A DNA stretch of 64,000 bases from Adhaeribacter soli. GTDB taxonomy: Bacteria > Bacteroidota > Bacteroidia > Cytophagales > Hymenobacteraceae. Positions 1-64,000 of this stretch are shown piece after piece (within the stretch, counting starts at the first letter, position 1; each line of letters opens with the position of its first letter). The position numbers were made by a program, and so were the translations under genes. The stretch covers positions 62,001 through 126,000 of the forward strand of contig NZ_VTWT01000006.1 in assembly GCF_008727925.1 (NCBI RefSeq), written 5' to 3'. Under the pieces are notes generated by a model. The model searched no databases. It was not told the DNA's origin and saw only the letters and a program-made list of their open reading frames with translations.

Positions 1-171
1 TTTAAGCCGCGTGAGCAGCGGGTAAAGCGTTCCTTCCACCACGATCATTTTCGCAGCGGTCAGTTCTTCGAGCATATCCGAGGCGTAGGCTTCGCCGCGG
101 GCAATTATTTCCAGGATGCAGAATTCGAGAATTCCTTTCCGCATCTGAACCTGGGTGTTTTCTACTTTCAT
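1..171 (-). CDS. PadR family transcriptional regulator (3' part missing)
   Basis: The reading frame starts at the ATG complementary to 169-171 and stays open for 57 codons to the window edge, so only the N-terminal half is here. The protein begins MKVENTQVQMRKGILEFCIL and continues with a segment (residues 24-57) that includes GEAYASDMLEEL and EGTLYPLLTRL. This is the PadR winged-helix signature: the recognition helix followed by the 'GTLYPLL' turn. PadR proteins are dimeric DNA-binding repressors, and in Bacteroidetes they often precede PspC or other envelope-stress genes, but the downstream gene lies outside the window. A good promoter with paired GGTACT motifs lies just upstream. Family assignment is firm; the target is unknown. 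Confidence 0.85.
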   Translation of the reverse strand, partial: MKVENTQVQMRKGILEFCILEIIARGEAYASDMLEELTAAKMIVVEGTLYPLLTRLK

Positions 172-209
172 AAGCCATGTTGCTTTTAGCGGTTAATGAA
201 TTGATGATG

Positions 210-246
210 CAAATATATAAGCAGGTACTATGTAAAGCAAGGTACT
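210..246 (-). promoter_or_regulatory. Promoter and possible PadR operator
   Basis: Read on the minus strand, a TTG (238-240) is followed after 20 bases by TATATTTG (210-217). This matches the Bacteroidetes sigma factor pattern TTG-N19..20-TAnnTTTG. Two copies of GGTACT (223-228 and 241-246), 18 bases apart, flank and overlap the -33 element. Paired GTAC-containing sites are plausible targets for a dimeric PadR repressor, which would mean autoregulation. The promoter match is seen directly; the operator role is inferred. Confidence 0.5.
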
Positions 247-1000
247 GTTTAAAAATCATTACGCGGTAATGCAAAGTAGGTTCGGAAAAAAAGGAGAAAA
301 TGGCGGTGAATGGTGTTTATTCGGGGATTTTGGGCAGGAAAACGAAAGGGAAAATTTTTGCGTTTAAGGAGAAAAAAAATTGTGCACCGGTTTTTTTCTT
401 AAATCGGTAGCGTTTTTTCAGGAGGAATCTCGGGTTGAAGAGGTTGAGTTGCGGCTAGGGAAATAGAAAGGAGAGGAGGGGATTTTTCCCTTGGAGCGAA
501 GCCTAATAGGTTTATGAACAAATTTTGATTGCACCACCTAATGATTTCTTTTTTGTCATTCTGGAAGAATCTTGTGAATTAAGTGCATTGAACCTTTAAT
601 TTTCTTCGGATGACAATTTGAGTAGCTTATTCCAAATTTATCCTGATGCTAATCACTTTTTTTGCACTGGAAGAATTGATGGGTTGGTAGCCCTGCAATC
701 ACAAAATCCATCCAGGATGACGGAAAGGGGAGAACGCTTTTTATCGGTTTATGCTGCCATGATTTCTAAAGCCTTCATTTGATAACAATAGCCTTATAAA
801 GAAACAGGGAGTTTTGCTTCCCTCCAGAATATTTAAGTAAATTAATATTTGTGAACAGAAACCTTGTTAACTTGCATGGGTTTGGGCTGAAAGAAATAAT
901 TATAATAACAACAAAAGGTGACGTGTTTTAAGAATTTATGAATTATTTACATTAAAGTCAGCACTTTCTTTTAAAATATTAAACAAATTCTACCAGTTAC
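247..1000. other. Gene-free stretch with repeat remnants
   Basis: No convincing reading frame is seen between the padR promoter and the porV promoter. The sequence is AT-rich with short homopolymer runs. The only clear structure is the inverted-repeat element listed separately at 555-721. The rest shows nothing recognisable. Confidence 0.5.
555..721. repeat. Intergenic repeat bounded by GTCAT(T/C)CTGGA
   Basis: GTCATTCTGGA at 555-565 is matched in inverted orientation by TCCAGGATGAC at 711-721, and a related GGATGAC lies inside near 608. The outer boundaries look like short terminal inverted repeats around about 165 bp of non-coding sequence. Elements starting GTCATTCTG are common intergenic repeats in Bacteroidetes genomes. 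It encodes no protein. Whether it is mobile or decayed cannot be told from one copy. Confidence 0.4.
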
Positions 1001-1005
1001 GTACT

Positions 1006-1036
1006 TATGTGAATGCAGAAAACGTTGGTAGCTTTA
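1006..1036 (+). promoter_or_regulatory. Candidate porV promoter
   Basis: TATG at 1006-1009 is followed after 19 bases by TAGCTTTA at 1029-1036. This is two mismatches from the Bacteroidetes consensus TTTG-N19-TAnnTTTG, and it lies about 20 bases upstream of the porV-like start codon. Confidence 0.35.
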
Positions 1037-1056
1037 TAGTTCTAACATAATCTTAT

Positions 1057-2130
1057 ATGTCTAAAAAACTTTCGAAATGGCTGGTTGCAGCGTTTGCACT
1101 GGTAAGTTCCTCTGCTGCTGCCCAGGTTAGTGCGCCCAAGTACAGCAACGAGTTTCTGAATATCGGCGTAGGTGGCCGGGCCTTGGGAATGGGTAACGTA
1201 CAATCAGCTATCGTTTCGGATGCAACGGCCGGCTTCTGGAACCCGGCAGGCCTCACCAAACTAGAGAACAAGTATAACCTGGTGGGGATGCACTCCGAAC
1301 TTTTTGCCGGCATTATCAAGAACGATTACCTGACGTTTGCCACGCCTTTAGATACGGCCAGCGCCCTGGCCATTTCGGTGATCCGGGTTGGGGTAGACGA
1401 TATTGCCGACACCCGCCGCCTGATCAGCAACAACGTGATCAGCTACGACAGCATCCAGTTTTTCTCGGTAGCCGATTATGCCTTACTCGTTTCCTATGCC
1501 CGCAAAAGTAACCTGATCAGGGGCCTTCGGTTAGGAGGAAATGCCAAGATCATTTACCGCCACATCGGCGACTTTGCCAACAGCTGGGGCTTTGGTTTCG
1601 ATGCCGGCGCGCAACTGGAACGCAACCGCTGGAAGTTCGGTTTAATGGCCAAAGATATCACTACTACGTTCAATGCCTGGTCTATCAATACCGAAGAGCT
1701 CCGCGACACGTATAATGCCACCGGCAACGAATTGCCTAAAAACAGCGTTGAGGTTACGCTGCCTCGATTAGTTTTAGGTGTAGGCCGCGATTTTAAGATC
1801 GGCAGTAAGTTCACAGCATTGGTTGCCACCGACCTGGACCTGACTTTTGACGGAAAGCGGAACGTGCTGGTAAAAACCGGCCTGGTTTCTTTAGATCCCC
1901 ACATTGGAGCAGAAATTGGTTACGGCGGCATTGTGTTTTTGCGCGGCGGCCTGAACAACCTGCAGCAGTTCGAAAAACTGGAAGGCGGGGAAAGCTGGAA
2001 AGCGCAGCCGAATTTTGGCGTAGGAGTAGCCATGAAAGGACTTACCCTGGATCTGGCCCTGAGTAAAGTGGCCGACAACAGCAGTGTATCTTCCGTAATT
2101 GTATCCCTCGGGTATAGTTTTGATAAATAA
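1057..2130 (+). CDS. PorV/PorQ-family T9SS outer-membrane protein (PorV-like)
   Basis: This 357-residue protein has a signal peptide (hydrophobic core AAFALVSSSAAAQ, cleavage near residue 23). The mature N-terminus carries the PorV-family motif around NIGVGGRALGMGNV and a 'DATAGFWNPAGL' segment typical of FadL-like outer-membrane barrels. In Porphyromonas PorV is the outer-membrane shuttle that takes T9SS cargo from the translocon to the PorU sortase. Here the next gene, 39 bases downstream on the same strand, is a PorU-type sortase, so the two probably form one transcription unit. It is shorter than classical PorV, and its partner is longer than classical PorU. The pair therefore resembles the paralogue set annotated as PorV2/PorU2 in Cytophagales. 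The family call is firm; the exact paralogue is not. Confidence 0.85.
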   Translation: MSKKLSKWLVAAFALVSSSAAAQVSAPKYSNEFLNIGVGGRALGMGNVQSAIVSDATAGFWNPAGLTKLENKYNLVGMHSELFAGIIKNDYLTFATPLDTASALAISVIRVGVDDIADTRRLISNNVISYDSIQFFSVADYALLVSYARKSNLIRGLRLGGNAKIIYRHIGDFANSWGFGFDAGAQLERNRWKFGLMAKDITTTFNAWSINTEELRDTYNATGNELPKNSVEVTLPRLVLGVGRDFKIGSKFTALVATDLDLTFDGKRNVLVKTGLVSLDPHIGAEIGYGGIVFLRGGLNNLQQFEKLEGGESWKAQPNFGVGVAMKGLTLDLALSKVADNSSVSSVIVSLGYSFDK

Positions 2131-2169
2131 GAACAGAAAATAATAATTGTAAATCAGTCTACAGATCGT

Positions 2170-5100
2170 ATGCGGTTAATTCATACTTTTCGCAACGTAT
2201 TTTTCCTTTTCCTGCTTTCCTTTTTAGGCGTTTTTGCTACCGTTTCCGGCCAGGCTCAAACGCTTACTTACGGCAACGAATGGATAAATTACGGGCAGCA
2301 ATATTATAAGATAAAGGTAGTTAAGAACGGCATGCACCGGCTTACTTACAACGACCTGACTGCTGCCGGGATCACCAACGTGAACCCCGAAAAATTTCAG
2401 ATCTTCCGCCGGGGCCGGGAAGTGGCTATTTATGTAAACGGCCAGGCCGACCAGACGCTGAACGCTGGCGATTACATCGATTTTTACGGGCAACGCAATG
2501 ACGGCAAGCTGGATTCATCTTTTTTCCGGAATAAAGCCCACATCGTAAACCCATACTACAGCTTCTACACCGATACCGCCGCTTATTACCTTACCTGGGG
2601 AACAGCAAACGGCAAGCGTATGCAGGAGAGAACTTCGCAACCAGGCAGCTTAACGCCGGAACCGCGCCACTATGCCGAAGCCCTGCGCCTGCGGGCTGAT
2701 GAGTATTTTACCGGTTATCAGAATGTAGATGTTCGAAGCCCGTTCGGCGAAGTATCGGAAGGTTTTGCTACTTCTCCTTTTGGTTCGAAGGTATATTTAC
2801 CATATAAAGGGTCCAGGAAGGATACTATTAAAGCCGTTTTAAACTATGAAACCACCGGCCGCAAACCGATGGTGGAAATGGCTATCGTGAATGCTTATTT
2901 TTATGCCGATGGCATAAAGGTTTTTGTAAAACCACCAAATGGCCCGGAAAGGTTGCTGACCAATGCCGCCACCGGAGCAGCTGGGGTGGTTACCATCCCA
3001 GCTTTTCATTTCCGCCGGCATAAACTGCAACTGGAAAATACCGACATTCATCCCAACGGCACCATTTATCTGCGGACAGCGGTAACGGATTCTACCAATG
3101 CCTCTGCTGCCATGTTTGCCCGAATAGCTTATATAAAGCTGACCTATGCCAAAACGAACAACCTCAACAACAAGGCGGCTTTTATTCAAACCGATTCAGT
3201 TAAAACCGATCCTTCCTATTTCATTTTCGACAATGCACCGGCCAATGCCGTAGCTTATGATTTTACCGATCCTTACAACGTGGTGCGTACCCAGGGTATT
3301 GCTTCAGGTACTGGTAATCAGATCGGTTTTGTTTTTGACCCCTTACCTAAGCCCCGCCGGATTCTGATTGCCAACAGCCAGGCGCCTTATACGCCTCCGT
3401 CCTTTAAAAACGCGAATTTCGCTCCGGTAACGGTTTCCAACAACTATGATTACATAATTATTACCCACCCTTTATTGCGGAAGCCTGTTGCAGGAACGCA
3501 AATCGTAGACCCGGCGGCTGATTATGCTGCTTACCGGGCTTCGGCGCAGGGCGGTAGCTATAATCCGTTGGTTGTAAATATCGACCAATTGTATGACCAA
3601 TATCATTACGGTGAAAAATCGTCGTTAGCAATCCGGAATTTCATGAACTGGATGGTTGCCAACAGCCAGCCTAAATATTTATTGCTCTTAGGAAAAGCGC
3701 TTGGCCTGGTAGAAGGATCGCCTTCGGGTGATTGGAGAAACCGGCCGGAATATTACCGTACCTCTGGCCTTGGCGCCGATCTGGTTCCAACCTTCGGAAG
3801 CCCGGGCTCGGATGTTTTGCTTACTGCCGACTGGCAGAATAACTCGCTTGCCCCTAAAGTAGCTACCGGCCGGATCCCGGCCCAAACACCGGAAGATGTA
3901 ATTGCCTACCTGGATAAAGTAAAGAGCCACGAAGCTTTAGGCCTGGAAGAATGGCGGAAGAATATTCTGCATCTGGGCGGCGGAAAAGGCGCTTCTGAAA
4001 TTAAGCAGTTCAGCAATTACCTGAATACCTATAAGAATGTGGCCGAAGGTCCGCTATTGGGCGCAAAAGTTAAATCGATCCTCCGGACCACCGGTTCGCC
4101 GCCTGTTGAGAATATTAACGTAAGGAACGAGCTTAACGCAGGCCTTTCGCTTATAACGTTTTTTGGCCACAGCGCTTCTGCTACTTCCGATATTGACATT
4201 GGTTTAGTTTCCGACCCGATAAACCGGTACAGTAACCAGGGTAAGTACCCGATGATCCTGATGAATGGGTGTTTTGCCGGGGATGCTTTCCAGGTAAAGA
4301 ATTCAGTTACCAAGAACTTCTCCTTTGGGGAGAACTGGATCTTAACGCCGGATAAAGGCGCTATCCTGTTCCTTGCATCTTCAAATTTTTCTTTACCTTC
4401 TAACCTGAACCGGTTTTCCAGCAATTTTTACAGCACTGCTTTTGCCGATCCGAACTTTTATGGTAAAGGAATTGGCGATATTCAGAAAGAAGTAATTAAA
4501 CGCGCTTACCCTGCCGGAGACCCTAACCGGCCGAGTGAATACTTTAATATGACGCTGGTAACGGAAATGGTGCTGCAGGGCGATCCAGCAATCAGGTTGT
4601 TTTCTCCGGAGAAACCGGACTACACCTTCCAGGCCAAAGGTGTGCAGCTAAGGTCTAATCCGCCGGGCTCGGTGGTTACGGCAAACAATGAAAAATTCGA
4701 CGTGGTTATTGCGGTTAAGAACCTGGGTAAAGCAACCGAAGATTCGATCAATATTGCCGTAAAACGGACCTTGCCGAATGGCGATGTGATCCAGTACCCG
4801 GTCGTGAAGTACCCTCCGGTTTACAATGATTCGGTTTATTATTTTGCGATAAATTCGAAAGGGGTAGATGGCTTTGGCGATAATATTTTTGAAGTAACGC
4901 TGGATTCCGATAATAAGATAGATGAGTATAACGAAACCAACAATATCCAAACGTTAACTACTTATTTATCCATGAACGGAATAGCTGCTTTGCTGCCGGT
5001 GGAATACAGCATTGTTTCTACGCCAACCGTAGACCTGGTAGGCCAGCCTACCAACCTGATGACGGCTGCCCGGGATTATTATTTTGAGCTCGATACGGTA

Positions 5101-7320
5101 CCAACTTTTAACAGCCCGTTCCGGAAGTTTGCGGTAGTGCAGAAAGCGGGTTCCACCCCGATCTGGAATACGACCTTATTGCCCAATACCAGCCCCGATG
5201 ACAGCCTGGTATATTACTGGCGTTTCCGGTTCAATACTTTTTTACCGCAGGAAGATACCATTTGGGCAGAAAGTTCTTTCCGGTACATCCCGAACAGTCC
5301 GAGCGGCTGGTCGCAGAGCCACTACGGCCAGTTTACCAAAGCCCGGAAGCAGAACGTAGACCAGAACCCGACCACGCACACCTGGGAATACAAACCTGTT
5401 TACAAGGAACTGCAATTGCGGACCATTGGCGGAACCGGGGTGTTTTCGTACCCGCCTTATGGTCTGTATGTAGATAACAGCGCTGCCTTTAATAATTGCT
5501 ACGGAGGCGTAGCGCCACGCTTTATGGTTGCCGTTTTCGATAACCGGAGTTTGGAGCAATATACCGGCTATCCGCGCAACCGGTGCGGCCAGGACCCGCC
5601 GAAAGCCTTTTATACTTTTACAGTAAGTAATGTCAATTTGCAGGATACCCTGGCCAAGTTTATTCAAAAGGTGCCCGATGGTTTTTATGTAGCGCTTTTG
5701 TCTTACGGCAACGTGCCCTTTTCTACCATGAATAACAGCTTGAAGCAGGCCATTAAGAACCAGCTTGGCTCCAGAATGATCGATACCATGAAGACCGGTT
5801 ATCCGTTTGGAATAGTTGCTCAGAAAGGGGCTACAGCAGGAACTTTGCTACAGGAAATGAGCTATGACCGCAACCTGCCGAACCCGAAAGGACAATCGAT
5901 CAGCTTTACACAGGTTATTCAGGGGAATTTACCGGAAGGAGAAATTACTTCTACTAAAATTGGGCCGGCCGTGCAGTGGAACACGCTTTTCCATACCATT
6001 ACCAGAACGGGCAGCGACCAGTACACCCTGAACCTGTATGGCTACGATACCAACAATACCAGACAATTACTTATGCCGGATGTCAAAAGCAGGGCGCAAA
6101 GCCTTTCTACTATTGATGCGAAGCAATACCCGTATCTGCAGCTTGAACTGATCAAAACCGATACGCTGGGGCATACCCCGCCACAACTTAAGGAATGGTC
6201 GGTGCTGTACCAGGGCGTGCCGGAAGGAATTATGCGTCCGGAGCTGGTAGGTCTGGAGAAATATGACGTAACGAAACAGGCAGCCGGGGGGACGGTGAAC
6301 CTGCGGTTTGCTTTCCATAATATTTCCACGAACGATTTTGCCGATTCGCTGACGGTAGTAAGGAGAGTAATTGCTTCCAAGCCAGGTTCGAAAGAACTTC
6401 AGGACACGATCAGGATCAAAAAACTGGTTGCCAACGATATGGCTTTCTTCGATTATAAGTTTGCCACCAGCGGCATGGAAGGGAACAATATTGTCCGGAT
6501 CGAGGTGAACCCGCAAATTTTGCCGGAGCAATATTACTTCAACAACATTATGGAGCTGCCGTTTACCGTTGGCAAAAGCGACCTGCACCCGGTACTGGAT
6601 GTGGCTTTTGATGGGGTAAGAATTATGGACGGGGATATTGTTTCGCCGCGGCCGCGCATCAGCATTAACCTGAAAGATGAAGACCGGCAGAATTTTATTT
6701 CCGACCCGAACAATCTGCAGGTATTTATCCGGAAGCCGGGCGAAAACCTGGACCAGCCGCTGGATAATTTCCCGGAATTGATCGAGATGGTGCAAAGGCC
6801 TGATGCCGCTGACCCGGCGCGCGATAAAAGGGACTATACCGTGCAGTATAACCTGAAAGGATTGGCGGACGGAAAGTATAAATTAACGGTGCAGGGCAAA
6901 GACAATTCCGGAAACGAAGCCGGGGTTACGCCTTACATCATTAACTTCGAAGTGGTGAATGAATCTTCGATCACGCATTTCTACCCGTACCCGAACCCGT
7001 TCACGAGCAATACCCGCTTTGTGTTCACGCTTACCGGCGATCCGGATAATATGCCGAAAAACCTGAAAGTGCAGATCCTGACCATTACCGGTAAGGTGGT
7101 GCGCGAAATTCAGAAGGAAGAACTGGGCTTGATACGGGTAGGAAATAATATGAGCGCACCTTGGGACGGTACCGATGAGTTCGGCGATAAACTGGCCAAT
7201 GGCGTTTACCTGTACCGGGTGGTGATGGATAAACCTCCTATCGAGGATATGAAACACCGCCGCACTTCCGCCGATAAAGCCTTTACCAAGGATTATGGTA
7301 AGCTTTATATTTTGCGGTAA
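2170..7320 (+). CDS. T9SS sortase PorU-type (gingipain-like C25 cysteine peptidase)
   Basis: A 1716-residue secreted protein with a signal peptide ending near residue 30 (SGQAQT). Residues 30-110 resemble the prodomain-like N-terminus of PorU. The peptidase C25 domain follows, with catalytic His667 in FFGHSA and Cys701 in MNGCFAGD. A CARDB-like beta domain lies around residues 840-935. The last 90 residues (from YPYPNPF to LYILR) form a sorting-domain-like or FlgD-like Ig fold that includes WDGTDEFGDKLANGVYLYRV. PorU cleaves the C-terminal signal of T9SS cargo and attaches it to lipid. At 1716 residues it is longer than classical PorU of about 1100-1200 residues, which suggests the PorU2 type. 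It sits directly behind the PorV-like gene. Confidence 0.85.
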   Translation: MRLIHTFRNVFFLFLLSFLGVFATVSGQAQTLTYGNEWINYGQQYYKIKVVKNGMHRLTYNDLTAAGITNVNPEKFQIFRRGREVAIYVNGQADQTLNAGDYIDFYGQRNDGKLDSSFFRNKAHIVNPYYSFYTDTAAYYLTWGTANGKRMQERTSQPGSLTPEPRHYAEALRLRADEYFTGYQNVDVRSPFGEVSEGFATSPFGSKVYLPYKGSRKDTIKAVLNYETTGRKPMVEMAIVNAYFYADGIKVFVKPPNGPERLLTNAATGAAGVVTIPAFHFRRHKLQLENTDIHPNGTIYLRTAVTDSTNASAAMFARIAYIKLTYAKTNNLNNKAAFIQTDSVKTDPSYFIFDNAPANAVAYDFTDPYNVVRTQGIASGTGNQIGFVFDPLPKPRRILIANSQAPYTPPSFKNANFAPVTVSNNYDYIIITHPLLRKPVAGTQIVDPAADYAAYRASAQGGSYNPLVVNIDQLYDQYHYGEKSSLAIRNFMNWMVANSQPKYLLLLGKALGLVEGSPSGDWRNRPEYYRTSGLGADLVPTFGSPGSDVLLTADWQNNSLAPKVATGRIPAQTPEDVIAYLDKVKSHEALGLEEWRKNILHLGGGKGASEIKQFSNYLNTYKNVAEGPLLGAKVKSILRTTGSPPVENINVRNELNAGLSLITFFGHSASATSDIDIGLVSDPINRYSNQGKYPMILMNGCFAGDAFQVKNSVTKNFSFGENWILTPDKGAILFLASSNFSLPSNLNRFSSNFYSTAFADPNFYGKGIGDIQKEVIKRAYPAGDPNRPSEYFNMTLVTEMVLQGDPAIRLFSPEKPDYTFQAKGVQLRSNPPGSVVTANNEKFDVVIAVKNLGKATEDSINIAVKRTLPNGDVIQYPVVKYPPVYNDSVYYFAINSKGVDGFGDNIFEVTLDSDNKIDEYNETNNIQTLTTYLSMNGIAALLPVEYSIVSTPTVDLVGQPTNLMTAARDYYFELDTVPTFNSPFRKFAVVQKAGSTPIWNTTLLPNTSPDDSLVYYWRFRFNTFLPQEDTIWAESSFRYIPNSPSGWSQSHYGQFTKARKQNVDQNPTTHTWEYKPVYKELQLRTIGGTGVFSYPPYGLYVDNSAAFNNCYGGVAPRFMVAVFDNRSLEQYTGYPRNRCGQDPPKAFYTFTVSNVNLQDTLAKFIQKVPDGFYVALLSYGNVPFSTMNNSLKQAIKNQLGSRMIDTMKTGYPFGIVAQKGATAGTLLQEMSYDRNLPNPKGQSISFTQVIQGNLPEGEITSTKIGPAVQWNTLFHTITRTGSDQYTLNLYGYDTNNTRQLLMPDVKSRAQSLSTIDAKQYPYLQLELIKTDTLGHTPPQLKEWSVLYQGVPEGIMRPELVGLEKYDVTKQAAGGTVNLRFAFHNISTNDFADSLTVVRRVIASKPGSKELQDTIRIKKLVANDMAFFDYKFATSGMEGNNIVRIEVNPQILPEQYYFNNIMELPFTVGKSDLHPVLDVAFDGVRIMDGDIVSPRPRISINLKDEDRQNFISDPNNLQVFIRKPGENLDQPLDNFPELIEMVQRPDAADPARDKRDYTVQYNLKGLADGKYKLTVQGKDNSGNEAGVTPYIINFEVVNESSITHFYPYPNPFTSNTRFVFTLTGDPDNMPKNLKVQILTITGKVVREIQKEELGLIRVGNNMSAPWDGTDEFGDKLANGVYLYRVVMDKPPIEDMKHRRTSADKAFTKDYGKLYILR

Positions 7321-7349
7321 ACGATATTCGCATGATCGTAAAAGTAAAA

Positions 7350-7380
7350 GGGAAGCTGAATTTTCGGCTTCCCTTTTTTT
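7350..7380 (+). terminator. Terminator after the porU-like gene
   Basis: A stem starting GGGAAGC (7350-7356) pairs with GCTTCCC (7367-7373), extended by a G-U pair and GAA/TTC. It is followed by seven T residues. It lies 30 bases past the stop codon and is a standard rho-independent terminator. Confidence 0.85.
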
Positions 7381-7382
7381 AT

Positions 7383-7670
7383 GCCGTTGACTGAAGTCAA
7401 CGGCAATGGATAGTTATTCTGTTCTGATAACCATTCTCCTTGGGCTGTGTCGCACAGGCCAAAGCACTGCAGCTATAGTTACCTTCATAGCTTCAGATAT
7501 TCTGCAGTAGCCTATTTTGAGGCTGTCGCCTCACTGAAGTTGAAAACTTCAGATTATTATTAGGTCTAAGTTCCCGCTTCGCTCAAACCTGAACCAGCAA
7601 CTTTGAGATTGAAATAGCCTGCTACTGAAATGAATATTTATTTCGATTCCGGAGGCTTTGAAATAGAATT
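7383..7670. repeat. Gene-free gap with several palindromes
   Basis: This gap holds a near-perfect palindrome at 7383-7404 (arms GCCGTTGACT and AGTCAACGGC) and a short hairpin GAGGC/GCCTC near 7519-7532. A further palindrome lies at 7534-7552 (CTGAAGTT and AACTTCAG). These are Bacteroidetes-type intergenic repeats. No gene is seen. The convergent gene arrangement means some of them could end folA transcription on the minus strand. Confidence 0.5.
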
Positions 7671-8159
7671 TTACTCAGCTGCCTGTAAAGTTACAAATGC
7701 GTAATCATACGGGTTCTTTTCGTCGGCTTGGTGTTCCTGGCGGTCGGTTTCTACCCATAAAAGCGGATCGATCTCGGGGAAAATAGTATCGCCTTCGAAT
7801 TCGTGGTGCACTTCGGTGAGGTAAATGGTATCGGCCAGGAATAGGGCTTGTTTGTAAATTTCGGCTCCGCCAATTACAAAAATGTCGGAATCGAGTTGCT
7901 GGGCCAGCATCAGGGCATCGCTGAAAGAATGAGCTACCAGGCAACCTTCAGCTTTAAAATCCTGCTGTCGCGTTACAATGATGTTTGTGCGGTTGGGCAG
8001 CGGTTTGCCGATGGATTCGTAGGTTTTGCGACCCATGATGATCGGGTGACTGGTGGTCAGGTTTTTAAAATGCTTCAGGTCGGCGGGCAGGTGCCAGATA
8101 AGCTGATTGTTTTTGCCGATCACGTTGTTTTCGGCCATGGCTACTATTAAGGCTATCAT
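7671..8159 (-). CDS. folA: Dihydrofolate reductase
   Basis: A 162-residue protein with the complete DHFR fold signature. It has MIALIVAMAENNVIGKNNQL at the N-terminus, then WHLPADLKHFK with the proton-donating acid at Asp27, the NADPH-binding segment IIMGRKTYESIG, and a GGAEIY motif near residue 98. The enzyme reduces dihydrofolate to tetrahydrofolate with NADPH in the cytoplasm. Its ATG overlaps the fmt stop codon by four bases (ATGA), so the two are translationally coupled. This fits biology: the next gene upstream uses 10-formyl-tetrahydrofolate. Confidence 0.97.
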   Translation of the reverse strand: MIALIVAMAENNVIGKNNQLIWHLPADLKHFKNLTTSHPIIMGRKTYESIGKPLPNRTNIIVTRQQDFKAEGCLVAHSFSDALMLAQQLDSDIFVIGGAEIYKQALFLADTIYLTEVHHEFEGDTIFPEIDPLLWVETDRQEHQADEKNPYDYAFVTLQAAE

Positions 8160-9097
8160 GCGGTTTGGGCGTTTTTAAAGGTGTAACCACGAAGCAATTC
8201 CGGCACGCTCATGCGCTTTTTCCCTTCCATTTGCAGGTCCGTAATGTTCAGGATGCTGTTTGCGGTTTGTACGTGAATGAAGTTTTTGCCATCGGTAATT
8301 ACCTGGCCGGGTTCGGCTTTTCCGGTAGATTCCGATACCATTTCAGTTTTGAAGATCTTGAACGTTTTATCGTCGAAAATGGTCCAGGCGGTAGGGTAGG
8401 GTGAAAGGCCGCGCACGAAATTGTGAATGGTTTGGGCGGGCTGGAGCCAGTTTATCTGACAGGTTTCCTTGAAGATTTTCGGCGCTTCTTTCAGGTCCTC
8501 GGAATGTTGTTGCGGCTGTGAAGGCACGTTGCCGGCCTCGATGGCCTGTACCGTTCTTAAGGCAAGCTCAGCTCCGGCATGTTTCATTTTTTCGTAGAGC
8601 GTTCCGAAGTCATCTTCCGGCAGAATGGCTACTTTGTCCTGGAAAATGATGTCGCCGGTATCGATCTGGTGTTTGAGGAAAAAGCTGGTTACGCCGGTTT
8701 CAGTTTCCCCGTTCATGATGGCCCAGTTTATAGGTGCAGCGCCGCGGTATTGGGGCAACAGCGAAGCATGAATGTTAAAGGAACCCATCGGCGGCATATT
8801 CCAGACGGCTTCGGGCAACATGCGGAAGGCCACTATTATTTGCAGGTCGGCCCCGTAGCTTTTCAGTTCTTCCAGGAAGGCTTCAGATTTTAAATTGGTA
8901 GGCTGCAGCACTGGAATGTTCTGGGAAACGGCGTACTGCTTCACCGGCGATTCCTGCAGTTTCAGGCCGCGGCCGGCAGGCTTATCGGGCGCGGTAATTA
9001 CAGCAACCACATTCTGGTCGTTTTCTACCAGGGTTTGTAAGGTGGGAACTGCAAAATCGGGCGTTCCCATGAATATGATGCGGAGAGGTTTGGTCAT
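8156..9097 (-). CDS. fmt: Methionyl-tRNA formyltransferase
   Basis: A 313-residue enzyme that formylates initiator Met-tRNA using 10-formyl-tetrahydrofolate. The N-terminal Rossmann-like domain begins RIIFMGTPDFAVP. The catalytic triad appears as Asn108 and His110 in FNIHASLLPQYRG, plus Asp146 in QIDTGD, the same numbering as in E. coli. The C-terminal OB-like tRNA-binding domain starts near residue 205. It overlaps folA by four bases, and namZ lies 99 bases upstream on the same strand. Confidence 0.97.
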   Translation of the reverse strand: MTKPLRIIFMGTPDFAVPTLQTLVENDQNVVAVITAPDKPAGRGLKLQESPVKQYAVSQNIPVLQPTNLKSEAFLEELKSYGADLQIIVAFRMLPEAVWNMPPMGSFNIHASLLPQYRGAAPINWAIMNGETETGVTSFFLKHQIDTGDIIFQDKVAILPEDDFGTLYEKMKHAGAELALRTVQAIEAGNVPSQPQQHSEDLKEAPKIFKETCQINWLQPAQTIHNFVRGLSPYPTAWTIFDDKTFKIFKTEMVSESTGKAEPGQVITDGKNFIHVQTANSILNITDLQMEGKKRMSVPELLRGYTFKNAQTA

Positions 9098-9105
9098 AGT
9101 TTAAT

Positions 9106-9142
9106 AAGACAAAAGATTTAAGACAAAAGACTTAAGATTTTT
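9106..9142. repeat. Short tandem repeat between namZ and fmt
   Basis: Two tandem 14-base units, AAGACAAAAGATTT and AAGACAAAAGACTT, are followed by a partial third. They lie in the 99-base gap between the two minus-strand genes. They resemble the low-complexity repeat families found in other gaps of this window. Confidence 0.5.
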
Positions 9143-9196
9143 TTCGGGCCGAGGCTTTGCTTTGGCAGTTATTCTCTTAAGCCTTTATTGTTCTTT

Positions 9197-10450
9197 CTAT
9201 TCAAAATTAGGATAGAGCAGGTACTTTTTGCGCATTGTTTTATAGCGTTCCAGATCTGGTTGCCAGGTTTTTCTAATTTCTGCTTCGGTTAAGCCGGCTT
9301 CAATTTGTTTGCGCAAAGCTTCTGTTCCGGATAATTTGGTTAGAAAGCTGTTGAAGAATTTATCCTGCTGGCGCGAGTTGCGGTAAAAATCGATCAGGTA
9401 GCTTACCGTAAATTTTGGAGCTTCGATTTTACTCAGGTCTTTGCCGTAGCAGCGCGTGTTTAAATGCGGAGGATTGGTGGCGCCGGGAACTGACTTAGGA
9501 ACAAATGCATAGGTGGTGTCTTTGTAAAAAGGGCTGCCGAGTTGCTGGAAAGGTTTATCGGTGCCGCGGCCTACGCTTACGTTCGTGCCTTCAAACAAAC
9601 CCAGCGAAGGGTACAAGCGGACGGATTGTTGATTCGGTAAATTCGGAGAAGGTTTTACGGGCAGGGTGTAAGTAGTTTTGTGGGTGTAGTTTTTAACCGG
9701 TACCACTTCCAGGTTGCATTGTTTGCCGCCGGCCAGCCATTTCTCGCCGTTCAGCATGTGGGCCAGTTCGGCAACGGTTAGGCCGTGCACCACCGGAATG
9801 GGGTGCATGCCCACGAAGGAAGTGTTTTTCAGGTCCAGTACCGGGCCGTCTACGTAATCGCCGTTCGGGTTTGGGCGGTCTAAAACCAGTACTTGTTTGT
9901 TGTTTTCGGCGGCGGCTTCCATTACGTAATGCAGGGTGCTGATGTAGGTGTAGAAGCGCACGCCTACGTCCTGAATATCGAAAAGGATGATTTCTACATC
10001 GGCAATCTGCTCCGGTGTGGGTTTCTTGTTTTTGCCGTAAAGCGACACCAGCGGCAGGCCGGTTTTGCTGTCGGTTTCGTTTTTGATGTGGGCGCCGGCA
10101 TCGGCTTCGCCGCGGAAACCGTGCTCCGGCGCAAATATTTTTACGATCCGGATCTTATGGGCCAGTAAGCTGTCTACCAGGTGGGTTTTCCCGATAAGTG
10201 AGGTTTGGTTTACGACCAGCGCTATTTTTTTGCCCCGAAGTAAATTCAGATAGCGTTCGGTTTGTTCAGCTCCGGTTTTTAGGGCGTTTTCCGTATCGTT
10301 TGGAGCTGTTTCAGTTACCGGCTGATTTGTGGTTTGGGCGGGTTTTCCGGTTTCAACCCGTGCCGTTTCCGGTTGGTTGACGGCCGGGCGCTGGCAGGAA
10401 GGCAGGCTGAAAAGTAAGAAAGAAAGCGAAACTAAAAGCGGTTGAAACAT
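9197..10450 (-). CDS. NamZ-type exo-beta-N-acetylmuramidase (DUF1343) lipoprotein
   Basis: A 417-residue protein with a lipoprotein signal peptide (lipobox LPSC, lipidated Cys near residue 19) and a low-complexity linker to about residue 60. The DUF1343/NamZ domain follows: GKKIALVVNQTS, then FAPEHGFRGEADAG, then the segment DIQDVGVRFYTYISTLHY. The Bacillus founding member NamZ removes terminal N-acetylmuramic acid from peptidoglycan fragments. Lipidation suggests the periplasmic face of a membrane and a role in wall recycling. The N-terminus is divergent from the permease gene at 10505, with only 54 bases between them. Confidence 0.85.
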   Translation of the reverse strand: MFQPLLVSLSFLLFSLPSCQRPAVNQPETARVETGKPAQTTNQPVTETAPNDTENALKTGAEQTERYLNLLRGKKIALVVNQTSLIGKTHLVDSLLAHKIRIVKIFAPEHGFRGEADAGAHIKNETDSKTGLPLVSLYGKNKKPTPEQIADVEIILFDIQDVGVRFYTYISTLHYVMEAAAENNKQVLVLDRPNPNGDYVDGPVLDLKNTSFVGMHPIPVVHGLTVAELAHMLNGEKWLAGGKQCNLEVVPVKNYTHKTTYTLPVKPSPNLPNQQSVRLYPSLGLFEGTNVSVGRGTDKPFQQLGSPFYKDTTYAFVPKSVPGATNPPHLNTRCYGKDLSKIEAPKFTVSYLIDFYRNSRQQDKFFNSFLTKLSGTEALRKQIEAGLTEAEIRKTWQPDLERYKTMRKKYLLYPNFE

Positions 10451-10504
10451 GGCTCTGAACGGAGAAATCGAAATTGATAGTTATCTTGCGGGAAATTAGC
10501 GCAC

Positions 10505-11722
10505 GTGAACGTTTCCCGGTACATATCCAAAAAAATAACCGCTTCCGCTTCGGAGTCGTTTACTTCTTCGGTTACAAAAATAGCAATTATCAGCATAGCC
10601 ATTGGCCTGGCCATCATGATTGTTTCTTTTGCCATTCTGGAAGGTTTCCGGAACGAGATCCAATCGAAGATCTTCAGCTTTGGCGCGCACCTGCAAATTA
10701 CCAAATACGATACCAATAATTCGCTCGAAGGCCTGCCCATCGGTCCAAATATCGGCTTCAGTACCCGCCACAATGCATTCCCGGAAATCAAGAACATTCA
10801 GCCATTCGCTCGCAAAACAGCTATTGTAAAAACAGAAGACGAAGTTTTGGGCGTGGTACTGAAAGGCATAGACCGGCAATACGACCTTACGGCCATGCAG
10901 CATAACCTGGTGGCCGGCCGGCTGCTGCACTTTTCCGATTCCGGGGCTTCAGACGAAATAATGGTCAGTAAAAAGATTGCGGACCAGTTGCGCTTAGACG
11001 TAGGGGAGGAGGCCTTGTTCTTTTTCGTGCAGAACCCACCCCGCGTGCGGAAACTTAAGATCGCGGGCATTTATAAAACCGGCCTCGATGAGTTCGACAA
11101 CATTTACGTGATTGCCGATATTCAGCACATCCGCGACCTGAACGACTGGAACGATACCCTGGTTGGCGGCTACGAGATCATTCTGAAGGATTTCCGGCAG
11201 ATAGACCGGGTGGCCGACAAGGTGTTCCACAAAATGAGTTACGACCTGCAGCTGCAGAAAATTACCGACGAATACGCCCAGCTTTTCGACTGGCTGAAAC
11301 TGCTGAAACGGAACGTGGTGATCTTCCTGGTGCTTATCGTTTTTGTGGCTACTTTCAATATGGTTTCCACGGTGTTTATCATGATCATGGAACGCACGCA
11401 CATGATCGGGGTGCTGAAGGCGCTGGGGGCTACCAATTACCAGATCCGTAAAGTGTTTTTCTACAACGGCGCCAAACTTACCCTGAAGGGTCTGCTGTGG
11501 GGAAACCTGATAGGTTTGGGTTTTTGTGCCATGCAATACTTTTTGAAAATCATTCCGCTCGACCCCGAAAACTATTACATGGACACCGTACCGATCCACT
11601 GGAACTTCGGGGTAATTGCCTTGCTGAACCTGGCCGTTTTCCTGTTGACCTTGCTTTCTATTCTGCTGCCAACGGCGCTGGTATCGCGGATTAATCCGGT
11701 GAAGGCAATCCGGTTCGACTAA
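10505..11722 (+). CDS. FtsX-like ABC transporter permease (LolC/LolE type)
   Basis: A 405-residue inner-membrane protein. One transmembrane helix lies near residues 25-47 (KIAIISIAIGLAIMIVSFAI). A periplasmic MacB-like core domain runs to about residue 265. Three C-terminal helices begin at VVIFLVLIVFVATFNMVSTV and include the FtsX motif MERTHMIGVLKALGATNYQI. This is the layout of LolC/LolE, which extract lipoproteins for outer-membrane transport, but the ATPase partner is not in the window. The start is GTG; in-frame stop codons lie a few codons upstream with no other start between, so GTG is well supported. Confidence 0.85.
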   Translation: MNVSRYISKKITASASESFTSSVTKIAIISIAIGLAIMIVSFAILEGFRNEIQSKIFSFGAHLQITKYDTNNSLEGLPIGPNIGFSTRHNAFPEIKNIQPFARKTAIVKTEDEVLGVVLKGIDRQYDLTAMQHNLVAGRLLHFSDSGASDEIMVSKKIADQLRLDVGEEALFFFVQNPPRVRKLKIAGIYKTGLDEFDNIYVIADIQHIRDLNDWNDTLVGGYEIILKDFRQIDRVADKVFHKMSYDLQLQKITDEYAQLFDWLKLLKRNVVIFLVLIVFVATFNMVSTVFIMIMERTHMIGVLKALGATNYQIRKVFFYNGAKLTLKGLLWGNLIGLGFCAMQYFLKIIPLDPENYYMDTVPIHWNFGVIALLNLAVFLLTLLSILLPTALVSRINPVKAIRFD

Positions 11723-11741
11723 ATTCAGAAATGTTCTTAAA

Positions 11742-11780
11742 GAAAACGCTACCTTTTTCATGAAAAAAGGTAGCGTTTTC
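11742..11780. terminator. Bidirectional terminator between convergent genes
   Basis: A long hairpin with arms beginning GAAAACGCTACC and ending GGTAGCGTTTTC, a four-base loop, and A/T runs on both sides. It can end both the permease transcript (plus) and the mscS transcript (minus). Confidence 0.85.
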
Positions 11781-11794
11781 TTTTAAAGGTAGTT

Positions 11795-12571
11795 TTACAC
11801 GATCTGTTCTTTTTCAAATTCTTCTTTCACCTGTTCCTGCATGTTGTAAAACACTTCCCAGTAATCGGAGTGGTGCGCCCAAACTCTAACCAGGAGCTTA
11901 ACTTCGGTGGCCGACATTTCGGCTATTACTACTTTGGGCGGCGGGTCTTTTAAAATGCGGGTATCGCGGGCGGCAATGCGGAAGAGCACTTCTTTGGCTT
12001 TGTTTACATTATTGGTCGCGGCAATGGTGAACTTCATATCTACCCGCCGGTTTTCTTCCACGTCATGGTTTATAATAGTGCTGGATGCCAGCGGGCCGTT
12101 CGGGATGAAAATGGTTTTGTTGTCGCCGGTTTTTATGACGGTATTGAAAATATTGATCAGATGCACTTTCCCGCTCTGGCCCTGCACTTCAATAAAATCG
12201 CCTACCCGGAAAGGCCGGAGCGTGAGCAGTAAAACCCCGCCGGCAAAATTGCTCAGGCTGCCCTGCAAAGCCAGACCAATGGCAATACCGGCTGAACCCA
12301 GAATGGCCAGGAAAGAAGTGGCCTCGATACCGATCTGGGAAATAACGACAATAATAAGCAGAATGCGGAGGGAGATGTTGGCAATGTTGTGCAGGAAAGG
12401 AATAAGCGATGGGTCTACGCCGCGCTTTTCCATGAGACGGAACAGAAAGTTAGTAATGCGTTTAATGAGCCAGAGCCCTACTACCAGAATAAGTAAGGCA
12501 ACCAGAATTTTCATGCCGTAAAGCACAACGTAATTGGTAATGGTGCGGGAAATCCTGCTGAAATCGATCAT
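11795..12571 (-). CDS. Small-conductance mechanosensitive channel, MscS family
   Basis: A 258-residue membrane protein. It has three predicted transmembrane helices (residues 17-42, about 62-84 and 87-110). The third is the pore helix with the Gly/Ala-rich pattern GSAGIAIGLALQGSLSNFAGG. The beta domain of MscS follows (LRPFRVGDFIEVQGQSGKV, then FIPNGPLASSTIIN) and a C-terminal alpha/beta domain. It opens under membrane tension during osmotic downshock. It is close to the usual minimum length for the family, and nothing suggests a broken gene. Confidence 0.93.
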   Translation of the reverse strand: MIDFSRISRTITNYVVLYGMKILVALLILVVGLWLIKRITNFLFRLMEKRGVDPSLIPFLHNIANISLRILLIIVVISQIGIEATSFLAILGSAGIAIGLALQGSLSNFAGGVLLLTLRPFRVGDFIEVQGQSGKVHLINIFNTVIKTGDNKTIFIPNGPLASSTIINHDVEENRRVDMKFTIAATNNVNKAKEVLFRIAARDTRILKDPPPKVVIAEMSATEVKLLVRVWAHHSDYWEVFYNMQEQVKEEFEKEQIV

Positions 12572-12642
12572 TCTAAAATTTGTTTATTCAGGTTTGGCTA
12601 TACTTACTTTCAGAGCAGAAAGATATACTGTTTTTAATAAAC

Positions 12643-13359
12643 TCAGGTTAAGTGTCGGCTTTGTAAGATCAGGTTCGGGTTGGGGCAGATTGCGGCAAAT
12701 ATTTCTTTTTCCGAAGGTTTGCAAACACCCGCGTAATCACCGGAAAGCCCCTGCAGATCGGCCATTACCTGGAAATGCAGGTGTGGCGGCCAGTCGCCGT
12801 TTTCCGGGTACGGACCGAATTCAGCAATTTTTTCGCTTTTCGCAATAACCTTTCCTGTTTCTAAATTTTGAAGGGATGCCCGGTTCAGGTGGCCGTAAAG
12901 CGTATAGAACGAAATGCCATCCAGTTGGTGCTGCAGAATAATGGTAGGTCCGTAATCGCCGAAATTGGCATTGTCCTGGAAGCTGTGCACTACGGCGGGC
13001 AGCGGAGAAAATACGGTAGTACCAGCCGGCGCCCAGATATCAATTCCCAGATGCAGGCTTCGGGCTTCGGAGAGTTCGTTGAACAAGCCGCTACGCCGGT
13101 AAATTACCCGGTGCTCCAGGTAGCCGCCTACGCCCACTTCGGCAGCTTTTTCGCGGAGCATCCGGTTCACTACTTCGGTAAAAGTCTGGGTGTTTTGAAG
13201 GTTCTCCAACGTAAGCAGCGGGTTGGCGGCGGAAAAATCCAGCCGGGTTACGTTGGCTGCATTCAGGTCGAGGCTGGTAACCGGGCCCATTTCGGACATG
13301 TGTTTTTTCAGCAGCAGGGTAAGATCCGCTGCCGGAATATTATCAGGGGAAAGGTTCAT
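12643..13359 (-). CDS. M23 family metallopeptidase
   Basis: With the ATG at 13357-13359 the protein has 238 residues. The M23 (LytM) zinc site is complete: His103 and Asp107 in LHLGIDIWAP, His157 in YGHL, and His193/His195 in PPHLHFQV. Such enzymes cut peptide cross-links in peptidoglycan. This start leaves no signal peptide. A longer in-frame start at 13506 would add 49 residues but would run through the region that should hold the promoters of both divergent genes, so the shorter form is preferred. Export by an unusual route, or a cytoplasmic substrate, remains open. Confidence 0.85.
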   Translation of the reverse strand: MNLSPDNIPAADLTLLLKKHMSEMGPVTSLDLNAANVTRLDFSAANPLLTLENLQNTQTFTEVVNRMLREKAAEVGVGGYLEHRVIYRRSGLFNELSEARSLHLGIDIWAPAGTTVFSPLPAVVHSFQDNANFGDYGPTIILQHQLDGISFYTLYGHLNRASLQNLETGKVIAKSEKIAEFGPYPENGDWPPHLHFQVMADLQGLSGDYAGVCKPSEKEIFAAICPNPNLILQSRHLT

Positions 13360-13478
13360 GCAAATAGAACTGGCTATTAAAAAGCCTTTCAATTTAAAAT
13401 AGAAAAGCGGAAACTCGTGAATCGGTACGAAAAAAGTAAAATGTAAAGCAATTCTTCCCGAAAACAAGCAGAAAAATG

Positions 13479-13486
13479 TAACTTCG
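13479..13486 (+). promoter_or_regulatory. Candidate -7 element for paaE
   Basis: TAACTTCG followed by CGCC lies about 50 bases upstream of the paaE start. It differs by one base from TAnnTTTG. No clear TTG is seen 19-20 bases further upstream, so support is moderate. Confidence 0.35.
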
Positions 13487-13536
13487 CGCCTTGAAAACCG
13501 ACGCATTCCGCCTGCCGGAAATACTGTAATTATTTT

Positions 13537-14625
13537 ATGAGTAGTCCATACCTGAATTTAAAAGTAGTAGCTATTACCCAGGAAACGCCCGATGCCATTA
13601 CGTTGCATTTCGAGCATCCGGAAAAACAGAATATTCCTTACAAATCCGGCCAGTTCTTAACCCTGATCTCCGACATTAACGGTAAAAGCGTGCGCCGGGC
13701 TTATTCCCTGTGCAGCGCTCCGCACGAAGGCCACCGCCTGTCGGTAACGGTAAAGAGGGTAGAAGGCGGACTGATGTCTAATTTCCTGCCCGATAACGTG
13801 AAAGTGGGCGATACCATGCAGGTAATGGCCCCGATCGGGAATTTCTGCCTCGAGCCTCAGCCCAATGCTACCCGTACCGTGGTTTTACTTGGCGGCGGCA
13901 GCGGCATTACGCCTCTAATGAGCATTGCCAAAACGGTACTTACAAACGAGAAAGACTCGAAAGTGCTGTTGCTTTACGGAAACCGGGACGAGGATTGCAC
14001 CATTTTCAAGCAGGAATTCGACAGAATGGAAGCCGAAGCCGGCGGACGCCTGAAAGTGGAGCACATTTTCAATCATCCGAAGGCGGCCAATTACCCTACT
14101 TCGCACATTGGTCACCTCGATAAAGCCAAGATCGTTTCGTTGCTGCAAACTTCCGGTGTAACCAATTTCGCCGATACTGAATATTATATCTGTGGACCGG
14201 AACCGATGATGGACGGCGCCCGCGAAGCGTTGACCCAGCTCAGAGTTCCCGGCGATAAAGTGCACAAAGAAAGCTTTGTGGCCAGCACCGCCCAGCCGGT
14301 AGATACCGAAGGCGTACTGAACACCGGCGAAGATACCGATGGCACGATCAAAACCCAGACCGTGACCATTATTTACGAAGGCAAAGAATACCAGGTAACC
14401 GTTGAGCCAAACCAAACCATTCTGGAAGCCGGCCTTGATCAGGATATCGATCTGCCTTATTCCTGCCAAGCCGGTTTATGCACCGCCTGCCGCGGCAAAT
14501 GCCTGAGCGGTAAAGTGCACATGGACGAACGCGAAGGCCTTTCGGACAAAGAAATGCAGGAAGGCTACGTGCTGAATTGCGTTGGCCATCCGCTTACCAG
14601 CGACGTGGTGATCGAGATCGGGTAA
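13537..14625 (+). CDS. paaE: PaaE-type ferredoxin-NAD(P)H reductase with 2Fe-2S domain
   Basis: A 362-residue three-domain flavoprotein. It has an FAD-binding domain with the RAYSLCS motif near residue 53, and an NAD(P)-binding domain with LLGGGSGITPLMS near residue 111 and YYICGPEPMMDGA near residue 210. The C-terminal plant-type 2Fe-2S domain carries CQAGLCTAC plus a further Cys in VLNC. This is the layout of PaaE (PaaK), the reductase that feeds electrons to phenylacetyl-CoA epoxidase PaaABC(D). Those genes lie 5-8 kb downstream on the opposite strand, which supports the assignment, although the gene is not in their operon. A related benzoyl-CoA or carnitine oxygenase reductase would look similar. 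Confidence 0.82.
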   Translation: MSSPYLNLKVVAITQETPDAITLHFEHPEKQNIPYKSGQFLTLISDINGKSVRRAYSLCSAPHEGHRLSVTVKRVEGGLMSNFLPDNVKVGDTMQVMAPIGNFCLEPQPNATRTVVLLGGGSGITPLMSIAKTVLTNEKDSKVLLLYGNRDEDCTIFKQEFDRMEAEAGGRLKVEHIFNHPKAANYPTSHIGHLDKAKIVSLLQTSGVTNFADTEYYICGPEPMMDGAREALTQLRVPGDKVHKESFVASTAQPVDTEGVLNTGEDTDGTIKTQTVTIIYEGKEYQVTVEPNQTILEAGLDQDIDLPYSCQAGLCTACRGKCLSGKVHMDEREGLSDKEMQEGYVLNCVGHPLTSDVVIEIG

Positions 14626-14671
14626 TTGTTAATTGCTAATTGTTAATTGCTAATTGATTTTTTTTAGTACG

Positions 14672-14695
14672 GTGCCGGGTGGATTCATCCGGCAC
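14672..14695 (+). terminator. Terminator after paaE
   Basis: Arms GTGCCGG (14672-14678) and CCGGCAC (14689-14695) are extended by wobble pairs and followed by a run of eight T residues. The bases just before it (14626-14655) are a low-complexity repeat of the unit ATTGTTAATTGCTA. Confidence 0.85.
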
Positions 14696-14702
14696 TTTTT
14701 TT

Positions 14703-15201
14703 TGCCTTCTGCAAAGTTGGGGTTCCTTTAAATTTATGAATTGAAGGTTGAAGTTTAAAAGTTATGTAAAGTAGAGTGTTGTATCTGAGCGCTGCCCATG
14801 ACCTATGGTATTTGCCCATCTTTAAGTAGTGGAAATTTAAGTAGGGGGGGGAACTATTAGATATCACGTACACCTCGGCCTGTCCCCCGACAGGCCGGAC
14901 TATCGCCGCTCCCTTCAGGTAGCCCACTAGGTATTTTACCTTTATTAGCCGCTTTATGGAAGCTTATGCACAATACTCATGGCTGCAGTGCTTCCGGACA
15001 GTCGGGATACAGGTCAGGATAGAAGGTTCAGGTTGAATAATTATGTAAAATAAAATCCGTTGAAGTTCCGGATTTAGTGGGAGAAAGGGTAGTGTTCCGA
15101 TTCTATTAAACAAGGACGGGCATCATTGGATTTAGGATTATTCTTTTCTATCTTGGCCGCCCGCAATAACAATCAGGTTATTTAAAACCTTAACCTGAAA
15201 A
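14703..15201. other. Gene-free stretch before the M3 peptidase gene
   Basis: No reading frame with family resemblance is seen on either strand. The visible structures are a run of eight G residues near 14844-14851 and a hairpin at 14877-14896 (arms GGCCTGTC and GACAGGCC, loop CCCC). The rest shows nothing recognisable. Confidence 0.5.
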
Positions 15202-15230
15202 TTGAGTTTAACCGTAACCTACTACATTTC
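15202..15230 (+). promoter_or_regulatory. Candidate promoter of the M3 peptidase gene
   Basis: TTG at 15202-15204 is followed after 18 bases by TACATTTC at 15223-15230. This is one mismatch from the Bacteroidetes -7 element, and it lies about 20 bases upstream of the start codon. Confidence 0.4.
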
Positions 15231-15251
15231 TTCACCCCGAAAACATTAGCC

Positions 15252-16982
15252 ATGAATACTGCCGAACGAACTGTAACGGAAATAAGTAAAAATCCCCGCC
15301 GTTACCTGCCCGAAACCTTTAAAGTTACCGACTGGAATACCATTGAGCCTTATTTTATCGAGCTCCGAGATCGCAACATTACCTCTGCCGAAGAACTGGA
15401 AAACTGGTTGCTTGACCGGAGCGAACTGGAAAGCGTGCTGCAGGAAGATATGGGCTGGCGCTACATTAAAATGACGTGCGACACCCAGAACGAAGACGCG
15501 ACCGCGGCGTTCCAGTTTTTTGTAGAAGAAATAGACCCGAAGATTGCCCCTTACGACCACGAGCTGAACCAGAAGCTGATGGCCTCGCCGTATGTGGCCA
15601 ACCTGGACCAGGAAAGATACCGCATTTATTTGCGTTCGGTGAAAAAAGCCCTGGAAATTTTCCGCGAAGAAAACATTCCGCTCAACACCGAGATCAGCAC
15701 GAAGCAGCAGCAGTTTGCCGCCATTTCCGGCGCCATGACCGTTACCCTGGATGGCGAGGAAATGACCCTGCAACGCGCCGCCGATCGCCTGAAAAACCCG
15801 GACCGGGCCATCCGCGAAACCGCCTGGCGTACGATCCAGGAACGACGGAGCCAGGATTGGGAAAAGCTCGACCAGCTCTATTCCGAACTGATTACCCTGC
15901 GCCATAAAGTAGCCACCAACGCCGGTTTTGCCAACTTCCGCGACTACATGTTTGCCGCCCTTGGCCGCTTCGATTATACCCCGCAAGACACCTTCGATTT
16001 CCAGGATTCCATTGCCCAAGTAGTTACCCCGATCATCAGCGGTTTCGACCGGGAACGCAAAGCGGAATTGGGTTTAGCCGAATTGCGCCCCTGGGACCTG
16101 GACGTAGACCCAAGCAACAAACCGCCGCTTACGCCTTTCAAAAATGGTAGCGAATTGCTTGAAAAAAGCATTGAATGCTTCTACCGCCTCGATCCGTTTT
16201 TGGGCGATTGCCTGGTAACCATGAAAAATATGGGCCACCTGGATCTGGAAAGCCGCAAAGGCAAAGCGCCGGGCGGTTATAATTACCCTTTGGATGAAGT
16301 TGGCGTACCGTTCATTTTTATGAATGCCACTTCTTCGCTTCGCGATGTGGTAACCATGCTGCACGAAGGCGGCCACGCGGTCCATTCTTTCCTGACCCGG
16401 AATTTAGCGTTAGGCGCTTTCAAACACCCGCCTTCCGAAGTAGCCGAACTGGCCTCCATGAGCATGGAATTGCTGACTCTTGATTACTGGGATATTTTCT
16501 TCCCGGATGCCGATGAACGGAAACGTGCTATAAAAACGCACCTGGAAGGCGTACTGGAAACGTTCCCTTGGGTTGCCACCATCGATAAATTTCAGCACTG
16601 GGTTTACGAAAATCCGGAGCATACTTTAGCGCAACGCCACGAAAAATGGGTAGAACTGTTCGATGAATTCAACCAGAAAGAAGTAAGCTGGGCCGGACTG
16701 GAACAGTTTAAAACCTACGCCTGGCAGAAGCAATTGCATTTATACGAAGTGCCTTTTTATTACATCGAATACGCCATGGCGCAGTTAGGCGCTGTTGCCG
16801 TCTGGAAGAAGTTCAAAGAAAACCCAACCGAAGGTTTGCAAGGTTATAAAAATGCCCTGGCATTAGGTTATACCAAATCCATTTCCGAGATCTACGAAGC
16901 CGCCGGCATCCGTTTCGATTTTTCTACCGAGTATATTAAGAGCCTGGCTGATTTTGTGAAGGGGGAGATGGGAAGGCTTTAA
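15252..16982 (+). CDS. M3 family oligoendopeptidase (PepF-like)
   Basis: A 576-residue, mostly helical cytoplasmic metallopeptidase. The zinc motif HEGGH is at residues 371-375 (MLHEGGHAVHSF), and the third ligand is probably Glu399 in EVAELASM. The N-terminal 200 residues match the oligoendopeptidase F half of the family. These enzymes degrade short peptides and clear signal-peptide fragments. No signal peptide is present. The start follows a plausible promoter, and a strong hairpin lies about 100 bases past the stop. Confidence 0.93.
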   Translation: MNTAERTVTEISKNPRRYLPETFKVTDWNTIEPYFIELRDRNITSAEELENWLLDRSELESVLQEDMGWRYIKMTCDTQNEDATAAFQFFVEEIDPKIAPYDHELNQKLMASPYVANLDQERYRIYLRSVKKALEIFREENIPLNTEISTKQQQFAAISGAMTVTLDGEEMTLQRAADRLKNPDRAIRETAWRTIQERRSQDWEKLDQLYSELITLRHKVATNAGFANFRDYMFAALGRFDYTPQDTFDFQDSIAQVVTPIISGFDRERKAELGLAELRPWDLDVDPSNKPPLTPFKNGSELLEKSIECFYRLDPFLGDCLVTMKNMGHLDLESRKGKAPGGYNYPLDEVGVPFIFMNATSSLRDVVTMLHEGGHAVHSFLTRNLALGAFKHPPSEVAELASMSMELLTLDYWDIFFPDADERKRAIKTHLEGVLETFPWVATIDKFQHWVYENPEHTLAQRHEKWVELFDEFNQKEVSWAGLEQFKTYAWQKQLHLYEVPFYYIEYAMAQLGAVAVWKKFKENPTEGLQGYKNALALGYTKSISEIYEAAGIRFDFSTEYIKSLADFVKGEMGRL

Positions 16983-16983
16983 T

Positions 16984-17018
16984 CAGGATTTTCAGGATTA
17001 AAGGATTTTCAGGACTTT
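16984..17018. repeat. Inverted repeat arm, left side of the GxxExxY unit
   Basis: The segment starting ATCAGGATTTTCAGGATT and ending TTTTCAGGACTTT appears again in reverse complement at 17681-17718 with only about two differences. The two arms bracket the GxxExxY gene. A third, more diverged copy lies at 18477-18513. Confidence 0.75.
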
Positions 17019-17078
17019 AGTTTTATTTCTGAAAGTCTTGAAAGGATAAAATAAGAAGCAAATTTCTTCATAATTTTT

Positions 17079-17128
17079 AAATAGGTTAAAGTAGCTAAGA
17101 GATTGGTATTAGCTACTTTAACCTATTT
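17079..17128 (+). terminator. Strong hairpin between the M3 peptidase and GxxExxY genes
   Basis: A perfect 20-base stem (17079-17098 with 17109-17128, right arm ending TTAACCTATTT) has a 10-base loop and is followed by TTTATTTT. It should terminate the upstream peptidase transcript. It also stands only 40 bases before the GxxExxY start, so read-through RNA would carry it as a leader structure. Confidence 0.75.
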
Positions 17129-17167
17129 TTATTTTGAGCGTTGAATTGTTTAGACATTTTCAGCGGT

Positions 17168-17530
17168 ATGGTAAATGATGATCTAACTTACAAGATTATT
17201 GGCTGTGCCCTGCAGGTTCATAAGAAACTCGGGAACGGTTTTCAGGAAGTGATCTATCAGCGTTGCCTGGCAATTGAGATGGAAGGCGCCGGGTTGGATT
17301 TTGAACGGGAAAAAGAGCATCCCATTTATTATAATAGCATTCAGGTTGGTACCAGAAGGGCCGATTTTATTGTGGAAGCGAAAATTATGGTTGAGTTAAA
17401 AGCCCTGATAAAACTGGAAGATATTCATTTGGCACAAGCAAAAAATTACCTGGTTGCTTACAACCTGCCTCTTGGCCTTTTAATCAATTTCGGCAGCAAT
17501 TCCCTGCAATTTCACCGGATTTATAAGTAA
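17168..17530 (+). CDS. GxxExxY protein (PD-(D/E)XK nuclease-like)
   Basis: A 120-residue protein starting at the ATG at 17168. An upstream in-frame TTG at 17141 would add nine residues that the family does not have. The signature GFQEVIY (residues 24-30) gives the family its name. Residues Glu27, Asp66 and Glu76-x-Lys78 (in RRADF and VELKAL) form a PD-(D/E)XK nuclease pattern. The function of the family is unknown; it is abundant and often multicopy in Bacteroidetes. The gene sits alone between two inverted copies of a 35-38 base repeat, which makes the whole piece about 735 bp and module-like. Confidence 0.9.
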   Translation: MVNDDLTYKIIGCALQVHKKLGNGFQEVIYQRCLAIEMEGAGLDFEREKEHPIYYNSIQVGTRRADFIVEAKIMVELKALIKLEDIHLAQAKNYLVAYNLPLGLLINFGSNSLQFHRIYK

Positions 17531-17680
17531 AAATTCAGGTTTGTTCCAGAAACGAAAAAGGCTGACCCACAAGCCGAGCCAACCCTTTTTTTTCGAATAC
17601 CAGCTGAGGAATTTTATGCATTCAATTCTCAAAGCTAATCCTTTGCCTTCGAAATACTTTCTTCTAAATTAATATAAAGT

Positions 17681-17718
17681 AAAGTCCTGAAAATCCTTAA
17701 ATCCTGAAAATCCTGATT
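17681..17718. repeat. Inverted repeat arm, right side of the GxxExxY unit
   Basis: This is the near-exact reverse complement of 16984-17018, starting AAAGTCCTGAAAATCC. It abuts the stop codon of the following minus-strand lipoprotein gene. Confidence 0.75.
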
Positions 17719-18342
17719 CTACATTACCGGCTGCTCCACAAACATCGGCACCGGTTTTAGATCGCTGTAAGGCGGGCCTAATTTCTGGATCTGGGGCTGG
17801 TAATCTTTCAGGTATTGGTTGAAATGTTTAGCAGCTTTGTCGTAATAGGCGCGAAGAATAGGAACGCGGGAATCGTCTTCCTGAATCTGATTTACCAGAC
17901 TGGCGGCTACCGTATCGCGTTCGGCCAGGTTGGTATTTTGAACGAGCTCATTGGTAGCATCCATAATTTTGATCTGCAGCGAATCATAGGCATCTACGGC
18001 GGCTACGTTGGCGAGGCCCTGACGGTCGTAGCGTTGCTGTTTCATGCTGTCGCGGGCGGAGATTACTTTCGTGAGTGCGGCTTTGTCGTAGTTTTTATCG
18101 CGGCCGATTCTGGCGAGCAGCGTTTGCAGGTTGTCAATTTTCTGGTCATCGGACGCGATCATTTCGTTCCAGGTGCGGTCCATTTCGCGGCTCAGACTAT
18201 CGAGGTCGGCTTTTACCTGGGCATCGGTTTTTTTTGCAATTACCCTCTCTTTTTTGACTTCAGTGGTTTTGGTTTTGTCGGTTTTACAGGAGTAAATGCC
18301 GGCTAAGGCTGCAATAGAAAATATTACCAGTATTCTTTTCAT
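17719..18342 (-). CDS. Uncharacterised lipoprotein
   Basis: A 207-residue protein starting MKRILVIFSIAALAGIYSCK, a lipoprotein signal peptide with lipobox IYSC. The mature part is charged, helical and probably coiled-coil (many Lys, Asp and Gln, no domain recognised). It ends in a Pro-rich segment (LKPVPMFVEQPVM). An in-frame ATG 15 codons upstream exists but lies within a strong hairpin, so the start at 18340-18342 is preferred. It is probably envelope-anchored. Function unknown. Confidence 0.8.
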   Translation of the reverse strand: MKRILVIFSIAALAGIYSCKTDKTKTTEVKKERVIAKKTDAQVKADLDSLSREMDRTWNEMIASDDQKIDNLQTLLARIGRDKNYDKAALTKVISARDSMKQQRYDRQGLANVAAVDAYDSLQIKIMDATNELVQNTNLAERDTVAASLVNQIQEDDSRVPILRAYYDKAAKHFNQYLKDYQPQIQKLGPPYSDLKPVPMFVEQPVM

Positions 18343-18374
18343 AAATGGGTTTTCAGTTGGAATTGATGTAACGA

Positions 18375-18411
18375 AAAAGCGCTTCAATTTAGTTAAAATT
18401 GAAGCGCTTTT
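18375..18411. terminator. Hairpin after paaD
   Basis: A perfect 16-base stem (AAAAGCGCTTCAATTT with its complement) has a five-base loop and T runs on both strands. On the minus strand it lies about 105 bases past the paaD stop and can end the paa operon just before the lipoprotein gene. Confidence 0.75.
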
Positions 18412-18476
18412 GTTTTATATACTCTAGTTTTTTCCTGACCCAGAAAATTGGTCTCGGTTAAATCAGCTTACACTAT

Positions 18477-18513
18477 AGTCCTGAAAATCCATGAATCCCG
18501 AAAATCCTGATTC
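18477..18513. repeat. Third copy of the TCCTGAAAATCC repeat
   Basis: It begins AGTCCTGAAAATCC and ends AAAATCCTGATT, in the same orientation as the copy at 17681-17718, with a few differences. It directly precedes the paaD stop codon. Confidence 0.65.
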
Positions 18514-18517
18514 TGAA

Positions 18518-19003
18518 TTAAACCGGCTTGAACTGCTCGAACATCTGCCGGCAATTATTGCAATAGTGCATGGAGCGGCAAAGGGTAGGACCAAATGGCG
18601 TTCTTAACTCGGTATTATCGCTGTCGCAATACGGGCATTTTACGTGCTCCAGAATATCGAGGTCCAGAATCAGGTTGTATTCCGGGGGAGGAGCGAGGCC
18701 GAATTTCTTCAGTGCTTCGCGGCCTTTGGCTGTCACTTTGTTGCTGTCCCAGGGCTTGTCGAAACTCATGCGCACCTCGAAATCCTGCACACCGTATTTG
18801 GCAAGAACTTCCTCTACGTTGCGCTTCATGTAATCCATGGCGGGGCAGCCGGCAAAAGTCGGGGTCATTTCAACCTTTACTTTTTCGCCGTTTTCGGCTA
18901 CCGTTACATCCGTAATTACGCCCAAGTCGATCAGCGACAGCACCGGAATCTCCGGGTCTTTCACTTCTTCAAGCCAGGTAAGTACTTGTTCTTTGGTCAA
19001 CAT
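18518..19003 (-). CDS. paaD: Phenylacetyl-CoA epoxidase subunit PaaD
   Basis: A 161-residue protein with an N-terminal MIP18/DUF59 domain (WLEEVKDPEIPVLSLIDLGV, then TFAGCPAM) and a C-terminal zinc-ribbon-like part with CPYC near residue 122 and paired Cys in CNNC. PaaD is needed for epoxidase activity and is thought to help assemble its iron centres. It is the last gene of the paaABCD operon on this strand. A 97-base gap filled by an inverted repeat separates it from paaC. Confidence 0.95.
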   Translation of the reverse strand: MLTKEQVLTWLEEVKDPEIPVLSLIDLGVITDVTVAENGEKVKVEMTPTFAGCPAMDYMKRNVEEVLAKYGVQDFEVRMSFDKPWDSNKVTAKGREALKKFGLAPPPEYNLILDLDILEHVKCPYCDSDNTELRTPFGPTLCRSMHYCNNCRQMFEQFKPV

Positions 19004-19007
19004 GAGT

Positions 19008-19097
19008 TCGATTGTTTGATTGTTCGATATTCGATTGTTCGACTTTTTTCAGTTTCAAATTGTCGAATAATCGAACAATCGAAAAGTCGAACAATCG
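19008..19097. repeat. TCGATTGTTCGA-type repeat between paaC and paaD
   Basis: Several copies of CGATTGTTCGA and its inverse fill the gap. The main arms are CGATTGTTCGACTTTT (19032-19047) and its exact complement at 19082-19097. The transcript can fold into a large hairpin here, which could stabilise or attenuate the paaD part of the message. Confidence 0.65.
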
Positions 19098-19100
19098 AGC

Positions 19101-19856
19101 TTACCATTCTGCCGTTGGGTCGATGCTGAACACTTCGGCCATTTCGTCGAGAAGCGGCTGCAGGTGTTCGGTGTGTTCGCCGTAGCGACCGCCGAATTTT
19201 GGGGTGATCGTGTTTAGGTCAGGCAACTCCAGGTGGGTTTGGGAAAGCACTTTTTTGATGTTTTCCAGCCACTGGGTTTGCAGCTTTTCTTCCCCTTCAA
19301 AAATACCTTCGGCTATTAATTCATTGTCGAATTTCGATTTTTCGAAAATGCCTAAGGCGTATGGCAGGGCTTCATTTAAAGAGTTCTGCAGACGCTCGAT
19401 CGCTTCGTCAGTGGAGGAACCGAGTTGCTTGATCATGGTGTTGGCGTGCAGTACATGGTATTTTACTTCGCCCTTCAGCTTGGTAGCCACTTTGGCAATC
19501 GGTTCGTAGCTTGACCGGGTCAGCATGTCGAAACGAAGAATTTCGGCGTTGTCGAACAGGAAGTGCCGGATCAGGCTGAAGTCGTATTCGCCGATTGGTA
19601 ATTCAACTAATTGACAGTTGTGAAACTGGTTGGCGTTCCGGGTAAAAGCAACCGTGTCCGGTTCCGCTTCGCCAAGTTCGTGCAGAATTTTGTAGAACGC
19701 GAGGCTGTGGCCAAGTTTATCCTGGGCCATGGAAGAGAATGCAATGTCTTCTTCCAGCATCGGGCCGAAACCGGTCCATTCGGAGTTGCGGTGACCGAGA
19801 ATTAACTGGTCGTCGGCGATCTTGTAAAGGAGGTCTTTTAAGGCTTCGGTGTTCAT
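19101..19856 (-). CDS. paaC: Phenylacetyl-CoA epoxidase structural subunit PaaC
   Basis: A 251-residue ferritin-like helical protein beginning MNTEALKDLLYKIADDQLIL and including GHRNSEWTGFGPMLEEDIAF. PaaC lacks a functional diiron site and pairs with the catalytic PaaA to form the core of the ring epoxidase. Its ATG shares one base with the paaB stop (TAATG), a sign of translational coupling. Confidence 0.95.
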   Translation of the reverse strand: MNTEALKDLLYKIADDQLILGHRNSEWTGFGPMLEEDIAFSSMAQDKLGHSLAFYKILHELGEAEPDTVAFTRNANQFHNCQLVELPIGEYDFSLIRHFLFDNAEILRFDMLTRSSYEPIAKVATKLKGEVKYHVLHANTMIKQLGSSTDEAIERLQNSLNEALPYALGIFEKSKFDNELIAEGIFEGEEKLQTQWLENIKKVLSQTHLELPDLNTITPKFGGRYGEHTEHLQPLLDEMAEVFSIDPTAEW

Positions 19857-20491
19857 TACGCTACAGGGTTTTCTTCTTTATACTTGGTGATCTTGTCCAG
19901 CACGCGGTAAGCAGTAGCTTCGCGGTATTCTTTCTCTTTGGTGGTGCTCCAGATGTCCTTGTCTTCTTCTTCCGAACGGAACATATCGGCAGCTTTTATT
20001 ACCCACACGTTCACGCAAGGCTTCTTATCGCCGAACTGGCTTTTAGCTTCCGCCAATGCGTCTTCGTAGGAAGTTGCCGAAACAGTGCCCATGTGCTGGT
20101 GCGCTTTGCCGCGTTTTTTCAAGTGGAAGATCTCGTAATTCTCAGCAGTTTTTCCTACGTTTTCGGTAACGTTTTCCGGCTGAATCCGGATCACATCGTA
20201 AACCGAAACGGCTTCGTCGGTATAAGGCGTAACCATTACGTTTTTGGTTTCGGTAACCCACATACCAGTGCAGGCATAGCGGCGGCTGTATTGCTCTTTG
20301 CCGAACAGGAATGCTACTTCTTCGTTCGCGGCATGCACCGGACCAACGTAGGTATAAGCAGCGTTCTCCTTTTTCTGATGAAAAACTTCGTAGGTGATCA
20401 GTTGGTCGAGCTCTGGCTTAGGCGTAGGCTCGGTCGGGTTTTCCGGCAATTCCAGACGCGTTACCCGAGGATCTAATGATTTTAAACTCAT
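19856..20491 (-). CDS. paaB: PaaB with internal duplication
   Basis: PaaB is usually about 95 residues; this protein has 211. Two PaaB-like units can be read: residues 33-85 (YEVFHQKK, TYVGPVHA, CTGMWV) and residues 119-170 (YEIFHLKKRGKAHQHMGTV, CVNVWVI). About 30 residues separate them, and there are N- and C-terminal tails. The second copy keeps the typical RGKAHQHMG segment better. PaaB bridges PaaAC dimers in the epoxidase complex. The duplication may replace a PaaB dimer with one chain. The gene lies between paaA and paaC, in the normal order. Confidence 0.9.
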   Translation of the reverse strand: MSLKSLDPRVTRLELPENPTEPTPKPELDQLITYEVFHQKKENAAYTYVGPVHAANEEVAFLFGKEQYSRRYACTGMWVTETKNVMVTPYTDEAVSVYDVIRIQPENVTENVGKTAENYEIFHLKKRGKAHQHMGTVSATSYEDALAEAKSQFGDKKPCVNVWVIKAADMFRSEEEDKDIWSTTKEKEYREATAYRVLDKITKYKEENPVA

Positions 20492-20500
20492 TTTCTTTTT

Positions 20501-20739
20501 AGTTATGAGTTAAGAGTTAAAAGTTATGAGTTGCTTTTTCCTCTTAATTTGATACCTTTTTTTTAGCTCTTCCGGATTTTCAAATCCGGAAGTTTTCCTG
20601 TACAGGGATGTATACATCCCCATCAGAAGAGTTCGGGATTTATAAATCCCGAACAGCGGATTTTTATGAATGATGAGTTTTAAGCCTGAATTCAATACCA
20701 TTTCCACAGCATCAACTCATAACTATAAACTCATAACTT
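20501..20739. repeat. Repeat element with three nested palindromes between paaA and paaB
   Basis: The outer arms are inverted copies of GTTATGAGTT-rich sequence (20501-20533 and 20713-20739). Between them lie three palindromes: 20569-20592 (arm CTTCCGGATTT), 20605-20620 (GGGATGTATACATCCC) and 20631-20654 (arm GTTCGGGATTTA). No gene is present. Such clustered palindromes in an operon may affect RNA stability between paaA and paaB. Confidence 0.65.
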
Positions 20740-20742
20740 CGC

Positions 20743-21732
20743 TTACGCGAGCGGCTTAATATATTTTGCTTCCTTCTTAGGAGCCAGTAACGCGCGGCGT
20801 ACCCAGGCGCCTTTTTCTTCGGCGGTCCGGCGAACGGCTAAACGCTCTTTGTTGCAAGGGCCGTTGCCGTTAATCACTTCCTTGAATTCAACCCAATCCG
20901 GCTCGGTGTATTCCCATACTCCATCGGCATTTTTGTGCAGTTTCGGATCCGGAACGGTCAGGCCTAATTCCCAGATCTTCGGTACGTACATGTCCAGGAA
21001 CTGCTGACGGCATTCGTCGTTGGTAGCCATTTTTACTTTCCAACGCACCAGGGTTTCGGTGTGCGTACTCATTTTATCGGATGGTCCGAAGAAGGTCATG
21101 ATCGGTGGCCACCAGCGGTTGAGGGCCGCCTGGATCATTTCACGCTGCTTCGGCGAACCGGTTGCCATGTGTACAACGGCGTCGTGGCCGTATTTCAGGT
21201 GGAAGGCTTCTTCGGCGCAGATCCGGTCTAAGGCGCGGCAGTACGGGCCGTAAGAACCTTTGGCGTTGGCCATCTGGTTTACGATCGCACCGGCATCGAT
21301 GAGCCAGGAAATAATGTTGGAATCTGCCCAGGTAACAGCCGGGTAGTTGAAGACGTTGGAGTATTTACTTTTGCCGTTGATCAGGTCGGTCAGCATGGCT
21401 TCGCGGCTTTTACCCAGCGTTTCGGCTGCCGAATAAAGTAACTGGCCATGGCCCACTTCGTCCTGCACTTTCGCCATCTGCGCCATCTTCCGGCGGAAAC
21501 CAGGGGCACGGGTGATCCAGGTACCTTCCGGCAAGGCGCCGATGATCTCGGAATGCGCGTGCTGCTCGATCATGCGGATCAATTGCTTGCGGTATAATTC
21601 CGGCATCCAGTCGTTTGGTTCGATCTTTTCGCCGCGCGCAATGCGGGCTTCAAATTCGGCAAGCTTTACCGGGTCTTCGGTAGCCAGGTCGTCGAATTTG
21701 GTGGCTTCAAAAATATTTCCTCCTCCGTACAT
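20743..21732 (-). CDS. paaA: Phenylacetyl-CoA epoxidase catalytic subunit PaaA
   Basis: A 329-residue ferritin-like diiron oxygenase subunit. Iron ligands are visible in the helix with DEVGH (residues 91-95), in EEAFH (residues 174-178) and in the earlier Glu62 of AHSEIIG. The N-terminus [20 protein letters not shown] is typical. With PaaC and PaaB it forms the 1,2-epoxide of phenylacetyl-CoA, the entry step of aerobic phenylacetate breakdown. It is the first structural gene after the TetR regulator, 38 bases away. The later pathway genes are not in the window. Confidence 0.96.
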
Positions 21733-21741
21733 GCTTTTTCT

Positions 21742-21769
21742 AGTTAAGAGTTATGAGTTAAAAGTTATG
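21742..21769. repeat. GTTATGAGTT-type repeat between tetR and paaA
   Basis: This short stretch contains AGTTAAGAGTTATGAGTT, the same family as the outer arms of the element at 20501-20739. It fills most of the gap between the regulator and paaA. Confidence 0.55.
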
Positions 21770-21770
21770 T

Positions 21771-22442
21771 TTAGTTTTGATGAATCTGCTTCAATTGATC
21801 CCCGGTTTCTGAAAAGGTAATTTCAAAATTCCCCTCCTCTGAGGGGTTAGGGGTGGGGTCTCTTTTTTTGCCCGAAACGATACCATTTAGCAGCATATTG
21901 CTAAGCGTTTCGCTGATCTGTTCCGGGGTAAGTTTGCCTTCGGGTTTGTACCAGGTATGCACAAAGTTCAGGCTGGAAAGCAGCATTAATGTCGCCATTT
22001 TTTCGTCGCGTACGGTAAACTCCCCGCTGGTATTTCCTTCTTTTATAATTTGCCGGAAATGGTTTTCGTAATCGTAGCGGAGTTTCTGGAAGTCCGTTAA
22101 AAAAGGCTCGCTTAAATGCTTCCATTCGTTCTGGAAAACGGCCGAAGCTGCGGGTTGTTTAGTTAGCACTGTTAAGTGACTTTTGATTGCCGCCCTGAGT
22201 TTTTCAGTTGAATTCGCTATCGTTTTTTCAGCGCGATCCAGCCCTTCGAAAAACTCATTGGCCATCCGGAAACAGATGCGCTGCAGAATTTCTTCCTTGC
22301 TTTTAATATGCGAATACAAACTGGCCGCTTCCAGGCCCATGGCCGTAGCCAGGTCCCGCATGGATGTGGCGGCATAACCCCGGCTTTTAAACAAAGCCGT
22401 GGCAGTTTGTTCGATCTGGTCTTTGCGGGAAAGATTGTTCAT
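21771..22442 (-). CDS. TetR/AcrR family regulator, probable repressor of the paa operon
   Basis: A 223-residue protein. The N-terminal helix-turn-helix (residues 8-55) reads ATALFKSRGYAATSMRDLA then GLEAASLYSHIKSKEEIL, which is typical of TetR and close to the fatty-acid or acyl-CoA responsive group. It is the first gene of the paaABCD transcription unit. A palindrome lies inside its own promoter, so autorepression with CoA-thioester relief is a fair inference. The last 28 residues (from KKRDPTPNPSEEGN) come from an intergenic repeat that reads in frame, so the native C-terminus has probably been replaced. Confidence 0.9.
   Translation of the reverse strand: MNNLSRKDQIEQTATALFKSRGYAATSMRDLATAMGLEAASLYSHIKSKEEILQRICFRMANEFFEGLDRAEKTIANSTEKLRAAIKSHLTVLTKQPAASAVFQNEWKHLSEPFLTDFQKLRYDYENHFRQIIKEGNTSGEFTVRDEKMATLMLLSSLNFVHTWYKPEGKLTPEQISETLSNMLLNGIVSGKKRDPTPNPSEEGNFEITFSETGDQLKQIHQN
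21817..21861. repeat. CCCCTAACCCCTC-type repeat inside the tetR 3' end
   Basis: Read on the minus strand it contains CACCCCTAACCCCTCAGAGG, an intergenic repeat family widespread in Bacteroidetes. A related palindromic pair lies at 29110-29201. Here it forms the coding sequence for the TetR C-terminal PTPNPSEEGN residues. Confidence 0.65.
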
Positions 22443-22452
22443 ATAATAAAGA

Positions 22453-22483
22453 CAAATATAAACAACCTAACGTTCGTTAGCAA
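22453..22483 (-). promoter_or_regulatory. tetR-paa promoter with embedded operator
   Basis: On the minus strand, TTG (22481-22483) is followed after 20 bases by TATATTTG (22453-22460), a full match to the Bacteroidetes promoter. The spacer contains the palindrome CTAACGTTCGTTAG (22467-22480), a typical TetR-family operator, so bound repressor would block the polymerase. The -7 element ends only about 10 bases before the ATG, so the leader is almost absent. A 2-base centre separates perfect 6-base arms. Confidence 0.75.
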
Positions 22484-22718
22484 GGATTGGTTGAAGAAAT
22501 TATTGGTAGTTGTTATAGGAGTTGGAATAGGTGTATTAGAAAGTTAAACCGAAACCAAATTTGGCCGGTCGGGAAAATAAATCGGGATGTTGCTTTAAAT
22601 GAAGATTTAACCGGGTTAATCGACTTCTTCAGGAAGTAAAACAAAGTTAAAGGGACAAGGGAGATAATTGCTTAATTTAAAAATAATCTGAAACTTAGGA
22701 AGTTTAAATCAGTATTCG

Positions 22719-22726
22719 TAATTTTG
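22719..22726 (+). promoter_or_regulatory. Candidate -7 element for the sorted protein at 22754
   Basis: TAATTTTG matches TAnnTTTG exactly and lies 27 bases upstream of the start codon. There is no TTG at the right distance, so the match is partial. The stretch 22484-22718 before it shows no gene. Confidence 0.4.
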
Positions 22727-22753
22727 TATCATTCTAAAAAGCAATAAATTTTT

Positions 22754-23845
22754 ATGAAAAAATTATACGTATTAGCGGGTGCTTTATTGGCATCTACCAG
22801 TGTTTTTGCTCAGGGAACGGATCTTTTCTTCTCTGCTTACAGCGAGGGTGCGCATCCAAACGGGTCAGTTCCTCCCAATGGCACCACGCCATCTCAGGGA
22901 AGTGAACGCGCCCTGCAGATCTTTAACCCGACCACAGCTATAATCGATATGGGCCAATATTCTGTGGCCCGTTATTCCAATGGTTCTTCAACTGTTTTCC
23001 AGGAAGAGCAAACCAAACGGAATTTTGCAAATGGTGTTCCTGCTCCCAACGCACCTAATACTTTAACCTCTGGCGATGTTTTCGTAATTGGCGCTTTTAA
23101 GGCTACTTTACCTGAAATCCTGAATAACGCAGATCAGATTTCCTCTGATTACAATTCAACCAACCCTACCGTTCTTACAACGGGCGGCCCGGTAACTTTC
23201 GATGGCAATGATGCCATGGTACTGCGCCGTTGGACTGGCGGTGTTGCCGGCCAGGGAACTCCAGTTATTGTAGATATTTTTGGTGTAATTGGTCATGACC
23301 CAGGACCAATCGGTTGGCTTAGCAATGTAACAGTAGGTGGCACTACCCAAACGGTTAAAAGTACCAATCAGTCGCTGAAGCGGAAAGGTATTATCGAAAA
23401 CGGTACTAAAACCAACCCGAATTCTGCTACCTATGAGATCGGAGACGAGTGGGAAACCGTTTCTGCCTGGAACTCTGGTACTACTCCGGCCGATTACTTT
23501 GGTCAGAGCTACGCCAATCTGGTAAGCCACTCCGGTGATTTCACCGGTAATTACGGCAGCTACGCGCCGCTGGGCGTACTGGAAGACTTCGACAAAGGAA
23601 TCAATGTATATCCTAACCCGGCTTCCAGAAGCAAAGAAGTAACTATTGAAATTAAGAAGTCCAAAGTTGCTTCTGTTACTATTATTAATGCATTAGGCCA
23701 GAACATTAACGTAACGCCAACCAATGCTGCCCAGCAGGAAATTAAGGTAAACGTTTCTTCTTTGAAGCCAGGTATGTACTTTGTAAAGTTCGTTAGCGCG
23801 GACGATTATAAAATGACGGTTTATAAAACTTTGATCGTTCAGTAA
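22754..23845 (+). CDS. T9SS type A sorted protein with lamin-tail-like domain
   Basis: A 363-residue secreted protein. The signal peptide MKKLYVLAGALLASTSVFAQ is clear. The body begins TDLFFSAYSEG and continues with ERALQIFNPTTAIIDMGQYS, which resembles a lamin tail domain, a beta domain found in many secreted Bacteroidetes proteins and nucleases. The last 75 residues are a type A T9SS sorting domain (INVYPNPASRSKEVTIEI, then LKPGMYFVKF and KTLIVQ). It should be exported by the T9SS and attached to the cell surface or released. No catalytic domain is recognised. Confidence 0.85.
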   Translation: MKKLYVLAGALLASTSVFAQGTDLFFSAYSEGAHPNGSVPPNGTTPSQGSERALQIFNPTTAIIDMGQYSVARYSNGSSTVFQEEQTKRNFANGVPAPNAPNTLTSGDVFVIGAFKATLPEILNNADQISSDYNSTNPTVLTTGGPVTFDGNDAMVLRRWTGGVAGQGTPVIVDIFGVIGHDPGPIGWLSNVTVGGTTQTVKSTNQSLKRKGIIENGTKTNPNSATYEIGDEWETVSAWNSGTTPADYFGQSYANLVSHSGDFTGNYGSYAPLGVLEDFDKGINVYPNPASRSKEVTIEIKKSKVASVTIINALGQNINVTPTNAAQQEIKVNVSSLKPGMYFVKFVSADDYKMTVYKTLIVQ

Positions 23846-23866
23846 CTACCTGTTCAGGTTAAAAGA

Positions 23867-23900
23867 AAAAGGAGAGAAGGTAATTCTCTCCTTTTTTTTG
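23867..23900 (+). terminator. Terminator after the sorted protein
   Basis: Arms AAAAGGAGAGAA and TTCTCTCCTTTT with a five-base loop and a following T run, 20 bases past the stop codon. Confidence 0.88.
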
Positions 23901-23918
23901 CCTTATTTTGTTCAATTA

Positions 23919-24044
23919 TTACCTGGCTCTTTTAAGGGCAATCATTTTATTCGTTCGGTTGTGAAAGGCCCGGGAGTTTGGGGCAGCACAGGACGAAATT
24001 AAGATTATGGTTGTGAGAAGGAAAAGGTAGAGCTGCTTTTTCAT
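23919..24044 (-). CDS. Small lipoprotein, 41 residues
   Basis: A 42-codon frame on the minus strand encodes MKKQLYLFLLTTIILISSCA followed by 21 mainly polar residues with several Arg and Lys. The N-terminus is an excellent lipoprotein signal peptide (n-region KK, h-region LYLFLLTTIILI, lipobox LISSC). The mature peptide would be about 23 residues attached to the membrane. Tiny lipoproteins of this kind are common in Bacteroidetes. The signal peptide quality is the main support; there is no visible operon partner. Function unknown. Confidence 0.55.
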   Translation of the reverse strand: MKKQLYLFLLTTIILISSCAAPNSRAFHNRTNKMIALKRAR

Positions 24045-24128
24045 AGCTTTAAAATTAAAAGGTGCATATAGGTAATACGTTGTTAAGACGAGTTTGAAAA
24101 GTATTTTGTCAGGAAAAATTGTATTTAA

Positions 24129-25160
24129 ATGAATAACCTTACCTCTCTGAATAGTATTGGTGAATTTGGATTAATCGAAGAAATAAAGCGTGCAGTCTCC
24201 TTAAAGAATCCTTCTACTATTGTTGGAATCGGGGATGATGCGGCCGTAATAGAACCCGGAAAAAAGCGGATCGTGGTTTCTACCGATATGCTGGTGGAGG
24301 GCGTTCATTTCGACCTTACTTTTTGCCCGCTGAAGCATTTGGGATATAAAGCTGTGGCGGTAAACGTTTCGGATATTGCCGCCATGAACGCCACCCCAAC
24401 GCAGATAACCGTTAGTCTGGCAGTTGGCGCGCGCTACTCGGTAGAAGCGGTAAAGGAGCTTTATGAAGGGATGCAGATCGCCTGCGAAAACTATAAAGTA
24501 GACCTGGTAGGAGGCGATACCACTTCCTCTAATTCGGGCCTGATCATCAGTATTACGGCAATAGGCGAGGCCGATCCGGAAACCATTACCCTGCGGAGCA
24601 CCGCCGGCGAAAATGATCTGGTCTGCGTAACCGGCGACCTGGGAGGCGCTTTTTTAGGGTTGCAGGTACTGGAACGCGAAAAGCAGGCCTTTTTAGTGAA
24701 TCCGGATATGCAGCCTGAGCTGGAGAATAAGGAGTATGTAGTACAACGCCAGTTGCGGCCGGAAGCCCGGATGGACGTGATCCATGAGCTTCGGGAGTTA
24801 GGCGTAAAACCTACCAGCATGATCGATATTTCGGATGGACTGGCTTCGGAACTGATGCATATTTGCCAGCAGTCCGGCAAAGGCGCCGTAATTTTCCAGG
24901 ACAAATTGCCGGCAGATCCGCAAATGCTCGATACAGCCGAAGAATTTAAAATTGATCCGGTAACCTGTATCCTAAACGGGGGCGAAGATTATGAATTGCT
25001 GTTTACCGTAAAGTTAAGCGATTACGACAAGATCAAGAATCACCCGGATATTACCATAATCGGGAAAATTACAGCAAAAGAGGAAGGCCTGAAATTAGTT
25101 ACACCTTCCGGAAATGCTTTTCCTTTAAAAGCCCAGGGGTGGCAGCATTTTCAAGAGTAG
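24129..25160 (+). CDS. thiL: Thiamine-phosphate kinase
   Basis: A 343-residue member of the PurM/ThiL superfamily. It has GIGDDAAVI near residue 34, VSTDMLVEGVHFDL near residue 50 and VGGDTTSS near residue 128, which build the ATP and Mg sites. The C-terminal segment ILNGGEDYELLF is also typical. The enzyme phosphorylates thiamine monophosphate to the diphosphate in the cytoplasm. No TPP riboswitch is seen upstream. It is followed at once by a strong bidirectional terminator and so appears to be a single-gene unit. Confidence 0.96.
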   Translation: MNNLTSLNSIGEFGLIEEIKRAVSLKNPSTIVGIGDDAAVIEPGKKRIVVSTDMLVEGVHFDLTFCPLKHLGYKAVAVNVSDIAAMNATPTQITVSLAVGARYSVEAVKELYEGMQIACENYKVDLVGGDTTSSNSGLIISITAIGEADPETITLRSTAGENDLVCVTGDLGGAFLGLQVLEREKQAFLVNPDMQPELENKEYVVQRQLRPEARMDVIHELRELGVKPTSMIDISDGLASELMHICQQSGKGAVIFQDKLPADPQMLDTAEEFKIDPVTCILNGGEDYELLFTVKLSDYDKIKNHPDITIIGKITAKEEGLKLVTPSGNAFPLKAQGWQHFQE

Positions 25161-25179
25161 ATCTGTATCATTTCTGAAT

Positions 25180-25216
25180 AAAAAAGAGCAAGGCTAAAAC
25201 AGCCTTGCTCTTTTTT
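25180..25216. terminator. Bidirectional terminator between thiL and the rlmD unit
   Basis: A perfect 16-base stem, AAAAAAGAGCAAGGCT with its complement and loop AAAAC, has A and T tracts on either side. It serves thiL on the plus strand and the convergent unit on the minus strand. Confidence 0.9.
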
Positions 25217-25285
25217 ATTTTAAACAGTATTGAATCTGGCGAAAAACCGGAATGGTTGAATAATTATGATAAAAAATATTTACAA

Positions 25286-25654
25286 TTAATCTTCCGGATA
25301 GGGAATAAATACAAAGTTGGTAAATTCTTCATCGATCACGAAAAGGCAGCAGAACTCATCCGGGTTTTTGTACGCGGCCTGAAATTCGGCAACCTTATCT
25401 TCGGCAATAATTTCCTGTTGCACAAAGTTGGCCAGGTAAGAAACCTGTACGTGCCAGCTTAAAGCTGCTTCTTCGGCGCGTAAAAGCATGGAGCCAACCG
25501 GAACCTCCTGCCGGGTGAAAATAAAGATCGGGAAGCTGGAAATTTCCCGTTTCCGGATCTGGTATGAAGCTTCTTTTAAAGTGTCGGAAACAACGGCAAA
25601 ATCCCTGGTAATGGTCCCTAAATATTTGCCGTTCAGTTCTGGGTCGTTTTGCAT
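25286..25654 (-). CDS. Conserved hypothetical protein, 122 residues, coupled to rlmD
   Basis: A soluble, acidic protein beginning MQNDPELNGKYLGTITRDFA. Its start codon lies one base after the rlmD stop, so the two are cotranscribed and probably coupled. The sequence is rich in aromatic residues (FPIFIFT, CCLFVIDEEFTNFVFIPYP) with no known motif and no signal peptide. The placement is the only hint: it may work with RlmD or in ribosome maturation, but that is inference. The coding pattern and gene spacing make it a credible gene. Confidence 0.75.
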   Translation of the reverse strand: MQNDPELNGKYLGTITRDFAVVSDTLKEASYQIRKREISSFPIFIFTRQEVPVGSMLLRAEEAALSWHVQVSYLANFVQQEIIAEDKVAEFQAAYKNPDEFCCLFVIDEEFTNFVFIPYPED

Positions 25655-25655
25655 G

Positions 25656-27056
25656 TTATTTTGCTATAAGTTGAACAATATTCTCCACGTGGTGCGTTTG
25701 CGGGAACATATCTACCGGCTGAATGCGGGTAACTTCGTATTTTTCCGAAAGCATTTCCAGGTCGCGGGCCTGCGTAGCCGGATTGCAGCTTACGTAAACA
25801 ATTTTCGGGGCGTGTACATCGAGCAGCATTTTAATTACGTCGGGGTGCATGCCGGCGCGCGGCGGGTCGGTAATGATCACATCCGGACGGCCATGCTCGG
25901 CAAAAAGCGCACCGTTCAGCACATCCTTCATATCGCCGGCGTAGAAAGTAGTATTGGTAATGTTGTTGATCTGCGAATTGATCTTAGCGTCTTCAATGGC
26001 GCTTGGCACGTATTCCACCCCAACCACTTTGGCGCTTTGGCGCGCTACAAAATTGGCGATGGTTCCCGCGCCCGTATACAGGTCGTACACGATCTCTTTG
26101 CCCGTTAAACCGGCAAAGTCGCGGGTAAGCTTGTAAAGTTCATACGCCTGGGCCGAGTTGGTCTGGTAGAAAGATTTCGGGCCAACCCGGAAACGTAAGC
26201 CTTCCATGCTTTCGTGAATGTAAGGTTCGCCGTGCACGCAGATCACGTCCAGATCGTGGAAGGTTTCGTTGCCTTTGGAATTGATCACGTAGTGGAGGGA
26301 GGTAATTTGCGGGAATTCTGCTAATAGAAAATCCAACAGCCCTTTAATATCTTCCGGCTGGTCCTGGAAAAACTGCATGATCACCATCAGTTCGCCGGTA
26401 TTGGCCGTCCGGATGATCAGGTTTCGTAAGAAGCCCTGCATTTTTACCAGGTCAAAGAAAACAAGGTCTTTATCCCGGGCATAATTGGCCACAGCCAGGC
26501 GAATTTCGTTGGAAGGACTTGGCTGCAGGTAGCAGTGCTGTACATCAATAATTTTATCGAAACGCTGGGGAATATGGAAGCCCAGGGCATTGCGGTTAAA
26601 TTCCTGTTCGGAACGGATCTGCTCGTAAGTAAGCCAGCGGTTATTCGAGAACGTAAATTCCAGTTTATTGCGGTAGTAACTTACCTGTTCGGAAGGCAGG
26701 ATCGGGTCTATAACCGGCAACGGGATCTTGCCGATGCGTTCCAGGTTATCCTTCACCTGCTTTTGCTTGTAATGAAGCTGGGTTTCATACCCGATATGCT
26801 GCCATTTGCAGCCGCCGCATACGCCAAAATGTTCGCAGAACGGTTGTACCCGCACGTCCGAATATTCATGGAATTTAACGGCTTTGGCCTCCAGGTAACT
26901 TTTTCTTTTTTTGGTAACCTGTAAGTCAACGATATCGCCGGGGGCTACATCCTTTACAAAAACCACCATATTCTGGTGGCGCACCAAACATTTTCCTTCC
27001 GCAACCATTTCTTCTATGCGGACATTGGGGATCAGGTCGAATTTTTTCTTTTTCAC
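25656..27056 (-). CDS. rlmD: 23S rRNA (uracil-5-)-methyltransferase RlmD
   Basis: A 466-residue class I SAM methyltransferase. It has an N-terminal TRAM RNA-binding domain (residues 5-65) and an iron-sulfur cluster motif with Cys74, Cys80 and Cys83 (CEHFGVCGGC). The catalytic domain carries YDLYTGAGTIANFVA (SAM site), TDPPRAGM and YVSCNPATQARD with the nucleophilic Cys. It methylates C5 of uridine in 23S rRNA (U1939 in E. coli). RlmCD-type enzymes with two targets cannot be excluded. A TAATTTTG element lies just upstream. Confidence 0.93.
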   Translation of the reverse strand: MKKKKFDLIPNVRIEEMVAEGKCLVRHQNMVVFVKDVAPGDIVDLQVTKKRKSYLEAKAVKFHEYSDVRVQPFCEHFGVCGGCKWQHIGYETQLHYKQKQVKDNLERIGKIPLPVIDPILPSEQVSYYRNKLEFTFSNNRWLTYEQIRSEQEFNRNALGFHIPQRFDKIIDVQHCYLQPSPSNEIRLAVANYARDKDLVFFDLVKMQGFLRNLIIRTANTGELMVIMQFFQDQPEDIKGLLDFLLAEFPQITSLHYVINSKGNETFHDLDVICVHGEPYIHESMEGLRFRVGPKSFYQTNSAQAYELYKLTRDFAGLTGKEIVYDLYTGAGTIANFVARQSAKVVGVEYVPSAIEDAKINSQINNITNTTFYAGDMKDVLNGALFAEHGRPDVIITDPPRAGMHPDVIKMLLDVHAPKIVYVSCNPATQARDLEMLSEKYEVTRIQPVDMFPQTHHVENIVQLIAK

Positions 27057-27063
27057 GATACTG

Positions 27064-27071
27064 CAAAATTA
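27064..27071 (-). promoter_or_regulatory. Candidate -7 element for rlmD
   Basis: TAATTTTG read on the minus strand lies about 10 bases before the rlmD start. It matches TAnnTTTG exactly but has no clear -33 partner. Confidence 0.35.
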
Positions 27072-27125
27072 ATTTATTAAGCCACAGTATCGGCCGATTA
27101 TCTTAAAAATTGATAAATTTATCGT

Positions 27126-28994
27126 ATGAAATTCGCGAAATACTGCTGCTGTTTGGTTCTTGTATTAACTGGCTTCCCGGGTTTGGCCTCGCATCTGGTG
27201 GGCGGCGAATTTCAGGTCAGAGCCAAAGGTAACTTCCGGTACGATATTGAGCTTCACGTTTATGGCGATGTCGCTAATCTGGTTCCGGGAGCGCAAGGCA
27301 ACGAAGATATAGATGTGGCAGTCGGGATCTTCTCGAAAAAAACCAACCGGGTAGTAGAAGTATTCAGAATGCCACTTGTTTCTACCAGCTCTGTGCCTTA
27401 TATAAACCGGCAGTGCGTAAGTGGTTCTATTTCCACTAAAATTCTGAAATACCGGCTTGAAAAAGAACTATCCCCTTCCTTATACGGCGACCCGGCCGGC
27501 TATTATATTGTTTGGGAAAGGTGTTGCCGGAACCGGGATATTAGCAATATTATGATTCCCGGAAATTCCGGGCTGCTTTATTATGCCGAAATACCCCCGG
27601 TTATAGCAAACCGACAGCCCTTTATAAACAGTTTGCCGGTTTTTCCGCCTATTCCTCCGGATCACCTTTGCGTTGATGAGCTTTTCCAGTATTCCATGAA
27701 GGCTACCGATGCTGATGGCGATCAACTGGTTTATTCCTTATCCGAACCTATCAGAGGTCATTCCGACCAAGCCCTGCCCAGATTAACTTCGCCTTACCCG
27801 GCCCCATATCCCCTGGTTTTCTGGCAATCCGGATACGGCATTAACGACCAGATTTTAGGAAACCCTAAGTTAACCATCAATTCTCAGACCGGCTTGTTAA
27901 CCGTAAAACCAGCATTCTCCGGTTTATTTGTTTTTGCAATTACCTGCGCCGAATACCGCAACGGGGTTAAAATAGGGGAGGTCCGAAGGGATGTTCAGGT
28001 TTTGGTGAATAATTGCCAGACAAACAAAGAACCGAAAATAACGCTCCGGGCGCCGGGCACCACCCGCGACTACATGGAAGGAGACACGCTGCTGGTTACC
28101 GATGCCACCAATCACTGTTTCCCGATCACTTTTTCCGATCCGGATGTAGGCCAGACGGTTCAGTTAAAAGCCATTCCGGTTAATTTCTCGGGTACGCCAA
28201 ACATCAGTCCTGCCTCTTTTAAAGTGGAACGCCCGAACCAGGTTTTTACCAGCCAGATCTGCTGGCCCGATTGCAACATTAATTCCCCGAACCAGCTTTA
28301 TAAAGTAAAACTGGTAATTACCGACGATGCCTGCGGCGCCATTGGTTCCGACACCCTGGAACTAACCTTCCGGGTAATTCCAAAACCAAATGCCAGGCCT
28401 ATTATTGCGCTGCAGGAACCCGGGAATACCCTGCAGTTATTTGTTGATAAACCCCGCACGTTCAACTTACTCAGTACCGATGCCGACAATGACCAGCTGG
28501 AAGTCCGGATGATCGGTCTGGATTTTGATCCGGTGGCAGAAGGTATGCAACTGGAACCGGTTTCAGGAAAAGGGCAAGTACTTTCCCGTTTTACCTGGAC
28601 GGCAAACTGCACCAACCTGAACCGTCAGGGACCCTATGAGCTGCAGTTTATTGTAAAAGATAACAGCTGTTTTTCCAACCATACCGATACCGTTCAGGTA
28701 CGCCTTCAGGTGAATGACGTTCCCAGGGATACCGTGGAATTTCTGCCGCCTAACATCTTTACTCCGAACGGCGACGGCCGGAACGATACATTTGTTATGC
28801 CTACCTTGCCTACTGATAATTGCCAGGATACGTTTCAGGAAATTCAGATCTATAGCCGCTGGGGCACCAGGGTATTTCAGTCTGCTGATCGGCAATTTGC
28901 CTGGGATGGCCGGAATGTAAGCGACGGGGTGTACTACTACCACATTCGTTACGGCAAAAAGCAATATAAAGGCCACGTGTCTATTTTGAGGTAA
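27126..28994 (+). CDS. T9SS type B sorted surface protein (gliding-motility C-terminal domain)
   Basis: A 622-residue secreted protein. The signal peptide ends near ASHLVGGEF. The N-terminal domain (to about residue 270) starts SHLVGGEFQVRAKGNFRYDI and closely resembles the N-terminus of the 2251-residue protein encoded at 29749. Ig/cadherin-like beta repeats follow. The C-terminal 90 residues are a type B (CHU_C) sorting domain: PNIFTPNGDGRNDTFV, IYSRWGTRVF, and WDGRNVSDGVYYYHIRY. It is a probable cell-surface adhesin or scaffold secreted by the T9SS. No catalytic motif is seen. Confidence 0.88.
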   Translation: MKFAKYCCCLVLVLTGFPGLASHLVGGEFQVRAKGNFRYDIELHVYGDVANLVPGAQGNEDIDVAVGIFSKKTNRVVEVFRMPLVSTSSVPYINRQCVSGSISTKILKYRLEKELSPSLYGDPAGYYIVWERCCRNRDISNIMIPGNSGLLYYAEIPPVIANRQPFINSLPVFPPIPPDHLCVDELFQYSMKATDADGDQLVYSLSEPIRGHSDQALPRLTSPYPAPYPLVFWQSGYGINDQILGNPKLTINSQTGLLTVKPAFSGLFVFAITCAEYRNGVKIGEVRRDVQVLVNNCQTNKEPKITLRAPGTTRDYMEGDTLLVTDATNHCFPITFSDPDVGQTVQLKAIPVNFSGTPNISPASFKVERPNQVFTSQICWPDCNINSPNQLYKVKLVITDDACGAIGSDTLELTFRVIPKPNARPIIALQEPGNTLQLFVDKPRTFNLLSTDADNDQLEVRMIGLDFDPVAEGMQLEPVSGKGQVLSRFTWTANCTNLNRQGPYELQFIVKDNSCFSNHTDTVQVRLQVNDVPRDTVEFLPPNIFTPNGDGRNDTFVMPTLPTDNCQDTFQEIQIYSRWGTRVFQSADRQFAWDGRNVSDGVYYYHIRYGKKQYKGHVSILR

Positions 28995-29008
28995 GCTGAA
29001 GCTATCTC

Positions 29009-29302
29009 AAAAAATATTTCCTTGTAACGCAGGTAGCACAGGGTTTATACCCTAATCCTTTCCCGTAACTTTTCTGCAACCACGGTTAAAGTACACATAT
29101 TGGATGAAGTCCCCCTTTGGATGGGGTAGGGGGAGGTTCACACATTCCTGATAAAAATCAAATATTGTAAAATCCTCCCTCTCGCCCCTCCAAAGGTGGA
29201 GCTGCAATAACTAACTGCAGCTTTTCAATTATAATCGACTTTTTCCAGAGAAGATATGGGACAGGATAATGGTTTAAACCCTGCGCTACAAAGAAATATT
29301 TT
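29009..29302. repeat. Element with nested inverted repeats
   Basis: The outer arms, 29009-29063 and 29258-29302, are imperfect inverted copies (AAATATTTC, GGGTTTA and ATCCT blocks are shared). Inside is a second inverted pair at 29110-29136 and 29174-29201 (CCCCCTTTGGATGGGG and GCCCCTCCAAAGG). Inside the right part is a small AGCTGCA/TGCAGCT hairpin. No gene is present. It looks like one intergenic repeat inserted into another. Confidence 0.6.
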
Positions 29303-29495
29303 GTCAGTTACAATTTAAAAGCTGCACTGGTACTTTCGTTGGTTTCCAGGAAAGTGCCGGTTTTTGCTTCATCTTCGAAACGGTAGGTTTTCTGGTAGAA
29401 AAGTGGATTTACTTCATTGATATTTAACTTTAGTGTTCTCCTTGTTTGGCCTTTTCCTAACTAACATTTTATAATGATTACGCATTCATTGCCCT
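29303..29495. other. Gene-free stretch between two repeat elements
   Basis: Together with the neighbouring repeats this is part of a 750-base gap between convergent genes. No reading frame with family resemblance and no further structure is seen here. Confidence 0.4.
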
Positions 29496-29629
29496 CTGCT
29501 TTAGCTGACGGTTACCAGTAACTATGCTTGCAGCGTTAGCCAAAAAATCAGGAAGAAGGAGAGGAGTATGTGTAAAATTTAGGCTTAAGCCTTTAAGGAA
29601 ATTACCTTTCTATCCTTCAGCTAAAGCAG
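29496..29629. repeat. Inverted repeat CTGCTTTAGCTGA
   Basis: CTGCTTTAGCTGA at 29496-29508 is matched in exact reverse complement at 29617-29629, with about 108 bases of gene-free sequence between. A short palindrome TTAGGCTTAAGCCTTTAA lies inside at about 29579-29596. Confidence 0.55.
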
Positions 29630-29694
29630 CCGGAAACGATTAGCAACTATGGAATTGCTGGCTTTCGGATTAGAAACCTACAAACGGATTAAAC

Positions 29695-29728
29695 AAAAAA
29701 ATGCCACCTGAATCGGGTGGCATTTTTT
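29695..29728 (-). terminator. Terminator of the 2251-residue protein gene
   Basis: Arms AAAAAATGCCACC and GGTGGCATTTTTT with a seven-base loop lie 20 bases beyond the minus-strand stop codon. Confidence 0.88.
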
Positions 29729-29748
29729 GTATTGGAGAGAGGGGGAGT

Positions 29749-32700
29749 TTATCTTACAATTTCTACCCAGCCTTTGTAGGTTTTACCGTTCGGCAACTTC
29801 ATGAAATAGTAGTACGTGCCATCGGCCACGTCTTTGCCATCCCACTTGTTATCGTAGTCTTTTTTACGGTAAACTTCTTTGCCCCAGCGGTTAAAGATGC
29901 TTAACTCATTGCCCGGGTAAAGCTGGATGTTCTCCACTACAAAATAATCGTTTCTGGTATCGTTGTTTGGCGTGAAGATGTTGTAGAAGGCAAGCTCATT
30001 GGCAAAGCTCAGGCATTTTTCATTAGACCAGGAAACCCGGCCGTCCATACTGATTGCCTTTATGCGATAGCACTGGTTAAAGCCCCTGCCGGAAATATCT
30101 TTCAGCAAAGCCGTTGTATCCGTTGCCTGACCTACCCACTCAAAAGAACCATTATCGGCTTTAAGGTAGATCGCGTATTCCTTTACGCCGTTCGCGCCCC
30201 AGCCCCGGTAAGCATTCCATTGTAACTCAACCGATTTGGCTTTTTCGTTACCGCTAACTTTAGATAGCAGGATCTGGTTGTGAGCCGGCGATTTAAGCGT
30301 AGAGCCGCACTGGTTGGTGCTTTCCAGGTAATACTCATACTGCATTTCCTTGGTGTTCACGCTGTTGTCGGTAAAGTTGGTGGCCGTGTTGGCGACCGTA
30401 CCTGCTTTCACCACAATTCCCGATGGAATTTCCCGACGGTAAATATCTATGTCCTGCCGGTTAGCCGAATTGCTTTGCATTCTGAAGTTCAGCACAATTA
30501 CCTGATCATTTTGCTCTGCCGTAGTAACGGTTTCCAATACCAGATTGGCCGGATCGTTGGTTACATTCAGAGTGAAAGGCGAACCTGCACAGCCGGTTGC
30601 TGATCTCGGGGTAACGATTATCGATTTGGTTGTGGTATTATCCCAGTTCACATAAATGCTGTCGTTAGTGGTTGGTGAGAAAGAGCCGCCAATTACCTGC
30701 CAGTCGAATTCACTTCCCGGAGTACCTTTTACAGAGTAAAGGTGGTTTTTCAGGTTTTCCGGGCAAACAAACTTAGGACCGGAAATAGAATCCAGCTCCG
30801 GTTTCGTCGTTACGGTAATTACTTTCGTGATCGGCGTGCCTACGCAATTCGACGCATTCGTTTCAGTTACCGATAAGGTGTACTGTCCGGCCGTACCGGC
30901 ATTGAATGCGGCATTGGAGGAAGTTCCCGGCAGGGCCGTAGTAGTCCCGTTGAAAGTTACCGACCAGGCGTAAGTTGAAGTTGCAGGAGCACCGGTCAGG
31001 TTGTAGGCAATATTCGTCTCATTCTCACATACGCTTAACGGGCCCGCTATGGTCAGGTTCGCATCCGGAGAAGGAAGCACGGTTACGCTCAGCGGGTTAG
31101 AATCGCCGAAGCAATTGGCCAGGCCGGTTGTGCTGTTTTCTCTTACCACAATGTTGTAAGTTCCCGGGGTGGTCCAGGTTGCAAAAATGGTATCGCCGCG
31201 GGTATTGCCGGCCGGCATGGTAACCGTAGCGCCCGGCACCGTCCAGACAAAGGTAGAGCCCACGGTAGGGTTAGGCATTACGTAGCGGATCTGGGTAGCC
31301 TGGTTTTGGCAGATGGTAAGCTGACCAACCGGCTGAGAAGTTACCAGCACCGGATTTACCGTTACGGCAAGTGTGCCCGGAGTTCCGGAACAACCCAGCG
31401 TATTTACCGGCGTTGCTGTTATGGTAGCTGCAGATGCAGCACCCCAGTTCACCACAATGGCTGTAGTTCCCTGCCCGGAAACGAGGGTTCCGCCGGAAAC
31501 GGTCCACTGGTAAGTAGTTTCTCTTGGAGTCACGATCTGGTAAGTCACGCCGTTCAGGCCAGGGCAAACGGAAACCGGGCCGGAAATCTGATCGGTAAGC
31601 GGTGTGCCATTGATCGTAATGATTTTGGTTACAGTTCCAACACAGCCGGTAGCCGAGTTGGTTTCCATTAATACAACAGTATGCGTTCCTGCACCTAAAG
31701 TAGCCGGATCGAAAGCTGTTGTAAGCGGAGCTCCATTAACCGTGAAAGTAGTGGTGCTTCCGGTTGGGGCAGCCGGCAGGTTTACAGCCGCATCGTTTGC
31801 ACAATAGCTGCTGTTCAGGAAAGCCAGGCTTGGTGCAGGAATAGCATTGATAGTAACCGTTCTGGTGGCTGTTACCGAGCAATTGTCCGGCGTAGAAGTA
31901 GTAGTTACCGAAACCGTATGGGAACCAACCCCTAAAGCAGCAGGATCGAAAGTGGCAGCTGCTGCACCGTTCACGGTGAAGGTGCTGCCTGGTATGTTCA
32001 GGGAAACGGCCGGCTCGTTCTGGCAGTAAGTCATTGCCAGCGTTCCGAAGTTGGCCGTAGGTACAGGTTTAATGGTAATGGTCTGGGTTGCCGTTCCGGT
32101 GCAGTTGCTGGTATTGGTATTGCTCACCACAACCGTATGGTTTCCTACTGCTAACGCAGCCGGATCCAGGGAGGTAGCGGCTACGCCGTTAATGGTAAAG
32201 GTGCTGCCCGCCAGGTTGCTTGCCAGCGTAACAACTCCTTCGTTCTGGCAATAAGAGGCATTCAGGTTCGTAAAGGCCGGAGCAGGAACCGCATTTACTG
32301 TAATAGTACGACTTGTAGAATCCATACAGCCACCAACTATAGCCGTAGATTCCAGTACCTTAATGGTATGAGTTCCAACACCAAGGGCTGCCGGGTCGAA
32401 GGTTGTCTGATTTAATACCCCATTAATGCTATAGTTCACCAGGTTACCGCCGCTACCTCCCGGCAAAGCCACCGCAGTAGCGTTCAGGCAGTATGCAGGC
32501 GCTAAGAAAGCTAGCGATGGTACCGGAACCGGATTAACGGCAATAGTTCTGGTTGCAGAAACCGAGCAGCCAGCTGCATTGATGGTAGTAACTGCAACGG
32601 TATGGTTTCCTACGCCTAAAGTAGCCGGATTGAAGTTGCTGGCAGCGGTACCGTTTATCGTAAAGGTGCTGCCGGCTACCGCACTCAGGGAAACTACTGG

Positions 32701-35700
32701 TTCGTTGGCGCAATAGGTATTTTTTAAAGGTCCGAAATCAGCTGTAGGCACCGCATTCACCTGAATTGTTCTGGTAGCAGTTCCGGTGCAGCCGTTCTCA
32801 ATTTTAGTTACCATTACCGTGTGCGTACCCGGTCCCAAAACGGCAGGGTTGAACGAATTTCCGGCCGGAGCCACGCCGTTAATGGTATACGTTCCCTGAG
32901 CAGGATCGAGGGTAACTGCGGTAGCAGTCTGGCAATAAGCAGTATTCAGGAAAGCCAGGCTAGGAGCAGGAACTGCGTTTATGGTTACTGTTTTCGAAAC
33001 GGAGGCATTGCAACCGGCGGCATTGGTTTCCGATAAAGCAACGGTATAGGTTCCGGCTGCCAGCGTTCCTGGGTCAAAGCTTCCCGCAGGGTTTCCATTT
33101 ATAGTAGTTCCGGCCGGTAAGGTTACCGCAGCTTCATTTTTGCAGTAGTTGCTGGCCAGTAAGGCAAGGCTAGGCGTTGGCAGGGCATTTACCGCAATGG
33201 TTTTTGTAACGGTAGCACTGCAGGAGCCATTGTTTTCGGTAATAGTAACCGTATGGTTTCCGGCTCCTAAAGTGCCCGGGTTGAATGTGCCTGAAGGGAC
33301 TGCCGGGCCGGAATTAATAGCGTAAGTAATACCGGCTCCTGCAGGCAGGTTTACCGCAGGGGCATTTACGCAGTAGTTATTATTCAGGAAAGAAAGGCTT
33401 GGAGCAGGAGTGGCGTTAATGGTTACCGTTTTGTTTGTCGTAACGGTGCAGCCGGCTGCATTCGTTTCGGTTAAGGAAACCGGGTAAGTGCCAACTCCTA
33501 AAACCGAAGGGTCGAAGGTCGCCGCCGGGTTACCGTTAATAGTGGTTCCGGCCGGCAAGGTTACCGCTGCTTGTCCGGCGCAGTAACTGTTTGCAAGTAC
33601 GGCTAAGCTCGGAGCAGGTACGGCCTCAATAGTAACCGTTTTCGTGGCAGTTCCGGTACAACCGTTTACAGTAACCGAAGTTAAAACAGTATGATTCCCA
33701 ACCGATAAAGTAGCCGGATCCAGCGTGGAGGCAACAATTCCGTTAATTGTACTATTAGCAGGTAAAGTTACCGGAGCAGCATTCTTGCATAAAGAATTTG
33801 GAACAGTTGCCAGGCTCACGGTAGGGCTTGGTTTTACGGTTATCGTTACCTGGTCGGTGCTGGTGCAGCCACTGGCGTTCGTACCCGTTACCGTGTAAGT
33901 GGTAGTTGTTGCCGGGGTAACGGAAATGTTGTTGCCTGTAAAGGTGGTCGATCCGTCGTTCCAGCTGAATACGGCAGCGCCGGTTGCGGTTAACGTGGTA
34001 CTGGTGCCCGCGCAGATCTCCCGAGAAGCGCCTGCATCTACGTTCGGTAGCGGATTTACGGTTACGGTAAGCTGGGCGGTGGCAGTACAGTTGCCGGCAT
34101 CGGTACCCGTTACGGTGTAGGTAGTGGTTGCAGTAGGATTTACGGTAATGCTGTTGCCGGTAAACGTATTGGTTCCATCGGTCCAGGAATAGGAATTCGC
34201 TCCGGTAGCAGTAAGGGTTGCTGTTTGTCCCGCACAAATAGACTGGCTTGAGACGGCCAGAACCGGTCTTGGTAAAACTGTTACTGTAACCTGGTCGTTT
34301 CCGGTGCAGGAACCCGCGGTAGTCCCGGTTACCGTGTAGGTGGTAGTAGCTGTTGGGGTAACGGTAACCGAAGCACCGGTAAAGGTATTCGTACCATCGG
34401 TCCAGGAGTAAGAGCCGGCGCCGGTTGCAGTCAGGGTGGTAGCAGATCCGGCACAGATCGTTTTATCAGTTCCTGCATTCACCACCGGACCCGGAGTTAC
34501 CGTTACGGTAACCTGATCGGTGCTGGAGCAGCCGTTCGCGTTTAAGCCGGTTACAGTATAGGTAGTATTAGTCGTCGGATTAACGGCAACATTGTTTCCT
34601 GTAAAGGTATTTGTTCCATCGGTCCAGGTATAGGTTGCCGCACCGGAGGCCGTTAATGTGGTGCTGGCGCCCACGCAAATGGTACGATCGGTCCCGGCGT
34701 TAACGGCTGGCGGAGGAGTTACTGTTACGGTTACCGTATTTGTGCCGGTACAACCTGTCCCACCTGCACCAACTACCGTGTAAGTAGTAGTTGTGGTTGG
34801 CGAAACGGTAACATTTGTGCCGGTAAAAGTATTGGTGCCGTCGGTCCAGGTATAGCTGGTAGCGCCGGCAGCGGTTAAGGTTACCGGTGTGCCGGCGCAA
34901 ACAGGTGCCGGAGCATTAACCGTAACGTTCAGACCCAAACCAACATTCACAAAAAAGCTCACCGAATCGCGGCAGGTGCCGGTTCCGGTTTCAATGGCCG
35001 TTAATTTGTAGCGGCCGGGCGTAGTCCAGTTTACCTGAACATTAGGGTTTGTCCGGCTGCCAACAAACGTTCCGCCACCCTGTAAGCGCCAGTTATAGTT
35101 GGCGGTAGCTTTACTGGTTACGTTATACGCTTCGTTGGTTCCCGTGCAGACAGTGGTATCGCCGAAGATTCTTTCCGGGCCTTTGTATTTTACAACTTCA
35201 ATCTGGATCGTTTCACTCCGCTTGCCGGGAGGGCAGTTGTTATCTTCTACGGTAATATTTACAGGATAAGTATTCGCCTCTCCGCAAACAGAAGTAAAGG
35301 TTAACGGAAATGAAGTACCGGTTGTAATATTAGAGAAGTTTAATACATTGCTTGTTGAAGAACCAGACAAGCCGTTGAAAGTGGCATTCTTATTCCCCGG
35401 GCCATCAAATAAAGGACTGGAAACACTAACCTTCATCCGCTGAGTACCCCCAGGAGTTGCTTCACTGTCGTTGAAGGTAAAGTTGGTTACAGGTATTGCA
35501 TCGCCTTCCGTAATTGTAATTACCCGCGGCCCGGTAAATGTTGGTTTAACGTTAGGCGTTAAAGTAACATTTTTCACCACAATCTGGATATCGCGGATAG
35601 TAGAACCGATCTGTACATCGACCCCGTTTATATTCCGGTATTCCTTAACCTGAAAAGAAACAACATAAAAACCAGCTGCCGGCGCATAATACTTTGCGAG

Positions 35701-36504
35701 GCCTGTACTGGCATTTAGCGATGCATAGCCTCCGGTACCAAATGGGTTATTTACGCTATAATCGGTACTTACATAAGGGATTCGGATGGGAACCGTACTG
35801 GTAGGTATAAATGTGTTATAGTTTCCATCATCAAAAGGCTGATTAAAGGAATAAATTAATTTATCACCGTCAGTATCGAAGGCACTGTTAATAATGGAAG
35901 TGGTATCGCCGGCAAAAATTACAACTACTGCCGTATCTGTGAAAACAGGCGATTTACTGGGAATCAGGGGCGAGGGGATTTCCATGTAGGTAAAAAGCGA
36001 CCTGGAACCCGGACTTAACAAATTGGTAATGGTTCCATTACGAGCTCCTATACTGGCAGTGGCATAATAACCATTAAAAGAAATCGGTAAGTTTACTTTA
36101 TATTCATAGATCCAAAGACGGATAGAAGGCAAACCGGTTATGGAACAACCCGGAGGCGTAGGCAGGCTGATAGGTCCTGGAGATTGGCTTGTGAAATCCC
36201 TGGTAATTCCCGCGCCGAATCCGAGGTCAGGCGCAGGGGAACCATTCATATTAATTAAACTGGTTACTGGTATTTCAGTCCCATTTTTCTGGTAGAACCT
36301 GAAATCTACCAGCGAGCCATTGTTCTGCTCCCGGTAGATCTTATAAGTAATTTTATACTGAAACGGATTGGTCGGATCGCCGGAAGGGCCAATGTATTCA
36401 TAGGTGAATTCCCCGCCGAATAAGTGGGAGGCTTTGGAAGAATGGTTAACAACCGTAGCCAACAGCAGAATGAAAAATACTTTTAGTAGAGATTTAATAC
36501 GCAT
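29749..36504 (-). CDS. Giant T9SS type B sorted repeat protein
   Basis: A 2251-residue secreted protein. The signal peptide ends near SSKASHLFGG, and the N-terminal domain resembles that of the protein at 27126. From about residue 525 to 890 there are five tandem 65-75 residue units of the pattern ICAGxxTTLTATGAxxYSWTDG. From about 890 to 1630 there are ten units of about 75 residues around SLAFLxxxYCxN and TFDPATLGVGTHTV. PKD-like domains and an FN3-like segment (around NRQDIDIYRREIPSG) follow. The last 85 residues are a CHU_C type B sorting domain (YNIFTPNNDTRNDYFVV, WDGKDVADGTYYYFM). Probably a long surface adhesin; each repeat carries paired Cys. Confidence 0.9.
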   Translation of the reverse strand: MRIKSLLKVFFILLLATVVNHSSKASHLFGGEFTYEYIGPSGDPTNPFQYKITYKIYREQNNGSLVDFRFYQKNGTEIPVTSLINMNGSPAPDLGFGAGITRDFTSQSPGPISLPTPPGCSITGLPSIRLWIYEYKVNLPISFNGYYATASIGARNGTITNLLSPGSRSLFTYMEIPSPLIPSKSPVFTDTAVVVIFAGDTTSIINSAFDTDGDKLIYSFNQPFDDGNYNTFIPTSTVPIRIPYVSTDYSVNNPFGTGGYASLNASTGLAKYYAPAAGFYVVSFQVKEYRNINGVDVQIGSTIRDIQIVVKNVTLTPNVKPTFTGPRVITITEGDAIPVTNFTFNDSEATPGGTQRMKVSVSSPLFDGPGNKNATFNGLSGSSTSNVLNFSNITTGTSFPLTFTSVCGEANTYPVNITVEDNNCPPGKRSETIQIEVVKYKGPERIFGDTTVCTGTNEAYNVTSKATANYNWRLQGGGTFVGSRTNPNVQVNWTTPGRYKLTAIETGTGTCRDSVSFFVNVGLGLNVTVNAPAPVCAGTPVTLTAAGATSYTWTDGTNTFTGTNVTVSPTTTTTYTVVGAGGTGCTGTNTVTVTVTPPPAVNAGTDRTICVGASTTLTASGAATYTWTDGTNTFTGNNVAVNPTTNTTYTVTGLNANGCSSTDQVTVTVTPGPVVNAGTDKTICAGSATTLTATGAGSYSWTDGTNTFTGASVTVTPTATTTYTVTGTTAGSCTGNDQVTVTVLPRPVLAVSSQSICAGQTATLTATGANSYSWTDGTNTFTGNSITVNPTATTTYTVTGTDAGNCTATAQLTVTVNPLPNVDAGASREICAGTSTTLTATGAAVFSWNDGSTTFTGNNISVTPATTTTYTVTGTNASGCTSTDQVTITVKPSPTVSLATVPNSLCKNAAPVTLPANSTINGIVASTLDPATLSVGNHTVLTSVTVNGCTGTATKTVTIEAVPAPSLAVLANSYCAGQAAVTLPAGTTINGNPAATFDPSVLGVGTYPVSLTETNAAGCTVTTNKTVTINATPAPSLSFLNNNYCVNAPAVNLPAGAGITYAINSGPAVPSGTFNPGTLGAGNHTVTITENNGSCSATVTKTIAVNALPTPSLALLASNYCKNEAAVTLPAGTTINGNPAGSFDPGTLAAGTYTVALSETNAAGCNASVSKTVTINAVPAPSLAFLNTAYCQTATAVTLDPAQGTYTINGVAPAGNSFNPAVLGPGTHTVMVTKIENGCTGTATRTIQVNAVPTADFGPLKNTYCANEPVVSLSAVAGSTFTINGTAASNFNPATLGVGNHTVAVTTINAAGCSVSATRTIAVNPVPVPSLAFLAPAYCLNATAVALPGGSGGNLVNYSINGVLNQTTFDPAALGVGTHTIKVLESTAIVGGCMDSTSRTITVNAVPAPAFTNLNASYCQNEGVVTLASNLAGSTFTINGVAATSLDPAALAVGNHTVVVSNTNTSNCTGTATQTITIKPVPTANFGTLAMTYCQNEPAVSLNIPGSTFTVNGAAAATFDPAALGVGSHTVSVTTTSTPDNCSVTATRTVTINAIPAPSLAFLNSSYCANDAAVNLPAAPTGSTTTFTVNGAPLTTAFDPATLGAGTHTVVLMETNSATGCVGTVTKIITINGTPLTDQISGPVSVCPGLNGVTYQIVTPRETTYQWTVSGGTLVSGQGTTAIVVNWGAASAATITATPVNTLGCSGTPGTLAVTVNPVLVTSQPVGQLTICQNQATQIRYVMPNPTVGSTFVWTVPGATVTMPAGNTRGDTIFATWTTPGTYNIVVRENSTTGLANCFGDSNPLSVTVLPSPDANLTIAGPLSVCENETNIAYNLTGAPATSTYAWSVTFNGTTTALPGTSSNAAFNAGTAGQYTLSVTETNASNCVGTPITKVITVTTKPELDSISGPKFVCPENLKNHLYSVKGTPGSEFDWQVIGGSFSPTTNDSIYVNWDNTTTKSIIVTPRSATGCAGSPFTLNVTNDPANLVLETVTTAEQNDQVIVLNFRMQSNSANRQDIDIYRREIPSGIVVKAGTVANTATNFTDNSVNTKEMQYEYYLESTNQCGSTLKSPAHNQILLSKVSGNEKAKSVELQWNAYRGWGANGVKEYAIYLKADNGSFEWVGQATDTTALLKDISGRGFNQCYRIKAISMDGRVSWSNEKCLSFANELAFYNIFTPNNDTRNDYFVVENIQLYPGNELSIFNRWGKEVYRKKDYDNKWDGKDVADGTYYYFMKLPNGKTYKGWVEIVR

Positions 36505-36641
36505 AGTGAGGTATTAAGCAGTTATAACTCGTAGAAAAATAAAATAAAGGGTTAAGCTTAAGTCGTATAAAAATTACAATACCGTTGCCTTCCCATTCGT
36601 TTTTTTTGAAAAAAAATAAAACTTCGGTTAAATATAAGAAC
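36505..36641. other. Gap upstream of the 2251-residue protein gene
   Basis: This AT-rich gap must hold the promoter of the minus-strand gene, but no clear TTG-N19-TAnnTTTG match is seen. A run of A residues near 36609-36616 and AT-rich tracts are the only features. Confidence 0.3.
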
Positions 36642-36680
36642 AAAAAAGCAGGTCAGTGTTAAGAACTGACCTGCTTTTTT
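36642..36680 (-). terminator. Terminator of the 2372-residue protein gene
   Basis: Arms AAAAAAGCAGGTCAGT and ACTGACCTGCTTTTTT with a seven-base loop, just beyond the minus-strand stop codon. Confidence 0.9.
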
Positions 36681-36687
36681 ACCTGAG

Positions 36688-39600
36688 CTAATCCAGCACG
36701 ATCCTTCTTATGCCGGAAGTATGTTTATTCTGAACTTTAATAAAGTAAACCCCTTTTGGTAAAGCACTCAGATTTAAAGTTTGTGCCTTATCGGTCAGGG
36801 TCATATCCTGTTGCATCAATACTTTGCCTACAACATCCATAACTTCCAGCCTGTAATCTTCTGTAGTTTTGTTGTTCAGCCGTAGGTTCACAATGCCGGT
36901 GGTCGGGTTAGGGAACACGTCCAGTCCGGCCAGGTTCAGGTCGTTCGGCAACCCGCCCGGAATGGAACAAGTCCAGGTGGCGGCAAAACCCGGTTCATTC
37001 ATACTGAAATCGCTGGTAAAGGCCAGGGTTAAGGCGTTGCCGGTCGAAATAATTGGCTGTCCGTTGTTTGGTAGGGAGAAACCGGCAAAAGTGCCGATCA
37101 CCGGCGAGGCGGTGGATGGCCCGTCATGGATCACCAGACGGTCACAGCACATTTCCGTACTGAAAGCAGTGAACGTTAAAGCAACCGAAGTAGCCCCGGT
37201 AGGTGCAATTACCACGGTACTGTTCACGCCATCGGTGTAATTACCAGTTGGCCCGCCATTATCATACAGGCTTCCTGAGCAGGTAGTAGCAGCAAAGGTG
37301 CCGGTAGCCGGCATGTTAACTGCTAAACAAACCGGATTATTCTGGTCGAATACCACATAGCTGTTGCGGGTATACGTTTCACATCCAAAAGAATTGCAGA
37401 CCGTCAGCGCTACCGTATAGGTGCCTTGCGTTGTATACGTATGGGTTGGGTTCTGCACAGAAGAGGTCGGGCTGCCGTCGCCAAAATCCCAGGTCCAGGT
37501 AGTTGGGTTATTGGTGGAAAGGTCGGTAAAGTTTACCTGGCCATTGCAGGTAACGGCCGGAGCTGCGCTGAAGTTAACAATCGGCGGTACATTGGAAGGC
37601 AAAATATTAATGGTATAATCTTCCGTTTCCCCCATGAACTGGTTCATGACGCAGGCATTGGTAAGATTAAAGCCCTGTGAAAATATTATCCGCATCCGGG
37701 TGGTACCGGATAAGGCGGTTGCCGGAATCAGGATATTGCCGCTGGCTATCATTGGGGTGCCGAAACCGGAACTGTTTGCCGGAGCGTTAATAACCCTTTC
37801 ATTAAGCTGGAACGAACCGTTCTGGTTGAAATCGATCCAGATGGCTATCTGGCCAAAAGGACCGTTGTTGTTTCCAAGCGTTACGGCAATCGGGGAGCTG
37901 GTTCCTTTAATAATTCGATGCTGCAGGTAAGTATAATTTCCGTAGGCATTCGGATCTGCACCGGTTGCGTTATTGATCAGGCCCATCTCCACCTTGCTGA
38001 TCCATTGGTTGGTATTATCGTGTCCGGAAGAAGCACAGTAAGTACGACAAGGAACGGTAATGTTAATGAAGTTATTCTTGGTAACAGTATTGCACTGAGT
38101 CCCCTTACAGGCCGTCAGGGTTACGTTGTAGCTGGCCGCAGTTCCGGTCTGGTAGGTGTGGGTCGGGTTTTGCAGGTTGGAGGTCGGGCTGCCGTCGCCA
38201 AAGTTCCAGGTCCAGGAAGTTGCCCCGTTGGTGGAAGCATCCGAAAACTGAACGATACCTGTACAAATAGTATTCAGATCGGCCGTAAAATTGGCTACCG
38301 TCGGTAAGGTGTTCGGCTGAATATTAACGGTATAATCTTCCGTTTCCCCCATGAACTGGTTCATGACACACGGGTCGGTCAGGTTGAAGTTCTGGGTCAG
38401 AATAACCCGCATTCTGGTAGGGCCGGTTGTACCTGTAAGGGGGATCGAAATATTACCGGTGGCGGTTATTGGCATTCCAAAACCGCTGCTGCTAGCCGGA
38501 ATATTCAGCACTCTTTCTGCCGGGGAAAAGCTTCCGTCGCGGTTAAAATCTATCCATATAACCACATCACCGAAAAAGCCATTGTTGTTTCCTAAAGTAA
38601 CCGTAACCGGATTGGTAGCGGAGCCTAACAGCATATTTGTGCTTAAATGGCTATAGTTTCCATATCCGTTATTTTCAGCAATGCTAAGGTTATTAATGTT
38701 TCCGAGTTGCACCCTGCCAATCCACTGGTCGGTATTATTATGCCCGGTTGAGGCGCAGTAAGTGCGGCAGGGAACGGTAATATTAATGTAGTTATTTTTG
38801 GTAACGGTGTTGCACTGGGTTCCTTTGCAGGCGGTCAGGGTAACGTTGTAGCTGGCCGCGGTTCCGGTCTGGTAGGTGTGGGTCGGGTTTTGCAGATTCG
38901 AGGTCGGGCTGCCGTCGCCGAAGTTCCAGGTCCAGGAAGTTGCCCCATTGGTAGAAGCATCCGAAAACTGAACGATACCCGTACAAATGGTATTCAGATC
39001 GGCCGTAAAATTGGCTACCGTCGGTAAGGTGTTAGGTAGGATATTAATGGTATAATCTTCTGTTTCCCCCATGAACTGGTTCATAATGCAGGCATTGGTT
39101 AGCATACTGGTAGGGGTAAGGATAACCCGCATGCGGGTGCGGCCTGGCAAAGTAGTGGACGGAATACCGATGTTTGCCGTGGCAATCAGCTGGTTGCCGG
39201 AGCCGGTATTAATAGCCTGCGTGTTCATGACCCGTTCACTTGCCTGGAACGAACCATCCTTATTCAGGTCGATCCATACTGCCACGAATTCGAAACCACC
39301 GAAGTTGTTGCCAAGCGTTACAGTTAAGGGAGTAGTCATGGTACCAAGCATCACATCGGTACTCAGGTAGGAATAATTTCCATAACCGTTTGTTTCTTCT
39401 GCCGTGGTATTGTTAATGGAGCCAATTTCCACCTTACTGATCCATTGGTTTGTATTATTATGCCCCGAAGAAGCACAGTAAGTGCGACAAGGTACAGAAA
39501 TGTTAATGAAGTTATTTTTGGTAACGGTGTTACACTGGGTTCCCTTACAGGCGGTCAGGGTAACGTTGTAGCTGGCCGCTGTTCCGGTCTGGTAGGTGTG

Positions 39601-42600
39601 GGTCGGGTTCTGCAGGTTCGAGGTCGGGCTGCCGTCGCCGAAGTTCCAGGTCCAGGAAGTAGCCCCGTTAGTAGAAGCATCCGAAAACTGAACGACACCC
39701 GTGCAAATGGTATTCAGGTTGGCCGTAAAATTGGCTGCCGTTGGTAAGGTGTTCGGCTGAATGTTGATCGTGTAATCTTCCGTTTCCCCCAGGAACTGGT
39801 TCATGACACACGGGTCAGCCATGCTAAAGGTAGGAGACATAATTACGCGCATCCGGGTTGGCCCGGTTAAGGCCGTACTTGAAAGGCTGATGTTTCCGGA
39901 TGCGATGATCGGCAAACCGAAACCGGAATTTGTGGCTTGCATGTCCAGCACTTTTTCGGTATTGGCGAAAATGCCATCTTTATTGAAATCGATCCAGGCC
40001 GTCACATTTCCAAAAACGCCATTGTTGTTCCCCAAAGTAACCGTTATCGGATTGTTTGAAGTACCCAGCTGATGGCTGGAGGACAGGTAAGTGTAATTGC
40101 CATACCCGTTCGGATCCGTCGATGACGGGTTGTTAATAGTTCCGAACTGTACGTTACTGATCCACTGGTCAGTATTATTATGCCCCGATGAGGCGCAATA
40201 AGTGCGGCAGGGAACGGTTATGTTAATGAAGTTATTTTTGGTAACGGTGTTGCACTGGGTTCCTTTGCAGGCGGTCAGGGTTACGTTGTAGCTGGTAGCC
40301 GTTCCGGTCTGGTAGGTGTGGGTCGGGTTTTGCAGGTTGGAGGTCGGGCTGCCGTCGCCGAAGTCCCAGGTCCAGGAAGTTGCTCCGTTGGTAGAGGCAT
40401 CCGAGAACTGCACCGTACCCGTGCAAATGGTATTCAGATTGGCCGTAAAATTGGCTACCGTTGGTAAGGTGTTCGGCTGAATGTTGATCGTATAATCTTC
40501 CGTTTCTCCCATGAACTGGTTCATCGTACAAGGGTCGTTCAGGAAAGAGTTCTGAGTTAATATTATCCGCATGCGGGTTGGCCCGGTTTGAGCGGTAGAA
40601 GGAACCGCAATATTGCCACTGGCAACCAGGGGAGTTCCGAAACCGGTGCTCATTGCCTGCTCATTTAAAACCCGCTCTGTTGGCTGGAAGGTACCATCCT
40701 TATTAAAATCGATCCAGATCACAACCGAACCAAAAGTATTGTTATTTCCTAAGCGTACGTTTATAGGGTTCGCAGCGGTTCCCAGCATTATGTTGTTGCT
40801 GAGGTAGGTATAATTGGCATAGCCATTCAATTCCGGACCGGTATTATTATTTATTGTGCCGAACGTTACATTGTTGATCCACTGCCGATTATTATTATGC
40901 CCGTTGGAAGGGCAATAGGTTAAGCAGGGTACGGTAACGTTTATGAAATTGGTTTTGGTAACCGTGTGGCAGCCAAAGCTGTTGCAGGTTGTTAACGTTA
41001 CGGTGTAGTTAGCGGCGGTCCCGGTCGGGTAAGTGTGCGTTGGGTTCCGGAGGGTAGAGGTAGGGCTGCCATCGCCGAAATCCCAGGTCCAGGAATTCGG
41101 GCTGTTGGTAGATACATCCTGAAAGCTTACCAGGCCGGTACAAATATTGTTTAAATCGGCTCTGAGGTTTGCAACCGGCGGTGCTGAAACCGGCGTACAG
41201 CTCCAGGTAGCGGCAAAACCATCCCGAACGGCAGAGCCGTCGCTGGTAAATCTTAAGGTTAAGGCAGAGCTGGTAGAAGTAATAGCAGGAGGGAGCATGT
41301 TACCGGTAAATGAACCGATAAGCGGGGAGCCTGTATTAGGGCCATCGAATACCTGCAGGAAGTCAAAATTTGATTCAAGATTAAAAGAAGAAAAGGTAAG
41401 CGTAACGGTAGCGGCGCCGCTAGGGGCAATGGTCGTAATCCCATCGGCATTATCTGAGTAGAACCCGTTTGGCCCGCCCGGATCAAAAATAGAGCCTGCA
41501 CATAAGGTAGCCGTAGGTCCGGTACCGGTTGCCGGCATAATCACGTTGGTACAAAATGCATTTGTTGGGTCGTGATTAATGAAGTTGTTTTTGGTTACCG
41601 TATTGGTACCATAAGCATTGGTGGCCGTTAAGGTTACGGTGTAAAGACCCGTTGTTGCATACGTATGGGTGGGGTGCTGTAATGTGGAAGTGTTATTCGC
41701 TCCGGAAGCAGGATCGCCAAAATTCCACAACCAGGCAGTTGGCAGATTAATGGTATTGTCGGTAAACTGAACTACGCCGTTGCAGCTTACCGGGCTATCG
41801 GCCAGAAAATCTATAACCGGAGGTTGCTGGTTGGTTTGCACGCTAATGGTATAATCTTCTACCTCCATAAAATTCTGGCCGCTCAGGCAGGGGTTGGTAG
41901 GCGCAACGCCTGTTGCAGAGATCATAACCCGCATCCGGGTAGGGCCGATTAAGGCAGCACCTGGCACGGTTACCGGAATTGTAAAGGTCGTCGTGGTGCC
42001 GGTCTGCGCCATCACCCTTTCGGTTGTTTCGAAAATACCATTTCGGTTGAAGTCGATCCAGGCGCTCACAGAGGTATTGAAAATTCCACCCCCTCGGCTT
42101 ACGCTCAGGTTAGCAGGATTTCCCTGCAAAAGGGTAGCCGTCTGGGCGGTAAAATTGGAGTAGCCATTCGGCGCCTGGCCGGAAGTATTGTTGAGGTTGC
42201 TTAGGGTTACATTGCTGATATGAATGTTGGTGTTGTTGTGCCCGTTGGAAGGACAGTAGTTCAGACAAGGTTTTACAATGGTTACATAGTTGGTCTTGGT
42301 CTGGGTGCTGGGGCCGTTCGAGTTCGTAGCTACCAGCGTTACTGTGTACGTGCCCGGGGTATGGTAAATGTGTACCGGGTTGGGCAGGGTTGAAGTATTC
42401 AGCGCTCCTGAAGCCGGATCGCCGAAGTCCCAGGCCCAGGAAGTAGGCGCATTGGTGCTCTGGTCGGTAAAGCGAACGATGGTATCGCAAGCGGAAGCGT
42501 AATTAGAAGTAAACTGTGCCACCGGCGGATTAGGATTCGGGTTTATGCGGATGGTGTAATCTTCAGCCTGCCCACTCTGAATGCCACTGCAGCTGTTAAA

Positions 42601-43806
42601 GGCGCTGCCAATCTCATCAGAAACAATGCGCATGCGCAGAGGTGTGTTCAGGAAAGTAGTGCCGGGTATGGTAATGCTGCCGGAAGGGTTTACCTGGTTT
42701 AAGAGCTGGAACACCATTTCGTTAGAACCGGTAAAGCTGCCATCGTTGTTTAAGTCGATGTAAATGCGGGTGTCCTGCGGGTTGGTGCCACTTGTCAGGG
42801 AGATCGGGTAGCTGTTGCCGGCAGTTACCGTCACCGACTTACTGCAGGTAAAGTCCTGGTAGCCGGCCTGCCCGTTCACCGAAGTATTGGTCATCAGCCC
42901 GTTGCCAAAGTTCACGTTCGTAATACCATAGCCGCAGCAGTAGCTGGAAGTGGCCGGGGTGCAGGTAGCTGCAACCGGCACGTTGTTGTGGTAGGTAATG
43001 TAGCTGGTTTTGGTAACAGTATTGCAGCCTCCCGCATTACAGGCTGTCAGGGTAATGGTATAAGTACCCGGGGCCGAGAAGGTGTGAGTAGGGTTCTGCA
43101 GCGTAGAAGTATTGCTGGCACCGGAGTTGGGATCACCAAAGTTCCAGGTCCAGGAAGTTGGGCCGTTCGCTGAAAGATCGGTAAAGGAAACGGTGCTGTT
43201 GCAGGTGGTGGTAGCCGAAGCCGAGAACTCCGGAGCCGGGGCGCTGGTGTTGGCCGTAACGGTAATGCGGTAATCTTCTACCTGGGAATACTGCGGGGTA
43301 AAGCAAGGCGTAGGCAGCGGCGAAGAGAAATTGTCGGCGGCTATGCGCATGCGCAGAGGCGTGTTGGTAACGGCACTAGTCGGGATCGTAATGGTGCCGG
43401 TATGCAGGATATTGTTAATGGAGCTGAAGGCCAGCTCGTTGGTTACATGGAAGATGCCATCGTTGTTGTAATCGATCCACACGCGCACGTTCTCGTTCAC
43501 ATTAGGATTGGTCTGGATGCTGATGGGGTGGGCTACGGCAGCAGTAAGACTCGTGCCGGTGGTACAGGCGTAATCCTGGTAACCATCCGTTGCGCCGGGG
43601 CTAGTCTTGTTAATGGCCCCGTTATTCACGTTTACGTTCAGAATGCCCATGCCGAAGATCAGGTTTCCGGCAGGCGCATTCCCTGGTACGCAGGCAGTGG
43701 TTGGGCATTGGGCTGCAGCGGAATGCGCCCAAAGCATGTTGAAAAGCAAGGCAAGCAGGCCTGCAAACACATACGTGAATGATCTTGCAGTTAGAAGTTT
43801 TCTCAT
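36688..43806 (-). CDS. Giant T9SS type A protein with GEVED, PKD and CUB-like repeats
   Basis: A 2372-residue secreted protein with a signal peptide (LLALLFNMLWAHSAAAQ). I count eight GEVED-like domains (each with WIDFNxDGxF and ExEDYTI), nine PKD domains (each with SWTWDFGDG or similar) and two CUB-like domains (near FDFLQVFDGP and RLVIHDGPS). A type A sorting domain ends the protein (LDVFPNPTTGIVNL, ALPKGVYFIKV). The central GEVED-PKD pairs recur every 720 bp (240 residues) and are nearly identical. It is likely a surface or extracellular adhesive scaffold. No catalytic domain is seen. The repeat array could expand or shrink by recombination. Confidence 0.9.
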   Translation of the reverse strand: MRKLLTARSFTYVFAGLLALLFNMLWAHSAAAQCPTTACVPGNAPAGNLIFGMGILNVNVNNGAINKTSPGATDGYQDYACTTGTSLTAAVAHPISIQTNPNVNENVRVWIDYNNDGIFHVTNELAFSSINNILHTGTITIPTSAVTNTPLRMRIAADNFSSPLPTPCFTPQYSQVEDYRITVTANTSAPAPEFSASATTTCNSTVSFTDLSANGPTSWTWNFGDPNSGASNTSTLQNPTHTFSAPGTYTITLTACNAGGCNTVTKTSYITYHNNVPVAATCTPATSSYCCGYGITNVNFGNGLMTNTSVNGQAGYQDFTCSKSVTVTAGNSYPISLTSGTNPQDTRIYIDLNNDGSFTGSNEMVFQLLNQVNPSGSITIPGTTFLNTPLRMRIVSDEIGSAFNSCSGIQSGQAEDYTIRINPNPNPPVAQFTSNYASACDTIVRFTDQSTNAPTSWAWDFGDPASGALNTSTLPNPVHIYHTPGTYTVTLVATNSNGPSTQTKTNYVTIVKPCLNYCPSNGHNNTNIHISNVTLSNLNNTSGQAPNGYSNFTAQTATLLQGNPANLSVSRGGGIFNTSVSAWIDFNRNGIFETTERVMAQTGTTTTFTIPVTVPGAALIGPTRMRVMISATGVAPTNPCLSGQNFMEVEDYTISVQTNQQPPVIDFLADSPVSCNGVVQFTDNTINLPTAWLWNFGDPASGANNTSTLQHPTHTYATTGLYTVTLTATNAYGTNTVTKNNFINHDPTNAFCTNVIMPATGTGPTATLCAGSIFDPGGPNGFYSDNADGITTIAPSGAATVTLTFSSFNLESNFDFLQVFDGPNTGSPLIGSFTGNMLPPAITSTSSALTLRFTSDGSAVRDGFAATWSCTPVSAPPVANLRADLNNICTGLVSFQDVSTNSPNSWTWDFGDGSPTSTLRNPTHTYPTGTAANYTVTLTTCNSFGCHTVTKTNFINVTVPCLTYCPSNGHNNNRQWINNVTFGTINNNTGPELNGYANYTYLSNNIMLGTAANPINVRLGNNNTFGSVVIWIDFNKDGTFQPTERVLNEQAMSTGFGTPLVASGNIAVPSTAQTGPTRMRIILTQNSFLNDPCTMNQFMGETEDYTINIQPNTLPTVANFTANLNTICTGTVQFSDASTNGATSWTWDFGDGSPTSNLQNPTHTYQTGTATSYNVTLTACKGTQCNTVTKNNFINITVPCRTYCASSGHNNTDQWISNVQFGTINNPSSTDPNGYGNYTYLSSSHQLGTSNNPITVTLGNNNGVFGNVTAWIDFNKDGIFANTEKVLDMQATNSGFGLPIIASGNISLSSTALTGPTRMRVIMSPTFSMADPCVMNQFLGETEDYTINIQPNTLPTAANFTANLNTICTGVVQFSDASTNGATSWTWNFGDGSPTSNLQNPTHTYQTGTAASYNVTLTACKGTQCNTVTKNNFINISVPCRTYCASSGHNNTNQWISKVEIGSINNTTAEETNGYGNYSYLSTDVMLGTMTTPLTVTLGNNFGGFEFVAVWIDLNKDGSFQASERVMNTQAINTGSGNQLIATANIGIPSTTLPGRTRMRVILTPTSMLTNACIMNQFMGETEDYTINILPNTLPTVANFTADLNTICTGIVQFSDASTNGATSWTWNFGDGSPTSNLQNPTHTYQTGTAASYNVTLTACKGTQCNTVTKNNYINITVPCRTYCASTGHNNTDQWIGRVQLGNINNLSIAENNGYGNYSHLSTNMLLGSATNPVTVTLGNNNGFFGDVVIWIDFNRDGSFSPAERVLNIPASSSGFGMPITATGNISIPLTGTTGPTRMRVILTQNFNLTDPCVMNQFMGETEDYTVNIQPNTLPTVANFTADLNTICTGIVQFSDASTNGATSWTWNFGDGSPTSNLQNPTHTYQTGTAASYNVTLTACKGTQCNTVTKNNFINITVPCRTYCASSGHDNTNQWISKVEMGLINNATGADPNAYGNYTYLQHRIIKGTSSPIAVTLGNNNGPFGQIAIWIDFNQNGSFQLNERVINAPANSSGFGTPMIASGNILIPATALSGTTRMRIIFSQGFNLTNACVMNQFMGETEDYTINILPSNVPPIVNFSAAPAVTCNGQVNFTDLSTNNPTTWTWDFGDGSPTSSVQNPTHTYTTQGTYTVALTVCNSFGCETYTRNSYVVFDQNNPVCLAVNMPATGTFAATTCSGSLYDNGGPTGNYTDGVNSTVVIAPTGATSVALTFTAFSTEMCCDRLVIHDGPSTASPVIGTFAGFSLPNNGQPIISTGNALTLAFTSDFSMNEPGFAATWTCSIPGGLPNDLNLAGLDVFPNPTTGIVNLRLNNKTTEDYRLEVMDVVGKVLMQQDMTLTDKAQTLNLSALPKGVYFIKVQNKHTSGIRRIVLD

Positions 43807-43847
43807 ATCGTGGAAATTGAAGACAAATTACCGATTCGAATTCTGAT

Positions 43848-43855
43848 CAAATGTA
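43848..43855 (-). promoter_or_regulatory. Candidate -7 element of the 2372-residue protein gene
   Basis: TACATTTG on the minus strand matches TAnnTTTG and lies 42 bases upstream of the start codon. No clear -33 TTG is seen. Confidence 0.35.
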
Positions 43856-44234
43856 ATTGAAAAAAACAGATGTTATATTTTGAGATTGCAGAAACTTAGT
43901 GAAAGTAATTCAGAAAATGTTCCAAAAGCTAAGACGCCTTTATCTTCCAATCCGTTGCCCGGAGAAATAAAATTTATTTGCTTAATAGTATGAATCCGGT
44001 TCTTTCCTTGCTGACCCCGAATAATTGAATGCTGAACCGGATGAAAAGGGCCTTAAAGGGCTGCTGGTCCTCTTCAGCTTTCAATGATTAAAGTGCCCTC
44101 CAGGTAAGACAGAAAAGGAATTTTAAAGTAATCAGAAGTTGTATACCTCTCTGCTTAGATAACCGCAGGTTGTTTAAAGTCCGTTGAATAGGAATTTTCA
44201 CGATTACAAAAATAAGTCAGGGTTTATTGGGGCT
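43856..44234. other. Gene-free stretch
   Basis: No recognisable gene, terminator or repeat is seen here on either strand. The sequence is moderately AT-rich. Confidence 0.4.
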
Positions 44235-44492
44235 TTACCCTGTTCGGAGTCCTGACAAGAAGGCCTTCATAGCCAGAAATGGCCCATAACTTAATGCCTG
44301 GTTTGTAAAATTGGGCAGGCTCTTTATGCGAACTGCAGCTTCGGCAGTGATCCGCTTTTCCGAGGGTAGTTTTTTGCCGGAAAGCCTACGGTTTACCGCG
44401 TGAGGCGTCTGCATAAATATCATTTCACCCAACTTATTCATGGTCGGATCTGGATATAATTTCAGCCAAAAACAGGAGCCATCTGCTTTCAA
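44235..44492 (-). CDS. Possible small uncharacterised protein or gene remnant
   Basis: An 85-codon frame on the minus strand encodes MKADGSCFWLKLYPDPTMNK and a basic, helix-prone C-terminal part with RRLSGKKLPSEKRITAEAAV. The composition is protein-like, unlike the other shadow frames, and there is no gene on the opposite strand. It has no signal peptide or known motif. It may be a real short gene, or the 3' end of a decayed one, because it begins abruptly in otherwise non-coding sequence. Weak support. Confidence 0.3.
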   Translation of the reverse strand: MKADGSCFWLKLYPDPTMNKLGEMIFMQTPHAVNRRLSGKKLPSEKRITAEAAVRIKSLPNFTNQALSYGPFLAMKAFLSGLRTG

Positions 44493-44566
44493 AGTGCCTC
44501 ATGAAAGCTTCCGTTCTGGCATAGGAGATAATACCGGGAATAGCGGGTAGTTTAGCCCTGGTGTGT

Positions 44567-44574
44567 TACCTTTG
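44567..44574 (+). promoter_or_regulatory. Candidate -7 element of the SDR gene
   Basis: TACCTTTG followed by CAGCC matches TAnnTTTG exactly and lies 20 bases before the start codon. Confidence 0.45.
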
Positions 44575-44594
44575 CAGCCGACTAGCAAACGTAC

Positions 44595-45401
44595 ATGAAA
44601 AACAAAGTAGTAATAATTACGGGAGGCAGTTCGGGCATTGGCCGGGCTTGTGCTTTCGCATTTGGAAAGGCTGGCTGCAGGGTAGTAATTACCGGACGCG
44701 ATGCCACCAAATTAAATGAAACAGCCCAGGAACTAGCTTTAAGGAATATTGAATGCCTGCCGGTGGTAGGCGATGTAAGCCTTGAAGCCGACGTGAAATT
44801 TATGGTGGAAGAAACGGTGCGGAAGTTTGAACGGATCGATATCCTGATAAACAATGCGGGGATTTCCATGCGGGCCTTATTCGAGGACCTGGACCTGAAT
44901 GTGATCTGGAAAGTGATGGATATTAATTTCTGGGGAACGGTATACGCCACCAAATATGCGCTGCCCTATATCATTCAGAGCAAAGGTTCTATTATTGGTA
45001 TTTCCTCTATTGCCGGTTACCGGGGCCTTCCTGCGCGTACGGGTTATTCCGCTTCCAAGTTTGCCATGCAGGGTTTCCTGGAAGCGTTAAGAACTGAGCT
45101 GTTGCCAAAGAAGGTACACGTGCTGGTGGCTTGTCCGGGGTTTACGGCATCTAATATCCGGAACACGGCTTTAGCTGCGAATGGCAATACACAGGGCGAG
45201 TCGCCGCGGGATGAAGGTAAAATGATGACGGCCGAAGCCGTGGCAGATCAAATTCTGGAGGCTACTATTCACCGGAAGCGCGACCTGGTTATGACCTTCC
45301 AGGGAAAATTCACGGTATTCTTAAATAAATGGCTACCGGGCCTTGCTGATAAGCTGGTTTACAACCACATGAAAAAAGAGAAAGATTCGCCTTTCAAGTA
45401 A
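44595..45401 (+). CDS. Short-chain dehydrogenase/reductase (SDR)
   Basis: A 268-residue classical SDR. The cofactor motif is TGGSSGIG (residues 9-16), then NNAG near residue 88, the catalytic Ser in GISSIAGYRG and the YSASK motif with Tyr151 and Lys155. The C-terminal part is longer than the minimum and ends in a basic helix (VYNHMKKEKDS), as in the SDR group that acts on lipids or membrane-near substrates. The substrate cannot be named. It has its own promoter and terminator and so is a single-gene unit. Confidence 0.9.
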   Translation: MKNKVVIITGGSSGIGRACAFAFGKAGCRVVITGRDATKLNETAQELALRNIECLPVVGDVSLEADVKFMVEETVRKFERIDILINNAGISMRALFEDLDLNVIWKVMDINFWGTVYATKYALPYIIQSKGSIIGISSIAGYRGLPARTGYSASKFAMQGFLEALRTELLPKKVHVLVACPGFTASNIRNTALAANGNTQGESPRDEGKMMTAEAVADQILEATIHRKRDLVMTFQGKFTVFLNKWLPGLADKLVYNHMKKEKDSPFK

Positions 45402-45434
45402 TCCGGGTTTTTAGCCCGTTTCTATACCGTTTCG

Positions 45435-45491
45435 AAAGAACCTGTTCTTTGCTCCGGAGTTTATTCCGGAAGTAAGAGCAGGTTCTTTTTT
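45435..45491. terminator. Terminator between the SDR gene and the convergent gene
   Basis: Arms AAAGAACCTG and CAGGTTCTTT are extended by an inner TCCGGA pair and followed by T residues. The stop codon of the minus-strand gene lies inside this structure. Confidence 0.75.
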
Positions 45492-46201
45492 CGTATATAA
45501 GCCCTTTCGCCTTGCCATTTTACTTCAAACCAGATATCGTTTTCGCCGGTAATGGTAAGGCGATTGCCTTTGGTTAAAGTAGCCAGCCATTGCGAACCGG
45601 CTGCAGGCCCGGACATAAGGGCGGCCTGTTGCTTATGGGTAATGCCTTGCTGCCGGAAAGTAAGCAGGTTTATGTAGTATAAAATAAAGCCCAGATAAAG
45701 AAGAAAAAGCAGCCGGAAGGCGGGTTGCCGGAAAAAAGCCTGCTTCCGTTTCAGAACCATTACGGTAACTACCCCAACCGCCCCGATCAGCAGCAGCTCC
45801 AGGATGTTCATATAATATTTGCGGAACTGGGTTCGGAAAAAATCGAGGTCGCTGTATTCGTAGCCTTTTAAGCCCTGAGTATGGGCCACTTCTTCCATTT
45901 TCCGGAGTACTGCCCGGTTGGGGTGCAGGTGGTAATACAGGCTCAGGTAGTACATCGACTGGTCGTAATGCCGCAAGGCTTCTTCGATGTACGCCATTTT
46001 TAAGAGCATTTGCGGGGAATATTCCTGCCCGTTTTTCAGGATCTCCTTATAAATGGCCAGCGATTTTAGATATTCTTTCTGATTATAGAGAGAATCTGCC
46101 TCCGTAAGCGAATTTGTAAATTTTTGAGAATAAACCGGTTGTAAAAAACACAGGAAACTGGCGAAAAAAAATAAGCAGATTTTGCTCAAATAGTTTTGCA
46201 T
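45461..46201 (-). CDS. Membrane protein with TPR-like and SH3-like domains
   Basis: A 246-residue protein with a signal peptide (FFFASFLCFLQPVYSQ) and a TPR-like helical part (residues 30-110, YNQKEYLKSLAIYKEIL, then YDQSMYYLSLYYHLHP). Two transmembrane helices lie near residues 133-150 and 161-180. A C-terminal SH3-like domain follows (AALMSGPAAGSQWLATLTKG, then WFEVKWQGERAYIRKKNL). The architecture recalls BatE-type TPR/SH3 proteins, but no Bat neighbours are here. Probably inner-membrane with the SH3 part outside the cytoplasm. Function unknown. Confidence 0.75.
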   Translation of the reverse strand: MQNYLSKICLFFFASFLCFLQPVYSQKFTNSLTEADSLYNQKEYLKSLAIYKEILKNGQEYSPQMLLKMAYIEEALRHYDQSMYYLSLYYHLHPNRAVLRKMEEVAHTQGLKGYEYSDLDFFRTQFRKYYMNILELLLIGAVGVVTVMVLKRKQAFFRQPAFRLLFLLYLGFILYYINLLTFRQQGITHKQQAALMSGPAAGSQWLATLTKGNRLTITGENDIWFEVKWQGERAYIRKKNLLLLPE

Positions 46202-46272
46202 TTAAAAATTAAGCTGTTAGTTTTGCATCGCAATTCAGGGAAACGCCTCTAGAAAAGCAAAGTTAATAAAAA

Positions 46273-46345
46273 GATTCCGTAGCTCAGCTGGTAGAGCAAT
46301 ACACTTTTAATGTATGGGTCCTGGGTTCGAATCCCAGCGGGATCA
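46273..46345 (+). tRNA. tRNA-Lys (anticodon TTT)
   Basis: The cloverleaf is complete over 73 bases. The acceptor arms are GATTCCG and CGGGATC (one G-T pair), the D arm is GCTC..GAGC, the anticodon arm carries CTTTTAA, and the T arm is CTGGG-TTCGAAT-CCCAG. No CCA is encoded. It stands exactly at the border between the moderate-GC chromosome and the AT-rich island, as expected of an integration site. Confidence 0.97.
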
Positions 46346-46357
46346 CTTCTTTCAAAC

Positions 46358-46395
46358 AAAAAAGCCTTAAATTCACAAGATTTAAGGCTTTTTTT
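46358..46395 (+). terminator. Terminator after tRNA-Lys
   Basis: Arms AAAAAAGCCTTAAAT and ATTTAAGGCTTTTTT with a seven-base loop and a T run, 12 bases past the tRNA. Confidence 0.9.
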
Positions 46396-46410
46396 ATGCA
46401 TTTTTGGTTC

Positions 46411-46509
46411 TGCGTTAAGTAAAAAAGCAATTTTTACTTAACGCAGAAAGCGATTTGCTTAACACATAGGAGGGAGGTGCGTTAAGAAGTTCAAAATCAC
46501 TTAACGCAC
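46411..46509. repeat. Cluster of five TTAAG/CTTAA motifs, candidate recombinase sites
   Basis: A 15-base inverted pair (TGCGTTAAGTAAAAA at 46411-46425 with its complement at 46431-46445) is followed by a single CTTAACACA near 46458-46466. A second pair follows, GTGCGTTAAG (46477-46486) and CTTAACGCAC (46500-46509). Five copies of the core TGCGTTAAG in 100 bases, directly beside a tRNA 3' end at a composition border, suggest arm-type integrase or excisionase sites. That role is inferred. Confidence 0.55.
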
Positions 46510-46565
46510 AAATCTTTTTTAATTCCTATTTAGAGCTCTAAGTGAAGTTAAAAGCTAGCAGTTCT

Positions 46566-47996
46566 TTAGTTATCTACAAATTCTTCTGCATCTTTCTCGT
46601 TGCCAACAAGTTGTATAACTTTAGCTTTAAACTTGTCTAAGTCTACCTCATAGATGCCAAAGTTCTTATCCCAAAGTTCTAATGGAATTTGTTTTCCAGG
46701 ATTTCCTGATTCTAAAAGCTTTTCAATGTTAGATAAAACCTGTTCCCTAAGTGTGTAATTAGGCATAATCTGATTACCTGAAAACTCCCCATTGCTTTGT
46801 GGCACTTTATACTTGGTTGCTAGTTCTGAAAAGTGCTGCTTCCCCTGAGAGATAGTTTCGTTTGTTGTAAAGAAAATATCGGTTCTTATATTTTGGGCTG
46901 CCGTGGTACCCTTAGGCATTGAAGCAGAAACTGGTATTAAATGAAAATTAACGTTCTTTAAAGTTCTACTTAGTGAGTTCTTGATCCACACACCTCTGTT
47001 CAAGGAAATAAAAAATATGCTTTCGAGCTGTTTCTTCTGGTCATCCTTATCTTTTTCAATTCCTTTATGGCTATGGGATAATATGTAAATATCAGTTATT
47101 GGGTCACTATTATTGGCGTTATACAACTCAATGTGCTTTGCTAGTTTGTCCAAAGCTAACTGACTTTCTTCTTTCAGAATGTAACTATTCGGTTTGAATT
47201 TGATTGAATATGGATCAGGTGCAGCTGGACGTTTGGATTTCATCTCAGTCAAAGCTCTTATTGGAGCTTCTGCGTCAAATTTTGCTTTAGCTGCTTCTTC
47301 TTCCTTCGCCTTGATTCGCTCTTTTTCTTGTATTTGTTGTAACGCAATACTTTCCTGTTCCTTTTGTTGGTTCTCTTTTTCTAACTTTTCAGCAGCGATT
47401 TTCTCTATATCTTCCCCTTTACTATTAAAGTACTTTACAATTTCGCCTTTAGAATAAATTACATATCCACCTTTTGTTGTTCCGATTTTAGTGTCATATA
47501 ATAACTCTCCCTTGTCTCCCAATAAATAACGGTCTTTATCAGGCACTTTTCCAACATTCAACCATTTGCCTTCACGCACATCATTAGCATAGGTACCTTC
47601 TTGAAAATATAATTGCCCATCAATTTCCTCAGGATGATCCTTCCAATAACCAATCATTTTACCCTTAGAATAGTTACCACCTCCAACTTTATTAAAATTT
47701 AAGTATGTAATTTTATTACTACCTTCCAGTACGCCATTAACATAAGTGAAGGCATATTCAGTAACGCCATCATATTCTACCCATTTCCCATTTTTTTTGC
47801 CGTTTGTATAATTGCCTACAGTTTTCCTAGTGCCATCATCATAGTATTCGATGAAGGTACCATGTATAGCTCCTTGACTGTTTTCTCTATACCTTTCTTT
47901 GCACCTGCCATTTTTATTCTTCACTTTACACGGTAGTTCTTGACTATAAACTATAACTGATAATAATAACGCTGGGATTATAATAGCTCTTTTCAT
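46566..47996 (-). CDS. Secreted MORN-repeat protein with OmpA-like C-terminal part
   Basis: With the ATG at 47994-47996 the protein has 476 residues and a signal peptide (KRAIIIPALLLSVIVYSQ). Residues 30-190 contain MORN_2/YwqK-type repeats (IEYYDDGTRKTVGNYTNGKK, then GKWVEYDG). A charged coiled coil follows at about 205-260 (KLEKENQQKEQESIALQQ). The C-terminal part (SIKFKPNSYILKEESQLALD, then IYILSHSHKG) resembles an OmpA-like domain in layout. A longer start 23 codons upstream is less likely because it precedes the signal peptide. It is AT-rich like the rest of the island. Function unknown; probably envelope. Confidence 0.75.
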   Translation of the reverse strand: MKRAIIIPALLLSVIVYSQELPCKVKNKNGRCKERYRENSQGAIHGTFIEYYDDGTRKTVGNYTNGKKNGKWVEYDGVTEYAFTYVNGVLEGSNKITYLNFNKVGGGNYSKGKMIGYWKDHPEEIDGQLYFQEGTYANDVREGKWLNVGKVPDKDRYLLGDKGELLYDTKIGTTKGGYVIYSKGEIVKYFNSKGEDIEKIAAEKLEKENQQKEQESIALQQIQEKERIKAKEEEAAKAKFDAEAPIRALTEMKSKRPAAPDPYSIKFKPNSYILKEESQLALDKLAKHIELYNANNSDPITDIYILSHSHKGIEKDKDDQKKQLESIFFISLNRGVWIKNSLSRTLKNVNFHLIPVSASMPKGTTAAQNIRTDIFFTTNETISQGKQHFSELATKYKVPQSNGEFSGNQIMPNYTLREQVLSNIEKLLESGNPGKQIPLELWDKNFGIYEVDLDKFKAKVIQLVGNEKDAEEFVDN

Positions 47997-48108
47997 AGTT
48001 TTTATGTTTTTTCTATATACAAACATAAGAAAACCAGTTATAATAATCACAAAAGAGGGTATCATAAAAGAGGTTAGTCTTTAGGAGGCTGGAAAGTACT
48101 TTTTCGGC

Positions 48109-48408
48109 ATGAAAGAGTCTAATAAGAATATCCAGAAATTAACTAAAGAGCACCTATCGAAAGAGCCATTAACAGCGAAAAACAAGAAAGATGATCCAGA
48201 TCTAGCTAAACTGGCAAAGCGAATTAGAGCTTTACGAATTGAAAAAGGATACTCAAACGCAGACTTTTTCGCCTACGAAAATAATATCACCAGAACTCAA
48301 TATAATCGCTATGAAAATGGTGAAAACATTAAGTATACTAGCTTGATGAAGCTAATCCGAGCTTTTGGGTTAACTCCTAGTGAATTTTTTTCGGAAGGAT
48401 TTGACTAA
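48109..48408 (+). CDS. XRE-type helix-turn-helix regulator
   Basis: A 99-residue protein. Residues 34-95 form an HTH_3 (Cro/CI) domain: LAKRIRALRIEKGYSNADFF, then TRTQYNRYENGENIKYTSLM with the recognition helix, and a SEFF end. The N-terminal 33 residues are charged and may be flexible. It lies about 1.3 kb upstream of the BREX operon on the same strand and could regulate island genes. It has a divergent neighbour with about 110 bases between. Small XRE genes are also typical of toxin-antitoxin pairs, but no toxin is recognised. Confidence 0.85.
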   Translation: MKESNKNIQKLTKEHLSKEPLTAKNKKDDPDLAKLAKRIRALRIEKGYSNADFFAYENNITRTQYNRYENGENIKYTSLMKLIRAFGLTPSEFFSEGFD

Positions 48409-48438
48409 GCTTGGTGTAGCTTTTTATCTAATAAGAAC

Positions 48439-48804
48439 TCAATTATCTTCTTGAGATTTCATGAATTGATCAAAGTCCATTACCCCTAATTCGTTAAATC
48501 CAGAATTATTGGCTTCTTCAAATACCCTGATACTTACCTGATAGTTATACAGAATATAAGAACTCATTCCATCATTTACTATATAATCATATGCCAAAAT
48601 GGTGTATGCATCTCCATAAATCTTTACGGCATAGAAATCAATAACTTTATAACATATCACATTTTCAACTTCAGAATTCTCCACTACAAAGTCAACTTGG
48701 CTTGTAAAATGAGGTTGAAGTGTGATTTCAACTTCATAAAGTTCATCCTGCTGCTCATGCCTGTAAAGGAAAATATTGGGAGATTTTCTAAATATTTGTT
48801 CCAT
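48439..48804 (-). CDS. Uncharacterised protein, 121 residues
   Basis: A soluble acidic protein beginning MEQIFRKSPNIFLYRHEQQD, rich in Tyr and Val with alternating beta-strand patterns (VEITLQPHFTSQVDFVVENS, and YDYIVNDGMSSYILYNYQVS). No motif is recognised. Its start overlaps the end of the 60-residue gene by 17 bases, so the two form one unit. It is AT-rich like the island. Function unknown. Confidence 0.6.
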   Translation of the reverse strand: MEQIFRKSPNIFLYRHEQQDELYEVEITLQPHFTSQVDFVVENSEVENVICYKVIDFYAVKIYGDAYTILAYDYIVNDGMSSYILYNYQVSIRVFEEANNSGFNELGVMDFDQFMKSQEDN

Positions 48805-48970
48805 TTTCTGAGTTCATATTTTTTAATATTTTAGTGAATTGAGTAAGAGCTGCATCCAGAGTTTGGGACTTATTCAAATGATAGCCCATTAATTTCATTC
48901 GATCGCGAATCCAGTCAACCTTCTCCATACTTGTTTTGTAGCATTTTATACTCTTGTAATTCTGTTCCAT
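48788..48970 (-). CDS. Uncharacterised small protein, 60 residues
   Basis: A helix-rich basic protein (MEQNYKSIKCYKTSMEKVDW, then LNKSQTLDAALTQFTKIL). The pattern of a strand-like N-terminus and two helices recalls small ribbon-helix-helix or antitoxin proteins, but no firm family is seen. A 9-base inverted repeat lies directly before the start, which suits a self-regulating DNA-binding protein. With the overlapping 121-residue gene it could be a two-gene unit of the antitoxin-toxin kind. That reading is inference. Confidence 0.5.
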   Translation of the reverse strand: MEQNYKSIKCYKTSMEKVDWIRDRMKLMGYHLNKSQTLDAALTQFTKILKNMNSENGTNI

Positions 48971-49071
48971 AAATCACTTATTTTGAATTATATATTAATT
49001 ATGAAAAGTGATTTTCCACCTAAATTCTACCAAAATCCATCTTTTTTATTTGATATATAAAAAGAAAGATG
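48971..49071. promoter_or_regulatory. Divergent control region with two inverted repeats
   Basis: AAATCACTT (48971-48979) is matched in reverse by AAGTGATTT (49006-49014), and CATCTTT (49038-49044) by AAAGATG (49065-49071). The region separates the 60-residue gene (minus) from the gene at 49076 (plus) and must hold both promoters. An operator role is likely but not shown. Confidence 0.4.
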
Positions 49072-49075
49072 ATTT

Positions 49076-49435
49076 ATGTTAGTATTAAAAAACAGTCCGC
49101 TTGGTTATGGTTTAATTAAAGCGATTAACCCAAAAACTGGTTTATACGGTGCAGTTAGTGAATTTTCAAACAGTCCTGTAATAGATTTTGAGTATGAACT
49201 TATATGCCCATTTAAAGGCGAAAGAGCAATAGTTAAAAAAAATGGAAAGTATTTTGAAATAGATATGGATGGCGTGGAGTATTTTGGCAGAACCGATTTT
49301 GGTTTAGAACCCTTTTTCATAAAGTCTGACAGTTGCCCAGATTGCTATAATATACTATTAAAGACAAGCTCTGGCTGCTTGACATGTTTCGGTTGGGGGT
49401 GCATTCCACCAAACTATAACTTTGATTGTGATTAA
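49076..49435 (+). CDS. WG-repeat-like protein with Cys-rich tail
   Basis: A 119-residue protein. Residues 10-70 have WG/KWG-like character (GLYGAVSEFSNSPVIDFEYE, then ERAIVKKNGKYFEIDMDG). The tail has CPDC near residue 86 and CLTC with further Cys (SGCLTCFGWGC), which could bind zinc. No signal peptide. A terminator follows. It is placed between the small unknown genes and the BREX operon. Function unknown. Confidence 0.65.
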   Translation: MLVLKNSPLGYGLIKAINPKTGLYGAVSEFSNSPVIDFEYELICPFKGERAIVKKNGKYFEIDMDGVEYFGRTDFGLEPFFIKSDSCPDCYNILLKTSSGCLTCFGWGCIPPNYNFDCD

Positions 49436-49466
49436 AAGGTATGTTTTAGTATGATTTTAGATTCCG

Positions 49467-49500
49467 AATGGGCTAACTTTTATAGGTAGCCCATTTTTAT
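49467..49500 (+). terminator. Terminator before the BREX operon
   Basis: Arms AATGGGCTA (49467-49475) and TAGCCCATT (49487-49495) are followed by TTTATTT. It separates the gene at 49076 from brxF. Confidence 0.8.
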
Positions 49501-49663
49501 TTAACTATACATCAGGTCCTTAGCTAGTTAAACTTACAAAGAACCAAAATCTACTAACATAATAAATTCAAATTTTATATCTTGGAACCGCCGAAAGAGT
49601 CATTTTTGGAATTGGGCAATTATTCAAATCAGCCTATAGAAGCTTCGTTTGCACTTAAATCTA

Positions 49664-50140
49664 ATGTTCTCAAGTTCAATTACGGATTTTACCAACTCAG
49701 TAGAGCGATATAAGCTGAGCCTAATGCTATGCAGCCCCGAAAAGCTTGAACAGGTAGTTTCCTTTGTTCAAAGCCGAAATTTTTCTGTAATTAACTTTGG
49801 GCGTGAAGTTTCTCAGTTCATAGCTACTCTCACTAGTAAGAAATATTTGGATATTGAAGTCAATGATTTTATAATAAAACTGCTGGAAGATAGGAAGACC
49901 AAGATAAATGACTCAATTAACGAATTGGTAGTTATATACAATCTAGGAATTTTGTTAGAGCCAAGCCTTGGATTGGATCCTGCCAAATTGCTAAAAGAAT
50001 TTTCCAAAACTTCTTGTCTCGTTATCATATGGGAAAATCAGATAGATAATGATTCTATCTTGCATTGGCCCACTCAGAAAAACAAATATTGCCTGGATTT
50101 TTCAGGCGTTCAGTTAAAAAATTTGCGATATGCAATATAA
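49664..50140 (+). CDS. brxF: BREX-3 protein BrxF, divergent (no intact P-loop seen)
   Basis: A 158-residue protein starting at ATG 49664; an in-frame TTG 15 bases earlier is less likely. Position (first gene, directly before brxC), length and the overall pattern (SVINFGREVSQFIATL, then LGILLEPSLGLDPAKLLKEF, then CLVIIWEN) fit BrxF of BREX type 3. Normal BrxF is a P-loop ATPase-like protein. Here the place of Walker A reads LSLMLCSPEKLEQ, without GxGKT, and the Walker B strand NELVVIYN lacks the Asp. Its stop codon overlaps the brxC start by 11 bases. The role in phage exclusion is unknown. Confidence 0.75.
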   Translation: MFSSSITDFTNSVERYKLSLMLCSPEKLEQVVSFVQSRNFSVINFGREVSQFIATLTSKKYLDIEVNDFIIKLLEDRKTKINDSINELVVIYNLGILLEPSLGLDPAKLLKEFSKTSCLVIIWENQIDNDSILHWPTQKNKYCLDFSGVQLKNLRYAI

Positions 50141-53100
50141 AGAGCTTATTCAATTCGAACCGATCACCTCAGTTGTGAAATTGGTTAAAGCCGATGAAAA
50201 ATCAGTAGCTGAGAATTTAGTAAAGACCTTCGTCTTTTCACAGAAGATGCAGGAAGATCTACAAGAAGTCATTCTTAAAAACTTAACACCTGAGCAATCT
50301 CATGAAACTAAAGGGATTCAGATTGTAGGTAGTTATGGTACTGGTAAATCACACTTAATGTCATTGGTTTCGGCTATAGCTGAAAATGCGGATTTGGTAG
50401 GTTTAATCCAAAACGAGGAACTTAAGAAAGATTTCAGTCCGATTGCTGGAAAATATAAAGTGCTTCGATTTGAGATTGGTACAGACAAACCCCTAAAAGA
50501 TATTGTATTTGCTCAGATTGAAAGATACCTGGATAAACAAGGTATGGCTTTCTCATTCGATGAAGATTCGCTCTATAGTTGGAAAGAACTGATAGAACGT
50601 ATGATGGCTGAGTTTGAAGCTAAATTTCCTGATAAGTACTTCCTTATCGTTATTGACGAGTTACTGGAATATCTAAAAGGCAGAAAACCAAGCGAATTGA
50701 ATAACGACTTGATGCTATTACGTCAATTAGGTGAAGCTTGCGACAATTCTAGATTCAAACTAATGTTTGGCGTTCAGGAGTTGTTGTATCGCTCTCCTGA
50801 GTTTCAGTTCCAGGCAGATATGCTCAATAAGATTGAAGATCGCTATTCTGACTTAATAATTACAAAGGAAGATGTTTCTTACGTTGTAAAAGAACGCCTA
50901 CTAAAGAAAGACATCCATCAAAAAGCTAAGATCAGAGAACATCTTTTAAAATTTGCTCACTTATTCGAAGCCATTAATACTAATCTGAACGAATTTATTG
51001 ATCTGTTCCCGATCCATCCAAATTATGTAAGTTATTTTGAAAAGATAAAGCATGGCAAAAGCCAGCGAGAAATTTTAAAAGTTCTTTCTGTGAAATTCGG
51101 TGATATGTTAGAGGAACATGTTCCTACTGACAATCCTGGTCTTATTACCTATGATACTTATTGGGAAGATCTAGCTAAGAACCCTGCCATGCTTACTATT
51201 CCTGACATTAGGATCGTTAGGGATAAAGTTGAAGTTATTTCAACTCGGATTAATGAACATTTTGTTGGGGCAAGAGCAAACAGAAAAGGAATAGCAGAAA
51301 GTATAGCACACTCCCTAGCTATACGCATTCTATGTGATGATTTAGATAAACGTAACGGTGCGAATGCCCATAGTTTAAAAGAAGATTTATGTCTGACCAT
51401 TCCAGGTATTGAAGAAGCAGAATTCCTTTTAGCTACAATCGAATCCACGGCAAAACAATTAGTTTCTGCCACCTCAGGTCAATATGTTGACATAGATAAT
51501 ATTAGTTCTGATTTTTATATCCGTACTGAAGGCGGAGTAAATATTCCACAGCTTATCAGAGATTATGCCGATGAAGTTATAAAGAAAGATCCAGATCAAG
51601 CTGATCAATACTACTTTGATTTCCTGCAGTTTATACTCGAAATTCAGCAAGATTCTTATCGTACAGGATTTAAGATATGGCAACACTCATTAGAGTGGAT
51701 CGATAAAAAAAGCTTTCGGTTAGGATATATTTTCTTTGGAAATCCCAATGAAAGGAGCACCACTGAACCAATTCAGCAATATTACATTTTCTTTAGTCCG
51801 CTATTTAATCAAATAGATAGGAATGATGGCGCAGATGAAGTGTATTTTGACGTAGCAGGGCTTTCAGATGAATTTAAGGATACAATTTGCTTATATGGGG
51901 CAGCGAAAGCAAAACATGGATCAGCACCTACAAATCAAAAACAGTTATTCAGTAGCCAAATAGAAGAATATCAGAAAAAAGCTATTGCTCTATTTGATAA
52001 AGAGTATGCTGATAAGACTAGGGTAATTCATAATGGCGAAAGCAAACCACTTAAATCTTTCCATCTACCTGGAGAAGGTTCTACCAAGGAAATGGTATTC
52101 CGTGGGGTAGCAGCTAAGGTTTTAAATAAAACCTTTAACGATAAATTCCCTGATTACCCTGCTTTCACGGATTTGCTTCAGCCTTTGAGCAAAGACAATT
52201 TTGATGGGCGAATAAATGCCGCCTTAAAAAAGATAACATCACCTGGCCAATCAAATAGGGATGGTGAAGCCATACTAAGCGGATTAGGTTTATGGAGTGG
52301 TCAGACCATTGCTGTACAAAACAGTAAGTATGCTGATAGTATCCTGAAAAAATTAAAGGAGGCAGGGGAAAGTGCTGTATTGAATAGAGCTGATATTTTG
52401 TATCCACATTATGCTACGGCTAATTTGTGGTACTCGATAGATTTTAATATTGATTACCAATTAGAATTTATTGTGCTTGCTGTACTGGCTTATAAAGGCG
52501 ATATCGAAATAAGTTGGACAGGAAATAAAACAATATCGGCTACTAATATTGAATCAATCTTAACGCTTAATAATGTTGATTACTTTACATTTCAGCATAT
52601 AAAAACGCCCCAAGGGATCCCAGTAAAGAACTTAAAGGCTTTATTTGCTAGCTTAGATCTGCCTGATTTTACTTCTGAATTAGAAAAGCCTGATACCATA
52701 AGTAAAATTATTACTCAAGCAAAAACTAAGGCAGAAACAGTTGTAAGAACCAGAGCTACCATAGTTCAAGGGCTAAAATGTAGAAATGTTAATCTTTTAT
52801 CTGAAGAAGAAAGCCAAAGGATGAAAAATGATCTGGAAGGTTTAGCAGCCATGCTCGATACCATTCAATCATATAACACTTATGGGAAATTAAAGGCATT
52901 TAAACTTTCTGAAGAACAATTAATAAATACATTTCAGGCTTACGCTTATTGTAATAGAGTAGATAAATTAAAAAACAAGGCCGAAAAATTTGAAAAGTTA
53001 GTTGGATACCTACATACCGCACAATCCTATGTAGTTCAAGAAGAAAAACCACTTTTCGAAGATATTAAAGCAGCTATAGAAAAGCTTCCAACGGTTTTAT

Positions 53101-53795
53101 CATCAGATCAGGATGCTGAAATCAAGCAGTATGAAGCCTTACTAAATTCCTTGATCGATAGATACGCTGAGTATTATTTAAGTCAATATACAAAGTGCCG
53201 TTTATCGAAATCGGATGCTTTGGCTAAAGACAGGATACTTACTAGTGAAAATAAAAGGATTTGCGATATCATCAAGGAATCGGATTTTATAACTACAACC
53301 GAATATCAAAATTGGATTAATAGTATTACTTCATTAAGAGAAGCGGACATTTCATTAACGAAGTCAAAAGTAAAAGAAGAACCTTACCATGACTTTAACC
53401 CCCGTGAATACTATGGCAAGGTAACTTTTTCTATTAATCAATTAGAAGAGCAGCTAAATGGGATATTAGAAAAGTGGACCACTGCTATGCGTTCTGTCTT
53501 TAAAGATCCAACTGTTCAGGAGAATATGGAAATTTTAAAAGTTGATGATAGAAGTATAGTTGAAGATTTTAGAACCGAAAAAATTGATTTAACTCCTGAA
53601 AATGCAGTAAGATTAAGGAATTTAATTACTCAGCTTACCCAAGATATTGACAAGGTTGAAATAACTATTGACTCTTTGCGAATTCAACTTAATAAACCTT
53701 TAACGCCAACAGAAGCAATTGAAACTCTTACTGCCTATATTGATACGCTTTGTGCAGGGAAAGAAAGAAATAAAGTAAGATTAATATTGAAATAG
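50130..53795 (+). CDS. brxC: BREX protein BrxC (PglY-like ATPase)
   Basis: A 1221-residue protein, the usual size of BrxC. Walker A is GSYGTGKS at residues 67-74, and Walker B is FLIVIDELLEYL with Asp176-Glu177, so the ATPase site is intact, in contrast to BrxF. The long C-terminal half is helical and probably coiled-coil (TSLREADISLTKSKV and neighbours). BrxC is a core BREX component of the AAA+ type. It is cotranscribed with brxF by overlap and followed after three bases by the extra small nuclease-like gene. Confidence 0.93.
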   Translation: MQYKELIQFEPITSVVKLVKADEKSVAENLVKTFVFSQKMQEDLQEVILKNLTPEQSHETKGIQIVGSYGTGKSHLMSLVSAIAENADLVGLIQNEELKKDFSPIAGKYKVLRFEIGTDKPLKDIVFAQIERYLDKQGMAFSFDEDSLYSWKELIERMMAEFEAKFPDKYFLIVIDELLEYLKGRKPSELNNDLMLLRQLGEACDNSRFKLMFGVQELLYRSPEFQFQADMLNKIEDRYSDLIITKEDVSYVVKERLLKKDIHQKAKIREHLLKFAHLFEAINTNLNEFIDLFPIHPNYVSYFEKIKHGKSQREILKVLSVKFGDMLEEHVPTDNPGLITYDTYWEDLAKNPAMLTIPDIRIVRDKVEVISTRINEHFVGARANRKGIAESIAHSLAIRILCDDLDKRNGANAHSLKEDLCLTIPGIEEAEFLLATIESTAKQLVSATSGQYVDIDNISSDFYIRTEGGVNIPQLIRDYADEVIKKDPDQADQYYFDFLQFILEIQQDSYRTGFKIWQHSLEWIDKKSFRLGYIFFGNPNERSTTEPIQQYYIFFSPLFNQIDRNDGADEVYFDVAGLSDEFKDTICLYGAAKAKHGSAPTNQKQLFSSQIEEYQKKAIALFDKEYADKTRVIHNGESKPLKSFHLPGEGSTKEMVFRGVAAKVLNKTFNDKFPDYPAFTDLLQPLSKDNFDGRINAALKKITSPGQSNRDGEAILSGLGLWSGQTIAVQNSKYADSILKKLKEAGESAVLNRADILYPHYATANLWYSIDFNIDYQLEFIVLAVLAYKGDIEISWTGNKTISATNIESILTLNNVDYFTFQHIKTPQGIPVKNLKALFASLDLPDFTSELEKPDTISKIITQAKTKAETVVRTRATIVQGLKCRNVNLLSEEESQRMKNDLEGLAAMLDTIQSYNTYGKLKAFKLSEEQLINTFQAYAYCNRVDKLKNKAEKFEKLVGYLHTAQSYVVQEEKPLFEDIKAAIEKLPTVLSSDQDAEIKQYEALLNSLIDRYAEYYLSQYTKCRLSKSDALAKDRILTSENKRICDIIKESDFITTTEYQNWINSITSLREADISLTKSKVKEEPYHDFNPREYYGKVTFSINQLEEQLNGILEKWTTAMRSVFKDPTVQENMEILKVDDRSIVEDFRTEKIDLTPENAVRLRNLITQLTQDIDKVEITIDSLRIQLNKPLTPTEAIETLTAYIDTLCAGKERNKVRLILK

Positions 53796-53798
53796 ACT

Positions 53799-54218
53799 AT
53801 GGCTGACACAAATATGGCCTCCGAATTTTATGTGCTTTCTACTTTACATAGGCTTGGTAAAAATGCTTTATTAACATTAGGTAATAAAAAAGCAGTTGAT
53901 ATTCTAGTAGAAGTAGAAGGCAGGGCTTTAACTATTGATGTTAAAGGTATTAGAGATACAACATCTTTTCCCATAGACAATCTAGATTTAGAATTGCCAA
54001 ATCATTTTGTAGTTTTTGTATCCTTTATAGGACAAATTGGAAATCCATTGGTACTACCTGAGATTCACGTGGTACCTACCAATGAGCTTTCTATCCTAAG
54101 GCCTGAATTAAACGGTAACTCATTGATTTATACAAGCCCTGGCGGATTATTAAGAGTCCAATTAGGCAGATTAAGATCGGTTGGTATTTTTCAAAACGCT
54201 TGGCAACTAATTAACTAA
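53799..54218 (+). CDS. PD-(D/E)XK nuclease-like protein inserted in the BREX operon
   Basis: A 139-residue protein. An N-terminal helix with Glu9 (MASEFYVLSTLHRLG), then GNKKAVDILV with Asp34, then TIDVKG with Asp47-x-Lys49, reproduce the E...D...(D/E)XK active site of the restriction-endonuclease/Hjc resolvase fold. The spacing is close to archaeal Hjc. The rest (residues 60-139) shows a mixed alpha/beta core. It lies 3 bases after brxC and 8 bases before pglXI on the same strand, so it is part of the operon, although the standard six-gene BREX-3 set lacks it. Its target could be phage DNA or a BREX intermediate. Catalysis is unproven. Confidence 0.75.
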   Translation: MADTNMASEFYVLSTLHRLGKNALLTLGNKKAVDILVEVEGRALTIDVKGIRDTTSFPIDNLDLELPNHFVVFVSFIGQIGNPLVLPEIHVVPTNELSILRPELNGNSLIYTSPGGLLRVQLGRLRSVGIFQNAWQLIN

Positions 54219-54226
54219 AAGAAATA

Positions 54227-56854
54227 ATGACTAAGGATAAAATATTGTGTTTAGGAAAAGAATTTACTACTGAAGAAGAGCGAAGAGCATTTTTTCGTAG
54301 TGAATTACGAGCAAAACTTCCAGATTTAAAAAGTATAGACGGGTTCCCTTTTGGTGAGGATGAAGATATTATTGAATTAAGCGATCCACCTTATTATACA
54401 GCGTGTCCAAATCCTTGGTTGAATGATTTTGTTTTTAATTGGGAAACTAAAAAAGCAGTTCTTTCAAATAGAATGGACAATTTTCTAGTTAGTGAGCCAT
54501 ATTCTGGTGATGTAAATGAAGGAAAAAATAATCCAATTTATAATGCGCATGGTTATCATACAAAAGTCCCACATCCTGCTGTAATGCGATATATTTTGCA
54601 TTACACGCAACCTGGGGATATTGTGCTTGATGGTTTTGCAGGGACTGGAATGGCAGGAGTTGCTGCGCAACTTTGCGCTTTTCCCGATCCTGAAACACAT
54701 TATAGAATTGAGAATGAATTCAAAGATTTAGGTTTAAAGCCTCCTGTTTGGGGTACTCGAAATGCAATTCTTAGTGACCTTTCCCCAATTGCTTCTTTTA
54801 TTGCTTATAACTATAATACCCCGAAGGAAGCTGACTCCTTTAAAAAGGAAACTCAAAAATTAATGGCAGAGCTTGAAGCTGAATGCGGATGGATGTATGA
54901 AACTTTTCATACCAATGCCATAAAAGGAAGAATAAACTATACGATATGGAGTAGTGTTTTTTCATGCCCGCAATGTAGTGGCGAGATAGTTTTTTGGGAA
55001 ACAGCAATAGATAAAGATAAAGGGGCTGTACTGGATGAGTTCCTTTGTCCACATTGTGGAGCAACTCAATCTAAACGTCAGCTGGACAAAGCTTGGGTAA
55101 CTATTTTTGACAGTGCAATTAACCAATCAATACGACAGGCGAAAATTGTTCCTGTTTTAATAAATTATACTGTATCTGGTAAAAGATTTGAAAAAGTACC
55201 TGACGAAAATGATATTGCTCTTATCAGAAAAATAGAAGAATTAGAAATTCCTTTTTGGTTTCCTAAAGATAGAATGCCAGAAGGTGATGAAGCACGAAGA
55301 AATGATCGAGATGGAATTACTCATTTGCATCATTTTTACACCAAGAGGAATAATTATGTGATAGCTTCTATTTGGGAAAAAGCTTCTAAAATACCACATT
55401 TTCGATGGGCTATTTCAGGGATTATTCAACGAGCAAATAAACAACATCAAATTGCTGTTAGTAGAGTTGGGGGGGAAAAAGCAAATGCGGGTGGAAAGAC
55501 AGCAGGTCATAGACGAGGAACTCTGTACATTCCTTCAATCCAGGTTGAATTTAGTGTCTTTGAACTAATTTATGAGAGACTTAAGATTATTCAAAAAGCT
55601 TTGTTAAAGCGTAGTACCCCTGTAGCTATTTCTACCCAATCCTCAACTAAACTGCAGTTAAAAGATGAAAGTGTTGATTATATATTCGTTGACCCGCCAT
55701 TTGGTGCCAATATTATGTATTCTGAACTTAATTTTTTATGGGAAGGGTGGTTAAAAGTGAAGACAAATAATAAAAAGGAGGCAATTGAAAATAGGTTTCA
55801 AGGCAAATCGCTTTTTGAATACCAGTTTTTAATTGAAAGCTGCTTTCACGAATTTTATCGTGTGCTAAGGCCTGGGAAATGGATGACTGTAGAATTTAGT
55901 AATACAAGTGCCTCTGTTTGGAATAGTATACAGAATGCCTTACAGCGTGTAGGCTTTATTGTTTCAAATGTATCATTTCTAAATAAAAAGCAAGAAACTC
56001 ATAGTGCTCGAACAAGTTCAACAGCTGTTAAGCAAGATTTAGTTATAAGCTGTTACAAGCCTTCAAAAGATTTTGTAGATAAAATTGAATCATCTGGATC
56101 GGAAGTGATCGTTTGGGATTTTATTTCTGAACATTTGCAACATCTCCCAGTGCATTCTAAAAGAGAAAAAAGTACAACTGCAATTATTGAAAGGAGTCCA
56201 AAAATCCTTTATGATAGGTTAATTACTTTTTATTTGATGAGAGGCTTGCCAATTCCTATTAACGCTAAGGAATTTCAGGATGGATTAAAGCAAAGGTTTG
56301 CTACTAGAGATGATATGTTTTTCACTTCTGTACAGGCAGCTGAATATGATGAAAAGAAAGCACTTGCTCCAAATTTCGTTCAGTTAGCACTAATTATAGG
56401 TAATGAATCCGATGCCATTGAATGGTTAAAGAGCAGGCTTCGTTCTAAGCCTCAGAAATATAATGATATAATGCCTGATTTTCGGATTGCCACACAATCG
56501 CTACGCAAAGGTGATACACTTCCAGAGTTACAAGAAATTCTAAATGAAAATTTCATTCAAGAAACTGATGGTAGTTGGCGAACTCCTGATCCAAGTGAAG
56601 CAAAGGATAGAGAGATATTGCGGACTAAGGTTTTGTTAAAAGAATTTAACGAATACATTGCTATCATTAAACAACCTAAAGCGAAAAAGCTAAAGGAGGT
56701 TAGAGTTGAATCCCTAAGGACAGGATTTAAAAACTGCTGGGATAATAAAGACTTTAAAACAATTTTAGAATTAGGTGATATGATACCTCAAAACATCTTG
56801 CTAGAAGATGAAAAATTATTGATGTATTATGATATCGCTAAAGATAGAGTTTAG
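54227..56854 (+). CDS. pglXI: BREX-3 adenine-specific DNA methyltransferase PglXI
   Basis: An 875-residue gamma/beta-type N6-adenine methyltransferase. SAM motif I is VLDGFAGTGMAG (Asp135 to Gly141), and the catalytic motif is VDPPFG (Asp489-Phe492). Between them, residues about 247-275 carry a zinc ribbon (CPQC and CPHCG). The C-terminal 200 residues are probably for target recognition or partner binding. In BREX the methyltransferase marks the host's own sites so that only unmarked phage DNA is blocked. Both catalytic motifs are intact. Confidence 0.9.
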   Translation: MTKDKILCLGKEFTTEEERRAFFRSELRAKLPDLKSIDGFPFGEDEDIIELSDPPYYTACPNPWLNDFVFNWETKKAVLSNRMDNFLVSEPYSGDVNEGKNNPIYNAHGYHTKVPHPAVMRYILHYTQPGDIVLDGFAGTGMAGVAAQLCAFPDPETHYRIENEFKDLGLKPPVWGTRNAILSDLSPIASFIAYNYNTPKEADSFKKETQKLMAELEAECGWMYETFHTNAIKGRINYTIWSSVFSCPQCSGEIVFWETAIDKDKGAVLDEFLCPHCGATQSKRQLDKAWVTIFDSAINQSIRQAKIVPVLINYTVSGKRFEKVPDENDIALIRKIEELEIPFWFPKDRMPEGDEARRNDRDGITHLHHFYTKRNNYVIASIWEKASKIPHFRWAISGIIQRANKQHQIAVSRVGGEKANAGGKTAGHRRGTLYIPSIQVEFSVFELIYERLKIIQKALLKRSTPVAISTQSSTKLQLKDESVDYIFVDPPFGANIMYSELNFLWEGWLKVKTNNKKEAIENRFQGKSLFEYQFLIESCFHEFYRVLRPGKWMTVEFSNTSASVWNSIQNALQRVGFIVSNVSFLNKKQETHSARTSSTAVKQDLVISCYKPSKDFVDKIESSGSEVIVWDFISEHLQHLPVHSKREKSTTAIIERSPKILYDRLITFYLMRGLPIPINAKEFQDGLKQRFATRDDMFFTSVQAAEYDEKKALAPNFVQLALIIGNESDAIEWLKSRLRSKPQKYNDIMPDFRIATQSLRKGDTLPELQEILNENFIQETDGSWRTPDPSEAKDREILRTKVLLKEFNEYIAIIKQPKAKKLKEVRVESLRTGFKNCWDNKDFKTILELGDMIPQNILLEDEKLLMYYDIAKDRV

Positions 56855-56913
56855 TCCATTTTATTTATGAGAGCAGACGTAATTGCTGACAGGGCGAAGA
56901 ATTACTGGAAATT

Positions 56914-59715
56914 ATGATTTACCAAGGAAAGGAGATTGAAGTTTTATCAAAGAAATCAGTTTTCGGTAAGTTAATTTCCGAAATAAAGATTTTATCAACT
57001 GGTGAAATTAAATCAGTTCCAGATTCAGAAATATCTGATGAAAAGAAACTCCCAACAGAAGCGGAGATCACATTCAAGGCGATAGCGGCTAAGATTAAAA
57101 GTGAGATATATAAACAAGGAATGATTGCTCCAATTGAAAGCAATATTATTCCTTTGCCCCATCAGATCTTGGCTTTAGAAAAAGTTATGTCAGGCCAATT
57201 TCTTCGCTTCCTTATAGCAGATGAAGTTGGTATGGGCAAAACGATTGAAACTGGATTGGTTTTAAAAGAACTTAAGCTTCGTGGAATTGTTAAGCGCACT
57301 TTAATAATAGTTCCAAAGTCAGCAATGGGCCAATGGCAACAGGAGATGAAGAAACACTTCAATGAGCTGTTCCATATTTACGACACTGATTACATCAATA
57401 CAGTTAGCCGTGCATTTGCACGTATTGAAGCAGATAACGAGATCAATCTTTTTGCTCAACACAACCAGATCATTGTATCAATGGATGCCCTTAAACCTTT
57501 GGAAACTCGACAGGGCTGGAGTAAACAGAAGGTAGATGAATATAATCGCTTTAGAATTCAAAATGTTCTGGAAGCTGATTTCGACCTCCTAGTAATTGAT
57601 GAATGCCATAAGGTTGGCGGTAGCACTACTCAGGTTGGTCGTTTCCAGATGGCTGATGTGTTGTGTAACGCAATTCCTAATGTTTTACTACTTTCTGCAA
57701 CTCCCCACCGAGGGAAAAGTGATCACTTTAGAAGAATTCTGCAGCTTCTTAACGCAGATGCTTTTGCAGGTGAAGGAATGCCATCTATCCCTGAATTAGA
57801 ACCATATGTAATTAGAACTGAGAAACGGCAAGCAATCGACTATAATGGTAATGCTCTGTTTAATAAAAGACATACCCAAAAGATTGAAGTAATTTATGAT
57901 CCAGTAAAACATAAGAAACAACAAAAGCTTTACGAGGCTGTCACAGAATATGTAGTAACTGGATTCAATCTTGCTCAACAAACTAAAAATACATCGTATG
58001 GATTTGTAATGCTACTTTTCCAGCGTATGATGAGTAGTTCCACTCAATCCATTTTGGATGCTATGCAGCGGAGAGCTGAAAGGCTTTCAGGTGAACGGCA
58101 AGAAGTAAATAAGGAAAATATTATTAACAACCTGGATGGGTATGGCTTCGAGGGGCAGTTGGAAATGGATTTTGAGCAAAAGATTTTTTCCTTAGTTGAA
58201 GAAGCTCAAGCGAATTACGACACAGAGTTAAACATATTGCAAGGTTTAATTCGGGATGCAAAGGATTGCTTAGACACTGAAACTGATGCCAAAGTAGATT
58301 TCTTATTTAATAAACTCACAGAATTAAAAAGAAAAGAACAAAACCCCGATCTAAAGTTTCTGATTTTTACTGAGTTTACTAGTACCCAATTTATGCTCAA
58401 AACTCTATTAGAACAGAAAGGTGGATATCTATGTGAAGCCATTAATGGTTCTATGGATTTTGATCAACGTGTTAATGCTCTGAAGAATTTCAAAGATGGT
58501 GCACAAATTTTGATTTGTACTGATGCGGCAGGCGAGTCTTTAAATATGCAGTTTGCACATGTGGTAGTTAACTTCGATATGCCTTGGAATCCGATGGTTT
58601 TAGAGCAAAGGATAGGTCGGGTTGATCGAATCGGGCAAAAACACGAAGTGCTGGCATTAAATATGATGCTTGATAATTCGGTTGATAAGCGTGTATATGA
58701 AGTGATTGAAACCAAGCTTTCTCAGATTATGAATGAACTTGGTATTGATAAAACTTCAGATGTTTTAGATAGCACTCTGGAAAGGGAACAAATAAGTCGC
58801 TTATACCTAACATCTTTATTGAATCCGTCAAAATTTGATCAAGAAAGCAAAAATTGGTTAGATGAAATTAAGAATAAACTTAAAGAGTATAAAAGCACTG
58901 AAGGAGCACTACCTACCTTAGCATCGAAAGATATTAAAGCTGAAAAGGTAGAAGCAATTAAACATAGTCCGCTTCCAAATTGGTTAGAATTCTTAACTAA
59001 AAACTATCTTAAAACGAAAGGTATAGCCTATCAGAATGTATTGGACGGAATCAAATTTAAGCTTCCTGGATATAAGGAGAATATTTACACTTTCAATATT
59101 AAAGAGAGTGTAAACAACCCCATACCAGAGCCCATCTCTTTTCAGCACGAAATTATTCAGAACATTTTAAAGGATGCAATACCATTTACCGAATCTCAGC
59201 AAATTCCCATTATAAAAATTAGGCAAGGTAGTTCATCTCCAGGTCAATGGTCATTATGGCATCTCGAGGTTAAAAACCAGTTTGAAACCATTCAAATCAT
59301 ACAACCTATTTTTATCTCATTAGATGGGGAAAGGTTCTCTGCATTTGCTCAGAATGTGTGGGATAAAATGATTCAAGAAAATGATTATTTAGAATGTTTA
59401 GGAGTAATGTCAGCAGATGAATCCAAAACATTGCTTAACCAGGTATCATTAAAAGCAGAAGAACTTTTACAGCCAAAATTCGAAGAATTCGAACAAGCTA
59501 TAATTCATAATACTGCCACGATTAACCTTAATAAAGAAAAGTCATTTACTTTTCAGGAACAGCAAATTAATAGGATAGGTATTGAAAATATCAGACAAGC
59601 AAGGCTGAATCGACTACTCAAAGAAAAGGAACTCTGGGATTCTACTTTCGAGTCAGCAAAACAAGTTGTTCCTTCGCTTACATGTTTGTTAGTATTAAAT
59701 GTTACAAATGAGTAA
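56914..59715 (+). CDS. brxHII: BREX-3 SNF2-type helicase BrxHII
   Basis: A 933-residue superfamily 2 helicase or translocase. Motif I is DEVGMGKT (residues 103-110), motif II is DECH (229-232), and motif VI is QRIGRVDRIGQ near residue 565, the SNF2/RapA pattern. The C-terminal 330 residues are not assigned. It is the usual helicase of BREX type 3. A purine-rich GGAAATT stretch precedes its start, 59 bases after pglXI. It overlaps the pglZ start. Confidence 0.9.
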   Translation: MIYQGKEIEVLSKKSVFGKLISEIKILSTGEIKSVPDSEISDEKKLPTEAEITFKAIAAKIKSEIYKQGMIAPIESNIIPLPHQILALEKVMSGQFLRFLIADEVGMGKTIETGLVLKELKLRGIVKRTLIIVPKSAMGQWQQEMKKHFNELFHIYDTDYINTVSRAFARIEADNEINLFAQHNQIIVSMDALKPLETRQGWSKQKVDEYNRFRIQNVLEADFDLLVIDECHKVGGSTTQVGRFQMADVLCNAIPNVLLLSATPHRGKSDHFRRILQLLNADAFAGEGMPSIPELEPYVIRTEKRQAIDYNGNALFNKRHTQKIEVIYDPVKHKKQQKLYEAVTEYVVTGFNLAQQTKNTSYGFVMLLFQRMMSSSTQSILDAMQRRAERLSGERQEVNKENIINNLDGYGFEGQLEMDFEQKIFSLVEEAQANYDTELNILQGLIRDAKDCLDTETDAKVDFLFNKLTELKRKEQNPDLKFLIFTEFTSTQFMLKTLLEQKGGYLCEAINGSMDFDQRVNALKNFKDGAQILICTDAAGESLNMQFAHVVVNFDMPWNPMVLEQRIGRVDRIGQKHEVLALNMMLDNSVDKRVYEVIETKLSQIMNELGIDKTSDVLDSTLEREQISRLYLTSLLNPSKFDQESKNWLDEIKNKLKEYKSTEGALPTLASKDIKAEKVEAIKHSPLPNWLEFLTKNYLKTKGIAYQNVLDGIKFKLPGYKENIYTFNIKESVNNPIPEPISFQHEIIQNILKDAIPFTESQQIPIIKIRQGSSSPGQWSLWHLEVKNQFETIQIIQPIFISLDGERFSAFAQNVWDKMIQENDYLECLGVMSADESKTLLNQVSLKAEELLQPKFEEFEQAIIHNTATINLNKEKSFTFQEQQINRIGIENIRQARLNRLLKEKELWDSTFESAKQVVPSLTCLLVLNVTNE

Positions 59716-61546
59716 CTGGATTGACAAATTTAAGAAGCTTGTTATTCCAAGCCATAAGAAGCATATCTTAATTGCTGATATTGATAACTTATTTGAATAC
59801 GAAGAACTAGGCCATGCCTTTGAAAGTGATGGTTATACGATTCAAATTGCTAAAACTGATCTTGAAGGCCGCTTGCAATTTGAATTGTTTAATCGTGATA
59901 CTGAAAAACTTTTGCTTGTAGTTCCTGTATCCTATTACCCATTACCTGATATCGAGATGCAAGTTCATTATCAGGCTATAGGTTTGTACCAGTTATTCCC
60001 AAATTTAGATTCAAAGGCAATTAAGGGGCTCAGCTACAATGCCCTCTGTCTATTGTCTAAAATTAAGGTATATGAAAAATTAGGGTATGAGAAAACGGTA
60101 CATTTTTTATTAGAGAACCTATATAATATTGATTTTAGTACCTTAATCTCGGGGAACGCTAAAGAAAAGGTATTAAATGCGCTAATATCTGTAATGCTAG
60201 AAAAGAATGGGGTTAACCTCCAACTGAAGCAATTCTTATCTGATTTTGCAAAACCATACTTCCCTTCTTTGGTTGAAAAAAGCCTAAATAAAGCAAATCT
60301 GATTGATTTTATTCAAGAACAATGGGATGGCTTTGTAAATTATGGAGATTCAATCCTTAATTTTAAAGATTCAACACTTACAAAAAGCATTGGATTTTTA
60401 TTTGCATTTGGATATTTACAGCCAATAAAAGTAACAGATGAAAGGTATGAAGACTTCTACAGACCTTTCAAGATCGGCCTTTATGTGGATAATCAAGAAT
60501 CTAATGATAATGAGCTAGTTGGATTGATAGAGTATCTTGGCCAGGAGGTTGAAGTAATTGAAGATGTCGCTGATCAATGGTTTAATATCATTCAAGTTCT
60601 TAGTAAAGCAAAGCTAAAGTATCTTCAAACAAATAATTTCCAGTTAAAAGATAATTACTCGCAAATTGAAGACCAGGTCAATGAAAGATTTCAACGGTTT
60701 ATAGAAAATACTTACAATAGCCAATTTTCCTTAACTGGAATTAGAAAGCCAATTGTAGTATCTAGAATTTTAGAACATTTAAAAGCATCTCCTACGAAAA
60801 GAAAAGCCCTGATTGTTATTGATGGGATGAATTATTGGCAATGGAGTCTTTTAGGATGCGCATTATCTAGTATTGGGCTTGAATTTTCACCAAATGCCTC
60901 CTTAGCCTTTATACCTACTATTACTGCCTGGTCACGCCAAGCTATTTTTAAAGGAGACAAACCAGATCTTGAAGCCGATAATTCAAAAGAGAAATCATTA
61001 TTTTACGATTTCTGGATGAAAAATGGCTTATCATCTTATCAAATAGATTTTAAAAGAATTGGCGTAAATGATCCTTTTGATATAAGCAGTATCGCTGAGG
61101 ATATCAAAATACTTGGTATGGTTTGCAATGATTTGGATAATATCATGCATGGTGCAGTTTTGGGCGATGACCAATTGAAAGCATCAACAATTCAATGGAT
61201 AGAAAAGTCTAAAATAGTTGATATTATCTCAGAGCTGAAAAGAAAAGGTTTTCACGTTTTCATAACTTCTGACCATGGTAATATTGAAGCATATGGATTA
61301 AAGAATCTTACCTTAAAAGAAAAAGTAGGGGCATTAGGTAGGAGCAAAAGGCATTTATATTTTACGAACGAAATCTTATTGAATAATTTTGTTGAGCAGA
61401 ATGCAAATGTCACTATTGGTAAAAAAGGGCTATCGCTCTATTTAAAGAATAAAGAAGCATTCACCACTGAAAATAATAAAGTAATAACTCATGGTGGCTC
61501 CCATATATGGGAAGTGATCGTACCTTTTATAAGTATTGATGAATAA
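59708..61546 (+). CDS. pglZ: BREX-3 phosphatase-like protein PglZ
   Basis: A 612-residue protein starting at the ATG of ATGAGTAA, which overlaps the brxHII stop; an ATG nine bases earlier is possible. The alkaline-phosphatase-like PglZ domain is visible: DGMNYWQW with Asp372, then PTITAWSRQ with the nucleophile-like Thr, and TSDHGN with Asp522-His523. PglZ is the defining BREX component and is essential for defence; its substrate is not known. The N-terminus (MSNWIDKFKKLV, then HILIADIDNLFEYEE) is as in BREX-3 PglZ. Confidence 0.92.
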   Translation: MSNWIDKFKKLVIPSHKKHILIADIDNLFEYEELGHAFESDGYTIQIAKTDLEGRLQFELFNRDTEKLLLVVPVSYYPLPDIEMQVHYQAIGLYQLFPNLDSKAIKGLSYNALCLLSKIKVYEKLGYEKTVHFLLENLYNIDFSTLISGNAKEKVLNALISVMLEKNGVNLQLKQFLSDFAKPYFPSLVEKSLNKANLIDFIQEQWDGFVNYGDSILNFKDSTLTKSIGFLFAFGYLQPIKVTDERYEDFYRPFKIGLYVDNQESNDNELVGLIEYLGQEVEVIEDVADQWFNIIQVLSKAKLKYLQTNNFQLKDNYSQIEDQVNERFQRFIENTYNSQFSLTGIRKPIVVSRILEHLKASPTKRKALIVIDGMNYWQWSLLGCALSSIGLEFSPNASLAFIPTITAWSRQAIFKGDKPDLEADNSKEKSLFYDFWMKNGLSSYQIDFKRIGVNDPFDISSIAEDIKILGMVCNDLDNIMHGAVLGDDQLKASTIQWIEKSKIVDIISELKRKGFHVFITSDHGNIEAYGLKNLTLKEKVGALGRSKRHLYFTNEILLNNFVEQNANVTIGKKGLSLYLKNKEAFTTENNKVITHGGSHIWEVIVPFISIDE

Positions 61547-62246
61547 TAAGGGGAAATATATTGGTTTAAACCAACGGATTCCATTTGAAGTATTGGATTT
61601 AGCAATCCAGAATTATTTGGATAGTGATGTTGTCGATAAAAGTAAGATACTTCAACATATGCTAATCTTTACATCAGGAGTAAATCGGGCAAATAAGGCT
61701 TCAAATTATGTAGTACAAATCTTGAGTCGCCAAGAAAGTTTATTGAAAAAAATTAAAAAATCACTTAAACAATCAACTTTTGAATCCCTTAGTAACGCTG
61801 ATAGAAAAGCACTTTCCTTAAGCCTTATTAGCCTAACTTACCCAATTACTTATGATCTTTTGGTAGCCCTAGCTCAAGGATTTAAGGTTCAAACCCAAAT
61901 AAACAAGAAATTCATAAATGAGAAGGTAATGGCAATTTATGGTAGTAACAGAACGGTTGATATTGCAATTGATGCCCTACTTCCTATGCTTATTGAATTG
62001 TCTACCATTAAAAGGGATAAAGTAAGTATCTATTCCTTGGCAAACAGATTGGCTATAACAAATAAGTTTATCCAGGAATTAATCATCTATACTGATATTA
62101 AATTATCTAGTACAAAGTCAATTTTAGTTGATGATTTAGGATACAGGCCATGGTTTACCTACTTTGACCTCCCTCAAACTAACAACTATCAATATCTGGT
62201 TTCGAAAAAGGATAGTGCAGTTGGTAGAGGTTATTTAACATTATAA
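61539..62246 (+). CDS. brxA: BREX protein BrxA (DUF1819-like)
   Basis: A 235-residue, mostly helical basic protein starting at the ATG of ATGAATAA, which overlaps the pglZ stop by eight bases. A TTG three bases earlier is not needed. The last position after pglZ and the helical, small-protein character (NRANKASNYVVQILSRQ, then SNADRKALSLSLISLTYP) match BrxA of BREX type 3. BrxA is a small DNA-binding-type protein in other systems. Assignment rests more on context than on motifs. Confidence 0.75.
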   Translation: MNNKGKYIGLNQRIPFEVLDLAIQNYLDSDVVDKSKILQHMLIFTSGVNRANKASNYVVQILSRQESLLKKIKKSLKQSTFESLSNADRKALSLSLISLTYPITYDLLVALAQGFKVQTQINKKFINEKVMAIYGSNRTVDIAIDALLPMLIELSTIKRDKVSIYSLANRLAITNKFIQELIIYTDIKLSSTKSILVDDLGYRPWFTYFDLPQTNNYQYLVSKKDSAVGRGYLTL

Positions 62247-62307
62247 AATTAAATTTAGCTTGGTTGTCAACTTGCTTAGCACTAAATGAATAATTATTCT
62301 TGAACAG

Positions 62308-62532
62308 CTATTTTGAATGGCTGCGAAGGAACTTGTTAAGTTGGCTTGTATTTCCCTTGCCAATAATTTTATCAGTTCCTTTTTCATGTATATAGTAACC
62401 AGTTACTTCTTTTGGCTTATGAAGGTCATACACAGTATAAACACTATACTTTTCTGTTTCTGTGTAGAATCTAGCCTGATTCCAATAAATCATCTCATTT
62501 ATGTCATCAATGGTGTATATAGGTAATGGCAT
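62308..62532 (-). CDS. Uncharacterised protein, 74 residues
   Basis: A small basic protein beginning MPLPIYTIDDINEMIYWNQA and ending in QLNKFLRSHSK. It starts three bases after the HNH gene's stop codon on the same strand, so it is cotranscribed. It has a two-part mixed alpha/beta look with many Tyr. No motif is recognised. A role with the HNH nuclease, for example as a regulator or inhibitor, is only suggested by position. Confidence 0.55.
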   Translation of the reverse strand: MPLPIYTIDDINEMIYWNQARFYTETEKYSVYTVYDLHKPKEVTGYYIHEKGTDKIIGKGNTSQLNKFLRSHSK

Positions 62533-62535
62533 ATT

Positions 62536-63615
62536 CTATATTAGTCTAATTGTTTTGATTTCTAATATCCTTCCATCAATCTTAAATTTAAAACTAGTTG
62601 ATGTGTTTTCAATAATCTCTGAGTTACCATAATGTAATTGACTATGATGATTAGCACAGACAGTGATTAAGTTATTAATGCTTAAAACACCTTTCTTTAA
62701 TGTTGATATAGGTTCAACATGGTGGGTTTCAATATATGGATTACCATTAGGCTTTTTGAAAGAAAATGGAGGTAATCCCATCGCTTCACATATCAAACAT
62801 TTATAACCTGCAAGCTTTTTAACTTTATTAGCTATTGCCCCACGTTCAATATAGTTAGAAATTCGTGTTTTTACATTGGGAGTTTGTTTGTTCATTAACT
62901 TCTCCAACTCTGTTATTCCATCTACCGTATCAGCGGTACTATCTCCCACTACCTGATAAAAATCCTGTAATTCAAATACTTCATTTGAAGTTTGGACTAA
63001 TAAAGGGAATTTCTGAACAAATAATTTAAGCTTTTTATTGGTAGGGTTTAATTGAAGTGCTTTGATAACCAAATTGTGGACATTATCAGAATTTAGATAA
63101 TTAAACCCTTGCTGGGAAATTAACTTGTCAGTTGGAAGAAAGGCTTCCTTTTTAACAATATCATTATCTATAACAATTGGTTTTTCAAAATAAATAATAT
63201 CTTCAGGTAAAGCCTGAATATTACCGCTGTCGTATTTCTTATATATGGAATGATCAGCTGTTCTTTCGAACCAATCACCAAAATAAGGAAATCCATAAAA
63301 GCCGACTATTGACTTCCTGTTACCATTAGCGTAATCGCTACTTAAAAGAAAAATAATTTCAACATGTTTTGATTTTTCTATATCAGGTGGTCTATTCAAC
63401 ATTGGGGTATATCCAATAAAATAACCATTAGCTTCAGCTGGGTATATTTCATGTCCAAAGTTTAAGCTCTCATGCATATAGGATTTATCTTTAACATACC
63501 CATACTTAGATGCTTTTAAATCCTGGATTGTTGGTTCATTAGCCCATTTGTTGCTATTCCACGACATTGAGGCAAGAATACCATAGTTTTCTATAATTGG
63601 GTTATCAGTTTTCAT
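62536..63615 (-). CDS. HNH endonuclease with long N-terminal region
   Basis: A 359-residue protein. The C-terminal part carries an HNH motif: CLIC near residue 276, then THHVEPIS, NLITVCANHHSQLH and a final metal-binding His pair. The N-terminal 240 residues (with GYFIGYTP, IIFLLSSDY, KSIVGFYGFPYFGDW) have a beta-rich character that may be a DNA-modification reader of the EVE/PUA kind, as in modification-dependent type IV enzymes. That reading is uncertain. It is oriented toward the BREX operon and lies 26 bases after a deiminase gene. It probably cuts foreign DNA. Confidence 0.75.
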   Translation of the reverse strand: MKTDNPIIENYGILASMSWNSNKWANEPTIQDLKASKYGYVKDKSYMHESLNFGHEIYPAEANGYFIGYTPMLNRPPDIEKSKHVEIIFLLSSDYANGNRKSIVGFYGFPYFGDWFERTADHSIYKKYDSGNIQALPEDIIYFEKPIVIDNDIVKKEAFLPTDKLISQQGFNYLNSDNVHNLVIKALQLNPTNKKLKLFVQKFPLLVQTSNEVFELQDFYQVVGDSTADTVDGITELEKLMNKQTPNVKTRISNYIERGAIANKVKKLAGYKCLICEAMGLPPFSFKKPNGNPYIETHHVEPISTLKKGVLSINNLITVCANHHSQLHYGNSEIIENTSTSFKFKIDGRILEIKTIRLI

Positions 63616-63641
63616 AGTCTAGTTAGTTCGGCTTTTTAATA

Positions 63642-64000
63642 TCACATTTCTTTGAAAACATTCCAAGTAATGCAGTTTAAAATGCCACCTTCATTCGCAA
63701 TATCATTACTTTTTATTGCCGCAATGGTAGTTCCTGAAAACATATTTTCGAATTGATTTATAACCAAGTCATCTTCGTTCATTTCGAAAATTGGCAGGAT
63801 AATACTATCCTTCATTTGAAGATAATTGATGTAAATCCCATTAGCCTGAATGTACTTCCTATTCCGATATGGATTATAAGGGATTTCGATGCACTCAAGC
63901 CCAGCATTATGCAATGCCATTCGGAATGTTAGTTGAAAATCTGGCTTTTCGCGGGATAAGTCATTAATCAGAACAGTTTTCTCGTCAAGAAATCGAACCA
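63642..64000 (-). CDS. Agmatine/peptidyl-arginine deiminase family protein (5' part missing)
   Basis: The frame is open from the window edge to the stop at 63642-63644 and covers the C-terminal 118 residues. It reads VRFLDEKTVLINDLSREKPD, then NPYRNRKYIQANGIYINYLQ, IILPIFEMNEDD and the catalytic-site segment GGILNCITW. This is the C-terminal end of the Porphyromonas-type peptidyl-arginine/agmatine deiminase fold, with the Cys nucleophile in GGxxNCIT. It turns a guanidino group into a ureido group and ammonia. It lies in the AT-rich island upstream of the HNH gene on the same strand. The N-terminal part lies beyond the window. Confidence 0.8.
   Translation of the reverse strand, partial: VRFLDEKTVLINDLSREKPDFQLTFRMALHNAGLECIEIPYNPYRNRKYIQANGIYINYLQMKDSIILPIFEMNEDDLVINQFENMFSGTTIAAIKSNDIANEGGILNCITWNVFKEM

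Follow-up and report, generated by a model that had tools for sequence, protein, structure and literature searches.

The window analysed here, a stretch of 64,000 nucleotides of Adhaeribacter soli contig NZ_VTWT01000006.1, contains a complete BREX type 3 operon in the order brxF-brxC-[139 aa]-pglXI-brxH-pglZ-brxA (Table 1). The gene set of this type (BrxF, DUF6079 BrxC, PglXI, Snf2 helicase, PglZ-3 and BrxA) lies in one operon, and PADLOC assigned all six core genes, with E-values of 4e-13 for BrxF, 2e-287 for BrxC, 0 for PglXI, 1e-259 for BrxH, 6e-65 for PglZ and 3e-13 for BrxA. PglZ exceeded the NCBIfam cut-off for BREX_PglZ_3 (score 292, cut-off 250), and BrxF scored slightly below that for BREX_3_BrxF (47.7, cut-off 50). 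BrxH is classed as BrxHII from its domain content, the top PADLOC model being described as BrxHI, and BrxC matched DUF6079 at 895 bits as against ~1800 bits for the commoner full-length copies of the phylum Bacteroidota. Motifs were found intact in BrxC (Walker A and DE), PglXI (DPPF/DGFAGTG), PglZ (DHGN) and BrxH (DEVGMGKT as motif I, DECH and motif VI). These results confirm the gene order, coordinates and reading frames of an earlier note on this DNA, as well as its observation that the catalytic motifs are intact except in brxF. The lack of a Walker motif in BrxF is normal, since BrxF is grouped with inactive STAND NTPases in PMC12839542.

Table 1 Features of the BREX-3 operon and its surroundings, in window coordinates.
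Feature	Position	Strand	Remarks
tRNA-Lys	46273..46346	+	3′ end (17 bp) is the putative left attachment repeat of the BREX-carrying island
brxF	49664..50140	+	inactive-STAND type; alternative TTG start 49649
brxC	50130..53795	+	DUF6079 AAA+ ATPase; divergent subclade
139-aa PD-(D/E)XK nuclease-like cargo gene	53799..54218	+	Glu9, Asp34, Asp47-x-Lys49
pglXI	54227..56854	+	adenine DNA methyltransferase
brxH	56914..59715	+	Swi2/Snf2 helicase
pglZ	59699..61546	+	BREX-3 type
brxA	61536..62246	+	
HNH protein	62536..63615	-	C-terminus McrA-like (type IV-like); convergent neighbour, outside operon

The GC content falls from ~49% to ~35% at the tRNA-Lys gene and returns to ~47% some 35 kb further. The last 17 bp of this tRNA gene are repeated 34,388 bp downstream on the same contig, past the end of the window, where the repeat adjoins a gene with tyrosine-recombinase residues (HSLRR and a late Tyr). 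Because of the GC shift at tRNA-Lys and the 17-bp repeat beside this recombinase-like gene, the BREX operon most likely sits on an integrated 34-kb tRNA-Lys island.

The 139-residue gene between brxC and pglXI belongs to the operon, as the earlier note had proposed from its spacing: the brxC stop (53795) is followed after 3 bp by the ATG at 53799, and its own stop (54218) after 8 bp by the pglXI ATG (54227). Its GC content is 34.5%, with an operon range of 32-36%. Judged by its sequence, the reading frame is a real gene, beyond chance. With each species represented by a single genome, a pattern-based scan yielded 17 homologous loci from many phyla, and the 17 aligned homologues, all from other species, show 31-53% identity, mostly near full length, with the consensus N-x-N-L-A-x-E, L-T-L-G-N-K-K-A-V-D-I and T-x-D-V-K. 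BREX core genes were absent by tblastn from those 17 loci, at several of which the contig ends within 1-5 kb on one side. Across an alignment of 29 proteins (window protein counted in, broken copies L013 and L077 excluded), Glu9, Asp34, Lys49 and Trp135 are invariant, and at position 47 there is Asp in 15 proteins, Gln in 10, Glu in three and Ser in one.

The protein fits no sequence family. It returned nothing above noise in Pfam, PADLOC and NCBIfam and no PDB match by sequence, and it matched neither Hjc (PF01870) nor PDDEXK_5 (PF11645), the latter being the model that covers I-Ssp6803I; the Pfam cut-off was reached for neither. Pfam searches of the 18 aligned proteins gave weak matches only, among them NOV_C in three (best E 0.0035), Hjc in one (E 0.042) and PDDEXK_5 in one (E 0.15), and a profile search against the PDB gave RecU at E 0.2-0.4 only.

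The AlphaFold model, built from an 18-row alignment (pLDDT 92.1, pTM 0.88), has the PD-(D/E)XK common core fold, with Foldseek matches to I-Ssp6803I (E 3.6e-4), Hjc (4.7e-3) and RecU (2e-2). VIA-align placed I-Ssp6803I first (2ost; Z 11.7, rmsd 2.8, 114 residues aligned), followed by A. fulgidus Hjc (Z 10.1, rmsd 2.8, 109 residues), the Eco15I N-terminal domain (Z 9.7, rmsd 2.9, 110 residues) and SPARDA (Z 9.4, rmsd 3.0, 112 residues), with RecU (Z 8.2-8.6), DpnI, PvuII and EcoRV lower. A viral structure library gave one match below E 0.001 (unnamed, 6e-4), its lower named matches including PD(D/E)XK endonucleases and RecU among many uncharacterised proteins. The acidic/Lys active site of the superfamily is present throughout the 29-protein alignment, and the Glu-Asp-D/E-x-K spacing equals that of Hjc and I-Ssp6803I. 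The fold and active-site pattern put forward in the earlier note are thus borne out by the model and the alignment, and the protein is probably a small DNase of the I-Ssp6803I/Hjc structural group. Because Glu9, Asp34 and Lys49 are invariant in 29/29, it is likely to be an active nuclease. A catalytically dead domain serving DNA binding or regulation would have precedents, since some defence proteins, BrxHII among them, contain an REase domain that is inactive (PMC12839542), but with those three residues invariant and D, E or Q at position 47 in 28/29 we consider it scarcely credible.

The 139-residue gene occupies the brxC-pglXI slot in none of the 20 other BREX-3 loci in which this slot was resolved, and is thus not a conserved component. 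The slot holds a Schlafen gene in eight of these loci, a YhcG PD-(D/E)XK gene in three, an AAA_21 gene in two, an HTH-containing trio in one and nothing in six, so that 14 of the 20 slots are occupied, by genes of four unrelated kinds. Within the phylum sample, brxC is followed by Schlafen AlbA_2 genes in L023, L027, L029 and L036 (with a remnant, recognised by eye, in L033), by YhcG/DUF1016 genes in L024-L026 and by AAA_21 ATPases in L028 and L038, and is directly abutted by pglXI in L030 and L031. L053 has three small genes, one with HTH_3 and the rest of the trio without a recognised family. Among plasmid loci, pglXI directly follows brxC in L070, L071 and L073 (where pglXI is truncated), and a Schlafen gene fills the slot of L072 and L074. 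For L023, L027-L029, L036 and L038, pglXI lies outside the flank and 'slot' denotes the gene next after brxC; L025, L026 and L038 were assigned via near-identity to L024 and L028. The 20 slots do not include weak PF19557 partial-model matches (L041-L052 and lower rows), which were not counted as BREX-3 BrxC, five loci that end before the slot (L032, L034, L035, L039 and L040), L075 with an unresolved stretch of ~1.5 kb, L096 with its rearranged gene order, or G502:C61, G459:C154 and plasmid H2.

The closest BREX-3 relatives found came from a BrxC search of the class (395 genomes) and lie in genomes G653 (L094) and G834 (L095). L095 shares with the window 74% identity in BrxC (by tblastn), 77% in BrxH, 65% in PglZ and 68% in BrxA, and its slot is empty, with 6 bp between the brxC stop and the pglXI ATG. 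L094 (BrxC 80% by tblastn, BrxH 80%) carries there a 580-aa Schlafen/HATPase (SLFN_AlbA_2) gene and a 194-aa gene, followed by two pglXI copies. A whole-genome profile search of both genomes, in a run that held no positive control, found no 139-aa homologue. Slot contents are therefore exchanged between close BREX-3 relatives, and because the slot is empty or otherwise filled in them, the 139-aa gene is exchangeable and not needed for persistence of the operon.

The earlier note had read the gene as a built-in BREX-3 subunit, a claim to be given up if no other BREX-3 locus held a homologue, and the survey of the 20 resolved slots speaks against it. The tight gaps to its operon neighbours would fit a core subunit. 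However, the gene is missing from all 20 slots, those of the two nearest relatives found included, the empty site of L095 weakens this reading in particular, and the family had no match in 12/12 genomes with a DUF6079 BrxC (again with no positive control in the same run; the 18-protein profile does recover the window's own copy in the class sample, presumably the same draw). We therefore regard a core subunit as very improbable.

Outside BREX, the family is widespread, often solitary and sometimes inside defence operons. Homologues occur in 4/148 genomes of near relatives, 12/395 of the phylum and 13/395 of the class, the genome of the window included each time. We examined 42 homologue loci besides the window, with the neighbours to be scanned chosen by eye; matches in G269, G542 and G797 and a second one in G859 lie outside this flank survey. 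At 12 of the 42 loci, a restriction or defence-family gene adjoins the homologue or lies within ~2.5 kb: type I RM (L010, L013, L054, L055), type IIG (L077, L079), a Snf2 helicase after a PLD-like gene (L080), Mrr-type genes (L002, L011), Septu PtuB (L076), Old (L081) and a D12 methyltransferase (L007). Three further loci have a nuclease family nearby, namely YhcG (L056), ERCC4 (L016) and PDDEXK_4 (L084), and at the remaining 27 no such match appeared among those neighbours that were scanned. Neighbours at L014, L015, L082 and L083 gave no restriction or defence match, and those at L003 and L078 gave sub-threshold ones. The gene copies of L013 and L077 are broken.

In the evenly drawn class sample, all eight newly added loci lacked a tblastn match (E 1e-6) to 13 restriction/defence probes and six BREX core proteins, which suggests that this is not a dedicated defence family. 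PADLOC matched 219 families among the 79 nearest-neighbour genes of the 42 loci and 43 among 55 genes at least 5 kb off, with restriction in both; this comparison counts families rather than positive genes (among the matches listed, at most two genes per family near and three far), and its far set contains genes of the same RM operons, such as hsdM of L013. A phage or plasmid origin was considered and rejected, the window protein being unmatched in phages and plasmids and the 18-protein query in viral contigs. Weak matches arose with other queries, the L080 homologue matching eight phage records and five plasmids, the L076 homologue two plasmids and the L008 homologue one. Of the five plasmid sites four were viewed, and notable neighbours turned up at the Qipengyuania site alone, where a GIY-YIG nuclease and a gene annotated as a DNA methyltransferase lie nearby.

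Two further explanations were considered. According to the main rival, the nuclease is selfish or a mere passenger: a homing-like gene, free-standing, would have inserted into the operon without taking on any BREX role. Its top structural match is a homing endonuclease, many homologues look solitary amid ordinary genes (that of L097 lies beside genes read by eye as serS and ribosomal-protein genes), and the insertion is clean, with L095 supplying the empty site. Yet the surroundings of homologues vary from locus to locus, so that no common target site is seen, Rfam at the gathering threshold detected no group I intron between 46 and 64 kb of the window, and a site-specific selfish gene would leave unexplained why the slot repeatedly holds unrelated defence-type genes. 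We judge this explanation unlikely. Alternatively, the protein could be a recombination or repair enzyme that cuts Holliday junctions or branched intermediates, whether in the service of the host, of the island or of BREX, in line with its closeness to Hjc and RecU in fold, the Hjc-like order and spacing of its catalytic residues and the broad, often solitary occurrence of the family. The model matches non-resolvases as well, however (I-Ssp6803I, Eco15I, DpnI, PvuII and EcoRV), the Pfam Hjc match is confined to 1/18 homologues, and a gene carried by 13/395 class genomes is no housekeeping repair enzyme, which makes this role quite improbable.

We propose, with moderate confidence, that the 139-aa gene encodes a horizontally exchanged auxiliary DNase in a BREX-3 cargo slot, probably co-transcribed with the operon and outside the BREX core. 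An exchangeable add-on is suggested because close BREX-3 relatives hold nothing or another gene in the slot, and the evidence that links it with BREX is its position in the operon at a single locus. Such a protein would cut DNA and may assemble as a dimer or tetramer. Hjc is a dimer. I-Ssp6803I is a tetramer according to PMC12205087. As BREX engages phage DNA through the BrxH helicase and PglZ, DNA with nicks, branches or unwound stretches could become accessible and provide the 139-aa protein with a substrate; alternatively, the protein might serve as a backup effector once BREX is inhibited. Action on BREX-opened phage DNA or as a backup is the least certain part of this mechanism. A broader and rather doubtful reading takes the GNKKAVDI/DVK family as a generic plug-in nuclease, independently recruited by BREX-3, type I, type IIG, Snf2/PLD, Mrr and Septu systems because these unrelated systems would all give rise to the DNA state on which it acts.

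The window, L094 and L095 form a clean natural comparison, since in these closely related BREX-3 operons the same slot holds a nuclease gene, a Schlafen-type gene and nothing, respectively. This allows a direct test of whether the genes in the slot act as effectors in their own right, as partners of BREX or as passengers. The analysis also flags a small PD-(D/E)XK family, some members of which adjoin defence systems and whose window member is unrecognised by Pfam, NCBIfam and PADLOC.

Among known enzymes, the homing endonuclease I-Ssp6803I (2ost), with catalytic residues Glu11, Asp36, Gln49 and Lys51, is the best fold match and similar in size. It differs in sequence (18% identity), and the 139-aa gene shows no group I intron and no common insertion target. 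Archaeal Hjc shares the PD-(D/E)XK fold across 109 residues (Z 10.1), whereas identity is 14%, the window protein has no Pfam Hjc match and there is no hint of a junction-specific role.

Nucleases embedded in BREX loci are a general phenomenon already published (PMC12839542, 2026). The available portion of that paper describes PD-(D/E)XK, HNH, OLD/TOPRIM, HEPN and Schlafen nucleases in or beside core loci across BREX types, and considers embedded Schlafen, OLD/TOPRIM and standalone PD-(D/E)XK genes auxiliary or backup effectors. It also treats PglZ as a nuclease and cites evidence for this, so that the premise of the earlier note, BREX acting without cleavage, is dated. The window resembles these cases in its standalone PD-(D/E)XK gene within a BREX core operon, and their Schlafen and OLD/TOPRIM genes are kinds also met in the brxC-pglXI slot. 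A small I-Ssp6803I/Hjc-like family and a single slot whose content is exchanged and can be empty were found neither in that portion, where I-Ssp and homing do not occur and Hjc appears once, for BrxHII, nor in a literature search; the available portion of the PADLOC paper (PMC8565338) likewise held nothing on embedded genes in BREX slots. The YhcG/DUF1016 nuclease fills the same slot in L024-L026 and adjoins a 139-aa homologue in L056, but belongs to another family and is a two-domain protein of ~380 aa. The SPARDA DREN nuclease domain, with active site D41, Q60 and K62 and likened to I-Ssp6803I in PMC12205087, shares the fold (Z 9.4), but forms part of a larger, Argonaute-linked protein, whereas the window encodes a free protein of 139 aa.

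The BREX type 3 operon most likely lies on a 34.4-kb genomic island, as judged from sequence features: a 17-bp stretch from the 3′ end of tRNA-Lys is repeated at both boundaries of the element, GC content is low across it, and a tyrosine-recombinase-like gene is located at its far end. The gene row adjoining this recombinase-like gene possibly represents a second defence module of the island, with an ADP-ribosyltransferase matching PDB 8baq (E 4e-15) and a helicase-like gene assigned by eye.

Features of the island and of the brxA flank (L106, stretch of the same contig reaching beyond the window end)
Feature	Position	Strand	Remarks
HNH protein gene	window 62536-63615	-	McrA-like C-terminus; convergent with brxA
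Genomic island, 34.4 kb	window 46330-46346 to L106:16719-16735 (~position 80,720 in continued window numbering)		17-bp repeat ends, low GC
Helicase-like gene, DarT1-like ADP-ribosyltransferase and ADP-ribosylglycohydrolase, in a row	L106:11076-14817		adjoins recombinase-like gene

Elsewhere, ADP-ribosylglycohydrolase genes adjoin homologues of the 139-residue nuclease-like gene at two loci (L014:10432-12276, assigned by Pfam; L080:9734-10516, assigned by eye).

The HNH protein encoded beside brxA resembles McrA in its C-terminal part (6ghc, E 4e-6), matches PADLOC mREase_IV (2e-7), and could be a type IV partner of BREX.

Gene content varies among other BREX-3 loci. The closest relative found carries two pglXI genes in tandem (L094:4603-9899), ~61% and ~57% identical to the window copy, which perhaps confer two methylation specificities. 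In L095 (12102-12740), a small gene sits between pglXI and brxH, and an EF-Tu domain-3-like stretch shares one reading frame with brxH; together these may mark a second cargo slot. The brxC-pglXI slot of L053 holds three small genes (8628-9992), one of them HTH_3, and by eye this trio resembles a three-partner toxin-antitoxin set. On a Klebsiella plasmid, BREX-3 is interrupted (L073:9769-14793), with the pglXI match limited to the first 139 residues and followed by arsenic-resistance genes.
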